From Chthonomonas calidirosea T49 (GTDB lineage: Bacteria; Armatimonadota; Chthonomonadetes; Chthonomonadales; Chthonomonadaceae): a stretch of DNA of 64,000 nucleotides. Made by a program: the position numbers and the translations under genes. Within the stretch, counting starts at the first letter, position 1. The number at the start of each line of letters is the position of its first letter. Shown piece after piece: positions 1 to 64,000 of the stretch. The stretch lies in NCBI RefSeq assembly GCF_000427095.1, contig NC_021487.1, positions 2,377,325 through 2,441,324 of the forward strand, read 5' to 3'. The notes beneath the pieces were generated by a model, which was given only the letters and a program-made list of their open reading frames with translations, searched no databases and was not told the DNA's origin.

Positions 1-65
1 CAGATAACGAAGAGCCGCAGCCTCTTCCCTGCTACCATGTAATCGCTCTTCGGCAACGAAGAGTG

Positions 66-94
66 TTGACATAGATTTGCAAATGTCCTAAAGA
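66..94 (+). promoter_or_regulatory. possible sigma-70-type promoter
   Basis: A perfect -35 box TTGACA (66-71) is followed, after 17 nt, by TAAAGA (89-94), a poor -10. It would give a transcript with a 140-nt leader that includes the hairpin at 131-162 ahead of the carboxypeptidase gene. The weak -10 keeps this tentative. Confidence 0.35.
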
Positions 95-130
95 ATGCGC
101 TCCACAAAGGCGTGGCGGTGCAAGGAAACG

Positions 131-169
131 AGAAAGACGAGGCTCATTTGCCTCGTCTTTCTTAATTTA
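131..169. terminator. 12-bp perfect hairpin, terminator or leader attenuator
   Basis: AGAAAGACGAGG (131-142) pairs perfectly with CCTCGTCTTTCT (151-162) around an 8-nt loop and is followed by a T/A-rich stretch. It may end a gene lying left of the window, or act as an attenuator between the promoter-like sequence at 66-94 and the start codon at 248. Confidence 0.5.
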
Positions 170-247
170 TGCTCCGGCTCACGGGCAGGAACTCCTCCCC
201 ACGATGACGAAACAAGATGCCATAGACTTTCTATACGAGTTTGGAAG

Positions 248-1975
248 ATGAAGCTTAGCGATATTCGATTCGACACCTACTATCCCTATGCTGCGCTCAC
301 AGAGCGCCTACAGGCGCTTGTGGAGGCCTTCCCCCATCTGCTGCGACTGGAATCGATAGGGAAGAGCTATGAGGGGCGTGATGTATGGCTTGTAACAGCA
401 ACCCGCTTCGAAACCGGCCCCGATATCGAAAAGCCCGCCTATTGGTGCGACGGAAATATCCATGCCACAGAGGTGTCCGCCTCCTCGGCCTGTCTCTATA
501 TTCTGCACTACCTCGCCACTCATTATGGGACTGATCCCGACGTCACACGCGCTCTGGATAGTCGTGCCTTCTATGTCGTACCCCGCGTTAACCCAGATGG
601 AGCTGAACTCTATTTTTCCGATAAACCCCGCTTTCTCCGCTCCAGCGTTCGGCCTTATCCCTACGATGAAGAGCCTATAGAGGGCCTACGTATTGAAGAC
701 GTAGATGGAGATGGGCGCATACTGAATATGCGCATCCCCGATCCAAACGGCCCATGGAAGATCCATCCCGAGCATCCACGCCTGATGGTGCGTCGTGAGC
801 CCACGGAGACCGGAGGAACCTACTACCGCATCTTGCCGGAAGGGATTTTGGAAAATTGGGATGGTTTCACCTTAACGGTGCAGCGTAATAAGGAGGGGCT
901 TGACCTCAATCGGAACTTTCCTGCCCATTGGCGCCAGGAGCATCAACAGCGCGGCGCCGGTCCCTTCCCCGGCAGCGAACCCGAAGTGCACAATCTTCTG
1001 CAGTTTATCTCCAACCATCCAAACATCACCGGTGGCCTTACCTTTCATACCTATGGAGGCGTGCTGCTACGCCCTTACGGCACACAAGCCGACGATACCA
1101 TGCCCGCAGAAGACCTTTGGGTCTTTCAGACCATAGGCAAAAAGGGGGCAGAACTCACCGGCTACCCTCACGTCAGCGTCTATCATGACTTTCGCTATCA
1201 TCCCAACGAGGTGATCACCGGAGTGTGGGACGACTGGATGTACGACCATCTTGGTCTCTTTGCCTGGACGGTGGAGATATGGTCACCACAGCGTCAAGCC
1301 GGGATTACAGAGGGTTTTAGCCCCGATACCAAGCCAGGGCAGTATCGGTTTATTGAGTGGTATCGAGACCATCCGCTGGAGGAAGACATCAAGATGTTGG
1401 AGTGGTCCGATGCCAATCTGGGTGGCAAAGGCTACGTGGCTTGGCGTCCCTTCCAACACCCACAATTGGGAGCTGTAGAGATAGGTGGCTGGGATGTGCA
1501 GTATGCCTTTCGTAATCCGCCGCCCCAATTCCTGGAAAAAGAGATCGCGCCGTTTGCCCACTGGGTCGTATGGAACGCCCTCCTATCGCCCTTGCTACAG
1601 GTGCACAGCGCAACTGCCGAGCCGTTGGGGGAGGGGGCTTACCGCGTTCAACTGGTAGTAGATAACGTGGGTTGGCTGCCGACCTATATTAGCAAAAAGG
1701 CACTCGAGAAGCAGGTGTGTCGTCCGTTGGTAGCCGAGATCGAGCTGCCTGAAGGCGTCGTGCTAGAGGTGGGTAAACCCCGCACAGAAGTGGAGCAGTT
1801 GGAGGGCAAGGCCTATAAAGCCTCTGCTCCTTATGGATGGACGGCCGATGCCACCCGCGAGCGTACCAAGGTGGAGTGGGTAGTGCGAGGCCCAGCGGGC
1901 GTGAACGTAAAACTTACGGCTCGTCACGATAGGGCTGGTGTAGTACGTGCCCAGGTAACGTTACCAGCGTTTTAA
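248..1975 (+). CDS. M14-family zinc carboxypeptidase
   Basis: Predicted zinc metallo-carboxypeptidase of about 575 residues. The hallmarks of peptidase family M14 are visible in order: an HATE zinc motif in GNIHATEVSAS, the substrate-binding NRNFPAHW segment, the third zinc ligand in FHTYGG, and the catalytic glutamate in TVEIWSP. A C-terminal domain of about 150 residues after the catalytic part looks beta-rich and may be accessory. The reading frame is open back to 95, but the upstream 51 codons run through the hairpin at 131-162 and read as non-protein-like sequence, so I take ATG 248, although its GGAAG box is very close. No signal peptide is evident from this start. It is likely to trim C-terminal residues from peptides; the substrate cannot be told. 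The neighbouring Rieske gene is convergent. Confidence 0.85.
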   Translation: MKLSDIRFDTYYPYAALTERLQALVEAFPHLLRLESIGKSYEGRDVWLVTATRFETGPDIEKPAYWCDGNIHATEVSASSACLYILHYLATHYGTDPDVTRALDSRAFYVVPRVNPDGAELYFSDKPRFLRSSVRPYPYDEEPIEGLRIEDVDGDGRILNMRIPDPNGPWKIHPEHPRLMVRREPTETGGTYYRILPEGILENWDGFTLTVQRNKEGLDLNRNFPAHWRQEHQQRGAGPFPGSEPEVHNLLQFISNHPNITGGLTFHTYGGVLLRPYGTQADDTMPAEDLWVFQTIGKKGAELTGYPHVSVYHDFRYHPNEVITGVWDDWMYDHLGLFAWTVEIWSPQRQAGITEGFSPDTKPGQYRFIEWYRDHPLEEDIKMLEWSDANLGGKGYVAWRPFQHPQLGAVEIGGWDVQYAFRNPPPQFLEKEIAPFAHWVVWNALLSPLLQVHSATAEPLGEGAYRVQLVVDNVGWLPTYISKKALEKQVCRPLVAEIELPEGVVLEVGKPRTEVEQLEGKAYKASAPYGWTADATRERTKVEWVVRGPAGVNVKLTARHDRAGVVRAQVTLPAF

Positions 1976-1991
1976 GGGTAGAGAGGATGTG

Positions 1992-2351
1992 TTAAGGCCC
2001 TTCCTCTGCTTCCTCTTCCAACCCGATGTAGACATACCCTGCTTCTACCTTGCACGGGTATGTTGTGACACAGAGGGTGGGGTCGTCAGGTGACTCTCCT
2101 GTACGGATATCGAACTCCCAATAGTGCAGAGGACAGATAACAACGTTCCCTTCTACCCATCCTTCGCCGAGCGGGCCACCGAGATGAGGACAGGTGTTGT
2201 TCAAGCAGTAGAAGGTTCCGTTTACCTTGAAGATGGCTACCTCCATTGGAGTAGACATGGAACCTTCGGGAGGCAGCAGCCTGTCTAAATGGTAGATTCG
2301 AGCTGTATCGGGAGGAATGTCGGAGACGGAAGCCACTTTTAGCCAACGCAT
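1992..2351 (-). CDS. Rieske [2Fe-2S] ferredoxin (NirD-like small subunit)
   Basis: Small Rieske-type ferredoxin of 119 residues. The cluster-binding pair is plain: C-P-H at 54-56 and C-P-L-H at 73-76, separated by the usual glycine-rich loop (LGGPLGEG). Such proteins carry electrons to Rieske oxygenases or form the small subunit of NirBD-type nitrite reductase; no partner oxygenase or reductase lies nearby, so the role is open. The frame extends upstream to 2408, but ATG 2351 has a GAGG box 9 nt before it and starts like other family members (MRWLKVASVSDIP), whereas 2408 has no ribosome binding site. It converges on the carboxypeptidase gene with a 16-nt gap. Confidence 0.85.
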   Translation of the reverse strand: MRWLKVASVSDIPPDTARIYHLDRLLPPEGSMSTPMEVAIFKVNGTFYCLNNTCPHLGGPLGEGWVEGNVVICPLHYWEFDIRTGESPDDPTLCVTTYPCKVEAGYVYIGLEEEAEEGP

Positions 2352-2549
2352 TGCACGTAACCTCGATATGCCATAAGGGGGCATTAAGTTGCTCTCTGTC
2401 TCTGCCATAATAGTTGCAGACGGGAACTTAAAATACCCGAAACCCTATATATTTTGTAAGATATCTGCGTGAGCTGAACAGACATAGATAATTTGGTATG
2501 TAGGCGTTCCGATTGGTGGATGCTAAAATCGCGCCAAGGAGGGAAAGTC

Positions 2550-3473
2550 TTGGAAACGAAAGGCACTTCCGAAGAAAAGTTTGTGGCAAGGTTGCCCGAA
2601 GTAAAGCCACGTAGGCAGCCGGAACCCTTGCCGTTCGAAAACAGTCCAAGCGCTGGGCGCCGCTTTCCGCTCTTACTGCTTCTTGCTGTCACGCTAATTG
2701 TTGGGATAGGACTAGGAGGCTATATTGAAAGTCGAAGAGTTCGCGCGCGACAGATGGTAGCTGCCGTGAATGGATACCCTATCTATCAGGATGAGTTCTA
2801 CCGCCATCTCGAACAGGTTGCTGGACCGCAAGTACTCAAAAACTGGCGCGACACGGTGCTGCGCATTCAATTTGCACAGAGCCTTGGGGTAGCTCCAAGC
2901 GATCAAGAAGTAGACCAGCGCTATGCCGAGATCAGCAAAGCGCCGCATTTCGACCAGATGCTGGCTGACCGGTACGAGACACCCGATGATGTGAAGATGA
3001 ATCTCCGTTCCACCTTGGCGCAGATCGCGATTTTGACCCACTACTATGGACACCCGCTGCCCACATCGGCTGTCGAGGCCGTCTATAAGAAAAATACCGA
3101 TCCATCCAATCCCAATGCGCTTTTCTATCATCCCGAGCAGGTTCAGATCGCCGTGATCATTACCAAAGACAAAGCCACCGCTGACAAGGCCTACGATGCC
3201 CTTACCTCAGGAGCCTCCTTCTACACGGTGGCAAAGCAGTATAGTCAGGATGTCAGCGCCCAAAACGGTGGCCTGCTTCCGTGGATGCGCAAACAGGGTG
3301 GCAGCGCACCACAGGCCCTCAAGGATTTGATCTTCTCTCTTCATGTTGACCAAACTACCACCCCTCATTTCTTTATGGTGCGCGATGCTGTAACACATCA
3401 ACTGCGGCCGACGTGGTGGATCATTCGTATGGTAGGTCATATCCCCGCTTCAACCGATCCCTTTGAAACGTGA
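2550..3473 (+). CDS. membrane-anchored PpiC/SurA-type peptidyl-prolyl isomerase (C-terminus displaced)
   Basis: Predicted extracytoplasmic foldase of about 307 residues. It has a short cytoplasmic tail, one transmembrane anchor (FPLLLLLAVTLIVGIG), a SurA-like N-terminal helical region with NGYPIYQDEFYRHLEQ, and a parvulin-type rotamase domain containing the conserved AKQYSQD and GGLLPW segments. The start is decided by the ribosome binding site: AAGGAGGG (2536-2543) sits 6 nt upstream of TTG 2550, while the earlier in-frame codons at 2493 and 2520 lack one. The frame stops at 3473 right after HIPASTDPFET, where related proteins continue with a C-terminal helix. That helix is encoded just downstream in the -1 frame (see 3470-3619). 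It may assist folding of exported proteins such as the many pseudopilins and secreted enzymes here. Confidence 0.75.
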   Translation: METKGTSEEKFVARLPEVKPRRQPEPLPFENSPSAGRRFPLLLLLAVTLIVGIGLGGYIESRRVRARQMVAAVNGYPIYQDEFYRHLEQVAGPQVLKNWRDTVLRIQFAQSLGVAPSDQEVDQRYAEISKAPHFDQMLADRYETPDDVKMNLRSTLAQIAILTHYYGHPLPTSAVEAVYKKNTDPSNPNALFYHPEQVQIAVIITKDKATADKAYDALTSGASFYTVAKQYSQDVSAQNGGLLPWMRKQGGSAPQALKDLIFSLHVDQTTTPHFFMVRDAVTHQLRPTWWIIRMVGHIPASTDPFET

Positions 3474-3619
3474 AAGAGCAGTGTGAGCTGTTAGCGTTAC
3501 AGGAACTACTGACCCCGCAACAAAACGCTCAGTATCAGAAAGATTTCGACGCTTTCAAGAAAAAGGCTCGACTACAGGCGTTTTGGCCGCGCTATCAGGC
3601 GGTATTGTCGTCCGATTAG
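3470..3619 (+). CDS. out-of-frame C-terminal segment of the PpiC/SurA-type protein, or a coupled small ORF
   Basis: This 49-codon frame begins with GTG overlapping the TGA of the rotamase gene (sequence GTGA) and reads KEQCELLALQELL, then FDAFKKKARLQAFWPRY and AVLSSD. This resembles the amphipathic C-terminal helix of SurA/PpiC proteins, and it joins smoothly to the preceding PASTDPFET if one base is restored or the ribosome slips back one base. A separate coupled peptide is possible but less natural. A strong terminator follows at 3639. There is no classical slippery heptamer at the junction, so mutation or a sequence error is the simplest explanation. Confidence 0.55.
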   Translation: MKEQCELLALQELLTPQQNAQYQKDFDAFKKKARLQAFWPRYQAVLSSD

Positions 3620-3638
3620 GAATCCACTGAACAGAAGG

Positions 3639-3673
3639 AAGGCGCTTCCAACGTTACTGGAAGCGCCTTTTTG
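3639..3673 (+). terminator. Rho-independent terminator
   Basis: A 12-bp perfect stem (AAGGCGCTTCCA 3639-3650 with TGGAAGCGCCTT 3658-3669) with a 7-nt loop runs into a run of five T at 3668-3672. It ends the rotamase transcript. Confidence 0.88.
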
Positions 3674-3787
3674 GTTATCGCTATCCGCTTTGCTAGGTTC
3701 TTTCTTTAGCAAAACAGTGCCGGCTGGAAACGACCACGCGCTTAGCTGTTGCCATGGAGTGCTTACGGGTAAGCTTTGACATCCTCC

Positions 3788-3803
3788 CCGGCCTGAAGGC
3801 CGG
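3788..3803. repeat. subterminal hairpin of the IS605-type element
   Basis: CCGGCC-TGAA-GGCCGG is a perfect 6-bp stem with a 4-nt loop just inside the end lying 3' of tnpB. In this family such hairpins are the TnpA recognition structures, and the same end normally carries the 3' end of the omega-RNA used by TnpB. Confidence 0.75.
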
Positions 3804-3950
3804 AGATTCCTACGGCGCTCAGGTATGGTATTCCCCTGAGTCGCTTCCTTGGGTTCCCGCTTCCGACCCCCATTAGGGTTCAAACCACAGGACAGCCGGG
3901 CTGACACCCCAGGAACCCTGCGGCCTCCTGGGCGAAGCGTCGCCCGTGTC

Positions 3951-4763
3951 CTAACCTGCGTCTCGCAACAGTCGCATCCCACAAGAAAGGATGTTGACCG
4001 CGCCGACCACATCGGCGTTTCCCTCGAAACCACACTCCACACAAGCGAACTTGGCTTGCGTCTGCCGGTTGTCCGCACAGACATGGCCGACAGGTGCGGC
4101 TGGTGTCCTGCGGCGGAACGACAACCCGCCTTGGTCGAGGAGGGACTTGTTCAGGCCCGACTTGGCCCGAACGTTGCTTCCCGGCACATCGGCTGTGCCT
4201 GCCGCCAACTTGGACTTTTTTCGTCCCTGCAAGTCCTCAATACACACCATCGCGTGGTTTTTGCGGATCGCGGTCGAGAGCTTCTGCAGCAAGTCGCGGC
4301 GCCCATTGGCGATGCGGGAATGAGTCTTTGAGACCCTGGCTTTCGCCTTCTTCCCGTTGTTGCTGAACTCTACCTTGCGGCTCATGGCCTGCTGCGCTGT
4401 GCGCAAGGCCACCTCGGGCCGCTTCAAGCGGCCCAGCGGCGCATAGGCGGTCTGGATCGACATGAACCACTTGCCGCAAGAGTGGCTCACGGTGAGGTTC
4501 TTCACGGTACCTAGCACTTCCCGACGGTTGCGGGAGCGCAGCCAGCCCAGCTTGGGCAGAAAGAGGCGGCTGTTGGCCGGGTCGAGTTTGATCGGTTTCG
4601 GACCGGGGTAGCGGAAGCTGTCGTGCTGGCCCCTCTTCTTGAAGCGCGGGAAGCCGCCCTGCTTTGAAGGCTTGGAGGCGCTGCATGTCCGGAATTGTCC
4701 TTTTGGTCTAGGAGCGATGACAACGCTATTGGGCACGGAGGGCACGGCGTTTTCACGATGCAC
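3951..4763 (-). pseudogene. tnpB: tnpB (IS605 OrfB-type RNA-guided nuclease), decayed
   Basis: Family members are about 370-400 residues; here only pieces remain. Recognisable blocks are GFPRFKKRGQHDSFRYP, PKLGWLRSRNRREVLGTVK, the KAKARVSKTHSRIANGRRD helix, MVCIEDLQ with the second RuvC carboxylate, and GFEGNADVVGAVNI with the third. The N-terminal wedge/REC part is missing. The segment with the first RuvC aspartate (normally GID-G) is deleted between FMSIQTAYAP and EVALRTAQQAM. A further deletion removes the first Cys pair of the zinc finger; only the second pair (CVECG) is left. The first residues of the open frame are merely antisense to tnpA. Nuclease activity is therefore not possible. 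No intact tnpB is seen in the window. Confidence 0.9.
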
Positions 4764-5138
4764 GTCCCTTTGGTCTTAGTGAGGAAATACCGCCGTAGAG
4801 TGTTCGATGGCGACGCCATCCAGCGGCTGGGCGCCCTCCTCGCCAAGGTCTGCGCCGACTTCGAGGCGCAAGTAATCGAGATGGATGGGGAGGATGATCA
4901 CTTTCACCTGTTGGTGGAAGATCCTTCCGAGGTGGCCGTCTCCAACGCGGCCCGCCATTCAGAAACGCTCTTGGAGGGGCGTGTTGTGGTCGCCGTCCCT
5001 CATCCTGTGGCGGCGCTCCGATCTGCATCGTGCGCCACTCCATCGAGCCGCAGCAAACACCCCACGGAAAACCCAAGGACGGCTATGCCGCCCGCGCTAT
5101 CCTTCCCCGCCCTGAACCGCAGGGCTTGTCGCGCATAG
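4695..5138 (+). pseudogene. tnpA: tnpA (IS200-type Y1 HUH transposase), decayed
   Basis: The frame opens with the family signature VFTMHV and RKYRRRVFDGDAIQRL, and keeps the metal-binding HUH motif (H-F-H in DDHFHLLVE). After PSEVAVSNA the homology breaks off: the SLKGVSSRLLR-type helix is deleted, WRGVLWSPS appears in a second frame, and the final block (CGGAPICIVRHSIEPQQTPH) in a third. In that block the catalytic tyrosine of the usual VRQYIE motif is replaced by serine. The protein from this frame would end in unrelated sequence. The gene is non-functional; it faces away from tnpB as in IS605. Confidence 0.9.
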
Positions 5139-5164
5139 GGTCATAAAGACAGGGTAAGGCTCTA

Positions 5165-5659
5165 TTAAGGGCCCGGCGGAATGGCGGCTGGAGTTGAGGC
5201 TGCAGGCACTTTTTTCAGGCCGGAGCCGTTGATCCGAGAGAGGTTGAGATCGGCGGAGATGCCCACAATGACAATGCCGGTTATCAGCAGGATAGCCAGC
5301 CAGGTGTTGCGCTCGCGAAAGAATTTCTTAAGCGGCCCTATAGGGTGAGCGACAGCAAGCGTTATGAGGAACATCAACAGGGCCAGGCCGATTTTGATTC
5401 CTATTGTGGTTTGATAGGTGGCATTAACCTCTGGGGTAACTACTGAGAGATTATAGAAACCGGTGATAAGCACCACGAGCCACAATATTCCCATAGAGAT
5501 GCCAAAACGTTTCCAGGCAAGCTTCAGCTTTTCATCCTCCTCGCCCTCATTTTGGGGTCGTAAGGCACCAAGTACGAAGAGACCAAAGAAGAGCCCGCCA
5601 ATCACCCCTGCCATGCTCAAAATATGGAGCCATTTGCTAAGAAAAACTAGAATCTCCAT
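5165..5659 (-). CDS. four-helix membrane protein, CopD/DUF2269-like
   Basis: Protein of 164 residues with four hydrophobic segments: SKWLHILSMAGVIGGLFFGL near the N-terminus, ISMGILWLVVLITGFY, IKIGLALLMFLITLAV and TWLAILLITGIVIVGI, and a proline-rich tail. The topology and the early His in KWLHILSMAG resemble small CopD/DUF2269-type integral membrane proteins, some of which bind haem or copper; this assignment is tentative. AGGAG lies 7 nt before ATG 5659, supporting this start. It follows the IS element remnant and shares no obvious operon with the genes upstream. Confidence 0.7.
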   Translation of the reverse strand: MEILVFLSKWLHILSMAGVIGGLFFGLFVLGALRPQNEGEEDEKLKLAWKRFGISMGILWLVVLITGFYNLSVVTPEVNATYQTTIGIKIGLALLMFLITLAVAHPIGPLKKFFRERNTWLAILLITGIVIVGISADLNLSRINGSGLKKVPAASTPAAIPPGP

Positions 5660-5742
5660 TTACTTCTCCTTTCTCTGTTAAATTGTACCTTCTCTTCAAA
5701 GGTAGGGAATAACGGGACGCTTCTCTCGGTGAAGGCGACTCT

Positions 5743-5791
5743 AAAATAAAAAAGGACGCGGCAGGTAAAAGGAGAGCAAAACCCTGCCGCG
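5743..5791 (-). terminator. Rho-independent terminator
   Basis: CGCGGCAGG (5757-5765) pairs with CCTGCCGCG (5783-5791). Read on the minus strand the stem is followed by a T-rich tract (A-rich on plus, 5743-5753). It ends the minus-strand transcript of the two secreted proteins at 5894-7841. Confidence 0.75.
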
Positions 5792-5893
5792 CCAGGGAAG
5801 GAAGGTGAACTCGAATCACCAAGTATTATCGGTGAACTCGCATCCCTTCTTTAGTTACGGATAAAAGGGCGTAAGTTGTGCCCTTTCCTATCC

Positions 5894-6862
5894 CTAGCCC
5901 ACAATACCCGCGCTTATCTCGAAAGTTGCAAGCATATGTACTGGTGGAGGAAGGACAAGAGTGGCTGGGGTATTTTGGTTTTGCTTAGAGGGTTTGTTGA
6001 CCACCGTGCGCACCTGCAGATCGGCCCATCCGTGCTTAACAATACGCACGCACAGGCCGAGCTGAGGCGCAAAGTCGGTTGAAGAACGTAGGCGCAGCTT
6101 GCCCCGCAGGATCATTCCGCTGACAGAGTTTGGATCGCCCTCTGCCGAGGGAGAATCGGAGGTGTGCACAAAGGTATGTATCGAGATAACCGAAAGCGAT
6201 TTCAACAGCAACGTTTGGTAAGGCCCGACCTGCCGCATTTCTGCAAGGCAGGCGGTGGTGTTGCCTTCGGCTTCATGATAGCTCCAATGTTGGCCTAAGG
6301 CAAGCGGGTAAGAGGGGAATAGAAGGCCGTAGAGGTTGGTGGCACGTTGTAGAAAGTCGGGTATTTGTGGAGAGACCACCTTTCCTTTTGAGGGAGGAGA
6401 GGAAACCACAGCGCCGTTTGGGGCTACAACGCAATACATAGGAGCTTCAGAGGCATTCACCTCAAAAGCCTTACCATTAAACAGGCCAGCACCACTTGTA
6501 ACGACAAACGATAGCTCCGCACTTCCATCTGGGCGAACCTTTTGCACTTGGACTCGCTCCATCAACGTTTCTCGAAGCGTGTAAAGTGGCTGAGCCTTGC
6601 CAGCACGGCGGAGAGAATAGACGATATCTATCCGATAGTTTGTGACCTGCCCTTCAGAGAACCGCAGCTTAAGGGAGTAGAGCGAACGGTTTTGGCTTTG
6701 TGAGGGACGAGGGTGCCTTGCCCCTTGTGGGGGCGAAGAGGCTCCAAGCCTCATTTCTCCAAAAAACAGTAGGCAAGCTAGATAGAGAAGACGAGCTCTC
6801 TTGCTAATGCGAGGCCGTCTGCTCAAGAGCCTGTACCACGAATCGTGCGGTAACATCCACAT
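5894..6862 (-). CDS. secreted protein of unknown function (paralogue-like partner of the next gene)
   Basis: I do not recognise a family. The protein has a basic stretch followed by a hydrophobic stretch (RARLLYLACLLFFGE) that looks like a signal peptide or anchor, then a globular, beta-rich region without cysteine clusters. The start is uncertain: ATG 6862 overlaps the upstream gene by 59 nt, while TTG 6826 gives a shorter overlap and places the basic residues directly before the hydrophobic core. Like its neighbour it contains segments on a measured value, Arg/Gly strands such as RPDGSAELSFVV and a long proline-containing linker, suggesting that both arose by duplication. The same transcript probably ends at the hairpin 5757-5791. 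Confidence 0.65.
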   Translation of the reverse strand: MWMLPHDSWYRLLSRRPRISKRARLLYLACLLFFGEMRLGASSPPQGARHPRPSQSQNRSLYSLKLRFSEGQVTNYRIDIVYSLRRAGKAQPLYTLRETLMERVQVQKVRPDGSAELSFVVTSGAGLFNGKAFEVNASEAPMYCVVAPNGAVVSSPPSKGKVVSPQIPDFLQRATNLYGLLFPSYPLALGQHWSYHEAEGNTTACLAEMRQVGPYQTLLLKSLSVISIHTFVHTSDSPSAEGDPNSVSGMILRGKLRLRSSTDFAPQLGLCVRIVKHGWADLQVRTVVNKPSKQNQNTPATLVLPPPVHMLATFEISAGIVG

Positions 6863-7841
6863 TTCCAGTGGTTGTGACGTTGGGCGGAGTGGTGGAAGAA
6901 GAGACGGCAGCGTTAGATAGAGGAGTCTGCTTTAGCTTTACAGCCAGCTTAAAAAGCCCTTTTTGCATGCGGACCGCGTAGGTTTTTATGCCGTTTGATG
7001 CAAGGACTGGAGTGCCAAAATAGTTCATCCATCCAGTAAGGCTGGCTGTGCCTTGAAGGCGGCTAACCTCATGCTGCTTGTCATTTGTGGCCATACCGCT
7101 CGAGTCGAGGGTATCGTCAATTTGAGAGGTGGCCGTCTGCACGATCTTTAAATTAAGGTTGGCTCCATCCGGCTGCATTGCGCTGAGTTTGTTGGTATAG
7201 GCGACCTGAGCCGGCGCGGTGCCGATTACACCCTCCTTCGATGTCCACGACATGCCCAGAGTGACGGCACTGTTCGGTAAGATGACGGGCATAACGATCA
7301 TAAACAGTTTGCGCAGATCGATCCCCACGTTCACCCGAACCATGTTGTTGGGCGCGGTGAGGATTCGCGCAATAGAGCCATCAGGTCGTAATACCACACT
7401 GGTGTTAAGGGCTTTTTGCGCCTGCTCCAGCTCTATGGGGAACGGAACCACCTGCTTCGGGTCGACCTTCGCTCCAATAGGCACCTCTTTTTGCAGTAGC
7501 TGCATGTCCACTTTGGTCACGGTGAAGTCCACAGGGAGCCCATCTTGCTGCGGTTGACCGACATGCGCCACATACTCCATGTGAGCTAACAGATGAACGG
7601 GTGGATCGCCCGGCTGATCGAAGGGAGGGAAGTGACCATCGAAGTAGGCTGTTACCAGATAGTGCATCACAGAGCCGGGCTGGAGCGCATAGGTGAGTAG
7701 GGGGCCGGTTGCAGCGGGTGCAGAGCTTTGTGGAGACGGGGGAGCCGATTTTTGTTGAGCATGACAGGGCAGCGCAACGAGAGCAAGCACACAACTATAG
7801 AAAACAGCCCGAACTATTCGGGAAGATTTGCACATAGCCAT
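6804..7841 (-). CDS. secreted protein of unknown function
   Basis: Protein of 345 residues with a clear signal peptide (IVRAVFYSCVLALVALPCHAQQ, cleavage expected after CHA) and a Ser/Pro linker. The mature part is beta-rich, with ALQPGSVMHYLVTAYFDGH and LRPDGSIARILTAP. GGAGG lies 4 nt before ATG 7841; ATG 7835 is an alternative start. It is transcribed together with the similar gene at 5894-6862, which begins inside its 3' end. No enzymatic motif is visible. The shared pattern of both proteins suggests duplicate secreted or lipoprotein-carrier-like folds, but this is a guess. Confidence 0.7.
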   Translation of the reverse strand: MAMCKSSRIVRAVFYSCVLALVALPCHAQQKSAPPSPQSSAPAATGPLLTYALQPGSVMHYLVTAYFDGHFPPFDQPGDPPVHLLAHMEYVAHVGQPQQDGLPVDFTVTKVDMQLLQKEVPIGAKVDPKQVVPFPIELEQAQKALNTSVVLRPDGSIARILTAPNNMVRVNVGIDLRKLFMIVMPVILPNSAVTLGMSWTSKEGVIGTAPAQVAYTNKLSAMQPDGANLNLKIVQTATSQIDDTLDSSGMATNDKQHEVSRLQGTASLTGWMNYFGTPVLASNGIKTYAVRMQKGLFKLAVKLKQTPLSNAAVSSSTTPPNVTTTGNVDVTARFVVQALEQTASH

Positions 7842-7928
7842 AGCACCTCCAGAAGTGGAAGAATTGTACCTTCTTTGAGATACCGTCGAAAAGGGGTTGG
7901 CAGTTTCTTAAGGTAAGGCGAAACAAGA

Positions 7929-7962
7929 AACCCTCTTCTTCGTTTTCGCAAAGAAGAGGGTT
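7929..7962 (-). terminator. hairpin terminator after pseudopilin gene
   Basis: AACCCTCTTCTT (7929-7940) and AAGAAGAGGGTT (7951-7962) form a perfect 12-bp stem. On the minus strand it is followed by TCTTGTTT, fitting a terminator for the 9130-7994 unit. Confidence 0.7.
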
Positions 7963-7993
7963 GATGATCGGCTTTAGATAAGCTTAGGACCCG

Positions 7994-8848
7994 CTAGCGA
8001 TTCTGACCTGCTTGATAGTTGCACTGATCTTGCCAACCGCTAAAGTTCTGGCGCCACATGGTGGGAGTGAGCATGGTACCATTCACATTCACGTCGGGTC
8101 CGATGGGCTGCCATGTGGCCGACCAGGTAAGCGCTTTGGCGTGGCCGTCTGCGAAGACATAGTTTGACATCGCTCGGTTTCTTTGATCCTTTGGAAGCAC
8201 TTCAGCCGATTCCGATGTCCATGTGTTGGGGCCGCGTCCGCTGATGCGTGAATGGCGGTCAAAACCGGCATTATTCGTAAAGTCTATGCACACGCGACCG
8301 TGAATGTCTTCCCAAGTGGAGAGTTGGTTCCACTCCCATCCATCAACACCAGGAACACTCTCTGCGATGAGAATGCAACTTGTCGGTTGATCGAGGGCGG
8401 CAAGCTTCATCGCCGTCCAAGGGCCGTTGGGCAAGTTGCTGATGTTATACCGATAGGACCCTGGAATGACCTCGTTGGGATTTGTGTTTGGGTCGTAATC
8501 GTGCATTGTTCGCGGCAGGCTATACGAATCGGAGGGGCACTGGAATACCTGCTTGTTCTTGATATAGGGCAGAATAACTTCATCCCAACCAGTGTTCCAT
8601 GGATTGCCCCAAGGTTCCCCAACATCCGCCTGATCGTTGAAGAAGGCTTTAGGAAGGTACTCATCATGATCCTGGGTAAACATGGCAATGGCCATTCCAA
8701 GCTCTCTTGCGTTGCTAAGACACGAGATCTCTCTTGCCTTCTCACGCGCTTGCGCGAAGACAGGGAACAGAATCGCTGCAAATATAGCGATTATTGCTAT
8801 AACGACAAGCAACTCAATTAAGGTAAATGCATTCGATCTAGAGTTCAT
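7994..8848 (-). CDS. DUF1559 / H-X9-DG type pseudopilin
   Basis: Protein of 284 residues with a type IV prepilin-like N-terminus: a short basic leader, then [16 protein letters not shown] with Glu at +5 of the processed protein, and [13 protein letters not shown]. The globular part keeps QDHDEYLP and the C-terminal [14 protein letters not shown] segment, the form of the H-X9-DG signature in this family. Proteins like this are exported and probably processed by a PilD-type peptidase; their function is not established. AGGAG lies about 9 nt before ATG 8848. It is preceded, 60 nt upstream on the same strand, by a 73-residue membrane protein that is probably co-transcribed. Confidence 0.9.
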
Positions 8849-8908
8849 TATTATTAGCTCCTTTCCTCATTGATAGTAGCGATGCGTTATTAAGGGAAAA
8901 ACTTCGTG

Positions 8909-9130
8909 CTAACGGGTACCGCCATTGTAAGGGTTAGAGGGACGCGGAGGCATATAGCCTCCGGGTTGTCCATAGGTTGGCTTTACAACCGCTCCCGGCG
9001 GGAATTTGCTGGGTGCCCCGTTCGCCGTAAAGACGTAGTAGCCAATTCCTATGAGTACCAGAATGCCGACTACAATGACAGCAACACCCACCCAGCTGGG
9101 TAGCTCGCTTTTGAGTGGAGAACCGCTCAT
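8909..9130 (-). CDS. small single-pass membrane protein
   Basis: Protein of 73 residues: a short polar N-terminus, one transmembrane helix (WVGVAVIVVGILVLIGIGYYVF), and a Gly/Pro/Tyr-rich tail (KPTYGQPGGYMPPRPSNPYN). I know no named family. An excellent ribosome binding site GGAGGTGA ends 6 nt before ATG 9130. Its position directly upstream of the pseudopilin gene suggests a shared transcript, perhaps as an assembly or anchoring partner, but that is inference. Confidence 0.75.
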   Translation of the reverse strand: MSGSPLKSELPSWVGVAVIVVGILVLIGIGYYVFTANGAPSKFPPGAVVKPTYGQPGGYMPPRPSNPYNGGTR

Positions 9131-9177
9131 GTTATTTCACCTCCATTCAGAAGTCTGTATTTGATTCGCGATTACAA

Positions 9178-10197
9178 TTAGGCCGATGCGCGCAAGACGA
9201 GCTCTGTCGGTATCTCCACATGACGTGGGGCGAGCCACTCCCCTGCCTGACTCGCTTGGATGCGCTCTACCAACATCTGCACAGCCAAATCGCAGATTTG
9301 ATCAAGGGGATAGCGGATGGTGGTGAGCGGTGGATCGAATAGAGCAGAAAGTGGCAGGTCATTGCACCCAACGATGGCGATCTCGTGGGGGATACTGATC
9401 CCTCTATGTCGCAAGCCCGCCAAAGCACCTAGTGCGGTCATATCATTAAAACAGAGAAGTGCATCCGGACGATCCGGTTGAGATACTATTTGTTGTACAC
9501 GAGCATAGGCGACATCAACATCGAAAGCCGTTCCGCAGAATGTGTAGATGGTAGGTTCCTGTCCTATGGTTTTCATAAACTCAGTGTAGTATGTCGAGCG
9601 TACATCTCCCTCACGAGCGACGGAATGCTTTGGTGCGAGATAGGCAATACGATGCCGCCCGTGTGCAACGAGATATTCGAGCGCACTGTGTAGCCCTGTT
9701 TGTAGCACAGCAGCCACACTATCTCGTCCAGGAACACCATAACCAATGACCACCGCATTCGCCATATCTGGCTGCTGTACCCTTTCACGAACCTGAGTAG
9801 AGGTTTCGCACCATAGAAGTACCCCATCTGGACGTCTCGAAAGCAAGGCGTCCAGCAGATGTAGGTCGTTTGGTTCATCGGAGCGTCGAGTGGTCAGAAT
9901 GATTTCGTACCCGCGTCGTTCAAGGGCAGCAGAGCAGAGCGCCACCATTCTGGCGAAAAAGGGGTTTTCTACACCGCCGACGAGGAGACCTACAACGTGG
10001 CTTTTGCGTGTACGGAGCTGTTGTGCTGCACGGTTTACCGTATAGCCCAGCTCTTTGGCAGCAGTAAGCACGCGCTTACGGGTCTGTTCTGACACGCGTG
10101 TATTTCCGCGCGTGCCGTTCAGCACACAGGCGGCCGTCGTGTAGTGGACGTTGGCTCGTTTCGCTATTTCACGCAGAGTAGGCTGTTGTGATACCAT
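9178..10197 (-). CDS. LacI-family transcriptional regulator
   Basis: A 339-residue sugar-responsive repressor. Residues 7-55 form the helix-turn-helix and hinge (LREIAKRANVHYTTAACVLNG, LGYTVNRAAQQLRTRKS), followed by a periplasmic-binding-protein-like ligand domain with GLLVGGVENPFFARM, RPDALLCFNDMTALG and the C-terminal PPLTTIRYP block. It is divergent from the epimerase/dehydrogenase operon at 10370, and the 172-nt gap holds its own promoter and a palindromic operator at the transcription start. It is therefore probably autoregulated and controls the divergent operon; the inducer is unknown, perhaps a pentose or hexitol phosphate. Confidence 0.92.
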   Translation of the reverse strand: MVSQQPTLREIAKRANVHYTTAACVLNGTRGNTRVSEQTRKRVLTAAKELGYTVNRAAQQLRTRKSHVVGLLVGGVENPFFARMVALCSAALERRGYEIILTTRRSDEPNDLHLLDALLSRRPDGVLLWCETSTQVRERVQQPDMANAVVIGYGVPGRDSVAAVLQTGLHSALEYLVAHGRHRIAYLAPKHSVAREGDVRSTYYTEFMKTIGQEPTIYTFCGTAFDVDVAYARVQQIVSQPDRPDALLCFNDMTALGALAGLRHRGISIPHEIAIVGCNDLPLSALFDPPLTTIRYPLDQICDLAVQMLVERIQASQAGEWLAPRHVEIPTELVLRASA

Positions 10198-10210
10198 AGG
10201 GCCTCTTGGA

Positions 10211-10230
10211 TTAACCTATCGTTAGGTTAA
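10211..10230. promoter_or_regulatory. LacI-type operator palindrome
   Basis: TTAACCTATCGTTAGGTTAA is an inverted repeat with perfect 8-bp arms around TCGT. It lies between the -10 box (10235-10240) and the start codon of the LacI gene, overlapping the expected +1, the usual place for an autoregulatory operator. Confidence 0.8.
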
Positions 10231-10234
10231 CAAC

Positions 10235-10264
10235 AGTATAGCACCAAATCGCGTCGAGTGTCAA
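10235..10264 (-). promoter_or_regulatory. sigma-70-type promoter of the LacI gene
   Basis: On the minus strand a perfect TTGACA (10264-10259) and TATACT (10240-10235) are separated by 18 nt. The expected +1 falls near 10228, inside the operator. Confidence 0.85.
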
Positions 10265-10280
10265 CAAGGGATTCAAAAAA

Positions 10281-10298
10281 TGTGTATCGTTCGACACA
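10281..10298. promoter_or_regulatory. second palindrome, possible operator for the divergent operon
   Basis: TGTGTATCGTTCGACACA has 5-bp arms (TGTGT/ACACA) and shares the central ATCGTT with the operator at 10211-10230. It lies between the two divergent genes, on the side of the epimerase operon. Weaker symmetry makes it tentative. Confidence 0.4.
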
Positions 10299-10369
10299 TA
10301 CTATCCGCTGCCGTTAAAACGTTCTACAAGCTATCAGAGGGTATAACATAACTGTAGTCAAAGCGCAAG

Positions 10370-12103
10370 ATGCTAGTGAAACACATGAAAAACGCCAAAA
10401 ACGTTCAGGCGCCGCTTGAACCGCGCCCAAAGTCCTCCAACCCTACTTCTCTCTCCCTAGCCTTAGGAGTAAAAACCGATCCGATAGAGTATCGGTACTC
10501 TTTTCAATGGCTCTTTCGCCTCCTGCAAGAGGAGGATATCCACCTCGTACAGCTTGGTACCTTTTTCGAACTTTATCACTTGCCGGATGATGCTTTTCTC
10601 CAACTGCGCGCCGAAGCGGAGGCACATGGCGTTTGTATCCGCAGCCTTTTTACCGCACATCGAGAACTCGGCGGCTTCTTTCGGAAGGAGGCAGGGTATG
10701 AGCAGGTTGCAAGGCGTTGTTATGAACGACTCATCGAGGTAGGTGCCCTGCTCGGTGCCTTGTCTGTGGGCTCCAACCCTGGCGCCGTTATGCGAGATGA
10801 GATTGACTTCAAGCCTGATGGTCTCGCTCGTTATATACGCCATATGAAGGAGCTTATGCACTACGCCTATGAAAAGGGAGTGCGCTGGCTTACCATTGAG
10901 CCGATGTCGTGTCTTGCCGAGCCACCCGCGACGCCGGAAGAGATTCGTTATCTCGCTGAGGAGCTCAACGCCTACCATGCTGCCCATCTTTCCAGCACGG
11001 CCCGGGTAGGCTATTGTGTGGACATCGCCCATGCTTACATAGACAAGAAAGGCGCTTTGTGCTATACGCCGCAGGCTCTCTTCGAGGCCGCCCTGCCAGC
11101 CCTCTACGAGATCCACCTTAAAAACACCGATGCCAGCTTCGCCGCAACCTTCGGGTTCTCGGAGGAGGAACGTCTTCGTGGCGTGATCGAGATCGCTACC
11201 TTTCGCGATCTGCTCTATCAGCATGCGCATCATCTTCCCGTCTCCGAGGTGGTAGGCTACCTCGAGATCAGCGGGCCTAAACGCGGACGAGACTATACCG
11301 ACCCACTTCTGGAATCCCAGCTGCGTAGCTCGCTACGCTATCTCAAGAAACACTTCACCGCCCGTCCTTCAGAGGCCGTCCTTTCGCCGACACCTTCGCG
11401 AACCGTGCGCGTTGCGCCCTCCATGATGTGTGCTGACCAGGCCCATCTTGCCGATGAGGTGCGCGAACTGGAGATGCTGGGTGTAGACTGGCTCCATATG
11501 GATATTATGGACACCCATTTTGTGCCCAACATGCCCCTTGGTCTCACCACGGTAGAGCATTTGCGCTCTTTAACCCGTCTTCCCTTTGATGTCCATCTCA
11601 TGGTGGAGCATAACGAGCTCTTTATCGAGCGATTGGCAAAGATAGGGGTTCAATCCATCTCCGTACATGCCGAGTCCACACGGCATCTCGATCGGGTGCT
11701 TAGTCTCATTCGCGCCCACGGAATTCAGGCCGGTGTGGCGTTAAACCCGGCAACCCCGCTCTCCGCCCTCGAATACGTGCGAGAGCTGATAGATTTTGTG
11801 CTTATCATGACGGTGAACCCAGGTTTTGCTGGGCAGCTGCTGACCGCCTCGGCCATCCGCAAGATAGAGGATTGTCGCCGCTGGCTCGATGAGAGAGGTT
11901 TGTCGCAACTGCCGATTCAAGTGGATGGCAATGTAAGTTTTACCAACATTGCTCGCATGGTGGCTGCAGGCGCCGATATCCTCGTTGTCGGTTCTAGCAG
12001 CCTCTTTGCTTCGGAACGGCCACGTCTAGAAAATATGCGTCGAATTGAACAGGCCATTGAGGAAGGGATGAGACTACGCCAAGAGAGATCGCGAAAGCCA
12101 TGA
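10370..12103 (+). CDS. fusion of a sugar-phosphate isomerase-like TIM barrel and ribulose-phosphate 3-epimerase
   Basis: A 577-residue protein with two TIM-barrel halves. Residues about 35-335 resemble the xylose-isomerase-like/AP-endonuclease-2 family (IolE, hexulose-phosphate isomerase type), with YEKGVRWLTIEPMS, VGYCVDIAHAY and YEIHLKNTDA as likely metal-site strands. Residues about 345-570 are a complete ribulose-phosphate 3-epimerase: VAPSMMCADQ, the metal-binding H and D in WLHMDIMDTHFVPN, DVHLMVEH, MTVNPGFAGQ and the catalytic Asp in QVDGNVS. Normally these are separate proteins. The start is unsure because no good ribosome binding site precedes ATG 10370; ATG 10385 is an alternative. 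The next gene starts within its stop codon (ATGA), so the two are coupled. Together they suggest conversion of a polyol or keto-sugar phosphate into the pentose phosphate pathway. Confidence 0.85.
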   Translation: MLVKHMKNAKNVQAPLEPRPKSSNPTSLSLALGVKTDPIEYRYSFQWLFRLLQEEDIHLVQLGTFFELYHLPDDAFLQLRAEAEAHGVCIRSLFTAHRELGGFFRKEAGYEQVARRCYERLIEVGALLGALSVGSNPGAVMRDEIDFKPDGLARYIRHMKELMHYAYEKGVRWLTIEPMSCLAEPPATPEEIRYLAEELNAYHAAHLSSTARVGYCVDIAHAYIDKKGALCYTPQALFEAALPALYEIHLKNTDASFAATFGFSEEERLRGVIEIATFRDLLYQHAHHLPVSEVVGYLEISGPKRGRDYTDPLLESQLRSSLRYLKKHFTARPSEAVLSPTPSRTVRVAPSMMCADQAHLADEVRELEMLGVDWLHMDIMDTHFVPNMPLGLTTVEHLRSLTRLPFDVHLMVEHNELFIERLAKIGVQSISVHAESTRHLDRVLSLIRAHGIQAGVALNPATPLSALEYVRELIDFVLIMTVNPGFAGQLLTASAIRKIEDCRRWLDERGLSQLPIQVDGNVSFTNIARMVAAGADILVVGSSSLFASERPRLENMRRIEQAIEEGMRLRQERSRKP

Positions 12104-13155
12104 CAACTATGCATGCCCTTGTGCTCCACCAAGTTGGGGATGTGCGTTACGAGCCGATACCCTGTCCAGAGCCGGGCCCAGGCCAGGTAAGGATAAGGGT
12201 AGGCTATTGTGGGGTCTGCGGATCGGACATTCCACGGCTCTTCGAGAAAGGCACCTACCGATTTCCGTTGGTGTGCGGCCATGAGTTCGCCGGCACCGTT
12301 GATCTCTGCGGCCCTGATGTAGAGGGGTTTGAAAAAGGACAAGCGGTAACCGTTTTCCCACTCATCTGGTGTGGTCGCTGTTCTGCTTGTGAGAGAGGGA
12401 ACTACGCGCAGTGCTTCGATTATAGCTATCTTGGCTCGCGTGAGAACGGAGCCTTCGCAGAATACGTTGTGGCGCCTGCCTGCAATCTCCTGCCGGTGCC
12501 TGAAGGGGTATCGCTGGAAGAGGCTGCAATGACCGAGCCGGCTGCCGTTGCCCTTCATGCGCTTCGGCGCACCGGTCGAAACCTCACCGGGCTTACTGTG
12601 GCGGTTTTCGGTTGCGGCCCCATTGGGCTGCTCGCGGCGCTCTGGGCGCGTTTAGGAGGAGCGGCGAAAATCCTCTTGTTCGATGTTGTAGAAGAGAAGC
12701 TCTCTTTGGCGAGAGGCTTGGGCTTTGCAAGGGTCTTTTCAACAAAGGAGGAAGATCCCGTAAGACGCATCGAGATAGAGACGATGGCACAGGGGGCCGA
12801 TATCTGCATCGAGGCCGCCGGTGTGCCGGCTACGTTGATTCAAGCCTGTAGCGCCTGTGGGCGGGGTGGACATGTTGTGTTGCTGGGTAACCCGGCCACC
12901 GACGTGGTGCTGTCGGCACCGCTTCTTTCGCAGATGATGCGCCGTGAGGTCACGGTGGTTGGTACGTGGAACTCGGAGTATGGCGTTTACACCACCTCGG
13001 ACGACTGGCACACCACGCTCTCCGCAATGGCCACCGGGCAGTTCAACGTGAAACCCCTGATCTCACACAAAGTGCCATTGGTGCAGGCGGTAGAGATGTT
13101 GCAGGCGATGCATCAACGAAGAGTTCATTCAGTTAAAGTGCTTATCGCGCCGTAG
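12100..13155 (+). CDS. zinc-dependent medium-chain polyol dehydrogenase (GatD/sorbitol dehydrogenase-like)
   Basis: A 351-residue NAD(P)-dependent dehydrogenase. The GroES-like domain carries the catalytic-zinc Cys in CGVCGSD and the GHEFAG motif, and the structural zinc loop CGRCSACERGNYAQC. The Rossmann fold follows with VAVFGCGPIGLLAA. Similarity is greatest to galactitol-1-phosphate or sorbitol-type dehydrogenases as judged by motif spacing; the substrate is inferred. It overlaps the fusion epimerase gene by 4 nt, so both enzymes are made together, probably under the LacI regulator at 9178-10197. Confidence 0.88.
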   Translation: MTTMHALVLHQVGDVRYEPIPCPEPGPGQVRIRVGYCGVCGSDIPRLFEKGTYRFPLVCGHEFAGTVDLCGPDVEGFEKGQAVTVFPLIWCGRCSACERGNYAQCFDYSYLGSRENGAFAEYVVAPACNLLPVPEGVSLEEAAMTEPAAVALHALRRTGRNLTGLTVAVFGCGPIGLLAALWARLGGAAKILLFDVVEEKLSLARGLGFARVFSTKEEDPVRRIEIETMAQGADICIEAAGVPATLIQACSACGRGGHVVLLGNPATDVVLSAPLLSQMMRREVTVVGTWNSEYGVYTTSDDWHTTLSAMATGQFNVKPLISHKVPLVQAVEMLQAMHQRRVHSVKVLIAP

Positions 13156-13211
13156 GATCATGGGGAGAAGAACGAGTTTAGGTCCACAATTGCTTGCAAC
13201 TACACAAACAG

Positions 13212-13250
13212 TTTAGGTCTTCCCCACCCAACCAAAGGGGAAGACCTAAA
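13212..13250. terminator. bidirectional hairpin between convergent genes
   Basis: TTTAGGTCTTCCCC (13212-13225) pairs perfectly with GGGGAAGACCTAAA (13237-13250), 14 bp with an 11-nt loop. Its location between convergent transcripts suits a shared terminator, although no long T-run follows. Confidence 0.7.
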
Positions 13251-13305
13251 ATCAACACCCAAACCCAATCTATTCAAGAAGCAATTTCCTGTACGCAAGC
13301 GATCG

Positions 13306-13833
13306 TTAGGAAGTTCCTGGTTCGCTTTTTTCCAACTTGAGAGCTTCCGGAAGGGCTTGGCGAAGGCGTGCGTAAGTGTTTTCTAGTCGTTCAGGGATAA
13401 CGCGAATACCAGACACCGCTGTCATGAAGTTAGTATCTCCGTTCCAGCGTGGAACGATATGCCAGTGGAGATGGTTCGCAATGCCGGCTCCAGCTACGCG
13501 CCCAATGTTAAGTCCGGTATTAAACCCCTCTGGATGATAGGCGATCTGCAGAAGCCGCAGGCTTAGCCGGATGAGTTTCATCGTATCGAGAAGCTCTTCG
13601 TCGGTATAGTCTTCCATCGAGGTGGTGTGTCGAAAGGGTACCACCATGAGATGCCCATTGCTATAGGGAAAGGCGTTGAGAATGAGAAAGCCATGGGAAC
13701 TTCGATGCACGATGAGATTGTCGGCATCATGTGCTTCGCCTTGGGCGGGAAAGTCGCAAAAGATACACTGCTCTGACTTTCCCGCCGCTTCAATGTATTG
13801 CAGCCTCCAGGGCGCCCATATCTGCTCGATCAT
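13306..13833 (-). CDS. HIT-family nucleotide hydrolase/phosphorylase
   Basis: A 175-residue histidine-triad protein. The catalytic triad reads HLHWH (residues 121-125) after GRVAGAGIAN, and an N-terminal CIFC pair (23-26) with downstream His residues forms the zinc site found in Ap4A-type HIT enzymes. Likely reaction: cleavage of dinucleoside polyphosphates or AMP conjugates. It starts 4 nt after the oxidoreductase gene with no visible ribosome binding site, so it is probably translated by coupling within one transcript. Confidence 0.88.
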   Translation of the reverse strand: MIEQIWAPWRLQYIEAAGKSEQCIFCDFPAQGEAHDADNLIVHRSSHGFLILNAFPYSNGHLMVVPFRHTTSMEDYTDEELLDTMKLIRLSLRLLQIAYHPEGFNTGLNIGRVAGAGIANHLHWHIVPRWNGDTNFMTAVSGIRVIPERLENTYARLRQALPEALKLEKSEPGTS

Positions 13834-13837
13834 GCCG

Positions 13838-15004
13838 TTACTTTTCAGGTTTGGTCCATTGTCGTGTCTCGCAGGAACGTTCTACGGCTGAGAGCACAGC
13901 TTGGTTCCTATAGCCGTCTTCGAAGTTAGGGGTAAATGGGGTTCCACGCACGATGGCCAAGAGGAAGTCGTGCACAAGATTAATGAAGGTATGCTCGTAG
14001 CCGATGATATGGGCAACCGGCCAATAGGCGCTCATATAGGGCATAAAGCTTTCGGTGGACTGAACTAGGTGGAAGCCCTGAACGCCCTGGGGGTCATCGG
14101 TAAGATAGATTTCGAACTCGTTCATGCGCTCTTGATTAAAGACGATGGAGCCTTTTTCTCCATTGATTTCCCACCGATGATAGTTTTTGCGCCCCGGAGC
14201 AAGGCGGGTGGCTTCGAAAGTGGCAGTCGCGCCGTTTTCTAGTCGGGCGAGAAATGCCGTCACGTCATCTACGGTCACTTCTCCCATATCCTGAGCGGCT
14301 TTAAAACCGGCCAGGCCTCCTTCGGTATCGGCAAGGAGGGGGCGTTTTTTGATAAACGTCTCTTGAAGCCCAATGACTTCGGCGAACTCGGTGCCCATAA
14401 CGAATCGAGCGGTATCTATGAGGTGGCCGTTCAGGTCGCCATGCGAGCCGCTACCGGCAATGCTTTTATCAAGACGCCATACGAGGGGCACGTTGGGGTC
14501 TACAATCCAGTCTTGGAGGTAGGTAGCACGGAAATGGCGCACTTTGCCGATGCGCCCCTCTCGCACGAGTTGAGCAATGTAGGCCACAGCTGGTACAAAG
14601 CGATAGTTATGGCAGATCCCGTGAACGAGACCGCTCTTTTTAGCGAGCTCATAGGAGGCACGTGCGTCCTCTAGAGTGGTGGCAAGCGGCTTTTCACAGA
14701 GCACATGTTTGCCTGCTTTCAAAGCTGCTTGGGCGATCTGGGCGTGGGTATTATTAGGAGTTCCGATGTCTATAATATCAATATCATTTCGTGCCACCAC
14801 ATCTTCCCAGTTTGTGGCGTACTCTTGCCACCCGAAGCGCTCTTGAGCAGCCCGTACTTTCTGTTCATGACGTCCGCATATCACCTTGAGGACGGGTTCG
14901 ACCTCGATATCGAAAAAGCGTGCTACCTGCCGATAGGCGTTGCTATGCGCTTTGCCCATGAACTGGTAGCCGATAAGGGCGACATTGAGCTGTTTTTTCG
15001 CCAT
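13838..15004 (-). CDS. Gfo/Idh/MocA-family oxidoreductase
   Basis: A 388-residue NAD(P)-dependent sugar oxidoreductase. The Rossmann fold begins at NVALIGYQFMGKAHSNAY; the family signature EKPLA appears in GKHVLCEKPLATT; the substrate side shows GSHGDLNGHLIDTARFVMG, whose Asp/His pair is catalytic in relatives. A GGAGGT box lies 9 nt before ATG 15004. Members oxidise inositols, glucosides or similar sugars; the substrate is unknown here. It precedes the HIT gene by 4 nt. Confidence 0.88.
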   Translation of the reverse strand: MAKKQLNVALIGYQFMGKAHSNAYRQVARFFDIEVEPVLKVICGRHEQKVRAAQERFGWQEYATNWEDVVARNDIDIIDIGTPNNTHAQIAQAALKAGKHVLCEKPLATTLEDARASYELAKKSGLVHGICHNYRFVPAVAYIAQLVREGRIGKVRHFRATYLQDWIVDPNVPLVWRLDKSIAGSGSHGDLNGHLIDTARFVMGTEFAEVIGLQETFIKKRPLLADTEGGLAGFKAAQDMGEVTVDDVTAFLARLENGATATFEATRLAPGRKNYHRWEINGEKGSIVFNQERMNEFEIYLTDDPQGVQGFHLVQSTESFMPYMSAYWPVAHIIGYEHTFINLVHDFLLAIVRGTPFTPNFEDGYRNQAVLSAVERSCETRQWTKPEK

Positions 15005-15232
15005 AGGTTTTTTACCTCCGATGCTGAAGTAAAGGAATGGATTTTCCCGCTTTCTAAGCTTTACATTTCGCCAAAGGAACGGACGATTCCTTTTGTTAGG
15101 GAAACAGATCGTTTGGTCTTCTCGCGATTATCAAGGGAAATCGCTAGCGTTTTTGGGCGCAACAACAACTGCCTCCCACTCTTTGTCGGGAAGCCCAATG
15201 TCATCCCCAAGATCCACTCAAAGGCTATACGA

Positions 15233-15850
15233 TTAGCGTGGTTGTGGTGGCAGCTCCGCACGCCCTAGGCACCACTCTTCGACCCAAGGCCACTTGCCGT
15301 AGCCGTAGTAGGGGCTAATGTGGCCAGCCCCCTCAAGTTTGTAAATGGGGATGCCGAGAGCCTGCGCTAGGCCAGCGCTTTGATCGAAGGTGGCGTAGTC
15401 GTCGTTATCAGAGGCAACGAGAACGGTTTGCGGGCAAACAGCGTGTAACACCCCCGGGTAGATAGGCAGTGGATAGAAACTGGTGACGCCGGCAGGAGCC
15501 TCTGTGGGTGGGGCTTGTGGCATGATATAGGGAGGAGCTACCAACAAAACCCGTTCCGCAATAGGGTCGGCATCCGTTCCGCAACTGCTTACGAGGTGGA
15601 TCCAGGCGATACAACCAAGGCTGTGGGCTACTACGGTGAGCGGCTCTCCCACGTGGTGGTCACGAATCATGCCGATTTCGCGACGGATCGCGCTGAGCCA
15701 CGCATTCAGCTCAGGAGCACTCGGATTGGGCATTTCGGGATAGTACACCGGAACCTGTTCAGCAGTTAGCCGTTCATATAGGTGCTCTTGCCAGTGCTCT
15801 GGTGCATTGCCACCCCAGCCATGTAAGATCAGCACAACGCGATTTTCCAT
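15233..15850 (-). CDS. RBBP9/YdeN-type alpha/beta hydrolase
   Basis: A 205-residue serine hydrolase of the small RBBP9 class. It begins with LILHGWGGNAPEHWQEHL, has the nucleophile elbow AHSLGC, an acid in ASDNDDY, and the His in GAGHISPYYGYGKWP, a pattern typical of this group. Substrates are usually unknown. GGAGG lies 5 nt before ATG 15850. No operon partner is apparent; the 228-nt gap downstream holds nothing I can assign. Confidence 0.82.
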   Translation of the reverse strand: MENRVVLILHGWGGNAPEHWQEHLYERLTAEQVPVYYPEMPNPSAPELNAWLSAIRREIGMIRDHHVGEPLTVVAHSLGCIAWIHLVSSCGTDADPIAERVLLVAPPYIMPQAPPTEAPAGVTSFYPLPIYPGVLHAVCPQTVLVASDNDDYATFDQSAGLAQALGIPIYKLEGAGHISPYYGYGKWPWVEEWCLGRAELPPQPR

Positions 15851-16136
15851 GTTCTCCTCCGTTTTGAAGGGCCTGTTGCTTCTCGAAGAGAAGAAGACCC
15901 CATTCGAGTTCTATTGTATTTTTTTGAAGCGCTCAATCTCCTGACACTCTCTCAAAAGACGTTGGCGAAGCGCGGAAACCACAAACGACCGGAGGCCGAA
16001 GACCTCTGTTTTAGCTATGTTGGTAAGCTTTTAAAGATCAAGGCAATACGGGATGGAATTCGTACAGACTACGAAACAGTTACGCCGTTGGTGTCGCTCT
16101 TTCCTGCTTCTTTTTTAAAACCGCTCTATTCGGGGT

Positions 16137-16625
16137 TCACTCGCGACCGGCTGCTTGACGAAGGGCTTCCCTTTCTCGGTCGCGCTCAGCGATACTTTCG
16201 CGTTTATCGTAGAGTTTCTTTCCGCGCGCTAGGGCAATCTCCACTTTTGCAAAACCGCGTTCAAAGAAAATGGAGAGCGGGATAATGGTGAGGCCTTTCT
16301 GTTCGGCGGCAGCGCGCAAACGTTCGATTTCATAACGATGGAGGAGAAGTTTTCTCCGGCGTTTGGGGTCGGTATTATAGCGATTGCCCTGCTCATAGGG
16401 GGAGATATGCATGTTATAGAGCCAGGCTTCACCGTTCTCGATTTTGCAGAAGGCGTCCTGAAAGTTCACGCGGCCGGCTCGAAGCGGCTTCACTTCGGTG
16501 CCAACCAGCGCGATACCGGCCTCGTAGGTCTCACCGATCTCATAGTCGTGGCGAGCACGACGATTGACCGCAACCACCTGGCGGGACTTTGTGTTTTGGG
16601 AAGCCGTCTTGGTCTGTTTGCTCAT
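16137..16625 (-). CDS. smpB: SsrA-binding protein SmpB
   Basis: Trans-translation factor that loads tmRNA on stalled ribosomes. The 162-residue length is normal. Diagnostic segments are VNRRARHDYEIGETYEAGI, VKPLRAGRVNFQDAFCKIENGEAWLYNMHISPYEQGN, and the basic C-terminal tail ARGKKLYDKRESIAERDRER that enters the mRNA channel. I looked for the tmRNA gene in the adjacent 286-nt gap (15851-16136) and did not recognise one there. Confidence 0.97.
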   Translation of the reverse strand: MSKQTKTASQNTKSRQVVAVNRRARHDYEIGETYEAGIALVGTEVKPLRAGRVNFQDAFCKIENGEAWLYNMHISPYEQGNRYNTDPKRRRKLLLHRYEIERLRAAAEQKGLTIIPLSIFFERGFAKVEIALARGKKLYDKRESIAERDREREALRQAAGRE

Positions 16626-16676
16626 TTTTCGCCCTCAGCAACGCTAGTTAAAATTGTAGTATACCTAAGCTCTTGG

Positions 16677-18308
16677 CTATCGTTGCGTGTGGGGTTTTTC
16701 CGGCCGCATCGCAGGAAAGAAGATCACGTCCCGAATCGACTCGGCGCCGGTAAGCACCATGGCCAAGCGATCGATACCTACGCCAAGTCCTCCGGTGGGC
16801 GGCATTCCGTACTCCATGGCCTCTAAAAACTCCTCGTCCATGGGGTGTGCCTCTTCGTCTCCGGCGGCGCGTTGACGTACCTGAGCCTCAAAGCGTGCCC
16901 GTTGATCGAGGGGATCGTTAAGTTCGGAGAAGGCGTTGCCAAGCTCTTGGGTGGCGATGTAAATCTCGAATCGGCGTGTGAGCGCGGGGTTATCCGGTTT
17001 GCGTTTGGCTAACGGCGACGTCTCTATGGGGAAATCGGTGATGAACGTGGGTTGAATGAGCTTAGGCTGGGTATACTGCTCATGGAGCTTCTCAATAAGC
17101 CCCCCTAGATTCGTCTCCTTGTCGAGATCGAAGGTCACCCCAATGCGACGGCAGGCTGCTTTGGCGCTATCGAGGGAGGTAAGCTCTTCGGGCCTTATGC
17201 CGGTGTTTTCATAAATACCCTCTAAAATGGGGAGACGTGGCCAGGGGCGTTGGGCGAGGTTAATGGAGTGCCCAAAGACTTCAAGTTGAGGACTGCCGTT
17301 TACCTCCGTAGCGATGGCAACGTACATATCCTCCACCAACTCCATGATATCTTCGAGATTGGCATAGGCCTGGTAAAGCTCCATGAGGGTAAATTCAGGA
17401 TTGTGGCGCGTAGAGATGCCCTCGTTGCGGAACACCCTGCCGATCTCGTAGACCTTCTCGTAGCCGCCAATAATAAGTCGCTTAAGGTAGAGCTCTAAGC
17501 TGATGCGCAGTTTAAAATCGTGATTGAGCGCGTTATGGTGGGTAATAAACGGCCTGGCAGCGGCCCCACCTGCAACTAACTGCAGTACCGGGGTCTCTAC
17601 CTCCAGGAAACCGCGGGCATCGAGATAGCGACGCATGGCGGAGACGATTTTGCAACGCTTGGTAAGCACCTCACGCGAAGAGGGGTTTACCAGCAGATCG
17701 AGGTAGCGACGGCGATAGCGCTCCTCCCGATCGGAAAGCCCTCCGTGCACCACGCCCTCTGCATCCTGCTTGCCGAAGGGGATGGGACGAAGGCTTTTGG
17801 CTAAGAGAGTAAATTCGCGAACATGAATGGTTGGCTCGCCGGTGCGCGTTTTAAAGGGGTAGCCTTTGATGCCCACAAAATCGCCGAGGTCAAGGTCTTT
17901 AAAGCGTTCAAAAGCGACTTCACCGAGGTCATCACGCCGTGCGTAGACCTGTATGCGTCCACTTTGATCACGAATATCAGCAAATATTACCTTGCCTTTA
18001 ACACGCTGAGCGGTAAGGCGCCCAGCCACGGAGACCTCCATCTGCTCCCGCTGCTCGTCCGGCAATGTCCAGTGAACGGCCGTCTCAGCGGTAAGCTCGG
18101 AAGCGGTGTGGGTACGTACATAGCGCTCAATAAGAAAAGGGTCGAGGCCTTCGGCACGTAACGCCTGCAGTTTGGCAAGGCGTCTAGCGGTCTCTTCGGT
18201 TCGCTCTTGCTCCTCCTGCGTTGCGCTCGTGGCATCTTCGGCACGTGAGGCCGTCGTTGAGGCGCTCTCCTCTTCAGCGGCGATAAGCGGTTTTCGTTCG
18301 TCGTTCAC
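16677..18308 (-). CDS. lysS: lysyl-tRNA synthetase, class II
   Basis: Charges tRNA-Lys. The 543-residue protein begins with an acidic, Ala/Glu-rich extension of about 35 residues, then the OB-fold anticodon-binding domain (VSVAGRLTAQRVKGKVIFADIRDQ) and the class II catalytic domain: motif 2 in EIGRVFRNEGISTRHNPEFT and motif 3 in GLGVGIDRLAM. The frame starts with GTG 18308; the purine-rich GGAGGAG box lies about 16 nt upstream, which is rather far, so a slightly different start cannot be excluded. greA lies 149 nt upstream on the same strand, with a weak hairpin between them. Confidence 0.96.
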   Translation of the reverse strand: MNDERKPLIAAEEESASTTASRAEDATSATQEEQERTEETARRLAKLQALRAEGLDPFLIERYVRTHTASELTAETAVHWTLPDEQREQMEVSVAGRLTAQRVKGKVIFADIRDQSGRIQVYARRDDLGEVAFERFKDLDLGDFVGIKGYPFKTRTGEPTIHVREFTLLAKSLRPIPFGKQDAEGVVHGGLSDREERYRRRYLDLLVNPSSREVLTKRCKIVSAMRRYLDARGFLEVETPVLQLVAGGAAARPFITHHNALNHDFKLRISLELYLKRLIIGGYEKVYEIGRVFRNEGISTRHNPEFTLMELYQAYANLEDIMELVEDMYVAIATEVNGSPQLEVFGHSINLAQRPWPRLPILEGIYENTGIRPEELTSLDSAKAACRRIGVTFDLDKETNLGGLIEKLHEQYTQPKLIQPTFITDFPIETSPLAKRKPDNPALTRRFEIYIATQELGNAFSELNDPLDQRARFEAQVRQRAAGDEEAHPMDEEFLEAMEYGMPPTGGLGVGIDRLAMVLTGAESIRDVIFFPAMRPEKPHTQR

Positions 18309-18417
18309 GATCGATTCTTCTGGTCTCCTCCCTTCACGCCTACATAGGTTCTCTTACACGACACAGATTCTGAAAGGCAAAGCAGAAATGTCTTGCTAAG
18401 CCATTTTGACAAAGGGA

Positions 18418-18435
18418 TGCTTCTAATCGGAAGCA
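18418..18435 (-). terminator. weak hairpin downstream of greA
   Basis: TGCTTC-TAATCG-GAAGCA forms a 6-bp stem followed on the minus strand by CCCTTTGTC. It could partly terminate greA transcription ahead of lysS. Confidence 0.4.
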
Positions 18436-18457
18436 GTCTATCTGGTAGGGTGTTCTT

Positions 18458-18937
18458 CTACTTGCGAATGCTCTCGATGCGGTAGTTCATGATCCCTTTG
18501 GGCACACGAATGGAGACGATGTCTCCTACCTTCTTTCCCATGACGGCCTTGCCGATGGGTGATTCGTCGGAGATGAGGTTGTGATCAGGGTCAGCTTCTG
18601 CCGAGCTCACCAAAGTGAACTCCCATCGTGCGCCGCTTTCCAAATTGGTCATTGCCACAATGGAGCCGATGCCCACGTGGTCCGTGGGAATAGATTCATC
18701 GTCTACCACCCGGGCCATCTGAAGAAGATGGCCGAGTTCGAGAATCTCGCTTTCGACAAGAGCTTGCTCTTGTTTAGCGGTTTCGTACTCTGAGTTCTCC
18801 GTGAGGTCGTCGCCTTCCTTGGCGGCGCGCAGACGGCGAGCGATATCAGGCCTCTGCACATTGCGCAGATAATCGAGCCGCTGGCGCAGCTTAGCATGAC
18901 CTCCTGGGGTCAACACGATCTCAGAATCTTCAGACAT
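18458..18937 (-). CDS. greA: transcription elongation factor GreA
   Basis: Rescues backtracked RNA polymerase by stimulating transcript cleavage. The N-terminal coiled coil shows the conserved acidic tip in AAKEGDDLTENSEYETAKQE, and the C-terminal FKBP-like domain has VGSIV-type and ESPIGKAVMGKKVGD segments. Starting at ATG 18937 (MSEDSE) gives 159 residues, close to the usual 158, with AGGAG 11 nt upstream; codons GTG 18949 and ATG 18946 overlap or crowd that AGGAG box. Confidence 0.95.
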   Translation of the reverse strand: MSEDSEIVLTPGGHAKLRQRLDYLRNVQRPDIARRLRAAKEGDDLTENSEYETAKQEQALVESEILELGHLLQMARVVDDESIPTDHVGIGSIVAMTNLESGARWEFTLVSSAEADPDHNLISDESPIGKAVMGKKVGDIVSIRVPKGIMNYRIESIRK

Positions 18938-19142
18938 TCGATCCATCACTCCTGAGCGGCGAGGCGCCGCATTATGATGCGTACTCTGTAAGAGAGGCGT
19001 TTTTCTCTCTTCAGTTCAAAACAAATACGATTCGTTTGCGGCATTTATCGCCCAATTATCGTCTTTTTTGCCGTTATTTTGTATGCTCGAATTCAAGTGG
19101 AGAGGCGCTTAGCACCCAACAGATAGGTTATCGAGCTATCGG

Positions 19143-20102
19143 TTAGAGATCGGCAAAAAAGTCGAAGAGGATGTCGGCTGAATCGGGGAGGCTCTCGTGC
19201 CCGTAGTCGGGGTAAAGGATCATGCGTTTGGGCGATTCGATTTTGTTATAGGCGGCAAACTGTGTGGACGGTGGGCAGATAGTATCCATGAGACCGGTAA
19301 GCATAAGCACCTCGGCCCGAATGCGCGGCGCCAAATGTTGGCAATCTATGTAGCCGAGCCGTGTAAATATCTCCTGCTCCCTTTCATGGCGTGGGTCGAA
19401 CTGTCGAAGAAAGGTACGTATCTCTTCATAGGCGCCGACAGCGAGATCCATCTCCCAAACGCGCAGGTAGTCGCAGAGAAAAGGAAACACGGGGGCAGCT
19501 TTTCGGATGCGCGGCTCGAGAGCAGCACAGGCAAGAGTGAGTGCGCCCCCTTGTGAGCCGCCGGTAGCGCCGACGCGATCGGCATCAATCTCTGGAAAAC
19601 TCATCACGATGTTGGCGAGCTGGGCTGTGTCAAGAAATACCGCGCGATAGTAAAGTTTGTCGGGGTGATCGTCTAGCCCACGAATGATGTGCCCACGCAG
19701 GGTGGGGCCACGAACCCCTTCGATGTTTTCCGAGCGGCCTCCCTGTCCACGACAATCCAGTGCTGCTACCGCGAAGCCTTGTGCCACGTAAGGCAGTTTG
19801 TCGGTCCAATCGCCACTCGATCCGCTATAACCATGGAACATGAGGAGGGCTGGATGAGGCTTTGGGGCGGCCTTTGGACGAAGATATTTCGCATAGACGC
19901 GCGAGCCACCTACACCGGTGAAATAGAGGTCGAAACATTCGGCAAAGCTCGCCTTGGTTGGGTGAGGAATAAGCTCCACCTGTGGGTCGATGCTGCGCAT
20001 TTCGGAGAGTGCACGGTGCCAATAGGCATCGAAATCATCGGGTTTGGGGTTTCTGCCTTGGTAGCGTTTTAGCTGCTCTAAAGGCATCTCGAAAACGGGC
20101 AT
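19143..20102 (-). CDS. CE7-family acetyl xylan esterase / cephalosporin-C deacetylase
   Basis: A 319-residue carbohydrate esterase. Family markers are all visible: RGQGG in LDCRGQGGRSEN, the nucleophile in GATGGSQGGALTLA, the catalytic Asp in GLMDTICPPSTQ, and the His in YPDYGHESLP. It removes acetyl groups from xylo-oligosaccharides or related acetylated sugars in the cytoplasm (no signal peptide). ATG 20102 has GGAGGG 6 nt upstream, so the in-frame codon at 20117 is not used. It fits the polysaccharide-degrading character of the region. Confidence 0.92.
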   Translation of the reverse strand: MPVFEMPLEQLKRYQGRNPKPDDFDAYWHRALSEMRSIDPQVELIPHPTKASFAECFDLYFTGVGGSRVYAKYLRPKAAPKPHPALLMFHGYSGSSGDWTDKLPYVAQGFAVAALDCRGQGGRSENIEGVRGPTLRGHIIRGLDDHPDKLYYRAVFLDTAQLANIVMSFPEIDADRVGATGGSQGGALTLACAALEPRIRKAAPVFPFLCDYLRVWEMDLAVGAYEEIRTFLRQFDPRHEREQEIFTRLGYIDCQHLAPRIRAEVLMLTGLMDTICPPSTQFAAYNKIESPKRMILYPDYGHESLPDSADILFDFFADL

Positions 20103-20224
20103 GGAATCTCCCTCCAAAAGCTTTGGTAGTACGGTTCGTGTGCTTAGTGGGGATAGTATACTTTAGGAAGTGGCTTTCTGGGAGGGGCTAGGTAAACGGA
20201 AGGTGTTCTAACCGTTTCCGTCCC

Positions 20225-21214
20225 TCACTTCTGAGCCGGTAAAGAGGCCGGGGTGAGCTTGGGCGTCGGCGTAGAAAGCTGTGGTGTTGTGGCAGTGCCT
20301 GCAGAGGCCGACTCGGTGGAAGGCGTTTTCGCTAGAGCGGCTTCGATGATCTTTTGCTCTTGTAAAGCCTCCTCGTAGTTGGGGTCGTAGAGCAGAGCGA
20401 CCTGGATGGCATGTTTGGCGAGTTCGTATTGCCCGAGCCCATAGTAGGCGGCTGCAAGGTGATAATAGTAGGTTCGTGCCGCCACCGGTGGCGTGTTTTT
20501 AGGTAGATCGGAGGTCGCCTGCAGCAACATCTCCACGGCATCGGCATAGAGGTCGTGCGCTTGCGATTTTGGGCCGCAGACAGCCTGACGATAAAGAACC
20601 CACCCGTAGCTGTCTTCTGCTGCGGCGTAGAGTTCGCTTCGGTCAGAAGAGAAGTCAAAACTGTGCTGTAGTTTAGTAAGCGCTTTGGCAACAAGGATCT
20701 GCGCTTGCTTAAGCGCGTCCGGATCGCTGCTTGTGATCGCAAGAATGTAGCCGGTATCGTTCAGCGTTTGAGGATCGTCGGGAGTAAGGTTGAGGCCCTG
20801 TAGTGCCGCTGCACGTGCCTGCTGATTTTGTGGCGGCTTTTGTTGGGTGTAGGCATCAGCCAAGGCGAGATAAAGCCGCGAACGACTTGTGCTATCGGCG
20901 TTGCTACAATCTTGCACCGCACGCTGAGCGTAGTTCAACAGCAGGTCAGAGGCGCTATGAGGAAAGTTCTCACATAGCCCGATCACCTCTAGGTAAGCTG
21001 TTGGGTCGTGGGGATGGGTGTCGAGATAGTGATCGAGCGCTGCACGTGCTTCGGCTTCATCTCCGTGCAGTAGGCTATTTCTGGCCACCAAAAGCTCTTT
21101 TGGCAGAGGAGAGGGACGGTCAATAAGAAGATAGTAGAGTAGTAACCCGATGCAACAGACCAGAATCACGCGAAAAGTGAGAAATAACCAACGCATCGAA
21201 TTTAATGTCTCCAT
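20225..21214 (-). CDS. membrane-anchored TPR-repeat protein
   Basis: A 329-residue protein with an N-terminal transmembrane anchor (FLTFRVILVCCIGLLLYYLL) and several helical repeats of TPR type (LLHGDEAEARAALDHYLDTHPHDPTAY; AAAYYGLGQYELAKHAIQVALLYDPNYEEAL), ending in a Thr/Pro-rich tail. Role unknown; such proteins scaffold complexes. GGAGG lies 6 nt before ATG 21214, whereas ATG 21220 touches the box. A 10-bp hairpin sits in the leader. It is divergent from another TPR pair at 21508. Confidence 0.8.
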   Translation of the reverse strand: METLNSMRWLFLTFRVILVCCIGLLLYYLLIDRPSPLPKELLVARNSLLHGDEAEARAALDHYLDTHPHDPTAYLEVIGLCENFPHSASDLLLNYAQRAVQDCSNADSTSRSRLYLALADAYTQQKPPQNQQARAAALQGLNLTPDDPQTLNDTGYILAITSSDPDALKQAQILVAKALTKLQHSFDFSSDRSELYAAAEDSYGWVLYRQAVCGPKSQAHDLYADAVEMLLQATSDLPKNTPPVAARTYYYHLAAAYYGLGQYELAKHAIQVALLYDPNYEEALQEQKIIEAALAKTPSTESASAGTATTPQLSTPTPKLTPASLPAQK

Positions 21215-21258
21215 TCTCATCCTCCGGCCGAAACGAGCGGCTGTACGCTTTTAAATAC

Positions 21259-21290
21259 CGACAAGGGAGGCTGCTACGGTTCCCTTGTCG
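21259..21290. repeat. hairpin in the leader of the TPR gene
   Basis: CGACAAGGGA (21259-21268) pairs perfectly with TCCCTTGTCG (21281-21290). It lies in the divergent intergenic region 21221-21507, 45 nt upstream of the minus-strand start codon, so it may fold in that mRNA leader. Confidence 0.5.
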
Positions 21291-21402
21291 AGAAAAACGA
21301 TCTCTTCTGTTCTTTTGTGTTTATATCTAAGCTATGGGAACGGTGTTCTCGGTGAAAGTGTTTCTATAGTTTAGTTTAGGGCGGCACGATTTGAGATGCC
21401 TC

Positions 21403-21431
21403 TTGCCAAAGAGGGCTGTTTCGGTTATAAT
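21403..21431 (+). promoter_or_regulatory. sigma-70-type promoter
   Basis: TTGCCA (21403-21408) and a perfect TATAAT (21426-21431) are spaced by 17 nt, about 70 nt before the start codon of the zinc-ribbon/TPR protein. Confidence 0.82.
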
Positions 21432-21507
21432 GCACTTGCGCTAAGGCGGTGTTTGGGCGCAGAATCGGGCCGATTCTTTAGCAGCACAAGAGAGGGGCGA
21501 TGAGACG

Positions 21508-22773
21508 ATGGAATGCCAAAACTGCGGCGCAACCAACGAACCCGACAATCAAACCTGTGTACGTTGTGGCGTGCCACTGACGACGCCCAACTCCCAAACG
21601 ACCTCTGCTCTCCTTCAGCAAGCCTATCTTGCCTACAAACAGGAGGACATGGAGACGGCTTTACTTAGATGCCGGCAGCTTTTGAAGGCCGATCCGGAGA
21701 ACGAAGAGGCACTTACGCTCATGGCCCAGCTTGAGGAAAAACAGGAGCACTATCTCGCAGCGACAGAGCTTTATGAGCGCCTCACGAAGCTTCGTCCTGA
21801 GAGCATGGCCTATCGGTTGCGTTTAGAAGAGCTTAAGCATAGGGCGCAGAGCCGGTCTTCAGCCAACCCCTCTGTAGCGCCGTCTCCAGACCGTACCGGG
21901 GATTCGCGCATAAGTGTTGTCCTGATCCTTTCCACCACAAGTCTCATGCTGGCTGCCGCCGTTGCGATCCTGGCGTACGAGTGGGGGCGCACAACCCAAC
22001 TCAGCATGAACAGGTCGAGCTTGCCGCCTAGCATCGTCGAACGTCCTGCAGCGTCATCGCCGAGCTTTCCCTGGAATGCGTCGCCTTTCCCCGGGCCGTC
22101 TTCTGCCCCAAATACAGCCCCTCTGCCCACCGAGCCGCCGCAACCGTCGCGCCGTCGCGAGGGCGGTGAGGCACCCCAAGCCGCTCTCTCATCGGGTCTT
22201 TCGCACGCCTCTATTGGCGTCGCACCCATGCATTTCTCGCTGCCGCCTGCTACAGCTCATCCTGTGCCGCCTTCTCGTTCTACAACATCTTCACAGCGCA
22301 TTGTGCTACCGGCCAACGATGCCTCTGGGGGTTCCGATGAAAACACGGTGGTTATTCCGGTTTCCGGCAGTACGCCTCTCGCTACGAACAACGGCTCGAC
22401 GTTCGCTGCACCTAGCAGCCAGGGTACCACCGTCGTTCGTGTTTATCGTACCAACAGCGCTTCTGGCTCCGCCGACGATAGCTCCGCCCGTTCCTATATC
22501 GCCATGGGGCAGCACCTGCAGTTGAGCGGTCAGTACGATCAGGCCATCGAAGCCTATCGGAAGGCTCTTCCCTCTGCGGGAGATGAAGCCGGTTTTGTTT
22601 ACCAACAGATAGCCCTCTGCTATCAACGCGAGGGCAAGAAGGCAGAGGCTGCCGATAATTTTCGTCAGGCCAAAGCCGCCTACCAGCAGCTGCTTGAGGC
22701 CGGTCGTAAGGTGGCGGAGGCCCGCGCCGGCATTATAGCATGCGATCAGGGAATCAAGCTGTGCAGCCCCTAA
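21508..22773 (+). CDS. zinc-ribbon and TPR membrane protein
   Basis: A 421-residue protein. Residues 3-20 form a zinc ribbon (CQNCG, then CVRCG), followed by TPR-like helices (QQAYLAYKQEDMETALLRCRQLL; ELYERLTKLRPES), a transmembrane segment around residues 136-157, a long Ser/Pro/Thr-rich linker, and C-terminal TPR repeats (LQLSGQYDQAIEAYRKALPS). The zinc ribbon and first repeats would be cytoplasmic and the last repeats extracytoplasmic. A promoter lies at 21403-21431. The following TPR gene starts inside its 3' end, so they form one unit. Confidence 0.82.
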   Translation: MECQNCGATNEPDNQTCVRCGVPLTTPNSQTTSALLQQAYLAYKQEDMETALLRCRQLLKADPENEEALTLMAQLEEKQEHYLAATELYERLTKLRPESMAYRLRLEELKHRAQSRSSANPSVAPSPDRTGDSRISVVLILSTTSLMLAAAVAILAYEWGRTTQLSMNRSSLPPSIVERPAASSPSFPWNASPFPGPSSAPNTAPLPTEPPQPSRRREGGEAPQAALSSGLSHASIGVAPMHFSLPPATAHPVPPSRSTTSSQRIVLPANDASGGSDENTVVIPVSGSTPLATNNGSTFAAPSSQGTTVVRVYRTNSASGSADDSSARSYIAMGQHLQLSGQYDQAIEAYRKALPSAGDEAGFVYQQIALCYQREGKKAEAADNFRQAKAAYQQLLEAGRKVAEARAGIIACDQGIKLCSP

Positions 22774-24437
22774 TTCGTTTTTGTATTTTCGGTTGGATGG
22801 TCCTTTTAGGGGGACAGCAAGTGGGCCGTTATACGGCTGCCGAAACGCCTCCAGCTTCGCCCAACCTGCCTAAGCTGCTGATTCTTGTGCGTAAAGACCC
22901 CAAAACCCCTAACTCCGACTTGCCTCAACGCCTGGCGGGGCTGTTAAAACAGTCCCTGAACAGCTCTTCGCTTTACACTCCCCTGCTCTATAGCCCATAC
23001 GATCCAACCATCAAGAATGCGCTCCTTAATCATCTCTTGACGCCTAAAGATCTCAGCACACTCGACTCTCCTGCCTCTCAGCAACGACTTGCCGAGGCTT
23101 ACAACGCACGTTATCTACTCTCTATTCAACCTCATATCCTTTCTATGGCGGTGGAGGTGGATGTGTCGCTCTTCTATCGGGCGCCAGCAGAGAGCTGGAC
23201 GATGCCCTACTCCAATCGTCTTCGTGTGGATATGCCGCCCACGCGGCGCGGAGTTACGGAAGAGTTGCGGTATAAAGCCCTACTTTATGGCCTCGTGGAT
23301 AGCATCTCCGCTGCAATCGGCAGCCCAACCCACTTGCTTGCCTCTTTGCCCATAACGCTGCCTCAAACCGTGGCGTTGAACGATGCGCACTCCGCCTCTG
23401 GACAGAAAGCGATCGATTTGGCCTCTACACCAAGTAGTAGCCCTCCCATACAGCCCACTCCACCGAACTACGTGGCGCAAGCACAGGATGCCCTGCGCGA
23501 TGGCAATGTGGCCGATGCCATTATGCTGCTACGTCAAGCCATAGATGCAAATCCCTTCGATCCAAAACCCAGAGCTTTGCTTATCCAGACCTACCTTCAG
23601 CGTCACCTGGTTGCGTTGGCCGATACGGAGGCTCAAGATAGCCTTCTGCTCTGCCCAAATAGTGTAGAGCTAACACAGCTTGAGGCACAGGTGCTACAGG
23701 CTAAAGGCGATACAAAGGGTGCTTTGCAGCTGTTCACCCAGCTTGTGGCCCATAACCCTCAGGATGTGGCGGCTCGTATCGCTTTGGGCGATGCTCTGCT
23801 GGCGAACGGACAGTATGCCGATGCCCAAAATGCCTATGAAATGGCCGCCTCTATCAATCCAAAAAGCGCGCTTCCCGCTCTGCGCCTCGCTGCCCTATTT
23901 GTAAAGGAGGCGAATTCCGACCCAAGTTTCTACGCAAAAGGCCTTTCTGAACTTGAAACGGCGCGTCAACTTCTCCCATCCACCGATACCACAAGCTACC
24001 TTAACTGCTACGCAATGCTGATGCCAGTTCTTAGCGAACGCATTCACGATGATGCCGATGCGCTCCAACAGATCTATGAGTCCTGCGTGCAAGGCGGTCT
24101 TAGTGTGACCGAGGCCCTGCGCAACCTTGCCGATCTGCAGAATCGGCTTGTTGCATTAAGTGATTTTCTTACCAAACTTCCTCCGGCCGTTGGAGCTGAA
24201 AAGGCACAGGCGGCCTATGGTCAAAGCGCTGCGTTGCTTCTGCAGGGCATCGGCTACTTCCACGACGTGCTTTCAGACCCGGCGCGCACTCCGCGCGAAG
24301 CTGCGGATACGTTGGCTTTGGCGCGTGCCAACACACTTCATGCGCTTCAGGAGGCCGATACGCTTTTAAAGAACCTCCTCAATCCTCCTCCAGCAAGACC
24401 TCCCCAAAACACGGATGACGCGGCATTAAGCGAATAA
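22740..24437 (+). CDS. secreted TPR-repeat protein
   Basis: A 565-residue protein with a hydrophobic N-terminus (IRFCIFGWMVLLGG) that looks like a signal peptide or anchor. A middle domain (KLLILVRKDPKTPNSDLPQRL and following) is unfamiliar. TPR repeats follow (AQDALRDGNVADAIMLLRQAIDANPFDPK; GDALLANGQYADAQNAYEMAASINPKS). ATG 22740 has no ribosome binding site; GTG 22761, preceded by AGGGAA, may be the true start and would leave only a 13-nt overlap with the upstream gene. The overlap implies translational coupling with the zinc-ribbon TPR protein. Function unknown. Confidence 0.8.
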   Translation: MRSGNQAVQPLIRFCIFGWMVLLGGQQVGRYTAAETPPASPNLPKLLILVRKDPKTPNSDLPQRLAGLLKQSLNSSSLYTPLLYSPYDPTIKNALLNHLLTPKDLSTLDSPASQQRLAEAYNARYLLSIQPHILSMAVEVDVSLFYRAPAESWTMPYSNRLRVDMPPTRRGVTEELRYKALLYGLVDSISAAIGSPTHLLASLPITLPQTVALNDAHSASGQKAIDLASTPSSSPPIQPTPPNYVAQAQDALRDGNVADAIMLLRQAIDANPFDPKPRALLIQTYLQRHLVALADTEAQDSLLLCPNSVELTQLEAQVLQAKGDTKGALQLFTQLVAHNPQDVAARIALGDALLANGQYADAQNAYEMAASINPKSALPALRLAALFVKEANSDPSFYAKGLSELETARQLLPSTDTTSYLNCYAMLMPVLSERIHDDADALQQIYESCVQGGLSVTEALRNLADLQNRLVALSDFLTKLPPAVGAEKAQAAYGQSAALLLQGIGYFHDVLSDPARTPREAADTLALARANTLHALQEADTLLKNLLNPPPARPPQNTDDAALSE

Positions 24438-24580
24438 AAATAGGAACTTTCCTTGCAGCTTTGTTGTTAATTGTCTTTCAAAGAAGGATTCTTGCAAATG
24501 GTGTAGAAATGAAACATCGTTAGTGAAGAACCGATACTAACATCCCAAATTCCAGATGACGAAGAGGAGGTTCATTGGTA

Positions 24581-25390
24581 ATGAAGCACCATTGTCGCAT
24601 GGCTTTCACGTTAATTGAGCTGCTCGTCGTTATTGCAATTATCGCGATATTGGCAGCTATTCTGTTCCCTGTCTTTGCACAGGCGCGTGAAAAGGCACGA
24701 GCCATCTCTTGTCTCTCCAACTTGAAACAGCAAGGGCTGGCCTTAAACATGTACGTACAGGACTATGATGAGACTTTTCCTATCAATCTCTACTTAGGGC
24801 AGAACAACGGGAACGCCTGCGTGATGACGAGCTATCAAGAGATACAGCCCTACCAGAAGAACTCGTTGATAGTGGTGTGCCCTTCCGACGGCACACCGCT
24901 CAACTTTCCGGTGGCTATGCAGACGATCGGATTACCAGCTCCTTGCCCGGTTTCCCCGGTTCTTATCAAAGTGAGCTATCAGCCCAACTATGCGCTGATT
25001 GATGATGGCGATCCCAATCCGATTTTTGCCGGGGAGACCGGCAGACCAGTGCACCGATTGGCCGAAGTGCAGTTCCCTGTAGAGACCAGTGCCTTTGCCG
25101 ACGCCACCGTTACCCTCCAAGGCCCTACTTCGGCTTTCTGCCTATTTTGTTCCCCGGTGCAGGCACGCCATAACACCACGGTCAACTCGGTCTATGCCGA
25201 TGGTCATGCAAAGGTGGTACACACAAAGCCCTATACCGATGCAAATGGCAACCCTTACGTTGGCACCCAGCTCGACGGGCAGAGCACAAAAGCCTATGTG
25301 GTTACGGATGCTGGGCCGTATCAAAACAGCACGGAGCTTTGGGGCATTCCTTATCAAAAGTCGGATGGGAGTTGGGGCCTGCTTCCGTAG
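24581..25390 (+). CDS. DUF1559 / H-X9-DG type pseudopilin
   Basis: A 269-residue pseudopilin: leader MKHHCRMA, then [16 protein letters not shown] and [12 protein letters not shown], the QDYDETFP segment, and a complete H-X9-DG signature in [20 protein letters not shown] 24581 has GAGGAGG 10 nt upstream; the in-frame TTG 24575 is too close to that box. It lies 143 nt after the TPR pair and may be separately transcribed. Confidence 0.9.
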
Positions 25391-25401
25391 GCGACTGCTT
25401 C

Positions 25402-25435
25402 AAAAAATTTAGGGGTGGGCGAAGCGCCCACCCCT
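25402..25435 (-). terminator. Rho-independent terminator of the minus-strand pseudopilin/lipoprotein unit
   Basis: AGGGGTGGGCG-AAG-CGCCCACCCCT (25411-25435) is an 11-bp perfect GC-rich stem. On the minus strand it is followed by six T (A-run 25402-25407 on plus). Confidence 0.88.
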
Positions 25436-25451
25436 GTTGATAGAGAGTAGA

Positions 25452-25491
25452 GCCCGTCCTTAGCAACGGGCGAGAATAGGGAAACTCGCCC
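25452..25491. repeat. two overlapping, mutually exclusive hairpins
   Basis: GCCCGT (25452-25457) pairs with ACGGGC (25466-25471), and GGGCGAG (25468-25474) pairs with CTCGCCC (25485-25491). The two stems share GGGC, so only one can form at a time. They lie in the 3' region of the minus-strand lipoprotein transcript, just ahead of the terminator. Confidence 0.6.
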
Positions 25492-25523
25492 TACGCCACT
25501 GGTGGTGCACCGAAAAGAGACTT

Positions 25524-25772
25524 TTACGGTCCGCTGGGATTATTGGGGCTGGTCCCCGCTTGCTGCTCTAGCTTTTGAATGGCGGCCTGCTTTGCCGGAG
25601 CCGGCAGTTCCGGATTATTCTGAATGGCCTGAATTTTTTGCTGTAGGGTTTGATGGGGTGGTGGCCCTGAGGGAGTTGGGTTTCCTTGATTGCTACTGCA
25701 GCCGGCCAAGGCTATGAGGGCGCATACTCCTCCTAAATAGGGTAGGTTTTTCAAAAACATCGTGACTCTCAT
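25524..25772 (-). CDS. small lipoprotein
   Basis: An 82-residue protein with a lipoprotein signal peptide (FLKNLPYLGGVCALIALAGC, lipobox LAGC), then a Pro/Gln-rich segment with repeated NNPELPAPAKQAA helices. AAGGAG lies about 5 nt before ATG 25772; the longer frame from TTG 25787 would put the box inside the gene. It is 70 nt downstream of a pseudopilin gene on the same strand and shares its terminator, so the two are probably co-expressed. Function unknown. Confidence 0.78.
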   Translation of the reverse strand: MRVTMFLKNLPYLGGVCALIALAGCSSNQGNPTPSGPPPHQTLQQKIQAIQNNPELPAPAKQAAIQKLEQQAGTSPNNPSGP

Positions 25773-25842
25773 CTCCACTCCTTTCAAGGAAATATTTAAA
25801 AGGGCAAGCGAAGACTGTCTTCGCTTGCCCTGGCAGCTTCAC

Positions 25843-26652
25843 CTATTGTTGAACACTGGGGTCGCCGTAGGCGAGTCCCCAGAAGCCCCATTCGTTCTTC
25901 TTGCCACTATACTCTACACCCTCCGGATAGAGTTTTGAGAACTGATACCAGTGCACGTGCCCGTCCATGTGCAGCACGTTGGAGCCGGAGTTATGTCGCC
26001 CTTGAAAGCTTGGGCTGCCCCAGAAGTTCGGCTGTGGGTTGCCAACACCACCTGGCCACAGGAAACCTGCCGCCGGAAAGTCAATCATCATCGCCGCCTT
26101 CGCCGAGCTTACGATATCGGGATTGTCGAAGGAGATAGGGGCTTCGTAACCCCCATAAAGGCCGGGACAACTATTAGGGACCCAGTGGCTGTCATAGGTC
26201 AGCATAATGTTGTTGAAGTCGTAGTCCATGGGCGGGTAGACATCGTCATAGTACTGAGCATCGCCTACGTTGGAGTGAGGTAAGCCTACGCAACCATCGT
26301 CGGGAGGAAGCATATAGTCGCCCTGGCCGTTATCACGCTGCTTATGTTGGATCGTGCCCATCGGGAAGGTAGAGGATGGGCATTTAAACAGCTGAGCGTT
26401 TTTGATATAGGGCTCTAGACGTGCCGCCACGATGTAGCTATTAGGCCAGATGTAGACTGGCATATAGTTATCGTAGTCTTGCGCGTACATCAGCATAGCT
26501 AGGCCGATCTGCTTCATGTTGGAGAGGCAGGCGGTTTGACGTGCTTTCTCACGCGCTTGGGCGAAGACTGGGAAGAGAATAGCTGCTAGTATCGCAATAA
26601 TCGCAATAACTACTAGCAGTTCAATCAGTGTGAAACCTTTGCTGCGTTGCAT
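25843..26652 (-). CDS. DUF1559 / H-X9-DG type pseudopilin
   Basis: A 269-residue pseudopilin with the leader [35 protein letters not shown], a QDYDNYMP segment, and the full H-X9-DG signature in [17 protein letters not shown]. An AAAGGA box lies upstream of ATG 26652. A small lipoprotein gene follows. Confidence 0.9.
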
Positions 26653-26744
26653 GCGCTTTGATCCTTTCTTTATGAAAGTTTGTGTCTTGTGGTATGTTCA
26701 AACACCTTTGAAGAAGGTGCATGAAGCCTAAGTTAAAGAGCACT

Positions 26745-27797
26745 TTATTGTGTGACATGTCTATTAAAGTCTTTTAGTGTGGGAACGCTTTGACGTGTTG
26801 AGCCGCGCAGCACGATATGACAGGGCACGATGCAGTGCTGTGGGCGACCAGCATGACCTTCAATAAGGTCTATCAACATTTCGGTGGCCGTGCGGGCGAG
26901 GCTACTGATATTAATAGAGACGGAGGTCAGCGGCGGCTCCAAATAGGAGCAGAAGCTCGAGTTGTTGAAACCCACGAAGGCGATATCTTCGGGAACGTGG
27001 AGGCCATTCTCTAGAGCCACCTGCATAGCGGCAGCCGCAGTGACGTCGTCTACGGCGACCACGGCATCTGGAGGTGTGGGGAGACTCAGGAGCCTCTTCA
27101 TCGCTTGGCGTCCACCTTCTGCGGTGAAGTTGCCGTATTCTATGGCTTGGAAGGGCACCGCATTCGCTTGAAGGGCTTCAAGATAGCCTGTTAGACGATC
27201 CTCCGACACGTTCACTCCTTTAGGACCGCCAATATAGGCGATGCGGCGATGGCCATCGGAGATAAGCTTTTCGGTGACCATGCGTCCTGCCGCCCTGTTA
27301 TCGTTATCCACAGAGAGCAGGTTTTCGGTGCGCCCGTAGCGCCCGATCAGCACGAAGGGCGCTTCCTCCGCCACAAGCCGCTCGATGCGCTCGTCGTAGT
27401 CACGCGATTCCACGAGGATGAGGCCATCCACACGATGCGAACGGAGCAGCTCTTCATGGATAGGTCGGCGAGAGCGAACATTGCGGTCGGTATCCACGCA
27501 CAGATGGTAGCCACGCTCGGCGCTAACGCGAAGAATAGAGACAATGAGAGGGCAGAAGAAGGGGTCTTGCTCTAGCTCTTCCGGTTTTCGGTGGACAACA
27601 AGGCCGATGACGCCACTATGTTGCGAGCGAAGGGATTGGGCGCGAGCATTGGGAACGTAATTATGGGCACGGATGACCTCAAGCACTCTTTTACGCGCGG
27701 CCTCATTGACGCGGGGATCGTTGTTAAGGACTCGCGACACGGTGGCCTGTGAGACGCGGGCAAGACGTGCTATTTCTAATTGGGTTAGGCCGGGCAC
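26745..27797 (-). CDS. LacI-family transcriptional regulator
   Basis: A repressor of about 350 residues. The helix-turn-helix is LTQLEIARLARVSQATVSRVLNNDP, the hinge follows with NYVPNARAQSLRSQHSG, and the ligand domain has GLVVHR, DGLILVESR, GHRRIAYIGG and PPLTSVSIN. The frame is open to 27896 and ATG 27857 has a GGAGG box, but that ATG lies inside the -10 of a consensus promoter, so a transcript from it begins later. I therefore prefer GTG 27797, which gives the normal LacI N-terminus (MPGLTQLEIARLA). It faces the GH50 and GH5-like hydrolase genes at 28142, its likely targets. Confidence 0.9.
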   Translation of the reverse strand: MPGLTQLEIARLARVSQATVSRVLNNDPRVNEAARKRVLEVIRAHNYVPNARAQSLRSQHSGVIGLVVHRKPEELEQDPFFCPLIVSILRVSAERGYHLCVDTDRNVRSRRPIHEELLRSHRVDGLILVESRDYDERIERLVAEEAPFVLIGRYGRTENLLSVDNDNRAAGRMVTEKLISDGHRRIAYIGGPKGVNVSEDRLTGYLEALQANAVPFQAIEYGNFTAEGGRQAMKRLLSLPTPPDAVVAVDDVTAAAAMQVALENGLHVPEDIAFVGFNNSSFCSYLEPPLTSVSINISSLARTATEMLIDLIEGHAGRPQHCIVPCHIVLRGSTRQSVPTLKDFNRHVTQ

Positions 27798-27825
27798 TTT
27801 TTGTTCCGTGTAGGTTCTTGAATAG

Positions 27826-27840
27826 GAATTCAGTGAATTC
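27826..27840. promoter_or_regulatory. perfect palindrome, probable autoregulatory operator
   Basis: GAATTCAGTGAATTC has perfect 7-bp arms around one base. It lies 9-23 nt downstream of the expected +1 of the LacI gene, a position where repressor binding would block its transcription. Confidence 0.65.
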
Positions 27841-27855
27841 GTATTCTCACCTTCC

Positions 27856-27884
27856 ATTATAACATAGCCTCCGCAAATTGTCAA
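27856..27884 (-). promoter_or_regulatory. consensus sigma-70 promoter
   Basis: On the minus strand TTGACA (27884-27879) and TATAAT (27861-27856) both match the consensus perfectly and are 17 nt apart. It drives the LacI gene; the expected +1 is near 27849. Confidence 0.92.
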
Positions 27885-28141
27885 GGGATTTCCCAAAAAA
27901 TTTCGCGAACAGTGTCTCTATCGCCGAATCCCTAATCTCATCTATTCTCCGTTGCTCTCAATGGGTGCTCCTGCACCAAACACCGTTGTTAACTCCTAGC
28001 CTTGCATGTACTTTGCTTCTATCTGCTAATAGCGGCGAGATCCCGTGAATCTCTGCTAAAATACTATGAAACGCTTCCTCTTGCTTGTAGGCGAGACGCT
28101 TGGCGATCTAACCAAATGCTTCCTCACGGGGAGAAAAGCCG

Positions 28142-30250
28142 ATGAAACTCTATCTGCTGTTGTTGATTCTAGCCACTGCTGCTGCGCTCTGTGCTCGCGC
28201 TCAAGAAAGCCCTGAAACTACTTTCTCTGGTTTCACGCTGCGGCCTAACAATGCTGATATCGCGATAGAGAACGCTCCAGAGCATCCCACGTTACGGATC
28301 ACCTTTCACAAAGGGGCCGAATGGCCTCAGGTGCTTTTTAAGCCGGCCAGTCCGCTGGATTGGAGTGGTGTGGAAGCCCTCTCTTTTACCCTTAGCAATC
28401 CTGGAAAACGTCCTGTTGCATTTGGTTTTCGCATAGACGACTCGCTCGATGCGGATGGCTATAACCATTCACGAACGGCAAATGGAAGCATCGCCCCCGG
28501 TCAAACCCAAACCTTTGCCGTGCGCTTCGGCCCCGACCCCATGAGCCTCGGAATGCGCGGACTTCCTCCTATACCTGGCATGGTGACCTTGGGCGTCTCT
28601 GGTGGAAACCCTTTCAGCTTTCAGCATGTTGTGCAGTTTCAGCTCTTCCTGCATAGCCCAGACCAGAATGTCACATTAGCGCTCTCGTCCTTCAAAACCT
28701 TGCCGTTGTCAACGGAAGACCTCAAAGGCGTGGTGGATGCCTATGGTCAGTATGCGAAAGCCGATTGGCCGGGCAAAGTTCATAGCGATGCCGATCTGGT
28801 GCAGCAGCGGAGAGAGGAGGAGGCCGATCTGAAAGCGCATCCGCCTCTGCCTGATCGCGATCCGTATGGAGGTTGGGCTCGCGGCCCTCAGCTGAAAGCC
28901 ACGGGCTATTTTCGAACGGAGAAGTATGATGGCAAGTGGATGCTTGTGACGCCTTCGGGACATCTGTTCTTTTCCCTAGGGCTAGATGTTGTGGAGTCGA
29001 ACTACCCTACCTTTATCACCGGTCGCGAATCGCTGTTTGCGAGCCTGCCAGATCCTAATGGGCCGCTCGGCGCTTTCTATGGTGAGAGCGGCGCCTATAT
29101 GGGGCCGTTGGCGGGCAAGCGAGGAAAGACATTCGACTTTTATCGCGCCAATCTCTACCGTAAATACGGCCCCAATTACCAAACTGAATGGCAGCAGATG
29201 GCCTTAAAGCGCCTGCCTTCTTGGGGATTCAACACCATCGGCAACTGGTCTGACCCCATCTTCTATCAAAACCAGCAGGTGCCTTTTGTGGCAACCGGCG
29301 GTGTTTACGGCGACTTTGCCACGGTAAGCAGCGGCTCCGACTACTGGGGGCGCATGCCCGATCCCTTCGACCCTCGCTTCGCCGCTGCCGCCGACGCCAA
29401 TATGAAAAACCTCGCCGCCCGCGTGCGGAACTCCCCATGGTGCGTGGGCTATTTTATAGATAACGAACTGAGCTGGGCCGGCTCTGGGCCCGATGGAGAT
29501 GTGGGGCTTGCCCTGGGGGCGCTAAAAGAAGAGGCCTCGAAATCGCCAGCCAAGCGCGCCTTTCTCCATCAGCTTCAAGAAAAGTATGGGGACATTGCGC
29601 GGTTTAATGCTGCGTGGCATGCCGACGTCTCCTCTTGGCAGCAGCTGGAAGCGCCCTACAAAGCCTCCTTGCCGCTTACTCAGGAGGCGCACCAAGACGC
29701 CGAGAGGTTTGTACGCGCTTTTGCGGATAAGTATTTTCAAACCATTCGAGAGGCGTTAAAACGGTACGATCCGAACCATCTCTATCTGGGCTGCCGTTTT
29801 GCTTGGCACAGTCGTGCCGAGGTAGAGGAGGCTGCAAAATACTGCGATGTGGTAAGCTTCAATATATATGCTCCACGCGTAGACGCGAACCAATGGGGCT
29901 ATTTGGCCGATCTCAATCGTCCCTGCATTATTGGAGAGTTCCATTTTGGTGCTCTCGATAGGGGCATGTGGCATCCGGGACTCGTCTCGGCACCCAATCA
30001 AGAGACGCGAGCGCAGATGTTTATAGACTACGTGCACAGCGTTCTCGATAATCCGGCCTTCGTGGGTTGTCACTGGTTTCAATACGTGGATGAGCCGCTA
30101 ACGGGACGAACGTGGGACGGTGAAAACTACAACATCGGGTTTGTGACACAAACCGATAGGCCATATCGTCATATGGTGGCCGCTGCGCGCCGCGTGGGAG
30201 CGGAGCTTTACACCTATCGCTTTGGGGCGTCACACGCCGCGGCCAAATAG
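28142..30250 (+). CDS. GH50-family glycoside hydrolase (beta-agarase-like)
   Basis: A 702-residue secreted enzyme. A signal peptide (LYLLLLILATAAALCARAQ) precedes a beta-sandwich of about 200 residues resembling a carbohydrate-binding module, then a TIM barrel with GH50 markers: SWGFNTIGNWSDP, the acid/base Glu442 in IDNELSW, YLGCRFAW, and the nucleophile Glu599 in IIGEFHFGALDRGMWHPGL, followed by GCHWFQYVDEPLTGR. GH50 enzymes usually cleave agarose or related galactans. GGGGAG precedes ATG 28142. It starts a plus-strand pair with the GH5-like lipoprotein (37-nt gap), opposite a LacI regulator. The substrate in a non-marine host may differ from agar. Confidence 0.88.
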   Translation: MKLYLLLLILATAAALCARAQESPETTFSGFTLRPNNADIAIENAPEHPTLRITFHKGAEWPQVLFKPASPLDWSGVEALSFTLSNPGKRPVAFGFRIDDSLDADGYNHSRTANGSIAPGQTQTFAVRFGPDPMSLGMRGLPPIPGMVTLGVSGGNPFSFQHVVQFQLFLHSPDQNVTLALSSFKTLPLSTEDLKGVVDAYGQYAKADWPGKVHSDADLVQQRREEEADLKAHPPLPDRDPYGGWARGPQLKATGYFRTEKYDGKWMLVTPSGHLFFSLGLDVVESNYPTFITGRESLFASLPDPNGPLGAFYGESGAYMGPLAGKRGKTFDFYRANLYRKYGPNYQTEWQQMALKRLPSWGFNTIGNWSDPIFYQNQQVPFVATGGVYGDFATVSSGSDYWGRMPDPFDPRFAAAADANMKNLAARVRNSPWCVGYFIDNELSWAGSGPDGDVGLALGALKEEASKSPAKRAFLHQLQEKYGDIARFNAAWHADVSSWQQLEAPYKASLPLTQEAHQDAERFVRAFADKYFQTIREALKRYDPNHLYLGCRFAWHSRAEVEEAAKYCDVVSFNIYAPRVDANQWGYLADLNRPCIIGEFHFGALDRGMWHPGLVSAPNQETRAQMFIDYVHSVLDNPAFVGCHWFQYVDEPLTGRTWDGENYNIGFVTQTDRPYRHMVAAARRVGAELYTYRFGASHAAAK

Positions 30251-30287
30251 GGTAGATATTTAGAAGACATTTTAGCAAAAGGGCATC

Positions 30288-32495
30288 ATGATGCGAATTC
30301 AGCGATGGTTTTGGTGGCTATGCGGGCTGTTTCCTGGCGTTCTCTTAGGGGTATGTGCCGGATGCGGGGGAGCCGACTTTGGCGGCCTTCAACAAAGTCT
30401 TAGCGGGGACATCGCCCCCGGCTACAATACGCCCATCGCGTTGCAGAATCGAAATACAGGCGCACGCCTATTACCTGGACAAGGATGTTACCCCATGATC
30501 GAAACTTCGTTTCAGCTCGCTAAGGTGCCCGGCGATCCCTTCGATTTTGAAAAGGTGAATGTGCAGGTGGTGTTCCAGCGGCCAGATGGAGGCACCGTTT
30601 CGGTGCCGGCCTTCTACGACGGCGATCAAACCTGGCGCGCCCGCTACACACCCATTGCACCTGGGCGCTATATCGTACAAAAAGTGCTCTTAAATGGCCA
30701 GATCGCCCATGAAACGAACCTGAACCCCACCCAGTGGAACGTCTCCGGCACGCCTGAGCCTGGCTTCATTCGCATCAACCCAGCCGATCCCATGCGCTTC
30801 GTTTTTGACAACGGTAACACCTATTACCCTGTTGGTAACAATGAGGCATGGCCTTCGCCGAACCTGCCCGATATTCCCGCCCTTTTTGCAAAAATGCACG
30901 CGGCGGGTGAAAACTGGTCGCGTGTTTGGATGGCCCATTGGGCGCATCAAAATCTGGATTGGGTTCCTGGCAGTAAGGTCGCGCCTGGAGATATTGACCT
31001 CGATGTCGCTCGACGTTGGGACAAGATCGTGGAGGCCGCTCAACAGAATGGTATCTACTTTCAGATGGTGCTGCAACACCACGGGCAGTACTCCTCGAAT
31101 GTGAACCCGAACTGGGACGAGAACCCCTACAACGTTAAAAATGGCGGCTTTCTGCAAGCGCCAGACGATTTTTTTACCAACCCGCAGGCCATTGAGGATA
31201 CAAAACGAAAGCTCTACTACATTCTTGCCAGATGGGGCTATTCGCCCAATATTATGGCGTTTGAGCTTTTCAATGAGGTACAGTTCACCGATGCCTATCA
31301 GCACAAACACGAGGCTGCCATCGCCCAGTGGCATCGCGAAATGGCCGATTTTCTCCGGCGTTATGATATCAATCATCACCTTATCACCACTAGCTCGGCA
31401 CCAGATGTGCCCTACGATAGCCCTATTTGGCAAAGCATGGACTACATTCAGGTGCACACCTATCCGCCCGATCCCCTAACGACGTTGGCTGCCGGCCCAC
31501 CGGCGCAGGCCTTGAAGCTGAACAAGCCGATCTTTGTGGGAGAGTTTGGGCCAGCAACGCTAACCGATTCAGACGGCTTGGCGCTACACAATGGCCTCTG
31601 GGCAGGTCTGATGCGCTGGCCCTCTGGCGCCCCCGAATACTGGTCATGGGATATCATCGAAGCACACGATCTCTACGGCAACTATGCGGCCGCCACCGCT
31701 TTTCTAAATGCATCGGAGTTGCTGGAACAGAGAGGGCTTCAGACGGCTACACTGTCGGTGGAGACTCAACAGCATGCCGATCTTGTGATCGCCCCTGGTG
31801 GCGGGTTCGAGCCAGCAAAACAGTCCACCTTCATCATCAGTCCGGAAGGCGCTCCTGCCGCTTTTGGTGCCTATCCCTCCTACCTGCAGGGGCAGTTCCA
31901 TCGTGATATGATGCCCGAACCGCTTACCTTGCAGGTGAACTGTGCAACGCCTATAAAAGGAGAGGTGCAGATCGATCGGGTTGCGAAGGCCGGTGCTACT
32001 CTTCAGATAGGTGTGGATGGACAGGTGGTTGCAACGCGTACGTTCGGCGCAGAAAATAACGACTATACCCCCGAGGCCCAGCAGGGCACGCTGTCTTTCG
32101 GCCTGCCTGCCGGGCAACACACATTGACACTGCAAAACACGGGTTCGGATTGGGTGCGGATACACCGTATCGTTCTTGAGAACTACGCCTTGGCCCTGCA
32201 GTGTTTGGCGCGTGTGGGTAAGAACTATGTGGCGGGTTGGGTATACAATCGGTCTGGTATCTACGCTCCTGCCGATGCCCAACCGAAGCCAGCCCAAGGT
32301 CAGATCGCACTGCCTACGCTCACCCCTGGAACCTATCACCTCGTTTGGTGGGATACGCGTGCTGGTAAGGTGTTAGCGGAAAGCACGTTGACGGTTGTGG
32401 ACCATGGTAAGGTGACGATAACCACTCCGCCGGTTTCGCGTGATGTGGCCTTCTACTTTATTGTCTCGCACACCGTGGCGCAAAAGGCAAAATAG
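30288..32495 (+). CDS. DUF5060 plus GH5-like glycoside hydrolase, probably a lipoprotein
   Basis: A 735-residue exported protein. The N-terminus is hydrophobic with Cys residues (LLGVCAGCGG) that may be lipidated, although the box is not canonical. Residues about 65-150 form an Ig-like DUF5060 domain. A GH5-type TIM barrel follows, with NGNTYYPVGNNEAWP, SRVWMAHW, the acid/base Glu330 in FELFNEVQF, VHTYPP and the nucleophile Glu419 in FVGEFGP. A C-terminal beta-rich region (VQIDRVAKAGATLQIG, then an Ig-like end) probably binds sugar. It should act on a beta-linked polysaccharide together with the GH50 enzyme upstream. Confidence 0.85.
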   Translation: MMRIQRWFWWLCGLFPGVLLGVCAGCGGADFGGLQQSLSGDIAPGYNTPIALQNRNTGARLLPGQGCYPMIETSFQLAKVPGDPFDFEKVNVQVVFQRPDGGTVSVPAFYDGDQTWRARYTPIAPGRYIVQKVLLNGQIAHETNLNPTQWNVSGTPEPGFIRINPADPMRFVFDNGNTYYPVGNNEAWPSPNLPDIPALFAKMHAAGENWSRVWMAHWAHQNLDWVPGSKVAPGDIDLDVARRWDKIVEAAQQNGIYFQMVLQHHGQYSSNVNPNWDENPYNVKNGGFLQAPDDFFTNPQAIEDTKRKLYYILARWGYSPNIMAFELFNEVQFTDAYQHKHEAAIAQWHREMADFLRRYDINHHLITTSSAPDVPYDSPIWQSMDYIQVHTYPPDPLTTLAAGPPAQALKLNKPIFVGEFGPATLTDSDGLALHNGLWAGLMRWPSGAPEYWSWDIIEAHDLYGNYAAATAFLNASELLEQRGLQTATLSVETQQHADLVIAPGGGFEPAKQSTFIISPEGAPAAFGAYPSYLQGQFHRDMMPEPLTLQVNCATPIKGEVQIDRVAKAGATLQIGVDGQVVATRTFGAENNDYTPEAQQGTLSFGLPAGQHTLTLQNTGSDWVRIHRIVLENYALALQCLARVGKNYVAGWVYNRSGIYAPADAQPKPAQGQIALPTLTPGTYHLVWWDTRAGKVLAESTLTVVDHGKVTITTPPVSRDVAFYFIVSHTVAQKAK

Positions 32496-32589
32496 GTCAG
32501 CCTCAGCGAAGACAAAGGCGCTCACGCGGTGAATCCCGCCGCCTCCTAGGGCCTACTCTTTAAGGCACAAGCGATTGATAATCGAAGGC

Positions 32590-34227
32590 TCAGTATGCTT
32601 TCAGCAAATGGGTGGTGCTTTGGCCACAGCCACAAGGGCGCAAAATGTGGTGGGGCTGCAGCGCAAAAGTGTTCGTCTGGCTAAGCGTCTCGGTAAAGGC
32701 AGGGGCTGGAGGTAACAGGCTGCGACCCTCCGCTTTGGTAAGCTTGAGATAGCGCTCTTTGAGCACGTCGTCTTGGCCCGCTAGCAGTTTGTGCGCCAAC
32801 ACCACCGATTTGCAAAGGCGCACAAACCGAATTTGACGTGCCTTTACGCACTCTGCCTGCTCTTCCTGAGCATCTAAGTTCTCAAGGCGTTTCTCCGCTT
32901 CCAGTAGGTCTTTCCAGGGGGACTGTTGCGCGTTTTGAGCGAGCCAATCTATGGCCTCCTGCTTTGCGGCTTCTCTATCCGCCCCGCGCCCGCGCAGTTT
33001 GGGGAAGTTGGCGATGAGAATCGCCTTGTCGTCGCGCAGTTGGCCTTCCAGTTCCGATTCGGCGTTGGCAAAGCGGGCACGCAAAGTTCTTAGGTTTGAG
33101 TCGTCCTGTACGAGGTTAAAGGCGGTTTGCGCACGGCTTTCGCCTTGGAGTTGCAGCTGGTCGGATATCGCTTCGAGAGCGGCGCGTTGCGCCGGAGAGG
33201 CCCACCTCAACAGGTCGTGCCATGGTGTAGAGAACACCTCTTGGTCGCTCGCTTGTACAAAATGGCGAAGAAAAACATCAGAAGTGCAGACGGGGGTGTC
33301 TATGGAGGGATCGTGGATGAGGGTATAGCAGAAGGCCTCGTCCATTCCCACCCGTCCATCGTGATTATAGTCGGCGCCGGTAACGGGGTGTCCCAACCGG
33401 TCACGACCGGTGAGGGCAGCAAAGAAATAGGAGGTAAAGTCGTGATACTCGGCCTCGTTTACCTCGGAGGTACAGCCGGCAGCCTCACGCTGCGGCAGAG
33501 CAGCAAAAAACCCAACAAGGTCTCTATCTAGATAGGGACGCTCTGGATCGCCCCCACCGAAAAGGAGATCGGCGAACCCTCCAGAGAAGCACTGCACCAT
33601 GATGAGCGTCACGGGCACTTTAGGCGGTATCTGCTCTAGCAGACTGGCTAGGGTGTGAACATCGAGGTCGGGTCCCGGTTTCCAAAGGTCATACCGATTG
33701 TTGGCATAGGTAGGGCGGTCAGGGCTGCCGTGGCCGGTAAAGTAGAGCAGCAAAGGCGCGGGATCGGAAGAGGTTGTATACTGCTGATGCATGCGGTCAA
33801 AAAAGTTGCGAATGGCTGAAAGGCGCGAGGGACCATCAGGGCCGCGGAGCAGGTGTGGGGGGCGATAGCGATCGGCGGAGTAGGTGCTATCCTCGTGAAT
33901 GAGGAGGTCATACAGGTGTTGACCAATAGAAATAGGTGCCGGATCGGTATAGTAGATGGTGTCATGCTTGGGATCGCCATCGGCAAAGAGGGTGGTACAT
34001 TGGGCGTTGGCCGGAAGCAGCCGTTGCACATAACGCACGTTGCTTTCGATGGCAACTTGATTATAGTCAGGCTCCGGCCCCCCTCCTACAATCAACACAT
34101 TGAGCGAGGAACCGTTATCCGGTGGGGATAGGGGCGGTTGTGTTTCTTGAGGAAGCGACAGCCCCCCGCACAAAAGAAGAAACGCTCCAGAAAACAGCAG
34201 ACGACGAACCCAAAATATGCCTTTCAT
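32590..34227 (-). CDS. secreted caspase-fold (C13/C14-like) cysteine peptidase with EF-hand-like loop
   Basis: A 545-residue protein with a signal peptide (LLFSGAFLLLCGGLS), then a caspase-like fold: LNVLIVGGG, the catalytic His166 in LLYFTGHGSPD and Cys213 in LIMVQCFSGGFADLL. A calcium-binding-like loop, DYNHDGRVGMDE (286-297), lies inside the domain, as in some bacterial legumain-type peptidases. The C-terminal 200 residues are helical and charged, perhaps coiled-coil (NAESELEGQLRDDK; EKRLENLDAQEEQAE). Substrate unknown. It follows rel on the minus strand with a 47-nt gap. Confidence 0.85.
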   Translation of the reverse strand: MKGIFWVRRLLFSGAFLLLCGGLSLPQETQPPLSPPDNGSSLNVLIVGGGPEPDYNQVAIESNVRYVQRLLPANAQCTTLFADGDPKHDTIYYTDPAPISIGQHLYDLLIHEDSTYSADRYRPPHLLRGPDGPSRLSAIRNFFDRMHQQYTTSSDPAPLLLYFTGHGSPDRPTYANNRYDLWKPGPDLDVHTLASLLEQIPPKVPVTLIMVQCFSGGFADLLFGGGDPERPYLDRDLVGFFAALPQREAAGCTSEVNEAEYHDFTSYFFAALTGRDRLGHPVTGADYNHDGRVGMDEAFCYTLIHDPSIDTPVCTSDVFLRHFVQASDQEVFSTPWHDLLRWASPAQRAALEAISDQLQLQGESRAQTAFNLVQDDSNLRTLRARFANAESELEGQLRDDKAILIANFPKLRGRGADREAAKQEAIDWLAQNAQQSPWKDLLEAEKRLENLDAQEEQAECVKARQIRFVRLCKSVVLAHKLLAGQDDVLKERYLKLTKAEGRSLLPPAPAFTETLSQTNTFALQPHHILRPCGCGQSTTHLLKAY

Positions 34228-34274
34228 CTGTCTCTTCCCCTATGTCTTAATTATAGGTTAGACCGATGAAAGGG

Positions 34275-36596
34275 CTATTTTGTTTTGCCTTCATCGCGGC
34301 TGCCGAAAGCGCGGTGTACGTCCAAAATATCGCCAATCGCGTAGACTTTCTTGATGATATCGTCGAGGTGCTCTGTGTTACGTACCTCAATAGCAAGTTC
34401 TAGAGTAGCGGTTTTATCACGATGCGACTGGGTTCGTAGCGCGGTGATGTTGGTTTTATTCTCTCCAAAAACGGAGCCAATGTCAGCCAAGAGCCCGGTT
34501 CGATCCAAACAAACGATCGTCAGATAGACCTGATAGACCTGCCCATCGTTGCCCACATACTCTACCGGCACGCAGCGGTCAGGTTCGTTGGCGAGATAGT
34601 AGCGTGCATTGGGACACTCGCGACGGTGAAGGGCCATACCACGTCCACGGGTGATGTAGCCGATGACGTCGTCTCCGGGGATAGGCAAGCAACAGCGAGA
34701 GCGGCGAAAGAGCAGATTCTCGGTATCTAGTCCACCGGCCACGATGTGGAGTTTCTCTTCACTCGCGCGTTTGCCGCCAATGGGAATGCTCACTTCGGTG
34801 GGAGCGACAGGGCGTAGACGGTTCAGAACAGTGAGAGGGGCGATGGTGCCGTAGCCAATTGAGGCCAGCAACTCTATCTCGCTTGGTACGTTGAAAGAGG
34901 CCGCCACGCTGCGCAGCGATTCGTCTTTCAGAAGGTCCCGCGGGTTCTCGCCCCACCCATGGGGGTCGCGCTCAAGTTGGTTGGTCAGCTCCTTTTCCAA
35001 AAGCTCACGCCCACGCTGCACGTTTTCGCGCTGATGAAGACGTTTGAAATAGTTCTTGATTTTCGCGCGTGCGTGGGAGGTTTTCACGAAGGCGAGCCAG
35101 TCTCGGCTTGGCGTGGCGCCAGGGCGGGTGATGATCTCCACCGTGTCACCGTTGCGAAACTGATAGGAAAGCGGCACTAGGCGACCGTTCACCTTCGCCC
35201 CAACGCAGTGGTCGCCCACTTCACTGTGAACCCGATAGGCAAAATCTATGGGGCAGCTCCCGGCCGGCAAGTCTATAACGTCGCCTTTAGGGGTCAGCAC
35301 AAAGACCTGGTCGGTGAACAGATCTTCCGTGATGTTACGTAAAAACTCTCCACTATCTTTGCTATCGTTTTGCCAATCAAATAGTTGCTGACGAAGGAAA
35401 GAGAGACGGCGCTCGAACTGGTCGTTCGTTTTGCCGCCCTCTTTATACTGCCAGTGCGCCGCCACACCGAACTCCGCGGTTCGGTGCATCTCCCAGGTAC
35501 GAATCTGCACCTCTAGCGGAGTACCCTTCGGTCCGATCACCTTAATATGGATGGACTGATACATGTTGCTTTTGGGCTGGGCGATGTAGTCGGAAAACAT
35601 GCCGGGAATGGGCGCCCAGAGCGCGCTCACCACTCCGAGAGCGTGGTAGCAGTCGGGGCGCGTTGGCACGATGACTCGGAGAGCAATAAGGTCATAAAGT
35701 TGGGTGAAATCCAGCCCTTGCTGGCGCATTTTGTTGTAGATGCTATAAAGGTGTTTCGGGCGTCCCACAACTTGGGCCTCTATACCCTCTTCGTTTAGCT
35801 TCTGCTGGAGGATGGCGACGGCCTCATCTACCTCGGCTTGGCGTTCCGCCCGAGTGCGCGCCACCATGGCCGCCACCTGTTCATAGGCCTCCGGTTCGAC
35901 GTAACGAAATGCAAGGTCTTCTAGCTCCCATTTTAGGCGCCAAATGCCGAGACGATGGGCTAAGGGAGCGAAGATCTGCAGGGTCTCTTGAGCGATGCGC
36001 AATTGACGAGCTGGTGGCAGGGCCGAAAGGGTACGCATGTTATGGAGCCGATCGGCCAATTTAATGACAATGACCCGCAGGTCGCGGGCCATTGCCAAAA
36101 AGATTTTACGTAGGTTGGCCGCCTTCTTGGCCATCTCTGCCTGCTTCTTGCGCCGATCGATGGCGATCGGTGTAAGCGCCTCTTCGTCCTCAGGCATGTT
36201 GGGACGCGTTTTGCCCTCGTCTACCCCGATGATCTGAAGTTTCGTAACGCCGTCTACCAACTGCGCTACAGCGGGGCCGAATCGGTTTTGAATCTCTTCG
36301 AGGGGGACTCCGCAATCCTCTACCACGTCATGAAGAAGCGCGGCGGCCAAAGTGGTTTCATCCATCTCCAGTTCGGCCAGAATGGCGGTAACGGCGAGGG
36401 GATGGGTGATATAGGGTGAGCCGTCGCTGCGCGTTTGTCCACAGTGCTTTTCGGCGGCAAAGGCGTAGGCACGGCGCACAAGGTCCTTATCCGCCTCAGG
36501 CCGGTAGGTGGTGAGGCGTTCCAGAATGTTTTCCAGCTCTTGGCCGGTATCGGTATTAGATGGAGTCATGGAGACCGCTTGGGTGGTTTCCGACAT
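34275..36596 (-). CDS. rel: bifunctional (p)ppGpp synthetase/hydrolase (Rel/SpoT)
   Basis: A 773-residue stringent-response enzyme. In order: the HD hydrolase domain with THPLAVTAILAELEMD and the HDxxED motif (LLHDVVEDCG), the synthetase domain (GRPKHLYSIYNKMRQQG, YDLIALRVIV), the TGS domain (VFVLTPKGDVIDLPAGSCPIDFAYRVHSEVG), and a C-terminal ACT domain (VYLTIVCLDRTGLLADIGSVFGE). The intact HD motif implies it can both make and degrade the alarmone. AAGGA is 8 nt before ATG 36596. Confidence 0.97.
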   Translation of the reverse strand: MSETTQAVSMTPSNTDTGQELENILERLTTYRPEADKDLVRRAYAFAAEKHCGQTRSDGSPYITHPLAVTAILAELEMDETTLAAALLHDVVEDCGVPLEEIQNRFGPAVAQLVDGVTKLQIIGVDEGKTRPNMPEDEEALTPIAIDRRKKQAEMAKKAANLRKIFLAMARDLRVIVIKLADRLHNMRTLSALPPARQLRIAQETLQIFAPLAHRLGIWRLKWELEDLAFRYVEPEAYEQVAAMVARTRAERQAEVDEAVAILQQKLNEEGIEAQVVGRPKHLYSIYNKMRQQGLDFTQLYDLIALRVIVPTRPDCYHALGVVSALWAPIPGMFSDYIAQPKSNMYQSIHIKVIGPKGTPLEVQIRTWEMHRTAEFGVAAHWQYKEGGKTNDQFERRLSFLRQQLFDWQNDSKDSGEFLRNITEDLFTDQVFVLTPKGDVIDLPAGSCPIDFAYRVHSEVGDHCVGAKVNGRLVPLSYQFRNGDTVEIITRPGATPSRDWLAFVKTSHARAKIKNYFKRLHQRENVQRGRELLEKELTNQLERDPHGWGENPRDLLKDESLRSVAASFNVPSEIELLASIGYGTIAPLTVLNRLRPVAPTEVSIPIGGKRASEEKLHIVAGGLDTENLLFRRSRCCLPIPGDDVIGYITRGRGMALHRRECPNARYYLANEPDRCVPVEYVGNDGQVYQVYLTIVCLDRTGLLADIGSVFGENKTNITALRTQSHRDKTATLELAIEVRNTEHLDDIIKKVYAIGDILDVHRAFGSRDEGKTK

Positions 36597-36781
36597 AAGT
36601 ACGTTCCTTGTGCAACCGGTACCGTATCAATAAGACTTTCTATAAGGGTATGCTAGTATACCACACGCAAGTGCTGTCCGCTCGTGTCGTGTTGTCTGCG
36701 GTGCGTCGCATTCAAGAGTCTATACGCTTTTTGTGTACATAACTTTACCCTAGTGGACTCAACGAAAGGGGAAGCTTCAAA

Positions 36782-38011
36782 ATGCGTTTCAGGTATCTGG
36801 GCCTCATTGGGCTAGGCGTTTCCCTTCTGCTAGGGCTTGTAGGGAAGCGGCCTACCCCATTGGCTGTGGCCACTGGCCCTCTGGCAACGGGTCGGGCACC
36901 CTATGCTCAATGGAAGTATGGCCCTCCTGCAACGCCGGACTATTTCCCGATCGCGGTTTGGCTACAGTCCCCTGAAAACGCCCTAAAGTACAAAGCGGCC
37001 GGTTTTAACCTCTACGTAGGGCTTTGGCAAGGCCCTACTGAAGAGCAGCTTGCTGCACTCAAAGCGGCCCATATGCCGGTCATCTGTGAGCAGAACGCGG
37101 TGGGGCTCGCACACCGAAACGATCCGATCATCGTTGGCTGGATGCACGAGGACGAGCCGGACAACGCGCAGCCGGTGGAAGACCCAAATACGGGAAAACA
37201 GAGCTGGGGGCCTTGTGTGCCCCCGGAGCGCATTGTCGCCGAGTACCAAAGGTTTCGTGCTGCAGACCCCACCCGCCCTATCCTGCTAAATTTGGGGCAA
37301 GGAGTCGCCAACGACGCTTGGTATGGCCGAGGGCCGGGGGCCAAACTATCGGACTATGAAACCTACGTAAAAGGTTGCGACATCGTCTCCTTTGACGTCT
37401 ATCCGGTGGCGGGGTTAGACAGGCCAGACGGCGAGAACTATCTGTGGTATGTGGCCAAAGGCGTTGAACGGTTGGTTCGTTGGTCGAAGGGACAAAAGGT
37501 GGTTTGGAACTGCGTCGAATGCACACGGATCCGTGGGGCAAAGAAAGCGACGCCGCACGAGGTCCGTGCGGAGGTGTGGATGGCTCTCATTCACGGCTCG
37601 CGAGGGCTTATCTACTTTGTACATCAGTTCGAACCGACCTTCGATGAGCATGCGCTCCTCGACGACCCCTCCATGCTGGCTGCAGTAACCCAGATCAATC
37701 AACAGATTCATCGTCTCGCCCCTGTTTTGAATAGCCCTACCATAGAGAAAGCGGCCACGGTGGTCTCATCCTCTGCTCAAGTGCCTATTGATATCATGGT
37801 AAAGCGCTATCAGGGCGCAACCTACCTTTTTGCAGTTGCCATGCGCAATGGAGCTACGAAGGGCGCTTTTGATGTAAAGAGCCTACCTGCAAAAGCGACC
37901 GCAGAGGTATTGGGTGAAAATCGAAGTATCTCGGTGGTTAATGGCAAATTCGAAGATAGCTTTCAGCCCTACGATGTGCATCTCTATCGTATTGTCGCTG
38001 CGCCGCTTTAA
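36782..38011 (+). CDS. secreted TIM-barrel protein, putative glycoside hydrolase
   Basis: A 409-residue protein with a hydrophobic N-terminus (LGLIGLGVSLLLGLVG) acting as signal peptide or anchor. The body reads like a glycoside-hydrolase barrel: YFPIAVWLQSPENA, YKAAGFNLYVGLWQGP, a carboxylate-rich strand GWMHEDEPDN that could supply the acid/base, CDIVSFDVYPVAG, KVVWNCVECTRIRG, and HGSRGLIYFVHQFEP. I cannot place it in a numbered family, so the substrate is open. GGGG precedes ATG 36782. It is divergent from rel and convergent with a pseudopilin gene. Confidence 0.72.
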   Translation: MRFRYLGLIGLGVSLLLGLVGKRPTPLAVATGPLATGRAPYAQWKYGPPATPDYFPIAVWLQSPENALKYKAAGFNLYVGLWQGPTEEQLAALKAAHMPVICEQNAVGLAHRNDPIIVGWMHEDEPDNAQPVEDPNTGKQSWGPCVPPERIVAEYQRFRAADPTRPILLNLGQGVANDAWYGRGPGAKLSDYETYVKGCDIVSFDVYPVAGLDRPDGENYLWYVAKGVERLVRWSKGQKVVWNCVECTRIRGAKKATPHEVRAEVWMALIHGSRGLIYFVHQFEPTFDEHALLDDPSMLAAVTQINQQIHRLAPVLNSPTIEKAATVVSSSAQVPIDIMVKRYQGATYLFAVAMRNGATKGAFDVKSLPAKATAEVLGENRSISVVNGKFEDSFQPYDVHLYRIVAAPL

Positions 38012-38084
38012 GGGTAAAAGAAAGTCATCAACTTGTGCGTGGGGCAATAAGGAGAGAGAAGCTAGGCATCGTGAAACGGCGGTT

Positions 38085-38837
38085 TCACGGTAACGTGTCG
38101 TGGTCGGTGTAGGGGGCGCTTTTACCTTGCCCTACAAAGGGCCAGTGGAGGTCGGGACCGTTGCCGTAGCGCGCGCTTGTAGTGTCCACCAACCAGACGC
38201 TTTTTGCATGTCCATCCACAAATACTGTGTTAAGGTGAGCGCGCGAGTCGTACTCCGAGTAGTGCCCCGGATCATGATAGTCCCACTGTTCCCACACCAT
38301 GGCCGTGTCGGCAGGATACTCCACATCGTTGATGTGAACGCCCTCGGAAAGGAACATCTTGAACTCGTAGGAGGTTACAGGACGCGCCTTGCGATCGGTA
38401 TCTGCCGGGCAGAAGAGGGGGGAGTCGCCCTGAGTTGACGTGCCATATAGGCTGCTGAGGGCATAGGGGAGTGCCAGGGAGGCCCATGATACCTGAGAAG
38501 GTTGGAGGTCTTCCGCACGACAGAAACTGTTATGCCAGGTGAGGAGGTCGTCTGGGTGCGCTCGGACCTGTGGGTCTACGGTGTAGGCAGGAAACGCTTC
38601 GTCGTAGTCTTGGACGTAAAGCGCGAGGGCGATGCCGATTTGGTGAAGATTCTGAAGGCAGGCCGCCTTTTGTGCCGAGCGTCTCCCGGAGAGAAAAACA
38701 GGTAGAAGCACGGCACTCAGCACTGCAAGAACGGCCATGACAAAGAGCAGCTCCATCAGCGTAAAGCCCGATGGTTGGCGGGCTTTTCGACGAAGCGTAG
38801 AAAACCGAAACTTTTGATCCAGAATGCGCGCTTTCAT
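38085..38837 (-). CDS. DUF1559 / H-X9-DG type pseudopilin, divergent N-terminus
   Basis: A 250-residue pseudopilin with a longer basic leader (about 24 residues) before FTLMELLFVMAVLAVL and FLSGRRSAQKAA. It diverges from the FAQAREKAR consensus of its paralogues. It keeps VQDYDEAFP and an H-X-type signature ending RAHLNTVFVDGHAKSVW. The ORF may start at an internal codon, as the leader length is unusual. Confidence 0.85.
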   Translation of the reverse strand: MKARILDQKFRFSTLRRKARQPSGFTLMELLFVMAVLAVLSAVLLPVFLSGRRSAQKAACLQNLHQIGIALALYVQDYDEAFPAYTVDPQVRAHPDDLLTWHNSFCRAEDLQPSQVSWASLALPYALSSLYGTSTQGDSPLFCPADTDRKARPVTSYEFKMFLSEGVHINDVEYPADTAMVWEQWDYHDPGHYSEYDSRAHLNTVFVDGHAKSVWLVDTTSARYGNGPDLHWPFVGQGKSAPYTDHDTLP

Positions 38838-39042
38838 GCGTCCTGTAGTAGGCAGTTAAGCTGTTCTTTTGTGATTCATCCGCTGAATTCTATTCTAACA
38901 CAAAAAGTCAGCTAGCGCAATACCCATAACGGAGCAGAGGTTGGGCAAGACCAGATAGCCTGCTAAAACAGCTTAGAAGAGGCAGGATGAAATGAGCTTA
39001 ATAGTTTTAACCTATCCTTAATCGGCATAGCTGTAGGATGGA

Positions 39043-39067
39043 TTGTAAGCTCTATAGAGACTTACAA
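39043..39067. promoter_or_regulatory. near-perfect 25-bp palindrome upstream of pseudopilin gene
   Basis: TTGTAAG (39043-39049) and CTTACAA (39061-39067) flank a second palindrome, CTCTATAGAG (39050-39059). The whole element lies 47 nt before ATG 39114 in the 276-nt gap 38838-39113; it could be an operator or leader hairpin. Confidence 0.6.
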
Positions 39068-39113
39068 AGAATACAGGACTTACTATGGCGAAGTCGATAA
39101 GGAGAAACAAACC

Positions 39114-40004
39114 ATGAAATGTTTGAGAAAGGCTTTTACACTTATTGAGCTTCTCGTCGTTATAGCGATAATCGCTATACTAGCAGCCATTCTGTTTCCT
39201 GTTTTTGCCCAGGCAAGAGAGGCAGCAAGAAAAGCAACCTGCATCTCCAACCTCAGGCAGATCAGCACGGCCGTGTTTATGTATGCTCAGGACTACGATG
39301 AAACTCCGCCTGAAACGGGCTGGCAAGGCCCCTGTAGCAGCCCTACTCCCAACGCCAATGGCATCTATCCTCTAGGAGACCAGTACTTCAGTGGAGTTTT
39401 CTCTTTTCCCATCGCTACAGCTCCCTACATCAAGAATTGGCAGATATTTAGTTGTCCTAGCGACCCGGATAAGGGTGGATTCAACAAGTACTATTCTTAC
39501 TGCTATGAAGCTCAATTACTGGCAGTTCATATGCCAAACTCTTATCCAGGAATGAGAAAGGATGTTAACGCCTTCCTGCGCTCTTTCCCTCTGTCTTATG
39601 CAGGAAATTACTTTTTGAGTTCGGCTTACGATCCCACCTTGAACCCGTCTGGATATCGCGGAGGGAAGATGTATTCGCTCGCCTACTACCACTGCCCCTC
39701 CAATGTATTTTTCGCAACAGATGTGGGGTCGAGGCTTCTATCAAACGGTGTCATTTTTGCTGGTTGGTACATAGCTCCTGGATATGATAACGATGCTGCA
39801 GGGCAAGGACGATGGCCTAAAGGGAAGCGGCATGCGCTGGGACGTAACTGGATCTTCTGCGATGGTCATGTGAAGTGGTTCAAAGACCCTCCCTTCTTAA
39901 ACCCAGATGGAACTCCAAAAACACAGGGCCAGGTTATGTGGGAGTACCAGCACATGGGAATCTACACCTATCCAGAGGCCGACAGCCCCGACTATACGCG
40001 CTAG
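39114..40004 (+). CDS. DUF1559 / H-X9-DG type pseudopilin
   Basis: A 296-residue pseudopilin: leader [36 protein letters not shown], the AQDYDETPP segment, and H-X9-DG in [25 protein letters not shown] lies 10 nt before ATG 39114. It is divergent from the pseudopilin at 38085-38837. Confidence 0.9.
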
Positions 40005-40052
40005 CAAAACGCGCAAACTTAGAGGTAGTTCCTTTCACACCTCTTTCCTTAG

Positions 40053-40086
40053 GTGAAGAGGAGAGCTGTATGCTCATCCTCTTCAC
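40053..40086. terminator. long hairpin between convergent genes
   Basis: GTGAAGAGGA (40053-40062) pairs with TCCTCTTCAC (40077-40086), and GAGC/GCTC pairs inside with a one-base bulge. The 14-bp hairpin separates the pseudopilin and the small minus-strand gene and probably terminates both. Confidence 0.7.
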
Positions 40087-40099
40087 CCTTTATTCCACC

Positions 40100-40360
40100 T
40101 CAGGCGGCCGCATTTTGCGTGTTTATGGAGGAGGAAGCGGTTAATGAGGCGCCAGTAGGTTCGGCTTCTACAACGCGAACGCTGATGAGACGGTCTAAAC
40201 GGATATCCTCTTGGGCTGTAATCAGATAGCCTCCATACAAAGGGACAAAAGTAGCATCGTAGATCAATGAAGTTGCTCTATGTACATTACCGAGCCTGTC
40301 TTTCCACTCGAGTTCGCAAGTTTTTCCCACTAGCGCTTTTGCTTCTAAAATTCCTATCAT
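40100..40360 (-). CDS. small protein of unknown function
   Basis: An 86-residue soluble protein beginning MIGILEAKALVGKTCELEWKDR. It looks like a small beta-rich fold (GNVHRATSLIYDATFVPLYGG, then DIRLDRLISVRVVEAEP) with a disordered Ser/Ala tail. I do not recognise a family. The start at 40360 has GGGAGGT 7 nt upstream; the in-frame codon at 40384 does not. It stands alone between a pseudopilin and GH78. Genuine coding status is supported by the RBS and the strand-alternating composition only. Confidence 0.6.
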   Translation of the reverse strand: MIGILEAKALVGKTCELEWKDRLGNVHRATSLIYDATFVPLYGGYLITAQEDIRLDRLISVRVVEAEPTGASLTASSSINTQNAAA

Positions 40361-40627
40361 TTTTGTAACCTCCCTAGAGGCCATCCCTCCTTCGTCGGAC
40401 CTCTGGCCCTCAAGAGCACTTAGGTTATTGACAGAGAGATTAACGGCAGATTGAAGCCCTCCACTTATCGGTGGAAATGCTAGTTTTTGTGGGGGCAGGT
40501 TGGGAACCTGTCCTCTAGATTTCAGCTTTTCCTAGGGTGCGGAGAACGGTTTGCAGGAGAAACGCCTTCAAGAGGAGAACTTCTCTGCACGAAAAAACAG
40601 GTCTCGTAGGAGAGAGCTCTTAACTCC

Positions 40628-43333
40628 ATGATCATAGAAAACTTGCGATGTGAATATCTTTCAAACCCGTTGGGGATTGATGTGCTGCAGCCACGCCTTA
40701 GTTGGGAGCTTCGTGAGGAACGACGCGGGGCGCGCCAAACCGCCTATGCCATTCGTGTTGCTACCTCCCGCGAAACACTTCTTGCCGGCGAGGCCGACCT
40801 GTGGGAGAGCGGCAAAGTCGAGTCAGAGCATACGTTTCACATTCCCTATGAGGGAAAGCCTCTGCGCTCCATGCAACGCGCCTGGTGGAGCGTACGTGTG
40901 TGGGATGAGCAAGGACAACCCTCTGAGTGGGCAGAGCCGGCCTGGTGGGAGATGGGGCTTTTAACGCCAGATGACTGGAAGGCTGAGTGGATTGGTGCCC
41001 CCATCGTAGGAGGACGTCGCGCCGGTGTGCCCTGCCCCTATCTCCGCAAGGAGTTCACCATCGGACGCTCCATTCGGCAGGCGCGTCTTTACATTACGGC
41101 CCTTGGTCTCTATGATGCCAGCATCAACGGCCAACCTGTGGGTGATGTCGTCCTCGCTCCAGGATGGACAGAGTATAGGAAGCGCGTGGAGTATTTTGTG
41201 TACGATGTAACTCAGCAACTCCACGTCGGCACCAACGCGATAGGGGTTATTCTCGGCGATGGGTGGTTCTGTGGGCATGTCGCTTGGTGGGGCCGGCAGA
41301 TCTATGGGGAGGCACCGCGCCTCTTGGCGCAGCTTGTTATTCTCTATGAGAATGGCGAAACCCAGTATATTCCCACCGATTCCACTTGGCAGTTTTCCAC
41401 CGGCCCGTTACTAGAAGCTGACCTTCTTATGGGGGAGACGTACAACGCTCGCCTTGAGATGCCCGGCTGGAACTGCCCAGGATTCGCTGCAGAGGGTTGG
41501 AAACCGGTGCAGGTCTTTGCGCCGTGGCCGGCTCCGCTTTGCGCGCGCATAGGGCCTCCCGTGCGACGGAAGGAGGAGCTATCGCCCATCGAAGAGCCGC
41601 GGCAGGTCTCAAACTGGCCCATGCCCGCCTGGATATTCGATCTAGGGCAAAACATGGTGGGCCGTGTGCGCCTTAAGGTGAAGGGCGATCCTGGCACCAC
41701 GATTCGACTGCGCTACGGTGAAATGCTTAAGCCAGACGGAAGCCTGTACACCGAAAATCTGCGCACTGCCAAACAGACCGACACCTATGTGCTGCGCGGA
41801 GGTGACGAGGAGATTTACGAGCCTCTCTTCACTTTTCATGGCTTTCGTTATGTGGAGGTAACCGGCCTAACGGAAAAGCCGAGCAAAGACCTCATCACGG
41901 GCATAGTGCTCCACACTGATATGCCGCTAACGGGTACGTTCTCCTGCTCCGAACCCCTGCTGAACCAACTCCAGCACAACATTGTGTGGGGACATAAGGG
42001 CAACTCCGTGGATATCCCTACCGACTGCCCCCAACGCGATGAACGATTGGGTTGGACGGGCGACGCCCAGGTGTTCGTGCGCACCGGTGCCTTTGTTCAC
42101 GACATCGAAAGCTTTTTCGCGCGCTGGCTGCAAACAGTGGAGGATTCGCAAAATGAAGAGGGGGCCATTCCTCCTGTTTGCCCGAACCCTTGTCCCGCCA
42201 TGGTGGGCACGGATGGTGGACCAGCGTGGGCCGATGCCATCATCATCTGTCCTTGGACTCTCTATCTCTGCTACGGCGATAAGCGGATATTAGAAGGCCG
42301 CTACGCCAGTATGGCGCGTTTCATGGCCTACTTGGAGAAGACTGCCATCAATGGCATTCGCTGCCACCCAGAGTATAGTGGCTTTCGGGGCTTTGGTGAT
42401 TGGCTCTCCACAAATGCTGAGACCCCCTTAGACCTTATCGGCACCGCTTTCTACGCGTACGATGCCTCCCTCATGGCCGAGATCGCTAAAGTGCTGGGAA
42501 AGGAGGAGGATGAGAAACGCTATCGGCAGCTGTACGAAACGATTCGGAGCGCCTTTCAGAGGCGTTTTCTTACGCCTGATGGGCTTTTGGTAAGCGGTAC
42601 ACAGACGGCCTGTGTCCTCGCTTTGGAGTTCGATCTCGTTCCTGAATCCGTAAGGGCTGCCGTCGCGAAAGCGCTCGTTCACGATATTCGTGCGCGTGGT
42701 TATCATCTTTCTACCGGCTTTGTCGGCACTCCCTATCTTCTCCATGTGCTGACGCGGGAGGGCTATCTCGATGTGGCCTATAGGTTGCTGCTACAGCGCA
42801 CCTGGCCTTCTTGGCTCTACCCGGTGACGAAAGGAGCGACCACGGTATGGGAGCGTTGGGATAGTTGGACGGAGGAGAAAGGGTTTCAAGACCCTGCCAT
42901 GAACTCATTTAACCACTATGCCTACGGCGCCGTAGGGGCGTGGCTGTATCAGGTTGTGGCCGGAATCGATCTCGACCCAAAATCACCGGGCTATCGTCAT
43001 ATTCGGTTGGCGCCGAGGCCGGGAGGTGGGCTTACCCATGCCGAAGCCTCTCTTAGGACGGTGTGTGGTTTGGTTCGTAGCGCCTGGCGTATCGAAGACG
43101 GACGGTTGCTATGGGAGGTGGAGGTTCCCACGAACACCACGGCGACAGCGATTCTCCCGGTCCAATCCGATGCCGATGTGTTGGAAGCCGATAGGCCTCT
43201 CTCGGAAAGTCTGGGGGTGAAGCTGCTGGAGATGACATCGGATGGCGTCGTCCTCCATCTCGATTCGGGCCAATACCGTTTTCTTGCACCGTGGAGTTCG
43301 ACCGAACCAACCCGATCTCCCGTGGACAAATAA
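40628..43333 (+). CDS. GH78 alpha-L-rhamnosidase
   Basis: A 901-residue enzyme that releases terminal alpha-L-rhamnose from plant glycosides or pectin. Domain order is typical: an N-terminal fibronectin-like region with LQPRLSWEL and QTAYAIRVATS, the jelly-roll domain (FTIGRSIRQARLYITALGLYDASINGQPVG), and the (alpha/alpha)6 barrel with the family hallmark DCPQRDERLGWTGDAQ that holds catalytic acids, plus a C-terminal beta domain. No signal peptide is seen, so it acts on imported glycosides. The 243-nt upstream gap holds a TTGACA (-35-like) sequence but no convincing -10, and an RBS is weak. Confidence 0.96.
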   Translation: MIIENLRCEYLSNPLGIDVLQPRLSWELREERRGARQTAYAIRVATSRETLLAGEADLWESGKVESEHTFHIPYEGKPLRSMQRAWWSVRVWDEQGQPSEWAEPAWWEMGLLTPDDWKAEWIGAPIVGGRRAGVPCPYLRKEFTIGRSIRQARLYITALGLYDASINGQPVGDVVLAPGWTEYRKRVEYFVYDVTQQLHVGTNAIGVILGDGWFCGHVAWWGRQIYGEAPRLLAQLVILYENGETQYIPTDSTWQFSTGPLLEADLLMGETYNARLEMPGWNCPGFAAEGWKPVQVFAPWPAPLCARIGPPVRRKEELSPIEEPRQVSNWPMPAWIFDLGQNMVGRVRLKVKGDPGTTIRLRYGEMLKPDGSLYTENLRTAKQTDTYVLRGGDEEIYEPLFTFHGFRYVEVTGLTEKPSKDLITGIVLHTDMPLTGTFSCSEPLLNQLQHNIVWGHKGNSVDIPTDCPQRDERLGWTGDAQVFVRTGAFVHDIESFFARWLQTVEDSQNEEGAIPPVCPNPCPAMVGTDGGPAWADAIIICPWTLYLCYGDKRILEGRYASMARFMAYLEKTAINGIRCHPEYSGFRGFGDWLSTNAETPLDLIGTAFYAYDASLMAEIAKVLGKEEDEKRYRQLYETIRSAFQRRFLTPDGLLVSGTQTACVLALEFDLVPESVRAAVAKALVHDIRARGYHLSTGFVGTPYLLHVLTREGYLDVAYRLLLQRTWPSWLYPVTKGATTVWERWDSWTEEKGFQDPAMNSFNHYAYGAVGAWLYQVVAGIDLDPKSPGYRHIRLAPRPGGGLTHAEASLRTVCGLVRSAWRIEDGRLLWEVEVPTNTTATAILPVQSDADVLEADRPLSESLGVKLLEMTSDGVVLHLDSGQYRFLAPWSSTEPTRSPVDK

Positions 43334-43336
43334 AAA

Positions 43337-43357
43337 CGCCCTGCGCGTTGGAGGGCG
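43337..43357 (+). terminator. possible weak terminator after GH78
   Basis: CGCCCT pairs with AGGGCG around a 9-nt loop just 3 nt after the GH78 stop. No T-run follows, so it may only stabilise the mRNA end. Confidence 0.3.
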
Positions 43358-43421
43358 GAAGGTGCGTCGGCGTTGAAAACCATGCCCTTCTTGAAACATG
43401 CAAACCTTGAGGACTGTACAG

Positions 43422-44306
43422 ATGCCCCTTTGTGTTGGTGTGGCTTTTAAGCGAGTGGCAAAATCCTATTGGTTCGAGGCCAACGGCATCGAGCTCAAAG
43501 AGGGCGATCAGGTGATCGTCGAGACGTCGCGAGGGCTGGCGCTAGGCGTTGTGCGCATCGGCCCTCAAGATGTACCGGAAGATGATCTGCAGGCGCCGTT
43601 GCAGCGTGTTCTACGCCGTGCCGAAGCGGCCGATCTGCAGCGGGAGCGCGAGCTACGTCAGAAGGCACAAGCGGATCTCGCCCTGTTTAAGGAGGGAATT
43701 CAACGGCACGAGCTCCCCATGAAGGCGCTGTATGCGGAGTACACTTTCGATGGGGAGCAGCTTACCTTCTACTTTTCCTCAGAAACCCGGGTAGATTTTC
43801 GGGACCTGGTGCGCGACCTTGTGGCTCGTCTTAAAGTTCGTGTGATGCTCTATCAGGTGGGTGCGCGCGATGAGACGAAGATGCTGGGGGGCATCGGCCC
43901 TTGTGGGAGAACGCTCTGCTGTGCCACGTTTCTCACCGAGTTCGCCTCCATCTCCATGAAGATGGCGAAAGACCAAAGTCTGTTTCTCAATCCGGTTAAG
44001 TTTTCCGGCATATGCGGTAAACTGATGTGCTGCTTGCGCTATGAGCATGAGACCTATGTGGAGGCGCGCGAGCATCTGCCGCCTATCGGGCAGCTGGTGA
44101 TGTCGCCACGCGGCCAGGGCAAGGTGGTGGAGCTGAACCTCTTAAAAGAGACGGCTATCGTGCAGCTGTTAGAGAGTGGGGCAGAAATGGAGTTCCCTGC
44201 CACAGAGCTGCGTATAGAAAAAACGACTCGGTGCTCCGAGTGTCGCGGTTGCCAGCTCGAGCGCATGCGAGAGGAGCTAGCCGAGGAGAACCTATCGGAA
44301 GAGTAA
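43422..44306 (+). CDS. PSP1-domain protein, RicT/YaaT-like
   Basis: A 294-residue cytoplasmic protein of the PSP1/RicT family. Characteristic are VGVAFKRVAKSYWFEANG, YTFDGEQLTFYFSSETRVDFRDLVRDL and the cysteine cluster GRTLCCATFL with CGKLMCCLRYEHETY, plus a C-terminal CSECRGC pair. In Bacillus this protein works in a complex affecting RNA processing and development and binds Fe-S clusters through such cysteines; that role here is inference. ATG 43422 has a GAGG box 9 nt upstream, so the frame from 43398 is not used. It heads a run of short-gap genes leading to metG. Confidence 0.9.
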   Translation: MPLCVGVAFKRVAKSYWFEANGIELKEGDQVIVETSRGLALGVVRIGPQDVPEDDLQAPLQRVLRRAEAADLQRERELRQKAQADLALFKEGIQRHELPMKALYAEYTFDGEQLTFYFSSETRVDFRDLVRDLVARLKVRVMLYQVGARDETKMLGGIGPCGRTLCCATFLTEFASISMKMAKDQSLFLNPVKFSGICGKLMCCLRYEHETYVEAREHLPPIGQLVMSPRGQGKVVELNLLKETAIVQLLESGAEMEFPATELRIEKTTRCSECRGCQLERMREELAEENLSEE

Positions 44307-44322
44307 TTTATAGGAGCTACAG

Positions 44323-44514
44323 ATGCCTATCTACGAGTTTCACTGCAAGGACTGCAACGAAAACTTTAAAGTGTTGCGCCCTGCCAATGCGTGTGAGGAG
44401 GTAGTATGCAAACATTGTGGCTCTCAGCGCACCGTTCGCCTGCTCTCGGTGACGGCTCCAACCACGACAAACGAGACGGCAGGGCTTTCGGCGTTCGCCG
44501 GCGGCGGAGGGTGA
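44323..44514 (+). CDS. FmdB-family zinc-ribbon protein
   Basis: A 63-residue protein with MPIYEFHCKDCNENF and CKHCGSQRTVRLLS, the two Cys pairs of the FmdB/CxxC regulatory zinc ribbon, and a Gly-rich tail. Function unproven; thought to regulate transcription. AGGAG precedes ATG 44323 by 7 nt. It is 16 nt after the RicT-like gene, as in other genomes where small ribbon proteins are linked with it. Confidence 0.9.
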   Translation: MPIYEFHCKDCNENFKVLRPANACEEVVCKHCGSQRTVRLLSVTAPTTTNETAGLSAFAGGGG

Positions 44515-44583
44515 AGCCTGAATCCGGCCGCGTGCGGCTGTCGAGATCGCTAATAGCTACAGAAACATTGAGTAAAGAAAGAG

Positions 44584-44871
44584 ATGTCCGAAAACCAACC
44601 TGAACAACAGCAGAGTGCGTTCGTAGCCGTCTACGAGGCCTCGAACGTAGAGGAGGCACTAGCCCTTCGCGCCACGCTGGCAGCGGAAGGCTTCGCCGTA
44701 TTGCTCCCCTCCGATGGGGTGAACCCTGTGCTAGGGGCACTTCATGCCTCCGTGGCCGACCTCGCGCCCCTCACGTTGTACGTGCCCGCCGAGCAAGCCG
44801 CGGAGGCACGCGTGCGAATTGCCTCCCTGACCTCAGGAGAGGACTCTGCAACCGAGGAGGAAGAGAGCTAG
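44584..44871 (+). CDS. DUF2007-type small protein
   Basis: A 95-residue protein whose core, FVAVYEASNVEEALALRATLAAEGF with VYVPAEQAAEARVRI-like ends, matches the small DUF2007 family (putative signal-transducing, of unknown role), framed by acidic and Gln-rich tails. It lies 8 nt before metG and is probably co-transcribed with it. Confidence 0.8.
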   Translation: MSENQPEQQQSAFVAVYEASNVEEALALRATLAAEGFAVLLPSDGVNPVLGALHASVADLAPLTLYVPAEQAAEARVRIASLTSGEDSATEEEES

Positions 44872-44878
44872 AAACACG

Positions 44879-46900
44879 ATGACGGTTTCTGCGAAAACAA
44901 CCTACTACGTGACAACGCCCATCTACTATGTGAACGGCCAACCGCATATCGGCACAGCGCTAACAACGGTGGCCTGCGATGCCATTGCGCGTTACCAAAG
45001 GCTGTGCGGTCAGCCGGCCTTCCTCTTAACAGGAACCGACGAGAACGGCACTAAAATTCAAGAGGCCGCCGAAAAGGCTCACGTGGATACCCTGCTTTTT
45101 GTAGACCGGCTCTCGGCAGCCTTCCAAAAAAGCTGGCGCGAGCTGCATATCGCCGCCGATGGCTTTATTCGCACCACCGAACCGCGGCACCTCCGCGCTG
45201 TGCAGGAGTTCTTTCGACGGCTGCGCGAGCGGGGCTATGTCTACAAAGATATCTATGAGGGGTGGTACAGCGTTAGTGATGAAACCTTCTATCGTGATAG
45301 CGATGTGGAAAACGGCATCGCTAAAGAGACCGGTAAGCCGGTGATACGAGTAAAAGAGGAGAACTACTTTTTTCGCCTCTCCGCATTTGCCGACAAGCTT
45401 TTAGAGCATATCCACGCTCACCCCGAATTCTTGCTGCCGGACTTTCGCCGCAACGAGGTGATCCGCTTTATCGAGGAGGGCCTGCGCGATATCTGCATTA
45501 CGCGCGCCAATCGAGGTTGGGGCATCCCCTTCCCCGAGGATGAAAGCAAGGTCATCTACGTCTGGTTCGACGCCCTTATCAGCTACCTTTCGGGTATCGG
45601 TTGGCCGGATGATCCTGTCTGGCAAACCCGCTGGCCGGCGGATCTGCACTTCATGGGCAAGGAGATTTTCGTGCGGTTTCACGCCACCCTCTGGCCTGCC
45701 ATGCTGATGGCCGTAGGTCTTCCTCTGCCCAAACAGGTCTATGCGCACGGCTTCTGGACCATTCCAGGGCTGAAGCCCGGAGAAAAGGCGGGAAAATCCA
45801 CCGGAGGGCTTCCGCACCCCACATCGTTCAGCCGCTTTTTGGCGGAGCGTGCCGGCATAGACTTTGACCTAGCTGCGGATGCACAGCGCTACCTGCTTTG
45901 TCGCGAGATGAACTTTGGACTTGACACCGAGTTCAGTGTGGAAAGCTTTTTGCGTCGCTTCAACACCGATCTCGCCAACGACCTGGGCAATCTGCTGAAT
46001 CGCACCTTAAATATGGTGAATCGCTATACCGGTGGTGTTCTGAAGAATGTGGAGCTCGACCCGGAGATCGGCGCGCTTGCCGAAGCGGTACGCGATGATT
46101 ATCATAGGGCGATGGCCGAGTTTCGGCTTAATGGGGCGCTTGAAGCCGTGTTTCGCCTGGTGGGGCGTATGAACAAATACCTGGATGAGAAAGCACCTTG
46201 GTCGCTTGCAAAGGCCGCCGAATCGGGCGATGCGGCTGCAGCCGCTCAGCTGCGCACGGTGCTGGGTACCTGCCTGGAAGCCACTCGTTTTAGCGCGCTG
46301 CTCCTCTCTCCTTTCATGCCCGTCGCATCGGAGCGGCTGCTGGATCAGATGGGTCTTGCTTCGGTGTCGGCCTCTGGCTCTCAGGCGCTGAACTGGGGGG
46401 CCGCAGGCAACACCTGGCAGGTAAAGACGCCTCAGCCGCTCTTCCCTCGCATGCAAAATCTTAATCTTTCCGAAAAGGATATCCAAACGCTTATGACACC
46501 TCCCGAAGATGCCGAGACCCAAGCGCGGCCGGTGGGCGCGCCCGTCCCTCCCGAAGAGATCGCACCTGCTACCTCCAATATCTCCATCGAAGAGTTTCAG
46601 CGGGTGCAGCTGGTGGTGGGCGAGGTGCTGGCCGCCGAGCCGGTTCCCAACACCACCAAACTCCTGCGCCTTACCGTTCTGCTCTCCGAAAAGGATGTGC
46701 GCACCATTCTGGCTGGCATCGCAGAGTTCTATAAGCCAGAGGAGCTTGTAGGACGCCAAGTGGTGATCGTGGCCAACCTGCAGCCGCGGCGCATGCGCGG
46801 CATCGAGTCGCAAGGCATGCTGCTGGCGGCCGATGTGGAGGGACGGGCTGTGCTGCTTCAGCCCGATCAACCCGTTCCTAACGGCACGCGGGTGCGCTAG
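44879..46900 (+). CDS. metG: methionyl-tRNA synthetase with unusual KMSKS region
   Basis: Charges tRNA-Met. The class I core has PIYYVNGQPHIGTAL (HIGT at 23-26) and TGTDENGTKIQEAA. The usual KMSKS loop reads GLKPGEKAGKSTGG, so the signature is KAGKS at 303-307 (45785-45799), with a few extra residues; Lys and Lys-Ser are kept. The zinc-knuckle region has no Cys. A C-terminal EMAP-type tRNA-binding domain follows (RVQLVVGEVLAAEPVPNTTKLL, GIESQGMLLAA), typical of bacterial dimeric MetRS. The DUF2007 gene is 8 nt upstream. Confidence 0.95.
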   Translation: MTVSAKTTYYVTTPIYYVNGQPHIGTALTTVACDAIARYQRLCGQPAFLLTGTDENGTKIQEAAEKAHVDTLLFVDRLSAAFQKSWRELHIAADGFIRTTEPRHLRAVQEFFRRLRERGYVYKDIYEGWYSVSDETFYRDSDVENGIAKETGKPVIRVKEENYFFRLSAFADKLLEHIHAHPEFLLPDFRRNEVIRFIEEGLRDICITRANRGWGIPFPEDESKVIYVWFDALISYLSGIGWPDDPVWQTRWPADLHFMGKEIFVRFHATLWPAMLMAVGLPLPKQVYAHGFWTIPGLKPGEKAGKSTGGLPHPTSFSRFLAERAGIDFDLAADAQRYLLCREMNFGLDTEFSVESFLRRFNTDLANDLGNLLNRTLNMVNRYTGGVLKNVELDPEIGALAEAVRDDYHRAMAEFRLNGALEAVFRLVGRMNKYLDEKAPWSLAKAAESGDAAAAAQLRTVLGTCLEATRFSALLLSPFMPVASERLLDQMGLASVSASGSQALNWGAAGNTWQVKTPQPLFPRMQNLNLSEKDIQTLMTPPEDAETQARPVGAPVPPEEIAPATSNISIEEFQRVQLVVGEVLAAEPVPNTTKLLRLTVLLSEKDVRTILAGIAEFYKPEELVGRQVVIVANLQPRRMRGIESQGMLLAADVEGRAVLLQPDQPVPNGTRVR

Positions 46901-46921
46901 ACCGAAGGGAGGCCCCTCAAC

Positions 46922-48148
46922 GTGCCCCACAAAGCGGCTCGCTTCGCCTTTTGGTGGGTTATGCGCAAAGATCTGCGCATCCTGTTTCGAGACCGCACGG
47001 CCGTGGTCTTTATCTTTGGATTGCCCCTCATTTTTGCATTCATCTTTGGGCTTATCTACTCCAAAGCAGGCCGACAAGGTGGGGCAGGTATCTCTCTTCG
47101 GATTTTGGCGGTGAACAACGATGAGGGGAATAGCTCTAAAACTTTTCTCGCCGCCCTTCACCAGATGGGGTTGCAAGTGGTTCCGGCCAAGAGCATCGGT
47201 CAACTGAGAAACGCCGTGTTGACCGGCGAATATCCGGCTGGGCTGGTCATCCCCTCCAACTTCACAACGCTGCTGAAGGGGTGGGCCGAGCATGCGGTTC
47301 TAGGCCAAGATGCGCTCTCTGTGCCTCTCTTGGTCTATATCGATCCGGCTCAGACTCAGTTCGAATCGTTAACGAAAGCCTCCATCGAAGGCGCTGTTCA
47401 GCGCACGTTGGCGCCTCTCATTCAGCAGGCGGTCGTGCAGAAGGTTCCTCCTCTCTATCGCAACTTTGCTCAAAGGATGCTGGAGCGGCAAAACCAGCAA
47501 CCTCCGGTGGCTTTGTTAGTGCACGACAGGGCAGATAAGAAGGGGGTAGCGGCGCCCAGCCCAGGCGATCAGGTGATGCCGGGGCTCATCATCTACTTCA
47601 TCTTCTTTATGGCCAACAGTGTGGCCGTAACGCTCATCCAGGAGCGTCAGGAGGGCACGTTGCGCCGCATGCGCTGCGCCCCCATCTCTCCTGGGCAGAT
47701 TCTTGTGGGCAAAATGCTCGCCCGTGTTGTGGTAGGTGCGGTTCAGGTGGCTATGCTCATGGAGTTGGGCAAGGCGTTTTTGAACTTCTCCATTGGCGCC
47801 GCGTTTTTAGGCCAGCTATTGATCATCGCCCTCTGCCTTTTTGCCGCCGTGGGGCTTGGCCTGCTGATCGCGGCGATTGGGCGAACGCAAGAGCAGATTC
47901 AAGGCCTTACCACGCTCGCCCTCTTGGTGATGGGGTTTCTCTCGGGCTGCCTTATTCCACGAGAGCTACTGCCGCACTTTGTGCAGCAGCTCAGCTATAT
48001 TACCCCTCATGCTTGGGCCTTAGATGCCTATGACGATCTCCTTTTACGCCATTTGCCGTTCTCGGTGGCCGCCATGCCCATGGCCATTCTTGCCGGCTTT
48101 GGAGTCATCTTCTTCGTCTTTGCCCTCCTGCGCTTCCAATACGATTAA
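46922..48148 (+). CDS. ABC-2 type transporter permease
   Basis: A 408-residue membrane protein of the ABC-2/YhgE-like type: one helix near the N-terminus (AVVFIFGLPLIFAFIFGLIY), a large extracytoplasmic region, then helices in the C-terminal half with the GLIIYFIFFMANSVAVTLIQERQEGTLRRMR motif and a final helix. No ATP-binding partner gene is adjacent. GGGAGG precedes GTG 46922 by 9 nt. Likely exports drugs or lipids; its partner must be encoded elsewhere. Confidence 0.85.
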   Translation: MPHKAARFAFWWVMRKDLRILFRDRTAVVFIFGLPLIFAFIFGLIYSKAGRQGGAGISLRILAVNNDEGNSSKTFLAALHQMGLQVVPAKSIGQLRNAVLTGEYPAGLVIPSNFTTLLKGWAEHAVLGQDALSVPLLVYIDPAQTQFESLTKASIEGAVQRTLAPLIQQAVVQKVPPLYRNFAQRMLERQNQQPPVALLVHDRADKKGVAAPSPGDQVMPGLIIYFIFFMANSVAVTLIQERQEGTLRRMRCAPISPGQILVGKMLARVVVGAVQVAMLMELGKAFLNFSIGAAFLGQLLIIALCLFAAVGLGLLIAAIGRTQEQIQGLTTLALLVMGFLSGCLIPRELLPHFVQQLSYITPHAWALDAYDDLLLRHLPFSVAAMPMAILAGFGVIFFVFALLRFQYD

Positions 48149-48220
48149 AGAGCGCGAAAAACCCCGCACAACGTTCAAGACTGTTGCATAAAATCCGTTT
48201 TCTACTCTTTAAAAAAAGTA

Positions 48221-48249
48221 TTGACAGCGTTGCTGCTTTCCTGTAAAAT
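48221..48249 (+). promoter_or_regulatory. strong sigma-70-type promoter
   Basis: TTGACA (48221-48226) and TAAAAT (48244-48249) are separated by 17 nt, preceded by an A-run. It drives the ECF-sigma-like gene and probably the whole cluster to 51447; the leader is about 105 nt. Confidence 0.88.
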
Positions 48250-48359
48250 GTCCCTATAACATGTCCATAGAGTGATGCGTTGTACGCCGTAGGCGTCTTT
48301 CCGACCGAGGGGGGAACGACTGCGGGAGTCATTCTCTCCTAGTGTGCAGGAGAAGAGAG

Positions 48360-48972
48360 ATGGCAAGAAGGGAGCGTTCTTGGACGGTTGAGGAGGAGAT
48401 CCTGCTTCAAGCATGTAGCAAGGAGGCGATTGGCTACTGCGTGCGGTGTGGCCTCTGCTTGGACGACGCACAAGATTGCGCCGCTAGCTTTATCGAGAAG
48501 CTGTTGCGCCGCCGGCACCTGCTGTTGCACCTGCAGGAGGAGCGCTATCGGCATCGTGCCCTCCGACGCTTTTTCCTAAATTGGCACAGAGATCAGCAGA
48601 AGAGGCTGGTGGAGGAGCAGATAGCGTGCGCCGAGTCTATGGTGGTCGAAGACGATAGCGCCGCCCATGCCCTGCTTTTGGAGCTTTGGCAGCGCCTGGA
48701 AGGGGGGCTGGCCGTGCTTACCGCTTCGCAGCGCCATCTGATTTCGAAAACATCTCATCGAGGGCTACTCTTTTGAGGAGATCGTGCAGAGCGCCGAAGG
48801 GCACAAGTGCGGCATTGGCAGCAGCCCCGATGCCGTGCGGAAAGCCTATCAGCGGGCGCTGCAGCAGCTGAGACGTGTGTTGGAACGCCAAGGCTTAAGT
48901 AAAGCGGAGGCCTTCTCCTACATATCTCTCCGTCACCAAGTACGGGGGGGGGAAGCGACTGGGATAGCTTGA
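48360..48972 (+). pseudogene. ECF-type sigma factor, interrupted by a one-base frameshift
   Basis: The first frame (48360-48776) encodes a region-2-like segment (DDAQDCAASFIEKLL) and runs to LTASQRHLIS, then goes off-family. Removing one A from the AAAA run at 48747-48750 restores HLIEGYSFEEIVQS and then SPDAVRKAYQRALQQLRRVLE, a standard sigma region 4 helix-turn-helix, ending at 48972. The restored protein would be about 203 residues. AGGAG lies 7 nt before ATG 48360. As written the gene makes a sigma lacking region 4. It may be a true pseudogene, a frameshifted gene with recoding, or a homopolymer sequencing error. Confidence 0.85.
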
Positions 48973-48983
48973 AAAATACCCGT

Positions 48984-49013
48984 CCCATTTTGCCGATGAA
49001 ATGGGTTTATATT
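48984..49013 (+). terminator. terminator-like hairpin after the sigma gene
   Basis: CCCATTT (48984-48990) pairs with AAATGGG (48999-49005) and is followed by TTTATATT. It would partly terminate after the sigma gene, allowing its own control. Confidence 0.6.
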
Positions 49014-49102
49014 GAATGGAAGCGCGCAAACAGGCACTTCCAACCCATTCAGGAAATGGCATCGTGTCAGCGGTGCCAACGCGGTAAAGGAGGTTTCCAC
49101 TT

Positions 49103-49405
49103 ATGGAACGTACGTTTGCAAAGTACTTTCTGTTCGGGCTGCTGCTAGGCATCCAAGCGATCGTGCTCGCCAATGGTGGCGCTTAATTACCACCTGGAGC
49201 CATTCAGTGCTGCCAGGCAGCAGGTGTTGACTGCACTGCCTGCCATAATGCGAATTGCTGTATTGTCGGTTGCACAGGAAGTGGTTCGCCATTCTGTAGT
49301 AAGGCCTTCTGTGCTTGGCAATGCAATTCAGGGACATATCCACCTCTCTTTCCTCCGCCTACACCAACTCCGCCTCCGAACCCCACTCCTGGGCCAAGCT
49401 CTTAA
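49103..49405 (+). pseudogene. secreted cysteine-rich, proline-tailed mini-protein with an internal TAA
   Basis: A strong GGAGG box 9 nt before ATG 49103 starts a 27-codon signal peptide (FAKYFLFGLLLGIQAIVLA, then NGGA), followed by an in-frame TAA at 49184. The same frame continues without a stop for 72 codons: a domain with ten cysteines (CC, DCTAC, NCC, GC, FC, FC, QC) between residues 8 and 46, then a Pro-rich tail (PPLFPPPTPTPPPNPTPGPS) and TAA at 49403. Signal, Cys domain and tail together read as one secreted disulfide-rich protein; I know no named family. A single base change such as CAA to TAA would explain the stop. Confidence 0.75.
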
Positions 49406-49415
49406 GGGAGTAATG

Positions 49416-49458
49416 TTGGCACATTCCTACTCCTCTTTTGGAGATAGGAATGTGCCAA
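49416..49458. repeat. 18-bp hairpin between the Cys-rich gene and the next gene
   Basis: TTGGCACATTCCTA (49416-49429) pairs perfectly with TAGGAATGTGCCAA (49445-49458), extended inside by CTCC/GGAG. It is followed by AAAGTGTAAC, not a T-run, so it looks like an mRNA-stabilising or processing element rather than a simple terminator. Confidence 0.75.
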
Positions 49459-49491
49459 AAGTGTAACAAAAGAATGTGAGGAATGACTTCA

Positions 49492-50082
49492 ATGAAAGAG
49501 AACAAACTATTATGGATAGTAGCCCTGGTCTCAGGGTTTTGCTGTGCTCTGGTCATTGCTTATGTGGTATGGCACAAACATCAAGAGGATAACGACCCTT
49601 ACGTGAGAGCCGCTCGAGCTGCTCATGAGGATGTGGCTACTTTCAAACGTGAGATGAACTTGCTAGGCAAAGTCTTTGCGACACACCAATTGAGCCCGCA
49701 GGACTGGAGTGATCTCGAACGCTATTGCTATTCCAAAAACCCCAATACGCGAGTGGAGGTCGTTAGTGTATTGGATTATGCCTACATTCCTCCGGAGCGC
49801 AAGGCGGAGGCATTGCGGATGGTGCGTCAGCTCTATAACCAACTTCCTTCCACGGTCCCAGATTTCACAACCGACCCACAAGGCGCTACAGAGGCGTTTC
49901 ATGGGTCAGCTGCGCTGTTGCCCCTCTTTGCAGTTGACCTGTACAAGCTGGGAGCTCCCGAATGGAAAACCGCGGCGCTCAACGCATTGAAAATCTGTCC
50001 GCCGAGCATGTTGCCTTTTGAAATCCGCTCTTTCAAGAATAGAGGGCTTTGGTCTCAACTCCACTGGCAAGGAGAACAGTGA
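49492..50082 (+). CDS. membrane-anchored protein of unknown function
   Basis: A protein of about 196 residues with one N-terminal transmembrane helix (LLWIVALVSGFCCALVIAYVVW) and a helical extracytoplasmic domain (FKREMNLLGKVFATHQLSPQDWSDLERY; RKAEALRMVRQLYNQLP). HEAT-like helix pairs are possible. I do not recognise a family. ATG 49492 is preceded by GAGGA about 9 nt upstream; ATG 49483 is too close to that box. It ends 1 nt before the next gene, so the two are translationally coupled. Confidence 0.78.
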   Translation: MKENKLLWIVALVSGFCCALVIAYVVWHKHQEDNDPYVRAARAAHEDVATFKREMNLLGKVFATHQLSPQDWSDLERYCYSKNPNTRVEVVSVLDYAYIPPERKAEALRMVRQLYNQLPSTVPDFTTDPQGATEAFHGSAALLPLFAVDLYKLGAPEWKTAALNALKICPPSMLPFEIRSFKNRGLWSQLHWQGEQ

Positions 50083-50083
50083 A

Positions 50084-50776
50084 ATGAAGCCAATGCAGAA
50101 GAGAGCGAGGCGCGCGTTCACGTTAGTAGAGCTACTGGTGGTTATCGCCATCCTAGCGGTTCTTGCGGCCGTCATCTATCCGGTCTATTCGGCGGCAAGA
50201 CAGCGGGCTTACGTGGCCACCTGCCTTGCTAACCTCAGCCAAATTGGCAAAGCCACCGCCATCTAGGCGGCGGATTGGGATAGCCATCTGCCTCTTGCGC
50301 TCAGCTGTGAGCACTACGCCCCTAACGGGCAATCGGCAAACCCCACCAACAACGAGGCGCTGGATGGTTTGGTGAAACAGCTCCCCTCCATTAAGACGTT
50401 GCTGAAGAGCTATGGGGTTGTGGATGCACAGTGGCACTGCCCTGCAGACCATATTGATGCGATCTTGCAGGCCGAAGGCGGCCATGCTCCGACGTTTTAT
50501 CAGGATAGGGGCTCAAGCTATGAGTACGACGATAAGGATGCATTAGAGGGTCAGACGCTTTCGAGCTTTGCTGCGCCGGCGAGCCAACCGCTATTTTGGG
50601 ATCGTGAGCCGTTTCATAACCAGACGCATCTGCCTCCAGGCCCCGACCCATCGGCACGCGCTGGCGTGTTATATGCGGACTCGCATGTAAAGTGCGTACT
50701 GTGGGATGAGCTTTTAAAGCAGCAGAAAAATCCAATAGTGAAGGGGAGCGGGTCGTCGGAAAGCGGAGGAAGATAG
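50084..50776 (+). pseudogene. DUF1559-type pseudopilin with an in-frame TAG
   Basis: AAGGAG 8 nt before ATG 50084 starts a pseudopilin with [27 protein letters not shown] and CLANLSQIGKATAI, then TAG at 50264-50266, codon 61. The same frame resumes with AADWDSHLPLALS and runs to 50776 with all expected features (WHCPADHIDAI; ADSHVKCVLWDELL). In paralogues the position of the TAG is an almost invariant Tyr (e.g. MYAQDYD, LYVQDYD), so TAC or TAT to TAG is the likely change. The ending DSHVK replaces the usual DGHxK. Without the stop the protein would be 230 residues. Confidence 0.85.
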
Positions 50777-50865
50777 GGCAGATAGCGCCTTCCTGCGCCA
50801 AACCTTGTTTAGCTTTTGAGTGCCTATATAGCACTATTTCATTTCGATGCCAATGAGGACAAAGG

Positions 50866-51447
50866 ATGCAGAAGCGAGATAAGATATTGCTAAGTATCGG
50901 CGCTTTAGAGTGCCTGCTGGTGTTGGTCTGGCTGCATTTCAAGGCACAAACGGCGTTTCCGCCGCCCAAGCCTCTTCCGGTTTCAGCGACCGATGTCTTC
51001 GATCCAAAAGCTCCAGTACTGGGCAATCCCAGGGCGCCCTTCACGCTGGTGGAGTTCGGCGACTATGAGTGTCCCGCCTGTCGCTATATGTATGCTCAAG
51101 TAGAGCGGCTCTGTCGCAGCCATGCGGATAGACTGCGGTTCCAGTTTCGCCAGTTTCCGCTGACGGAGATTCACCCTTTGGCCTATCGGGCTGCCCTTGT
51201 GGCCGAGACCGCACGTCTTCAAGGTCGCTTTTGGCAGGTACACGCTCTGCTCTATCAACAGCCTCTCGAGCAGACGCTGGCCAAACTTTCGCAGAAGATA
51301 GACCCCAGGGCTAAAAAGCTTTTGGCCGAGGATATCGCAGCGACCAATCGTCTTAAACTAAACCACACTCCCACGTTTCTGCTCTGCTTGCCAGACGGCC
51401 GTGTGCTCAGCCTCACCGTGCCCCAACAGGCCGAAACCTACCTCTAA
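50866..51447 (+). CDS. DsbA-like membrane-anchored thiol:disulfide oxidoreductase
   Basis: A 193-residue protein: an N-terminal anchor (ILLSIGALECLLVLVWL), then a DsbA/thioredoxin fold with the redox site CPAC (residues 69-72) in VEFGDYECPACRYMYAQVE, the helical insertion (EIHPLAYRAALVAETARLQGRFW), and the cis-proline loop LNHTPTFLL. It would oxidise or isomerise disulfides of exported proteins. A GAGG box precedes ATG 50866. It lies in the same strand and cluster as the ten-cysteine mini-protein, its likely client. The last 4 nt overlap the convergent glycosyltransferase gene. Confidence 0.9.
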   Translation: MQKRDKILLSIGALECLLVLVWLHFKAQTAFPPPKPLPVSATDVFDPKAPVLGNPRAPFTLVEFGDYECPACRYMYAQVERLCRSHADRLRFQFRQFPLTEIHPLAYRAALVAETARLQGRFWQVHALLYQQPLEQTLAKLSQKIDPRAKKLLAEDIAATNRLKLNHTPTFLLCLPDGRVLSLTVPQQAETYL

Positions 51448-52592
51448 GTTGTGTACTCCCTTCCTCGCCAGCGGATGGGTTGGCGGCGCACATGGCGCCA
51501 CCACGAGGCCCACTGCACCGCAACCAGCAGTAGTAGGGAGAGCGGGTGTAGCCAAACTGCTCTTCTATGGCCAAACCGAGCGGCCTGCATCCACCGCAGC
51601 GAGAGAATCAACCCCACTTGCAGACAGACCAACGCGCCCCACACCGGGAAAAAGCGTTGCGTTGTTGCCTGCACGGCAGCGTCGAGAAGAAAGAGAAATG
51701 GCAGCAAGAAGAGGCTCAGTTGCAAACCCGTGAAGATCAGCAAAGCGGAAAAGCTGCCTAGGCCTTCGTAGGCGTTGCGGGTGAACCCACTCCACAGAGC
51801 GCGACCACCCCGGTACATTCGGCAAGAGATGAGATGGCTTGCATCGCAAAGACGAACGGTGTATCCGGCCGCCTTCACGCGCCGCGCCAACTGCAGACCA
51901 TCGTGAAACGAGTAAGGAATGGCAGCGTGCCCGCCACAGGCACGGTAGGCCTCCGCCGAAAACAGCTCTACCTGCCCGCAGGCGGCAACAAATTGGGGGC
52001 GTGGGTTTTCCCAAATCGCGCGAATGGGCAAGAAAGTGAGCACAAGAAAATGGAGCATAGGCATGGCGACCAGCTCCCAAAACGAACCGATCTCTTGATG
52101 AGGAAAGGTGGAGACCATGCCCGCCCGATTCTGTTGCGCATAGCTGAGGAGGGCGCCCACAAACTCTGGAGCGGCGCGCGTATCCGCATCGAGAAAGAGC
52201 AGCCACTGTGCCCCATGGGCTAGAGCGTGTTGCGAAAGTTGGTGACAAGCCCACACCTTGCCAGCCCAACCGCTGGGCAGCGGTCGGCCAACCAGCAGTT
52301 TCACGCGAGAGTCGCGTTGGGCATAGGCGCTTACGATGGCTGCCGTATCGTCCTCCGAGCCGTCGTCGAGCACGCAGATCGTGAAGTGCGGCCAACATTG
52401 GGCGAGCAGCCCGTCAAGGCACGCCGCTATCTGGCTAGCTTCGTTGCGTGCAGGCAGCAGGATGTAGAGATCGGTGGGGGTCGGAGAGGCAGCGACAGAG
52501 GGTTTTGCATAGTCCCTTAAGTTGCGCCGACTAAGCCCCCAGAACGCGAGCAACAGAAGGGCGACCAAAGCCTGATAGGCCACGGGCAGCAC
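51444..52592 (-). CDS. membrane glycosyltransferase, family 2
   Basis: A 382-residue GT2 enzyme. One N-terminal helix, then the GT-A domain: LYILLPARNEASQI, TICVLDDGSEDDTA (the D-D-G-S nucleotide loop), WLLFLDADTRAAPEFV (DxD metal site), and a catalytic region with FHDGLQLARRVKAAGY, followed by several C-terminal helices. Similar to carotenoid or polyprenol glucosyltransferases of the CruC type by layout. GTG 52592 has only a weak box. It is last in the minus-strand run from dapL. Confidence 0.85.
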   Translation of the reverse strand: MLPVAYQALVALLLLAFWGLSRRNLRDYAKPSVAASPTPTDLYILLPARNEASQIAACLDGLLAQCWPHFTICVLDDGSEDDTAAIVSAYAQRDSRVKLLVGRPLPSGWAGKVWACHQLSQHALAHGAQWLLFLDADTRAAPEFVGALLSYAQQNRAGMVSTFPHQEIGSFWELVAMPMLHFLVLTFLPIRAIWENPRPQFVAACGQVELFSAEAYRACGGHAAIPYSFHDGLQLARRVKAAGYTVRLCDASHLISCRMYRGGRALWSGFTRNAYEGLGSFSALLIFTGLQLSLFLLPFLFLLDAAVQATTQRFFPVWGALVCLQVGLILSLRWMQAARFGHRRAVWLHPLSLLLLVAVQWASWWRHVRRQPIRWRGREYTT

Positions 52593-52598
52593 GTTTCT

Positions 52599-53762
52599 CT
52601 ACTCTTCTTTCCGACTGCATACGTCGGCTGCGCCGACTGTGCGTTTCCTGGGGAGCCATTCAGGGAAGCACCAGGTGTCGGGCAAAATGGGGTCGGAGCG
52701 GCCTTCCATCTCAGCTTCGGCGACAAGGCGCAGCAGTTTCTCAGCCTGTTCTTTGTAGAAGGGGTTGTTCGCCCGCTGGTCGAGGATCTGATGGCACAGC
52801 GAGACGGTGCGAGCATAGTTAGCTCGTGCGGCGAAGACTCCGGCTTGAATCAGCAGGGCATCGGCGTAGTCGTCCGGATCTAAGTTAAGGATGATGGAGT
52901 GCTCTGCCAGGCTGCGGGCGCGATCAAACTCCCCTCGGAGCAGCGCTTTTAGGGCGAGCGCACGTAAAACAAAGGCACGAGAGTACCCATTGAGAAGGCT
53001 TAGCTTCTTATGCATCTCTTGTTCGAAGGCATAGGTAGCATCAAAGAGGCGACGGCAGGCTAAACAGCGAAGTATCTGCGCTTTAGCGCGCAGGATGGCG
53101 GGTTCGGGGCGGGGAGATTCCTCGCGCAAACTCTCCCACGCTTCATGAGCAAGCATCGTAGATTGGATCAGATCGTGCTGAAAATACCGACACAAACTTT
53201 TCGTCATCAGCGCATAGCGGTAGGCGGGCACCAGGCCGCCGATGCAGAGAGATGCGAGGGGGGTTCGCCCCAGCGCGATAACCTTATCGAGGAGTTCCTC
53301 GGCTTTGGCAAAGTTGCCGACCGCAATGTAAACTTGGGAGGCTCCTGTCAGCATGGTAAGGCTTTCGCTAAGATGGGGATGCAACTCGAACTCTCGCTCA
53401 GCGAGGGCAACAGCTTCCTCATACTGGTTCTCCCTGAACAGCTGCAGGATCTTTATGGACGGCACTTCAGAGAGAAACGAGGGTTTAGGGTTCGCACGTT
53501 CGTAGTAAGCGTACGCTTCGTCCACATAGGGTGCAGCCCGGTCGAACATACGAAGATACTGATAGATTCTCGCGATCAGGGAGGCTGCTTCTGCTCTCAG
53601 CCTTGCGGAGAAGGGGCTAACGGCGTAGAACCAGCGTGCCAGGTTGAGCGCTTTTTGGAGCTGACCGGTGTGAAGTCGCTTGTAGGTCAGGCGGCGCAAC
53701 AGAAACGGCATACTGCCTGTTGCCAGCAACAACGCAAGTAACAGCTGAAGCAGAAGCCTCAT
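52599..53762 (-). CDS. membrane-anchored TPR-type helical protein
   Basis: A 387-residue protein with a hydrophobic N-terminus (LLLQLLLALLLATGSM) and helical repeats (FDRAAPYVDEAYAYYERANP; NQYEEAVALAEREFELHPHLSES; NFAKAEELLDKVIALGRTP). Probably a scaffold. It sits 6 nt from the glycosyltransferase and 5 nt after the hydrolase gene, so all are one operon. Confidence 0.78.
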   Translation of the reverse strand: MRLLLQLLLALLLATGSMPFLLRRLTYKRLHTGQLQKALNLARWFYAVSPFSARLRAEAASLIARIYQYLRMFDRAAPYVDEAYAYYERANPKPSFLSEVPSIKILQLFRENQYEEAVALAEREFELHPHLSESLTMLTGASQVYIAVGNFAKAEELLDKVIALGRTPLASLCIGGLVPAYRYALMTKSLCRYFQHDLIQSTMLAHEAWESLREESPRPEPAILRAKAQILRCLACRRLFDATYAFEQEMHKKLSLLNGYSRAFVLRALALKALLRGEFDRARSLAEHSIILNLDPDDYADALLIQAGVFAARANYARTVSLCHQILDQRANNPFYKEQAEKLLRLVAEAEMEGRSDPILPDTWCFPEWLPRKRTVGAADVCSRKEE

Positions 53763-53767
53763 AGCGC

Positions 53768-54550
53768 CTATCTCTTTCCTCTAGCTCCATTGGCAGAGGC
53801 CAAATGCTCCTTGTAGAAAGCGAGAATGGTGCCTATGGTGCCGTCTTCATCGAGCAGGGCGGTTCCGTGCTCGGAGCCGGGCAGCACCTTCAGCAGGTGG
53901 CTTGTACCGGGCAGAAGCGCGTTAATCTGTTGCGGCCCATCGTCGGCAATGGCGTCGCCCCTATCGTGGAGAATGAGGGTAGGCGTGAGGCAGCGCTTCG
54001 CTGGCGTAAGGGCATCTAGTCCATGATAGTTGGCACCGGGCGAGAGCAACACCAGAGCTTTCACCTGTTGAGGGTGCGCGGCGGCGTAGATGAGGGCGTT
54101 ATTGGCACCGTAGGAAGCGCCTGCCAGCCCAATGGGGCCTTTCCCTTTTAGAAAGGCGATAGCGGCGGCGATGTCACCCGAGGTATCCCAAGGGGCATCG
54201 GCGCCGGTCGGCCCTGGCCCTTGGGTAGAGCGTCCAGCCCCGCGCTGGTCAATGGCCAGAGCCACATAGCCCGCCTTTTGGAGAGCTTTGGAGAGCGCAT
54301 CCCAATCGGAAGCCTGCCCTCCCCGTTGGTGTAGTAGAATAACCGCACCGAGTGAAGGCCCTTTGGGGACGTAGAGATCGCCTACGATCGTCCAGCCGTC
54401 GGTTGTGTGCAGAGTAACGGTTTGTGCCGAATCGGCTGCGGGTGGCGGGGCGAAGGGCGCTTTTGTCGTCTGTCCAGAGTGGGCTGCGCAGCCGTTGGTC
54501 GCCGCTATCGTCAGCAGAGCAAGTGTCAAAAGTTGAAAACTGTGGCGCAT
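53768..54550 (-). CDS. alpha/beta hydrolase, probable lipoprotein
   Basis: A 260-residue serine hydrolase. The N-terminus (LLTLALLTIAATNGCAAHSG) has a plausible lipobox TNGC. Catalytic pieces are LLHQRGGQASDW, the nucleophile elbow GLAGASYGANNAL, the acid in ILHDRGDAIA, and the His in LPGSEHGTALL. It resembles dienelactone-hydrolase-like enzymes; substrate unknown. It follows dapL by 22 nt. Confidence 0.85.
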   Translation of the reverse strand: MRHSFQLLTLALLTIAATNGCAAHSGQTTKAPFAPPPAADSAQTVTLHTTDGWTIVGDLYVPKGPSLGAVILLHQRGGQASDWDALSKALQKAGYVALAIDQRGAGRSTQGPGPTGADAPWDTSGDIAAAIAFLKGKGPIGLAGASYGANNALIYAAAHPQQVKALVLLSPGANYHGLDALTPAKRCLTPTLILHDRGDAIADDGPQQINALLPGTSHLLKVLPGSEHGTALLDEDGTIGTILAFYKEHLASANGARGKR

Positions 54551-54572
54551 CGTCTCTTCCTCAAGAGATTAT

Positions 54573-55754
54573 CTACGGATGGTTTTTGCCTAGCACGCGG
54601 CCAATGCGTTCCACAGCCTCTTTTAGGCGCTCCCCTTCTCGATCTCCGAGAACGGTAAGCGACATACGCACATAGCCCTCCCCATACTGCCCATAGCCGG
54701 TTCCAGGGATAACGTTTACGCTGGCTTCCTGAAGAAGGAAGCGGGCAAACTCCGCGCTGGTGAACCCTTCTGGGACGCGTGCCCACACGTAGATGGTGGC
54801 TTCTGGCTTGCGAACGCGCCAGCCAAGGGCGTTCAGTCCATCACAAAGGATGTCGCGCCGCTTTTTATAGAGGCTCAGCGTGGGGGTGTTGTCTACGTGC
54901 AGCAGGGCGTGCGCGGCAGCCAACGAGATGGCCGGAAACTGCTTGCTGTCGAGGTTCGATTTCAGTTTGTTCAGCAGGCCAACGGCATCGGGGTTCCCCA
55001 CCGCAAAGCCGATGCGCCAGCCGGTCATATTATACATTTTGGAGAGGGAGTGCAGCTCGATGGCCACCTCTTTGGCGCCCTCTACCTGCAGGACGGAGGG
55101 TGGAGGCGATTCGTAGTACACATCCACATAGGCCGCATCGTTTACCAACAACAGATCGTACTGTCGAGCAAAGTCCACAGCCTTGCGGAAAAATTCGAGC
55201 GAGGCCACCGCCGACGTGGGATTATTGGGGTAGTTGAGCCAAAGAATCTTGGCGCGTCTTGCCACATCGGAAGGAATGGCCTCTAAATCCGGCAAAAACT
55301 GGTTCTCTTCTAACAAGGGAAGCGCATAGGCCTCGGCGCCGGCCAGAAGCGTGTTGACGCGCGGCACCGGATAGGCCGGGTCGGGGCAAAGCGCCAGATC
55401 GCCTGGGTCAAGGTAGGCCCAAGCCAAATGTGCCAGACCCTCCTTGCTACCTATCAACAGTAGAGCCTCTTTGTCGGGGTCAATCTCTACGCCAAAACGA
55501 CGGCGCATCCACGTGGCCACCGCTTGTAGGAAAGGCGTCCAACCTGCGGGGGTCTCGTCGTAGCGATGGGTGACAGGATCGTGTGCGGCCTGTTTGAGGG
55601 CTTCGATGATCGGTACCGGCGTGGGCTGATCGGGGTCGCCAATGCCAAGGTCAATGAGATCGCGGCCTTCCGCGAGGGCTTTTCGTTTTAAGGCGGCGAT
55701 CTCTCCAAAAAGATAGGGTGGTATCTTCTCCAAGCGTCGAGCGGGAGCTATCAC
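54573..55754 (-). CDS. dapL: LL-diaminopimelate aminotransferase
   Basis: Makes LL-diaminopimelate from tetrahydrodipicolinate, for lysine and peptidoglycan. The 393-residue PLP class I/II protein shows DLGIGDPDQPTP, the PLP-phosphate contact YPNNPTSA, and the Schiff-base lysine in HSLSKMYNMTGWRIGFA, plus the C-terminal arginine in VRMSLTV. Related enzymes of the type-2 DapL group share this start (RLEKIPPYLFGEI). AAGGAG lies 9 nt before GTG 55754. Confidence 0.85.
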   Translation of the reverse strand: MIAPARRLEKIPPYLFGEIAALKRKALAEGRDLIDLGIGDPDQPTPVPIIEALKQAAHDPVTHRYDETPAGWTPFLQAVATWMRRRFGVEIDPDKEALLLIGSKEGLAHLAWAYLDPGDLALCPDPAYPVPRVNTLLAGAEAYALPLLEENQFLPDLEAIPSDVARRAKILWLNYPNNPTSAVASLEFFRKAVDFARQYDLLLVNDAAYVDVYYESPPPSVLQVEGAKEVAIELHSLSKMYNMTGWRIGFAVGNPDAVGLLNKLKSNLDSKQFPAISLAAAHALLHVDNTPTLSLYKKRRDILCDGLNALGWRVRKPEATIYVWARVPEGFTSAEFARFLLQEASVNVIPGTGYGQYGEGYVRMSLTVLGDREGERLKEAVERIGRVLGKNHP

Positions 55755-55917
55755 GCAAACGATCTCCTTAGATATTGATTCCCTTTTAGTCTACCCGAAT
55801 GCGGCCAAAGAACCAAAAAGCCTACCCTGAGGGTAGGGTGCCTCGCATTTTTCCAACGCCTTCGCGTATACTCTCTGTGAAGTGAATGGTAGGGAGCACT
55901 GTGAAGAGGTCAAAACG

Positions 55918-56790
55918 ATGAGCGCCCGAAAACGTTGGGCAGACGATATGGAGGCGGCACGCCGTGGCGCCCGTACGTTGGTGATGGGGGTACTGAACGT
56001 AACCCCCGACTCGTTTTCAGATGGTGGGCGCTACTTTACCCTAGAAAAGGCGGTGGCACACGCGGTCGAGATGGCCGATGCTGGCGCCCATATCCTCGAC
56101 ATCGGGGGCGAATCCACGCGGCCTGCTACCTTTGCTTCCAACCGGCCGTTGCCCGCCGAAGAGGAGTTGCGGCGCATCCTTCCCGTTGTCGAGGCGTTGC
56201 GTGTGCGCCTACCGGATATGCCCCTTTCCGTGGATACCTACAAGGCAGAGGTGGCTCAAGCCGTTTTGGAGCGAGGTGCCGTTTTGATCAACGACATCAG
56301 TGCGCTGCGCGCCGATTCGCAGATGGCCTCGGTGGTACAGCGGTTCGACGCTTGGGTGTGCCTTATGCATATGCCAGGGCTGCCAACAGCCCTTCCATCG
56401 GCACCTCATTACGAGGATGTAGTGCGTGAAGTCGCAGATCACTTGCGCGAACGAGTGAAGAGCGCTGAGATGGCCGGGATCGCCCCCCATAAGATCCTTA
56501 TCGACCCGGGTATAGGCTTTGGCAAAACGCCCTCTCAAAACCTGGAGATACTACGCCGTTTGCCGGAGCTGCATCAGTTGGGCTACCCTCTACTTGTAGG
56601 TACCTCCCGCAAGTCGTTTATCGGAAAGGTGCTTGGGGGGCTACCGCCAGAAGAACGCTTGGAAGGGACTGCGGCGACGGTGGCGTTGGCCGTTGCTAGT
56701 GGAGCGCATGTGGTGCGTGTGCACGACGTGAGAGCGATGGTGCGCGTGGTGCGCATGGCCGATGCCGTCGTTCGAGGGTGGTCGGGATGA
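55918..56790 (+). CDS. folP: dihydropteroate synthase
   Basis: Joins p-aminobenzoate to the pterin in folate synthesis. The 290-residue protein has MGVLNVTPDSFSDGGRY, DIGGESTRPAT, LSVDTYKAEVAQ, the catalytic GIGFGKTPSQN and VGTSRKSFIG motifs, all complete. GAGG lies 9 nt before ATG 55918; the upstream in-frame GTG 55882 is not needed. queE overlaps its stop codon. Confidence 0.96.
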   Translation: MSARKRWADDMEAARRGARTLVMGVLNVTPDSFSDGGRYFTLEKAVAHAVEMADAGAHILDIGGESTRPATFASNRPLPAEEELRRILPVVEALRVRLPDMPLSVDTYKAEVAQAVLERGAVLINDISALRADSQMASVVQRFDAWVCLMHMPGLPTALPSAPHYEDVVREVADHLRERVKSAEMAGIAPHKILIDPGIGFGKTPSQNLEILRRLPELHQLGYPLLVGTSRKSFIGKVLGGLPPEERLEGTAATVALAVASGAHVVRVHDVRAMVRVVRMADAVVRGWSG

Positions 56791-57602
56791 GCTACTTGCT
56801 GAAGACCTTTTCGACAACACGCCCTGAAGCGGAGGCACGCCTGCCCAAAGCGCGCCTTGTGGAGGTTTTCTCCTCCGTGCAGGGAGAGGGCCTGCTGGTG
56901 GGCTATCGGCAGGTATTTGTCCGCACCTATGGTTGCAACCTGCGCTGCACCTACTGTGACAGCCCGGAAACATTGAAAGAGAGCCCTATGCCCACCGTCT
57001 GCCGTATCGAGTGGCCTGTGGGCACAGGGCGTTTTGAAACGCTGCCCAACCCTGTTGAGGTGGAACAGCTTACCCAAGTGCTCCAGCGTTTTCTTAAGAT
57101 GCCTCATCATTCGGTGGCCATCACCGGAGGGGAACCGCTCTTACAGGCGCGTTTCCTAAAAGCCTGGTTGCCTGCGGTGAGGTCGCTGAGGCTGAAGACC
57201 TTTTTGGAAACAAACGGCCTGTTGCCGGAGCATCTCCGGCAGATCGTAGCGCTGTTAGATTATGTGTCTATGGACATCAAGGCTCCCTCAGCAACCGGTC
57301 TGGAGCCAGAGAAGACATGGCCGATGCATCGCCAATTTTTGGAGGTGGCACGCTCTACGAACGTCTACACCAAGATGGTTATCACGCCTCGCACCACCGA
57401 CGATGAGTTAGATCGCGCGATAGACCTTATCGAATCGGTGGATGCCTCCATTCCTTTCATCCTTCAGCCGGTTACGCCCTTCGGGCAGGAGCCGGTGGGC
57501 GTCTCCCCTGCCCGTCTGCTAGAGCTACAATCTCGGGCGGCCGCACGCCTTAGCGAGGTACGTGTGATTCCTCAAACGCACAAATTGGTGTCACTCCTCT
57601 AG
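56787..57602 (+). CDS. queE: 7-carboxy-7-deazaguanine synthase (radical SAM)
   Basis: Forms the 7-deazaguanine ring of queuosine precursors. The 271-residue radical-SAM protein has the cluster motif CNLRCTYC (Cys50, 54, 57), VEVFSSVQGEGLLVG at the start, and TGGEPLLQ. The start ATG 56787 overlaps the folP stop (ATGA), so the two are coupled. Its 3' end overlaps the convergent galT by 12 nt. Confidence 0.93.
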   Translation: MSYLLKTFSTTRPEAEARLPKARLVEVFSSVQGEGLLVGYRQVFVRTYGCNLRCTYCDSPETLKESPMPTVCRIEWPVGTGRFETLPNPVEVEQLTQVLQRFLKMPHHSVAITGGEPLLQARFLKAWLPAVRSLRLKTFLETNGLLPEHLRQIVALLDYVSMDIKAPSATGLEPEKTWPMHRQFLEVARSTNVYTKMVITPRTTDDELDRAIDLIESVDASIPFILQPVTPFGQEPVGVSPARLLELQSRAAARLSEVRVIPQTHKLVSLL

Positions 57603-58583
57603 CAGGTGGGGTGGGGTGTCCTGCAAGATGCGGCCTGTGTCTTCTGCGTGGGTGTCGTTGATGAACACCCCTGCCCCGGCCTCGGAACCGGCTAAATATT
57701 TCAACTTGTCCGGCGTTCGGTAGGGCGGATAGAACTCGATGTGAAACCGATAGTAGTTATAGGTGCCCCCGTCGGTTGGCCGCTGATGCATTGCCATGAT
57801 GTAGGGTAAGGAGGGCCTCGACGGCCATAGATTGTTATATTTCTCCATCACCACCTTAAGGAGGCGTGCAAGATCGGCGCGTTCGGAGCTATCGAAGTCG
57901 GTGATGGCCGTACGGGGTGAGCGTGCCACCACATGGACCTCGTAGGGATAACGCGCGTAGAAGGGCACAAAGGCTAGAAAGGAACGATTTGCGGCCACGA
58001 TGCGCCTTCCATCTTCTTGCTCCGCTTGAAGGATGTCATCGTAGAGATTTCGGCCGGTGCGCTCAAAGTGCTTCTTGGCCGCGTTCAGCTCCCGTTGTGG
58101 GATGGGAGGGATAAAAGGATAAGCGTAGATTTGCCCGTGAGGATGTGAGAGGGTAACGCCGATTTCGCGACCTTTGTTTTCAAAAATAAACACATACTGC
58201 ACGAACTCGCGGGCGCCAAGCGCGGCAAAACGATCGGCCCAAACCCAAATGAGCTCTTCTACTTTGGTCACCGGAAGTTGAGCCAGCTCTTTGTCGGCGT
58301 GCGGGGTATAGCAGACGACTTCACAGATTCCCTCTGCTGGCCTCACCGGCTCGAGCGACGTAGAAGGCACAGACGGCTCCGGGGGTGTTCGGCGAAAAGA
58401 GGGAAACTTGTTTTCAAAAACCACGATCTCGTAGGTCGGTGCCGGTATCTCGGTGGGAAAGCCGCCAGGCTTGGTAGGGGCCAGCGGGTTGTAGTCGGGA
58501 GGCGGAAAGAAGGTACGCTCCTGACGATGGGTGGCAGTAACCACCCACTCCTCCAAAGTAGGGTTCCAGCGCAGTTCAGACAC
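57591..58583 (-). CDS. galT: galactose-1-phosphate uridylyltransferase
   Basis: Leloir-pathway enzyme. The 330-residue protein begins MSELRWNPTLEEWVVTATHRQER, and has the catalytic HPHGQ (His147 and His149) in TLSHPHGQIYAYPFIPP, plus YNYYRFHIEFYPP near the C-terminus. GTG 58583 overlaps the stop of the upstream 57-residue ORF, so translation is coupled. It lies downstream in the metB-GNAT-small ORF unit. Confidence 0.94.
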   Translation of the reverse strand: MSELRWNPTLEEWVVTATHRQERTFFPPPDYNPLAPTKPGGFPTEIPAPTYEIVVFENKFPSFRRTPPEPSVPSTSLEPVRPAEGICEVVCYTPHADKELAQLPVTKVEELIWVWADRFAALGAREFVQYVFIFENKGREIGVTLSHPHGQIYAYPFIPPIPQRELNAAKKHFERTGRNLYDDILQAEQEDGRRIVAANRSFLAFVPFYARYPYEVHVVARSPRTAITDFDSSERADLARLLKVVMEKYNNLWPSRPSLPYIMAMHQRPTDGGTYNYYRFHIEFYPPYRTPDKLKYLAGSEAGAGVFINDTHAEDTGRILQDTPPHLLEE

Positions 58584-58749
58584 GGGCTTTGCGCTCCTCC
58601 TCTGTTTCCGGTTCCACTTTTCGAGACTCCTCAGTCTCTTCCAGAGCCTCGAAGGCAGCCGTCTCCTCTGGTGTGGCCGTGTCTGGAAAATGATAGTAGA
58701 TGAGATATCTTCCGTCTTCTTTTAGGGTTACTTTCTTCTGCATTCGCAT
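58576..58749 (-). CDS. 57-residue acidic small protein
   Basis: A short ORF starting at ATG 58749, with GGAG 6 nt upstream: MRMQKKVTLKEDGRYLIYYH, then FPDTATPEETAAFEALEE and a charged tail (ESRKVEPETEEERKARV). It overlaps galT by 8 nt and follows the GNAT gene by 34 nt. The Lys/Tyr-rich N-terminus and very acidic tail make it credible; I know no family. It may regulate galT or serve as a small partner protein. Confidence 0.7.
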   Translation of the reverse strand: MRMQKKVTLKEDGRYLIYYHFPDTATPEETAAFEALEETEESRKVEPETEEERKARV

Positions 58750-58783
58750 GGGCTACTCCAGCAAAAATGGGTGCGCTCAGATT

Positions 58784-59713
58784 CTACCCTGTCTCGGGAA
58801 GAAAGGTGGGGAAGAGAAGGCCTTTGGGTTCTTGCCAGGGGCCGCGTATTTGGGCGAAGTGTAGCTCGCAGTTGCGCGCACCCCAACCGTACAACGTATG
58901 AACAAGCGCATCGGCTTGTGAGGGAACCAGCACCACGGGGTTGCGCCCGCGATGTTGGTTTAGCTCCTCTGCGATGAGCGCCGCTGCCTGCTCTTGTGTA
59001 CGTGCAACACCCGGCCCTAACATATTGCTTGCCGGTGTCGCAACAGAGGTCATAAATCCTTCGATGGTGCCGTGTTCGGTCTCCAGCACGGAGACGTGCC
59101 AGCAGCCATCGGTGTTCTCCACAAAATAGCGATAGTCCTTCTCGCGCCGGATCCCGGCTATCTCCCGTTCTAGGTCGGCCATAACGGGGACGTCCTCAAG
59201 GGTTGCGGCGCGTATGCGATGGCCTTTTGGCAGGGTGTAGGCGATGCCTTCGGGCGGCACGGCGATCTGCATGTCTTGGTAGATCGTTCGCGGGACGAAG
59301 CCGGCGCGGTTATAGAGGGAGAAAGAGTCGAGGTTAATGGCGCTTGAGACCAGCCGAAGCGGTTTATTGGCTTTTTCCGCAAAAGCTACGATCGCTTGTA
59401 ACAGCCGACTTGCCACTCCTTGCCGAAAATAGTTGGGATGAGCGTTCATAATGCCCAAGGAGACGTGGGTCTCTCGGGGATGGTAGAAGCAGGAGCCGGC
59501 GATACGTCCAGTGGCATGACTTACTGCAACGAGGCAGCAGCCGGGATCGAGGGCTTCATAGATTCGGCAAAAGACCTGTGTGCTCTCCGGCGGCCCTGTA
59601 AAGATGGGTGGACGACCATGAATTTGATACCAAAAGTTTGTGGAGACGTAGATAAGCTCAGCGACTTCGCTCCACTCTTCTGGACGCATGGGTCTTAGGG
59701 TGAATTCGGACAT
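58784..59713 (-). CDS. GNAT-family acetyltransferase, two domains
   Basis: A 309-residue protein. The first half is a GNAT domain with the acetyl-CoA motif in MNAHPNYFRQGVASRLLQAIVAFAE and the AGFVP end. The second half (IRAATLEDVPVMADLEREIAG onwards) looks like a weaker second GNAT domain. Substrate unknown. It is 20 nt after metB. Confidence 0.82.
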   Translation of the reverse strand: MSEFTLRPMRPEEWSEVAELIYVSTNFWYQIHGRPPIFTGPPESTQVFCRIYEALDPGCCLVAVSHATGRIAGSCFYHPRETHVSLGIMNAHPNYFRQGVASRLLQAIVAFAEKANKPLRLVSSAINLDSFSLYNRAGFVPRTIYQDMQIAVPPEGIAYTLPKGHRIRAATLEDVPVMADLEREIAGIRREKDYRYFVENTDGCWHVSVLETEHGTIEGFMTSVATPASNMLGPGVARTQEQAAALIAEELNQHRGRNPVVLVPSQADALVHTLYGWGARNCELHFAQIRGPWQEPKGLLFPTFLPETG

Positions 59714-59733
59714 AGGCGCTCCTAGTGAGAGAT

Positions 59734-60879
59734 TTACCCAAGGGCTTGCTCAAGGTCGGCGATCAGATCTTCCACATTTTCGAGGCCTACCGAAAGGCGT
59801 ACAAGGCCGTCGCTAATACCCCGTGCCCGGCGTTCCTCCACAGGCAGCGCTGCATGCGACATCTTCGCCGGATAGCTGATGATGCTCTCCACACCGCCAA
59901 GGCTGCCAGCTAGAGTAAAGAGCGTGGTGCTTTTTAGCAACTTCTCGGCGTCGGCCACCTCTAGCTCCATAGAGACCATGCCGCCTCCCATACCGCGCAT
60001 CTGTTTCTGCACCAGGGGGCGCTGGTTTGGGTCTGTCAATCCCGGGTAGTAGACGGTGCGGACTCGAGGATGCCCCATAAGAAATTGGGCTATGCGCAGG
60101 GCGTTTTCACAATGAGTTTGCATTCGCACGGCCAGCGTGCGAATGCCGCGCAGCGTTAGCCAGCAGTCAAAGGGGGAGGCCACGGCACCGGTTACTTTTT
60201 GGATTTCCCATAGACGAGCGCGCAAGGCGGGGTCGCGCACAACAAGCGCGCCGCCCAACGCGTCGGAGTGGCCTCCGAGGTACTTTGTGGAGGAGTGCAT
60301 CACGATGTCGGCTCCGAGCGCGAGCGGGTTTTGGAGATAGGGTGTGGCGAAGGTGTTGTCTACGGCCACGAGGGCGCCCGCATCATGTGCGGCCTGCACC
60401 ACCGCCGCGATATCGGTGAGCTGTAGGAGGGGGTTTGCAGGGGTTTCCAGCCAGACCATGCAGGTGCCTGGGGTGATGGCCTCGATGAAGAGCTCCGTAT
60501 TGGAGGCGTCGGCGTACTCTACCACAACGCCGTTAGGGCGCAAAATGGTCTCAGCGAGGTGCGTTGTACCCCCATACACGTCACGTGCCAGCAAGAGCCG
60601 ATCGTTGGGGCGCAGCAGTCGAAAAGCGGCATCTATGGCGGCCATGCCGGAGCTAAAGCAGAGGGCAGGGCATTCGGCTGGAGCCTCCTCTAGAGAGGCC
60701 AAACAGGTTTCTAAAGCATGACGTGTTGGGTTGCCATAACGGATATACTCATAGCCGGCGCGGCTTACGCCAGGCTCCTCGAAAGCATAGATCGTCGTGG
60801 GGTAGATGGGGGGAATGACCGCACCGGTCGTCTGTTCTGGCTCTTGCCCCGCGTGAATAGCACGAGTCGCAAACTCCAT
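59734..60879 (-). CDS. metB: cystathionine gamma-synthase/lyase-type PLP enzyme
   Basis: A 381-residue Cys/Met metabolism enzyme. It has IHAGQEPEQTTGAVIPPIYPTT, YGNPTRHALE, the PLP-lysine in HSSTKYLGGHSDALGG, and the family C-terminal SVGLENVEDLIADLEQAL. Sequence cannot separate gamma-synthase from lyase or O-acetylhomoserine types, so the symbol is provisional. It heads a minus-strand operon. The 288-nt upstream gap contains no riboswitch I can identify. Confidence 0.88.
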   Translation of the reverse strand: MEFATRAIHAGQEPEQTTGAVIPPIYPTTIYAFEEPGVSRAGYEYIRYGNPTRHALETCLASLEEAPAECPALCFSSGMAAIDAAFRLLRPNDRLLLARDVYGGTTHLAETILRPNGVVVEYADASNTELFIEAITPGTCMVWLETPANPLLQLTDIAAVVQAAHDAGALVAVDNTFATPYLQNPLALGADIVMHSSTKYLGGHSDALGGALVVRDPALRARLWEIQKVTGAVASPFDCWLTLRGIRTLAVRMQTHCENALRIAQFLMGHPRVRTVYYPGLTDPNQRPLVQKQMRGMGGGMVSMELEVADAEKLLKSTTLFTLAGSLGGVESIISYPAKMSHAALPVEERRARGISDGLVRLSVGLENVEDLIADLEQALG

Positions 60880-61167
60880 TCACCACAGCTCCTCAAATTT
60901 TGTCTACAAGTTTACCTGTTTTTAGGCGTTTGCCATTTGGGATATCTGCCCTGAAAGCCAGATCGTCTCTATAGGCTAGGTTCAACAAACGCCTCATCGC
61001 TGCCATGCAAAAAGATACGGTTGGGCGCGCAGCATAACCCCACCCTTACCGCCTCTTGCTCGCTTTTCCTGCGGGGAGAAACATCGCCAGAGCTGCGGTT
61101 TCAAAGGCAAGCTTTTCTCTACAATGCTATCAGATGCGCAGAGGCCGGTTTTGGTGTAGAGAGCTTT

Positions 61168-62721
61168 TTAACCTGCCGTGTTGGCCGCGAGAGTGCTTGC
61201 GATCGAGGTGACCTCGGCAAAGCTCGCCTTGAGCTGACCGTACAGCGCGCGATAGAGCGGGTAGTAGCGATTGTAGATGGCCTGATTCTGTGGGTTGACT
61301 TGGGTACGATGCGTCACCTGAATCACACTTCGGCAAGCGGCCTCAACGGAGGGGTAGATCCCCGTTCCCACCCCGGCCAGAAGAGCCACTCCCAGGGCCG
61401 GACCTTCGTCCACGTTGATAGTGACGTGGTCTAGTCCAATGATGTCGGCCTGGATCTGACGCCAAAGAGGGCTGCGTGCACCTCCGCCCGATGCACGTAC
61501 CTGTTGAATGGGCACCTGCATCTCCCGCAAAATCTCAAAGGAGTCACGTAAACCGTAGGCCACACCCTCCAGAACGGCGCGTGCCATATAGGCTCGATGA
61601 CAACGGCGTGTGATGCCGAAGAACACGCCGCGGGCGTTTGGGTCGGAATAGGGGGTTCGCTCACCCGTGAGGTAGGGTAAAAACAGCAGTCCCTCGCACC
61701 CCGCAGGGGCTCTTTCCGCCTCCGCACAGATGATCTCGTAAGGATCGCGCCCTAGCGCTTGCGCCACCGCCCGCTCCGGCTCGCAGAAGGTATCGCGATA
61801 CCATTGCAGCGAGCCGCCCGCCGAAAGCATTACACCCATGAGATGCCACTTTCCTGGCACCGCGTGGCAAAAGGTATGAAGGCGCAGCTGAGGGTCTACA
61901 ACAGGAGCATCGCTATAGGCAAAAACGACCCCGGAGGTGCCAACGGTAGACGAGACGATGCCGGTCTCCACAATGCCGTTGCCCACGGCGCCAGCTGCCT
62001 GATCGCCGCCGCCTCCGACAACCGGTGTTCCCTCTGCGAGGCCGGTTGCAGCAGCGGCTTCCGCCGTAATCCGCCCTGTTATCTCCGGCGATTCGTACAC
62101 TTTGGGCATCCAGTCACGTGGGATGGCAATGGCGTCGAGCAGCTCTTCGGCCCAAGCGCGTTTCCTTACGTTGAAAAGCGCCGTTCCACTGGCGTCGGAG
62201 ACCTCGGTGGCGTATTCGCCCGTAAGACGAAATCGTACATAGTCCTTTGGCAGCAGCACCTTGCGCACCCTTGCATAGTGGTGGGGTTCATGCTGACGCA
62301 GCCAGATGATCTTGCCGGCGGTAAAGCCGGTTAGCACCGGATTCGATATAAGCTCTACCACCTTGTCGCGCCCCACCGTCTGCATAATCCAGTCGCACTC
62401 GGCCTGAGTGCGTTGGTCGTTCCAGAGGATGGCGGGCCGGATGACCGCGTTGTTTTCATCGAGGAAAACGGAGCCATGCATCTGGCCCGAAAGTCCAATA
62501 CCCTTTATCTCCTTGGGGTCTACTCCAGCATCGTGTAGCACCCGCCGCAACGTGGCGCAGGTCGCTTCCCACCAATCGTGCGGGTTCTGCTCGCTCCAAA
62601 GTGGGTGAGGGGTGGAGAGCGGGTACTCGTAGGTAGCGCGCGCTTTTACCTGTCCGCTCTCATCTACCAAGATCGTTTTGGTGCCACTTGTTCCTATATC
62701 CAGTCCGATGAGGAAGGGCAT
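61168..62721 (-). CDS. xylB: xylulokinase (FGGY sugar kinase)
   Basis: Phosphorylates xylulose for the pentose phosphate pathway. The 517-residue FGGY kinase begins MPFLIGLDIGTSGTKTILVD, has LSGQMHGSVFLD, the conserved GGGDQAAGAVGNG and GGGARSPLWRQIQADI motifs. AGGAG lies 7 nt before ATG 62721, so the frame from 62775 is not used. It stands apart from the LacI operon at 9-13 kb but would feed the same pathway. Confidence 0.92.
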   Translation of the reverse strand: MPFLIGLDIGTSGTKTILVDESGQVKARATYEYPLSTPHPLWSEQNPHDWWEATCATLRRVLHDAGVDPKEIKGIGLSGQMHGSVFLDENNAVIRPAILWNDQRTQAECDWIMQTVGRDKVVELISNPVLTGFTAGKIIWLRQHEPHHYARVRKVLLPKDYVRFRLTGEYATEVSDASGTALFNVRKRAWAEELLDAIAIPRDWMPKVYESPEITGRITAEAAAATGLAEGTPVVGGGGDQAAGAVGNGIVETGIVSSTVGTSGVVFAYSDAPVVDPQLRLHTFCHAVPGKWHLMGVMLSAGGSLQWYRDTFCEPERAVAQALGRDPYEIICAEAERAPAGCEGLLFLPYLTGERTPYSDPNARGVFFGITRRCHRAYMARAVLEGVAYGLRDSFEILREMQVPIQQVRASGGGARSPLWRQIQADIIGLDHVTINVDEGPALGVALLAGVGTGIYPSVEAACRSVIQVTHRTQVNPQNQAIYNRYYPLYRALYGQLKASFAEVTSIASTLAANTAG

Positions 62722-62746
62722 AACATAGCTCCTAAAAAGAAATGGG

Positions 62747-62775
62747 ATGCTGCCGTTGGGGAACGCCGGCAGCAT
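62747..62775 (-). terminator. terminator between mntH and xylB
   Basis: ATGCTGCCG (62747-62755) pairs with CGGCAGCAT (62767-62775). On the minus strand it is followed by CCCATTTCTTTTT. It ends the mntH transcript. Confidence 0.75.
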
Positions 62776-62829
62776 TGCTTTTAGATGTTACCTCAACAAG
62801 ACGCGCTCTTGAAACGAGCCGCTTTCGCT

Positions 62830-64000
62830 CTAGTGGCCGCCGTGGAGGGAGGTGATGATGAGCCAGGCGTTAAGCACGACGATGAGCACGGCCAAAAGCA
62901 CGCCAGTGATCTGCACAAGGCGGCTGTTGACAAGTGGCCCCATGCGCCGGCGGTCGCCTGTTATCTGAATCAAGGGAATAACGGCCAAGGGTAGCTGCAT
63001 GGAGAGCACAACCTGACTGAAGAGCATGAGCTGGTCTATACCGTGTGCTCCATAGAGGATAACGGCCGTGGCGGCGGGCACGATGGCCAGACCACGGGAG
63101 ATAAGGCGTCGCAGCCAAGGGGCAATACGGATGTGGAGGAAGCCCTCGAGAATGATCTGGCCGGCCAACGTTCCTGTGAGCGTGGAGTTCTGGCCTGAAG
63201 CGAGGAGCCCAATCGCAAAGAGAGGGGTGGCCAGAGAAACCCCGAGCAGCGGGGTGAGCATGCGGTAAGCGTCTTGGATGCCCGTGATATCATGATGGCC
63301 GGTGCGATAGAAGGTGGCTGCCGCGAGAATGAGGATAGCGGCGTTAACGAAGAGGGCCAGCATAAGCGCAACAAACGAATCGGTTTGTGCCATGCGCACG
63401 GCCTCTTTCTTATCCTCCCAGCTCTCGCCGAAATCGCGGGTTTGCACTATCGAGGAGTGAAGATAGAGGTTGTGCGGCATAACGGTGGCGCCCAGTATGC
63501 CGAGCGCGATATAGAGCATGCCGGCGTTTCGTACGATATCGCTGCCCGGCACAAAGCCAGCTAGCATCGCATGGAAAGAGGGGTGCGCATAGAACAGTTC
63601 GATGCAAAAGACCGCCATAATGGTGGCGATGAGCGTAATGACGAGACCTTCTATCCAGCGAAAGCCCTTATGCTGAAGGGCTAGCAGCAGAAGCACATCC
63701 AGACCGGTTAGAATCACGCCGGCGGCCAGGGGAATGTGAAACAAGAGGTTGAGCGCAATGGCAGCGCCTATGACCTCGGCGATATCGCAGGCCACAATGG
63801 CGATTTCGGCAGAGATCCACAAAAAAATGGCGACCGGTTTTTTATAGATGTCACGACAGGCCTGCGCCAGATCGCGCCCCGTGGCGATGCCGAGTTTGGC
63901 CGAGAGCGCTTGAAGGAATACGGCCATAAGACTGGAGATAAGCACCACGCTCAGCAGTCGATAGGCATAGGCTGCTCCACCACCAATGTCGGTGGCCCAG
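62830..64000 (-). CDS. mntH: Nramp-family divalent metal transporter, 5' end beyond the window
   Basis: A proton-coupled Mn2+/Fe2+ importer. The visible 390 residues cover ten or so hydrophobic segments: WATDIGGGAAYAYRLL at the edge (part of the DPGNWATD family signature), then GATVMPHNLYLHSSIV (the MPH metal-binding motif), and C-terminal helices. The frame stays open to the right edge; GTG 63948 lies inside the first helix and is not the start. Confidence 0.93.
   Translation of the reverse strand, partial: WATDIGGGAAYAYRLLSVVLISSLMAVFLQALSAKLGIATGRDLAQACRDIYKKPVAIFLWISAEIAIVACDIAEVIGAAIALNLLFHIPLAAGVILTGLDVLLLLALQHKGFRWIEGLVITLIATIMAVFCIELFYAHPSFHAMLAGFVPGSDIVRNAGMLYIALGILGATVMPHNLYLHSSIVQTRDFGESWEDKKEAVRMAQTDSFVALMLALFVNAAILILAAATFYRTGHHDITGIQDAYRMLTPLLGVSLATPLFAIGLLASGQNSTLTGTLAGQIILEGFLHIRIAPWLRRLISRGLAIVPAATAVILYGAHGIDQLMLFSQVVLSMQLPLAVIPLIQITGDRRRMGPLVNSRLVQITGVLLAVLIVVLNAWLIITSLHGGH

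Follow-up and report, generated by a model that had tools for sequence, protein, structure and literature searches.

A fused EryC-like and ribulose-phosphate 3-epimerase-family protein of Chthonomonas calidirosea T49 belongs to a recurrent gene module, a candidate for sugar-phosphate conversion

The window analysed here is a stretch of 64,000 nucleotides from the genome of Chthonomonas calidirosea T49, the assembly of which consists of one contig (3,437,861 bases, 99.58% complete). It contains an open reading frame (ORF) that joins two TIM barrels, the second one belonging to the ribulose-phosphate 3-epimerase (RPE) family. The gene is followed by a zinc-type dehydrogenase gene, here called ADH1, and preceded by a divergent regulator gene. 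The features of the locus are the following, with positions given in the window.

9178-10197, minus strand: LacI-family regulator (profile matches), divergent, candidate regulator of the pair of fusion and ADH1
10370-12103, plus strand: fused ORF of 577 amino acids, open from ATG to TGA, with an N-terminal xylose-isomerase-like (EryC-like) TIM barrel and a C-terminal RPE-family barrel (Pfam)
10451-11353, plus strand: N half, residues 28-328, metal-dependent ketose-phosphate epimerase/isomerase fold (PF01261; AlphaFold model)
10898-11266, plus strand: codons of the N-half ligand-type residues E177 (10898), D218 (11021), H221 (11030), H249 (11114) and E299 (11264)
11354-11404, plus strand: interdomain linker, residues 329-345, variable in the alignment and predicted to be disordered at 336-343 (pLDDT <50)
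11405-12100, plus strand: C half, residues 346-577, RPE-family barrel of the module clade with the motifs SMMCAD ... DGNVS ... GSSSLF
11420-11926, plus strand: codons of the C-half RPE residues S351 (11420), H376 (11495), D378 (11501), H409 (11594) and D519 (11924)
12100-12103, plus strand: ATGA overlap of the stop of the fusion and the start of ADH1 (GCCATGACAACT)
12100-13155, plus strand: ADH1, zinc-type (MDR) dehydrogenase with ADH_N and ADH_zinc_N domains (Pfam), closest solved structure GatD

The initial annotation described a single protein made of an isomerase-like TIM barrel and an RPE barrel, coupled to a polyol dehydrogenase. This observation is confirmed, and its interpretation is supported in part. 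The ORF matches the Pfam domains AP_endonuc_2 (PF01261) at residues 68-280 (49.4 bits, gathering cut-off 31.1) and Ribul_P_3_epim at residues 348-543 (224.9 bits, gathering cut-off 21.1). Modelled as a whole with AlphaFold2 (mean pLDDT 89.2), the protein consists of two barrels with a disordered link at residues 336-343; the model leaves the placement of the barrels relative to each other open, since its pTM is 0.61. The coupling to ADH1, a dehydrogenase of polyol(-phosphate) type, is real, since the stop codon of the fusion overlaps the ATG of ADH1.

The fusion is not confined to Armatimonadota. Among 291 genomes of this phylum searched with the N half, 19 gave a match, which is strong in 17, remote in G188 and a fragment in G187. 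N half and RPE form a single ORF in 15 of the 17 strong-match genomes, that of T49 included. The halves are two genes of one cluster in G247 (locus L074), in the order N half, ADH1, ADH2, RPE, and two frames overlapping by about 11 bp in G035. A pattern search of a collection of 84,980 species yielded 114 relatives, the best 80 of which were kept as loci. Fifty of these 80 carry a fused ORF, one of them (L101) cut by a contig end. Ten of the 80 loci (eight fused) are Armatimonadota contigs already counted, and without them 42 of 70 are fused. Among the best 80 of the 114 relatives, the fused form occurs in Armatimonadota, Planctomycetota, Verrucomicrobiota, Lentisphaerota, Hydrogenedentota, Omnitrophota and others, whereas the halves are apart in loci of Chloroflexota, Spirochaetota and Bacteroidota. 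In a plasmid collection, the N half had a single match, a weak one (25.7%). A sequencing join of two genes, which the initial annotation had named as one of two refuting findings, or an assembly join is ruled out by the recurrence of the fusion in 15 of 17 strong-match Armatimonadota genomes and in 50 of the best 80 of 114 loci.

In an N-half tree of 81 rows, calculated by a quick method and with five rows trimmed at a stop outside the gene, 13 unfused rows from Spirochaetota, Bacteroidota, Verrucomicrobiota and Lentisphaerota form a separate clade (support 100). The remaining 68 rows are mostly fused (51 fused, 17 apart). Over the tree, the labels fused and apart change 12 times, as compared to 24.3 times in shuffles. 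A single ancestral fusion, followed by splits, would fit this tree. Where the halves are separate but adjacent, their frames overlap in the three loci that were read. The overlap is ATGA in L087 and L091; in L031, with a start that is not certain, it amounts to about 11 bp. In a Planctomycetota MAG (L057:3582-5336), an N-half frame without RPE continues into what looks by eye like a branched-chain aminotransferase domain, which is either a different fusion or an assembly effect.

Both barrels keep their metal-binding segments, as had been read from the window. The residues E177, D218, H221, H249 and E299 of the N half and S351, H376, D378, H409 and D519 of the C half do not vary in any of the 46 aligned fusions (the window and 45 of the 50 fused loci, five being left out). 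The same ligand-type residues of both halves are invariant among the 15 fused Armatimonadota proteins. The ligand-type residues of the first half, the absence of which from orthologues would have refuted the initial annotation by its own terms, are likewise invariant in 31 of 31 N-half rows, comprising the window and all 30 stand-alone N halves. E177, D218, H249 and E299, together with H221, match the Glu-Asp-His-Glu metal set of xylose-isomerase-like barrels. We take the five N-half residues to be ligands by analogy with the family of xylose isomerase-like enzymes and D-psicose/tagatose epimerases (DTE), and the C-half residues to have the ligand roles presumed for the RPE family.

Concerning the identity of the N half, no NCBIfam model gave a match up to E 10, in agreement with the earlier statement that the arrangement has no standard name. 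The top PDB matches of an N-half profile are 3qxb (E 1.6e-5), deposited as a putative xylose isomerase and of not known function, and 4k3z from Brucella melitensis (E 2.7e-4). The N half modelled alone (pLDDT 89.4, pTM 0.88) gave by VIA-align the same order, with Z 31.2 to 3qxb and 29.5 to 4k3z, followed by Art22 (27.4), by D-psicose/tagatose epimerases (DTE/DPE) and UlaE (about 24-25) and by xylose isomerases (about 23.5-23.8). 4k3z was deposited as 'D-erythrulose 4-phosphate dehydrogenase', which we assume to fit the old name of EryC; as judged from this name, 4k3z probably is EryC. With the N half it has in common the TIM-barrel fold (Z 29.5, 287 residues, rmsd 2.7) and, in the profile alignment, the segments EPMS, DxxH and HxK, although the identity is only 19%. 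Thus the N half has an EryC-type fold and motifs, and other members of the superfamily are alike at lower Z. EryC presumably is an unfused protein, unlike the N half of the fusion. The D-tagatose and D-allulose 3-epimerases and UlaE (L-xylulose-5-phosphate 3-epimerase) have the fold of the N half at Z values below those of 4k3z and 3qxb and are not fused; their metal-ligand layout is, as we understand it, common to them and the N half. EryC, an enzyme of Brucella erythritol catabolism, is described as D-/L-erythrulose-1-phosphate 3-epimerase in PMC10733421, hence with a 4-carbon substrate, and as tetrulose-4-phosphate racemase in a figure legend of PMC11508834. With 3qxb and 4k3z as nearest solved relatives by profile and by predicted fold, 'isomerase' seems not to be the best description of the N half. 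EryC belongs to an erythritol operon with eryA, eryB, eryD, eryH and eryI. The neighbours seen in N-half loci are MDR dehydrogenases, RpiR- or DeoR-looking regulators and some rha genes.

The C half resembles housekeeping Rpe in fold and catalytic residues and passes the Rpe equivalog TIGR01163 (226.9 bits, cut-off 212.6), whereas it fails the equivalog of AlsE, the D-allulose-6-phosphate 3-epimerase (NF007266; 184.9 bits, cut-off 271). Nevertheless, module RPEs and housekeeping RPEs are separate clades. In an RPE tree of 45 rows (the window, 31 of 65 other module rows and 13 of 14 non-module rows from 12 carrier genomes), the 32 module RPEs lie on one side of a branch and the 13 non-module RPEs on the other, with support 100/95. 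L132, a slice with stops in both readings, was dropped from this tree; in an earlier tree still holding it, the module rows did not form one clade. The motif SxMC is found in 32 of 32 module RPEs and DGNVS in 31 of 32 (63 of 66 when all module rows are counted), and both are found in 0 of 13 non-module RPEs. Elsewhere in its genome (G000:C1:927153), T49 encodes another RPE, which has the ordinary DGG motif, and at least two RPE matches are present in 13 of 15 carrier genomes searched. Two MAGs, G303 and G306, gave no RPE besides that of the module, which there may also act on ribulose 5-phosphate (Ru5P) or serve the pentose phosphate pathway.

For an unfused module RPE, the first PDB match is AlsE 3ct7 (172.7 bits), in a tie with an Rpe (171.8 bits), whereas the structural matches of the C half have ordinary RPEs first and AlsE at rank 31. 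AlsE and the unfused module RPE share an SLMC-type N-terminal motif. Both phosphate loops are of a non-GG type, DGS in AlsE and DGN in the module, and the ends read GTSGLF in AlsE and GTSSLF-type in the module. By sequence, the C half is a member of a distinct RPE clade with AlsE-like motifs and not a housekeeping RPE. The Rpe model would annotate this clade as plain Rpe, which could mislead metabolic models. For both halves, the initial naming as isomerase and epimerase calls for refinement.

To determine the gene content of the module, the best 80 of the 114 loci were searched by tblastn, RPE with three queries and each other gene with one or two. ADH1 was found in 60, a second dehydrogenase, ADH2, in 27 and a third, ADH3, in 23 of these 80 loci. 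ADH2 and ADH3 occur together in none of them (0/80; naive Fisher p 1.2e-5, which overstates the case because the loci are related). Of the loci, 49 extend for 4 kb or more to each side; RPE is present in 43 of them, ADH1 in 38, and ADH1 together with ADH2 or ADH3 in 33. RPE was not found in 13 of the best 80 loci. Four of the 13 are limited by contig ends and in one the frame runs into another domain; the other eight have neither explanation, two of them lying on short contigs.

At E <= 1e-90, ADH2 has a match in 17 of 17 strong Armatimonadota carriers versus 10 of 274 other genomes (naive p 6.3e-21); of the ten matches outside the carriers, that in G178 is at 93% and the other nine are at 42-58%. 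The ADH2 of T49 lies away from the fusion, at C1:2763881-2764969, with 80% identity to the query over the match. ADH1 has GatD, the galactitol-1-phosphate 5-dehydrogenase, as its top PDB match (200.7 bits, the next one 161.1). Both belong to the same family of MDR hexitol-phosphate dehydrogenases, but ADH1 fails the GatD equivalog NF007642 (230 bits, cut-off 550). The best solved relatives of ADH2 are of the threonine dehydrogenase and ketose reductase/sorbitol dehydrogenase types, and ADH3 is remote from all solved structures (67.1 bits at best). A route made of a SorE-type L-sorbose-1-phosphate reductase and glucitol-6-phosphate dehydrogenase presumably follows the same logic, in which a carbonyl is moved via a hexitol phosphate; as compared to GatD and this SorE-type route, two epimerases are added in the present module.

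Other sugar genes are less frequent. Among the best 80 of 114 loci, L-rhamnose isomerase genes occur in 15, mutarotase genes in 6 and rhamnulokinase-type kinase genes in 3, and most fused loci are without a rha gene or sugar isomerase. In the representatives scanned with HMMs, the rhamnulokinase-type kinase and one of two mutarotases were below the equivalog cut-offs. By eye, many relatives carry RpiR- or DeoR-looking regulators instead of LacI. Three Hydrogenedentota loci (L050, L058 and L066) have, downstream of ADH2, a gene that looks by eye like LarE, the nickel-pincer cofactor sulfur transferase.

The fusion and the module are well supported. As to their function, we tentatively favour, short of thinking it probable, a bifunctional enzyme of two 3-epimerases which together with two dehydrogenases would convert an L-ketose-1-phosphate to a D-ketose phosphate; hereby we infer the activities, the order of the steps and the substrate. 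The EryC-like N half would most likely invert C3 of a ketose-1-phosphate. The GatD-like ADH1 and a second MDR dehydrogenase, being ADH2 (encoded elsewhere in T49) or ADH3 (in other phyla), would act between the two epimerase steps, together reducing C2 and oxidising the carbon at the opposite end, a redox-neutral move of the carbonyl through a polyol phosphate. The C half, an RPE paralogue with AlsE-like motifs, would then invert C3 of a D-ketose-5- or -6-phosphate. An example would be L-fructose-1-phosphate to L-allulose-1-phosphate, allitol phosphate, D-allulose-6-phosphate and D-fructose-6-phosphate, or the pentose or 6-deoxy analogues.

Provided that each family keeps its chemistry, an enumeration of the eight hexulose-1-phosphates gave a route to D-fructose-6-phosphate with both epimerases from L-fructose-1-phosphate or D-sorbose-1-phosphate only, via D-allulose-6-phosphate. 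The other six also reach D-fructose-6-phosphate, with one epimerase or none; the argument from stereochemistry therefore requires that both halves are in use. Of the pentoses, L-xylulose-1-phosphate or D-ribulose-1-phosphate use both epimerases, via D-ribulose-5-phosphate. For the L-rhamnose isomerase studied there, PMC10908623 lists L-rhamnose at 100%, L-lyxose at 28.2% and L-mannose at 16.4%. The L-rhamnulose, L-xylulose and L-fructose obtained from these sugars have the configuration that the scheme requires, which is suggestive, with two of the eight hexuloses fitting by chance. In its widest form, the scheme would be an L-to-D sugar-phosphate inversion pathway across many phyla. An L-ketose-1-phosphate made by enzymes of L-rhamnose isomerase and rhamnulokinase type from an L-manno-configured sugar would undergo C3 inversion, pass through a meso polyol phosphate and a second C3 inversion and end as D-fructose-6-phosphate, both inversions taking place on one polypeptide in the fused form. 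This wide form we regard as doubtful. If the inversion scheme is true, it would explain how rare L-sugars could enter the D-sugar metabolism of bacteria with no need of an aldolase.

Against the scheme, the T49 genome is without RhaA and without a strong RhaI. A separate RhaI lies near a long class II aldolase frame in two Bacteroidota genomes (G304 and G305), and 13 of 23 carrier genomes match RhaA two or three times, in part with fragments; the isomerase of the module therefore need not act on rhamnose. Moreover, with C3 chemistry in both halves, the two epimerase reactions would be separated by the two dehydrogenase steps. A fusion of enzymes for steps that do not follow each other is unusual, except if the dehydrogenases were to dock on it. 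Gene fusion often joins consecutive steps, which counts for a reading nearer to the initial annotation, which takes the N half for an aldose-ketose isomerase and the C half for an ordinary ribulose-5-phosphate 3-epimerase and assumes direct channelling of one ketose phosphate fed by the polyol dehydrogenase. The C half over the Rpe cut-off, with RPEs as its best structural matches, and the xylose-isomerase fold of the N half, whose top match 3qxb carries that name, agree with it. However, it leaves the two dehydrogenases unexplained, 3qxb and 4k3z outscore the known aldose isomerases, and the module RPE forms a clade of its own beside the separate DGG-motif RPE of T49 and the further RPE matches in most carriers. 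We consider this reading, with its direct channelling between the halves, unlikely. Catabolism of polyols or polyol phosphates of the allitol, ribitol, altritol or tetritol type appears equally improbable to us; ADH1 and ADH2 or ADH3 would be entry dehydrogenases for different polyols, and the epimerases would funnel the products to Fru6P or Xu5P with no L-to-D inversion. The GatD-like ADH1, the likeness of the N half to an erythritol-pathway enzyme, the AlsE-like motifs of the C half and the scarcity of sugar isomerases in fused loci speak for it. On the other hand, RhaA/RhaM/RhaB-type neighbours are found in some loci, and ADH2 and ADH3 replace each other, which fits one obligatory second redox step rather than alternative entries.

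These same neighbours, in or next to the operon in some loci, would fit a RhaD-free route for L-rhamnose, in which L-rhamnulose-1-phosphate would become 1-deoxy-D-fructose-6-phosphate and then be cleaved or fermented. None of the 17 carrier genomes has a match over the cut-off of the RhaD equivalog (E. coli type), and 17 of 19 N-half-bearing Armatimonadota have an L-rhamnose isomerase (RhaA in 12, and in 5 a RhaI-like one that in four cases stays below the curated RhaI cut-off). This is only a mild excess over the phylum at large, where L-rhamnose isomerases are common, RhaA being matched in 92 of 291 genomes and RhaI in 86. Weak RhaD matches occur in 6 of the 17 carriers. All 32 genomes tested match a class II aldolase, G305 and G304 with RhaE-looking frames of 713-719 amino acids, and no gene for 1-deoxyhexulose-6-phosphate was recognised in the loci. 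A module for L-rhamnose only is weakened by these aldolases, by the further RhaA matches and by T49 itself, with neither RhaA nor a strong RhaI, and we rate it as quite unlikely. Dead-domain fusions exist in general and N halves without RPE in the locus do occur, so one half might be catalytically idle, with a second RPE tethered to a scaffold or regulator barrel. Yet the ligand-type residues are invariant in both halves (46/46 fusions, and 31/31 rows for the N-half set) and both halves also exist as separate neighbouring genes, which makes an idle half very improbable.

The components are members of known families, whereas their arrangement and the two-epimerase pathway that we favour appear to be undescribed within the literature searched. 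The search, with most subscription journals outside its scope, found no paper on the fusion, and none of the words rhamnose, epimerase, isomerase, allose and mannitol turned up in the main text of PMC4959169. The module of two epimerases, a GatD-like and a second dehydrogenase is a testable candidate for an undescribed sugar catabolism.

Several other ORFs of the window were noted. Near the module, 13838-15004 (minus strand) encodes a Gfo/Idh/MocA dehydrogenase, for which the closest model is that of levoglucosan dehydrogenase, at 391.9 bits and below the cut-off of 650. At 40628-43333 (plus strand), an ORF of 901 amino acids looks by eye like an alpha-L-rhamnosidase, in a genome without RhaA or strong RhaI. 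An ORF at 3951-4763 (minus strand) resembles by eye a degraded TnpB-type transposase. Finally, a prepilin-like start segment (...FPVFAQARE) is near-identical in four ORFs (7994-8848, 24575-25390, 25843-26652 and 39114-40004), and a fifth ORF at 38085-38837 carries a looser version of it.

What the first reader, a model, noticed from the sequence alone, without database searches (positions are those of the whole stretch)
49103..49405. In-frame TAA exactly between signal peptide and cysteine-rich mature domain
The stop falls after codon 27, right at the end of the signal peptide, and the mature domain continues in the same frame for 72 codons without another stop. A single C to T change (CAA to TAA) is the simplest reading, but its position would also let the cell make a bare signal peptide by default and the full toxin- or metal-binding-like product only on readthrough.
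Basis: partly seen in the sequence, partly recalled or inferred. Interest (0 to 1): 0.75.

Follow-up and report, generated by a model that had tools for sequence, protein, structure and literature searches.

The report
Broken gene for secreted cysteine-rich protein
A small gene for an exported, cysteine-rich protein carries a premature stop codon in a soil bacterium, next to two other genes that are also broken, so this is most likely an ordinary decaying gene and not a readthrough switch.

Summary
An ATG at 49103 with a perfect Shine-Dalgarno site opens a 27-codon signal-peptide-like frame that ends at TAA 49184-49186. The same frame then stays open for 72 codons (10 Cys, 15 Pro) to TAA 49403, just before a stable hairpin (49416-49458). 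The downstream part has gene-like period-3 structure, but its codon usage is atypical for this genome.

The neighbours matter most. A sigma-70-like gene 350 bp upstream is frameshifted near 48750. A type IV pilin-like gene 1 kb downstream has an in-frame TAG (50264) where all 29 homologues read tyrosine. The screen found no other gene lesion in the 64-kb window. All 46 tRNAs were typed and none reads a stop codon, and UAAU is the strongest bacterial stop context.

Programmed readthrough is not supported.

The parts
48221..48249 (+). sigma-70-type promoter-like site TTGACA-17-TAAAAT (11/12)
   Evidence: only one site in 2 kb, about the number expected by chance, but near-consensus
48357..48971 (+). 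sigma-70-like gene with a frameshift near 48750 (N-terminal part in one frame, region-4-like part in another)
   Evidence: the frame model switches at 48749/48750; homologues in relatives align across the junction
49088..49096 (+). Shine-Dalgarno AAAGGAGGT
   Evidence: read
49103..49183 (+). 27-codon signal-peptide-like N-terminus
   Evidence: cleavage site judged by eye
49184..49186 (+). in-frame TAA (context UAAU)
49187..49405 (+). 72 open codons (10 Cys, Pro-rich tail) and final TAA; no in-frame ATG/GTG/TTG of its own
49416..49458 (+). unique 43-nt hairpin just after the final stop, likely 3' end of the mRNA (no U-tract)
   Evidence: -30.4 kcal/mol, z=-5.7; not repeated in the genome
49483..50082 (+). 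intact orphan ORF, 199 aa, possible N-terminal membrane segment
50084..50776 (+). type IV pilin-like gene interrupted by in-frame TAG at 50264-50266, at a Tyr column

Best explanation
This is a lineage-restricted gene for a small Sec-exported, disulfide-rich protein with a Pro-rich tail, recently inactivated by a nonsense mutation just after the signal peptide. The gene still has its ribosome-binding site and 3' hairpin, so it is probably transcribed. Ribosomes would make only a 27-residue signal peptide, expected to be degraded, and the Cys-rich part would not be made at any useful level. It lies in a short cluster (sigma-like gene, this gene, orphan 199-aa gene, pilin-like gene) in which three of four genes are broken. 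Shown: the stop, the open frame, the neighbouring lesions, the absence of suppressor tRNAs. Inferred: export, disulfides, loss of function and recency (each broken gene has a single lesion and otherwise intact frames).
For: Frame and stop. Gene-like period-3 structure downstream. Hairpin right after the final stop. No in-frame ATG/GTG/TTG after the TAA. Sigma-like gene frameshifted. Pilin-like gene has TAG where 29 of 29 homologues have Tyr. No other frameshift or same-frame interruption recognised in the 64-kb window; three lesions within 1.5 kb of 64 kb has a chance of about 0.002 if they fell at random. No stop-reading tRNA among 46.
Against: No orthologue shows a sense codon at this place. 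Codon usage of the Cys part is unlike the genome's. The protein has no relatives, so its reality rests on intrinsic features. The lesion screen was by codon model and inspection, not by homology for every gene.
Confidence: 0.74

Rival explanations
1. The 27-aa hydrophobic peptide is the whole gene (a small membrane peptide) and the Cys-rich open frame behind it is a chance ORF in its 3' UTR.
For: Good SD and start; Cys part has off-genome codon usage and GC3 0.40; an apparently chance ORF in the window reaches 9 Cys in 60.
Against: Period-3 signal P=0.005 and CC phasing P=0.0002 in the Cys frame; final stop abuts the hairpin; 0 of 40,000 simulated segments match openness, Cys and Pro together.
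Confidence: 0.13
2. The coding frame after the stop is the +1 frame (ATG 49173 to TAA 49466, 97 aa), and the Cys frame is its shadow.
For: Codon score +2.3 against -16.2 for the Cys frame.
Against: It runs through the whole hairpin, has no SD by eye, overlaps the signal-peptide frame, and its score is well below that of real genes (mean 11.4, sd 4.8).
Confidence: 0.05
3. The TAA is a sequencing error.
For: If this is T49, its genome is 454 Titanium plus Sanger at 20x (PMC4959169 Table 1). The sigma frameshift lies at a run of four A and could be a 454 indel.
Against: Substitution errors at 20x are unlikely (own knowledge); an indel error cannot explain an in-frame stop with the same frame open on both sides; the pilin TAG would need a second such error 1 kb away.
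Confidence: 0.05
4. Programmed readthrough: the bare signal peptide is the default and the full exported protein is made under special conditions.
For: One stop only, close to the domain boundary, frame open afterwards.
Against: UAAU context is the strongest stop (PMC5289835), no suppressor tRNA, no unusual RNA structure after the stop, neighbouring genes broken, no conservation to show selection.
Confidence: 0.03

Closest known systems
Bacterial pseudogene by a single nonsense mutation
   Same: One in-frame stop, otherwise intact frame and signals, neighbouring genes also disrupted.
   Different: The intact ancestor is not seen; the gene is an orphan.
Small Sec-exported disulfide-rich proteins (no specific family)
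   Same: Signal-peptide-like N-terminus, 10 Cys with CC and CxxC spacing, Pro-rich tail.
   Different: No match in Pfam, NCBIfam, PHROGs or PDB; AlphaFold model uninformative (pLDDT 61).
Stop-codon readthrough genes of bacteria
   Same: In-frame stop followed by a long open frame.
   Different: UAAU instead of a leaky stop, no suppressor tRNA, no stimulatory structure, no conservation.

Membership tests
Nonsense pseudogene | In-frame stop with the same frame open on both sides | tested here: met
Nonsense pseudogene | Downstream part is (or was) coding | tested here: met
   period-3 P=0.005, CC phase P=0.0002, with the caveat of atypical codon usage
Nonsense pseudogene | Intact orthologue with a sense codon at the stop | tested here: inconclusive
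   no homologue found anywhere searched; other C. calidirosea strains are not held
Nonsense pseudogene | Relaxed constraint in the neighbourhood | tested here: met
   sigma-like frameshift and pilin TAG within 1.5 kb
Programmed stop-codon readthrough | Leaky stop context | tested here: not met
   UAA followed by U; UAAU strongest per PMC5289835
Programmed stop-codon readthrough | Suppressor or stop-decoding tRNA | tested here: not met
   46 tRNAs, none with a stop-reading anticodon
Programmed stop-codon readthrough | Stimulatory RNA structure downstream | tested here: not met
   fold z-scores 0.11 and -0.71
Programmed stop-codon readthrough | Stop and downstream frame conserved together across species | not testable with these tools
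   no orthologues found
Known secreted Cys-rich family | Profile match above cut-off | tested here: not met
   PDB best E=0.016

The most novel reading that the evidence does not exclude
The three interruptions (frameshift in the sigma-like gene, TAA after the signal peptide, TAG in the pilin-like gene) are not decay but a locally recoded or switchable cluster, with the secreted Cys-rich protein made only when termination is relaxed.
Probability: 0.02. Interest if true: 0.7.

Novelty: new member of a known kind. Interest (0 to 1): 0.15.

Why it matters
If the reading is right, this is ordinary gene decay, and it warns against treating a well-placed stop as a switch without looking at the neighbours. 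The cluster could serve as a small example of local gene loss in a genome reported to be highly conserved between strains (PMC4959169).

Tried and rejected
Searched for homologues of the Cys-rich part in 40 relatives, 291 genomes of the phylum, GTDB contigs, IMG/VR and plasmids. The best weak hits (E about 1e-3) were read and are unrelated or off-frame sequences. Rfam found no RNA element in the window. AlphaFold of the 72-residue part, unmodified and without an alignment, was too poor to use. Considered the 3' hairpin as a repeat element: it is unique in the genome. Considered a genetic-code change: no stop-reading tRNA, and ordinary genes use TAA, TAG and TGA as stops.

Full report
Source. 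The window lies in a single-contig genome of 3,437,861 bases, the size given for Chthonomonas calidirosea T49 (454 Titanium plus Sanger, 20x) in PMC4959169. TKA4.10 has the same length because it was assembled on T49 as template. The identification rests on length, the match of 46 tRNAs, and family composition; it is an inference.

Observation. The sequence is as described: Shine-Dalgarno AAAGGAGGT, ATG 49103, a hydrophobic signal-peptide-like stretch ending VLANGGA, TAA at 49184-49186, then 72 open codons with 10 cysteines and a Pro-rich tail to TAA 49403-49405. Eleven bases further on there is a strong, unique hairpin (49416-49458; -30.4 kcal/mol, z=-5.7). There is no in-frame ATG, GTG or TTG after the first TAA, so the Cys-rich part cannot easily start by itself.

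Is the downstream frame real? For: period-3 power 2.38, the same as intact neighbouring genes and reached by 0.5% of shuffles; CC dinucleotides in codon phase (P=0.0002) with varied third bases; the highest Cys density of 930 open stretches in the window; stop next to the hairpin. Against: codon usage is unlike the genome (total score -16.2, where 72-codon pieces of real genes average 11.4 with sd 4.8; synonymous score -8.8; GC3 0.40). Part of that comes from the Cys/Pro composition, but not all. It could indicate foreign or young origin, or, less likely, a chance ORF. I put about 80% on a real former gene.

Relatives. None was found: relatives, whole phylum (weak hits inspected), GTDB contigs, viral contigs, plasmids, Pfam, NCBIfam, PHROGs, PDB. 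The adjacent 199-aa ORF is also an orphan.

Neighbours. The gene 350 bp upstream is sigma-70-like but changes frame near 48750. Both halves score as coding in different frames, the frame model switches there, and homologues in relatives align across the junction. The pilin-like gene at 50084 has an N-methylation motif and continues in the same frame past TAG 50264 to its C-terminal DSHVKCVLWDELL. All 29 homologues that could be aligned, including one paralogue in the same genome, have Tyr at that stop. Of about 50 family members in this genome, the window copy is the only one shown with an internal stop (not all rows were listed). A codon-model scan of the 64-kb window, with inspection of frame junctions, gave no other convincing interrupted gene. 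Three lesions in 1.5 kb of 64 kb would occur by chance with probability about 0.002 (3r^2-2r^3, r=1.52/64), so the cluster is probably decaying locally. The sigma frameshift is at a run of four A and could also be a 454 error; the two stops are not explained by such indel errors.

Readthrough. UAA is the least-read-through stop and UAAU the strongest signal in bacteria according to PMC5289835. All 46 tRNA genes were found and typed; none has a stop-reading anticodon. The RNA after the stop has no unusual structure. Nothing supports a programmed event.

Conclusion. Most likely a recently inactivated gene for a lineage-restricted secreted Cys-rich protein, in a cluster where two other genes are broken. 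What is not shown: an intact orthologue, expression, export or disulfide bonding, and any function of the original protein.

Noticed in passing
50084-50776 (+), TAG at 50264-50266: Type IV pilin-like gene with an in-frame TAG at a column that is Tyr in 29 of 29 homologues; the frame is otherwise intact to its C-terminus.
   Followed up: yes
48357-48971 (+), junction near 48750: Sigma-70-like gene split by a frameshift at a CGAAAACAT sequence; either decay or a 454 homopolymer error.
   Followed up: partly
49483-50082 (+): Intact 199-aa orphan ORF, immediately upstream of the broken pilin-like gene; no homologue in 40 relatives apart from one weak hit with stops inside.
   Followed up: partly
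48221-48340 (+): Near-consensus promoter (TTGACA-17-TAAAAT) followed by a leader of about 100 nt before the broken sigma-like gene; no Rfam match.
   Followed up: partly
50866-51447 (+): DsbA/thioredoxin-like gene (Thioredoxin_4, E=2.5e-16) 1.5 kb downstream of the Cys-rich frame; a link to disulfide formation is possible but untested.
   Followed up: no
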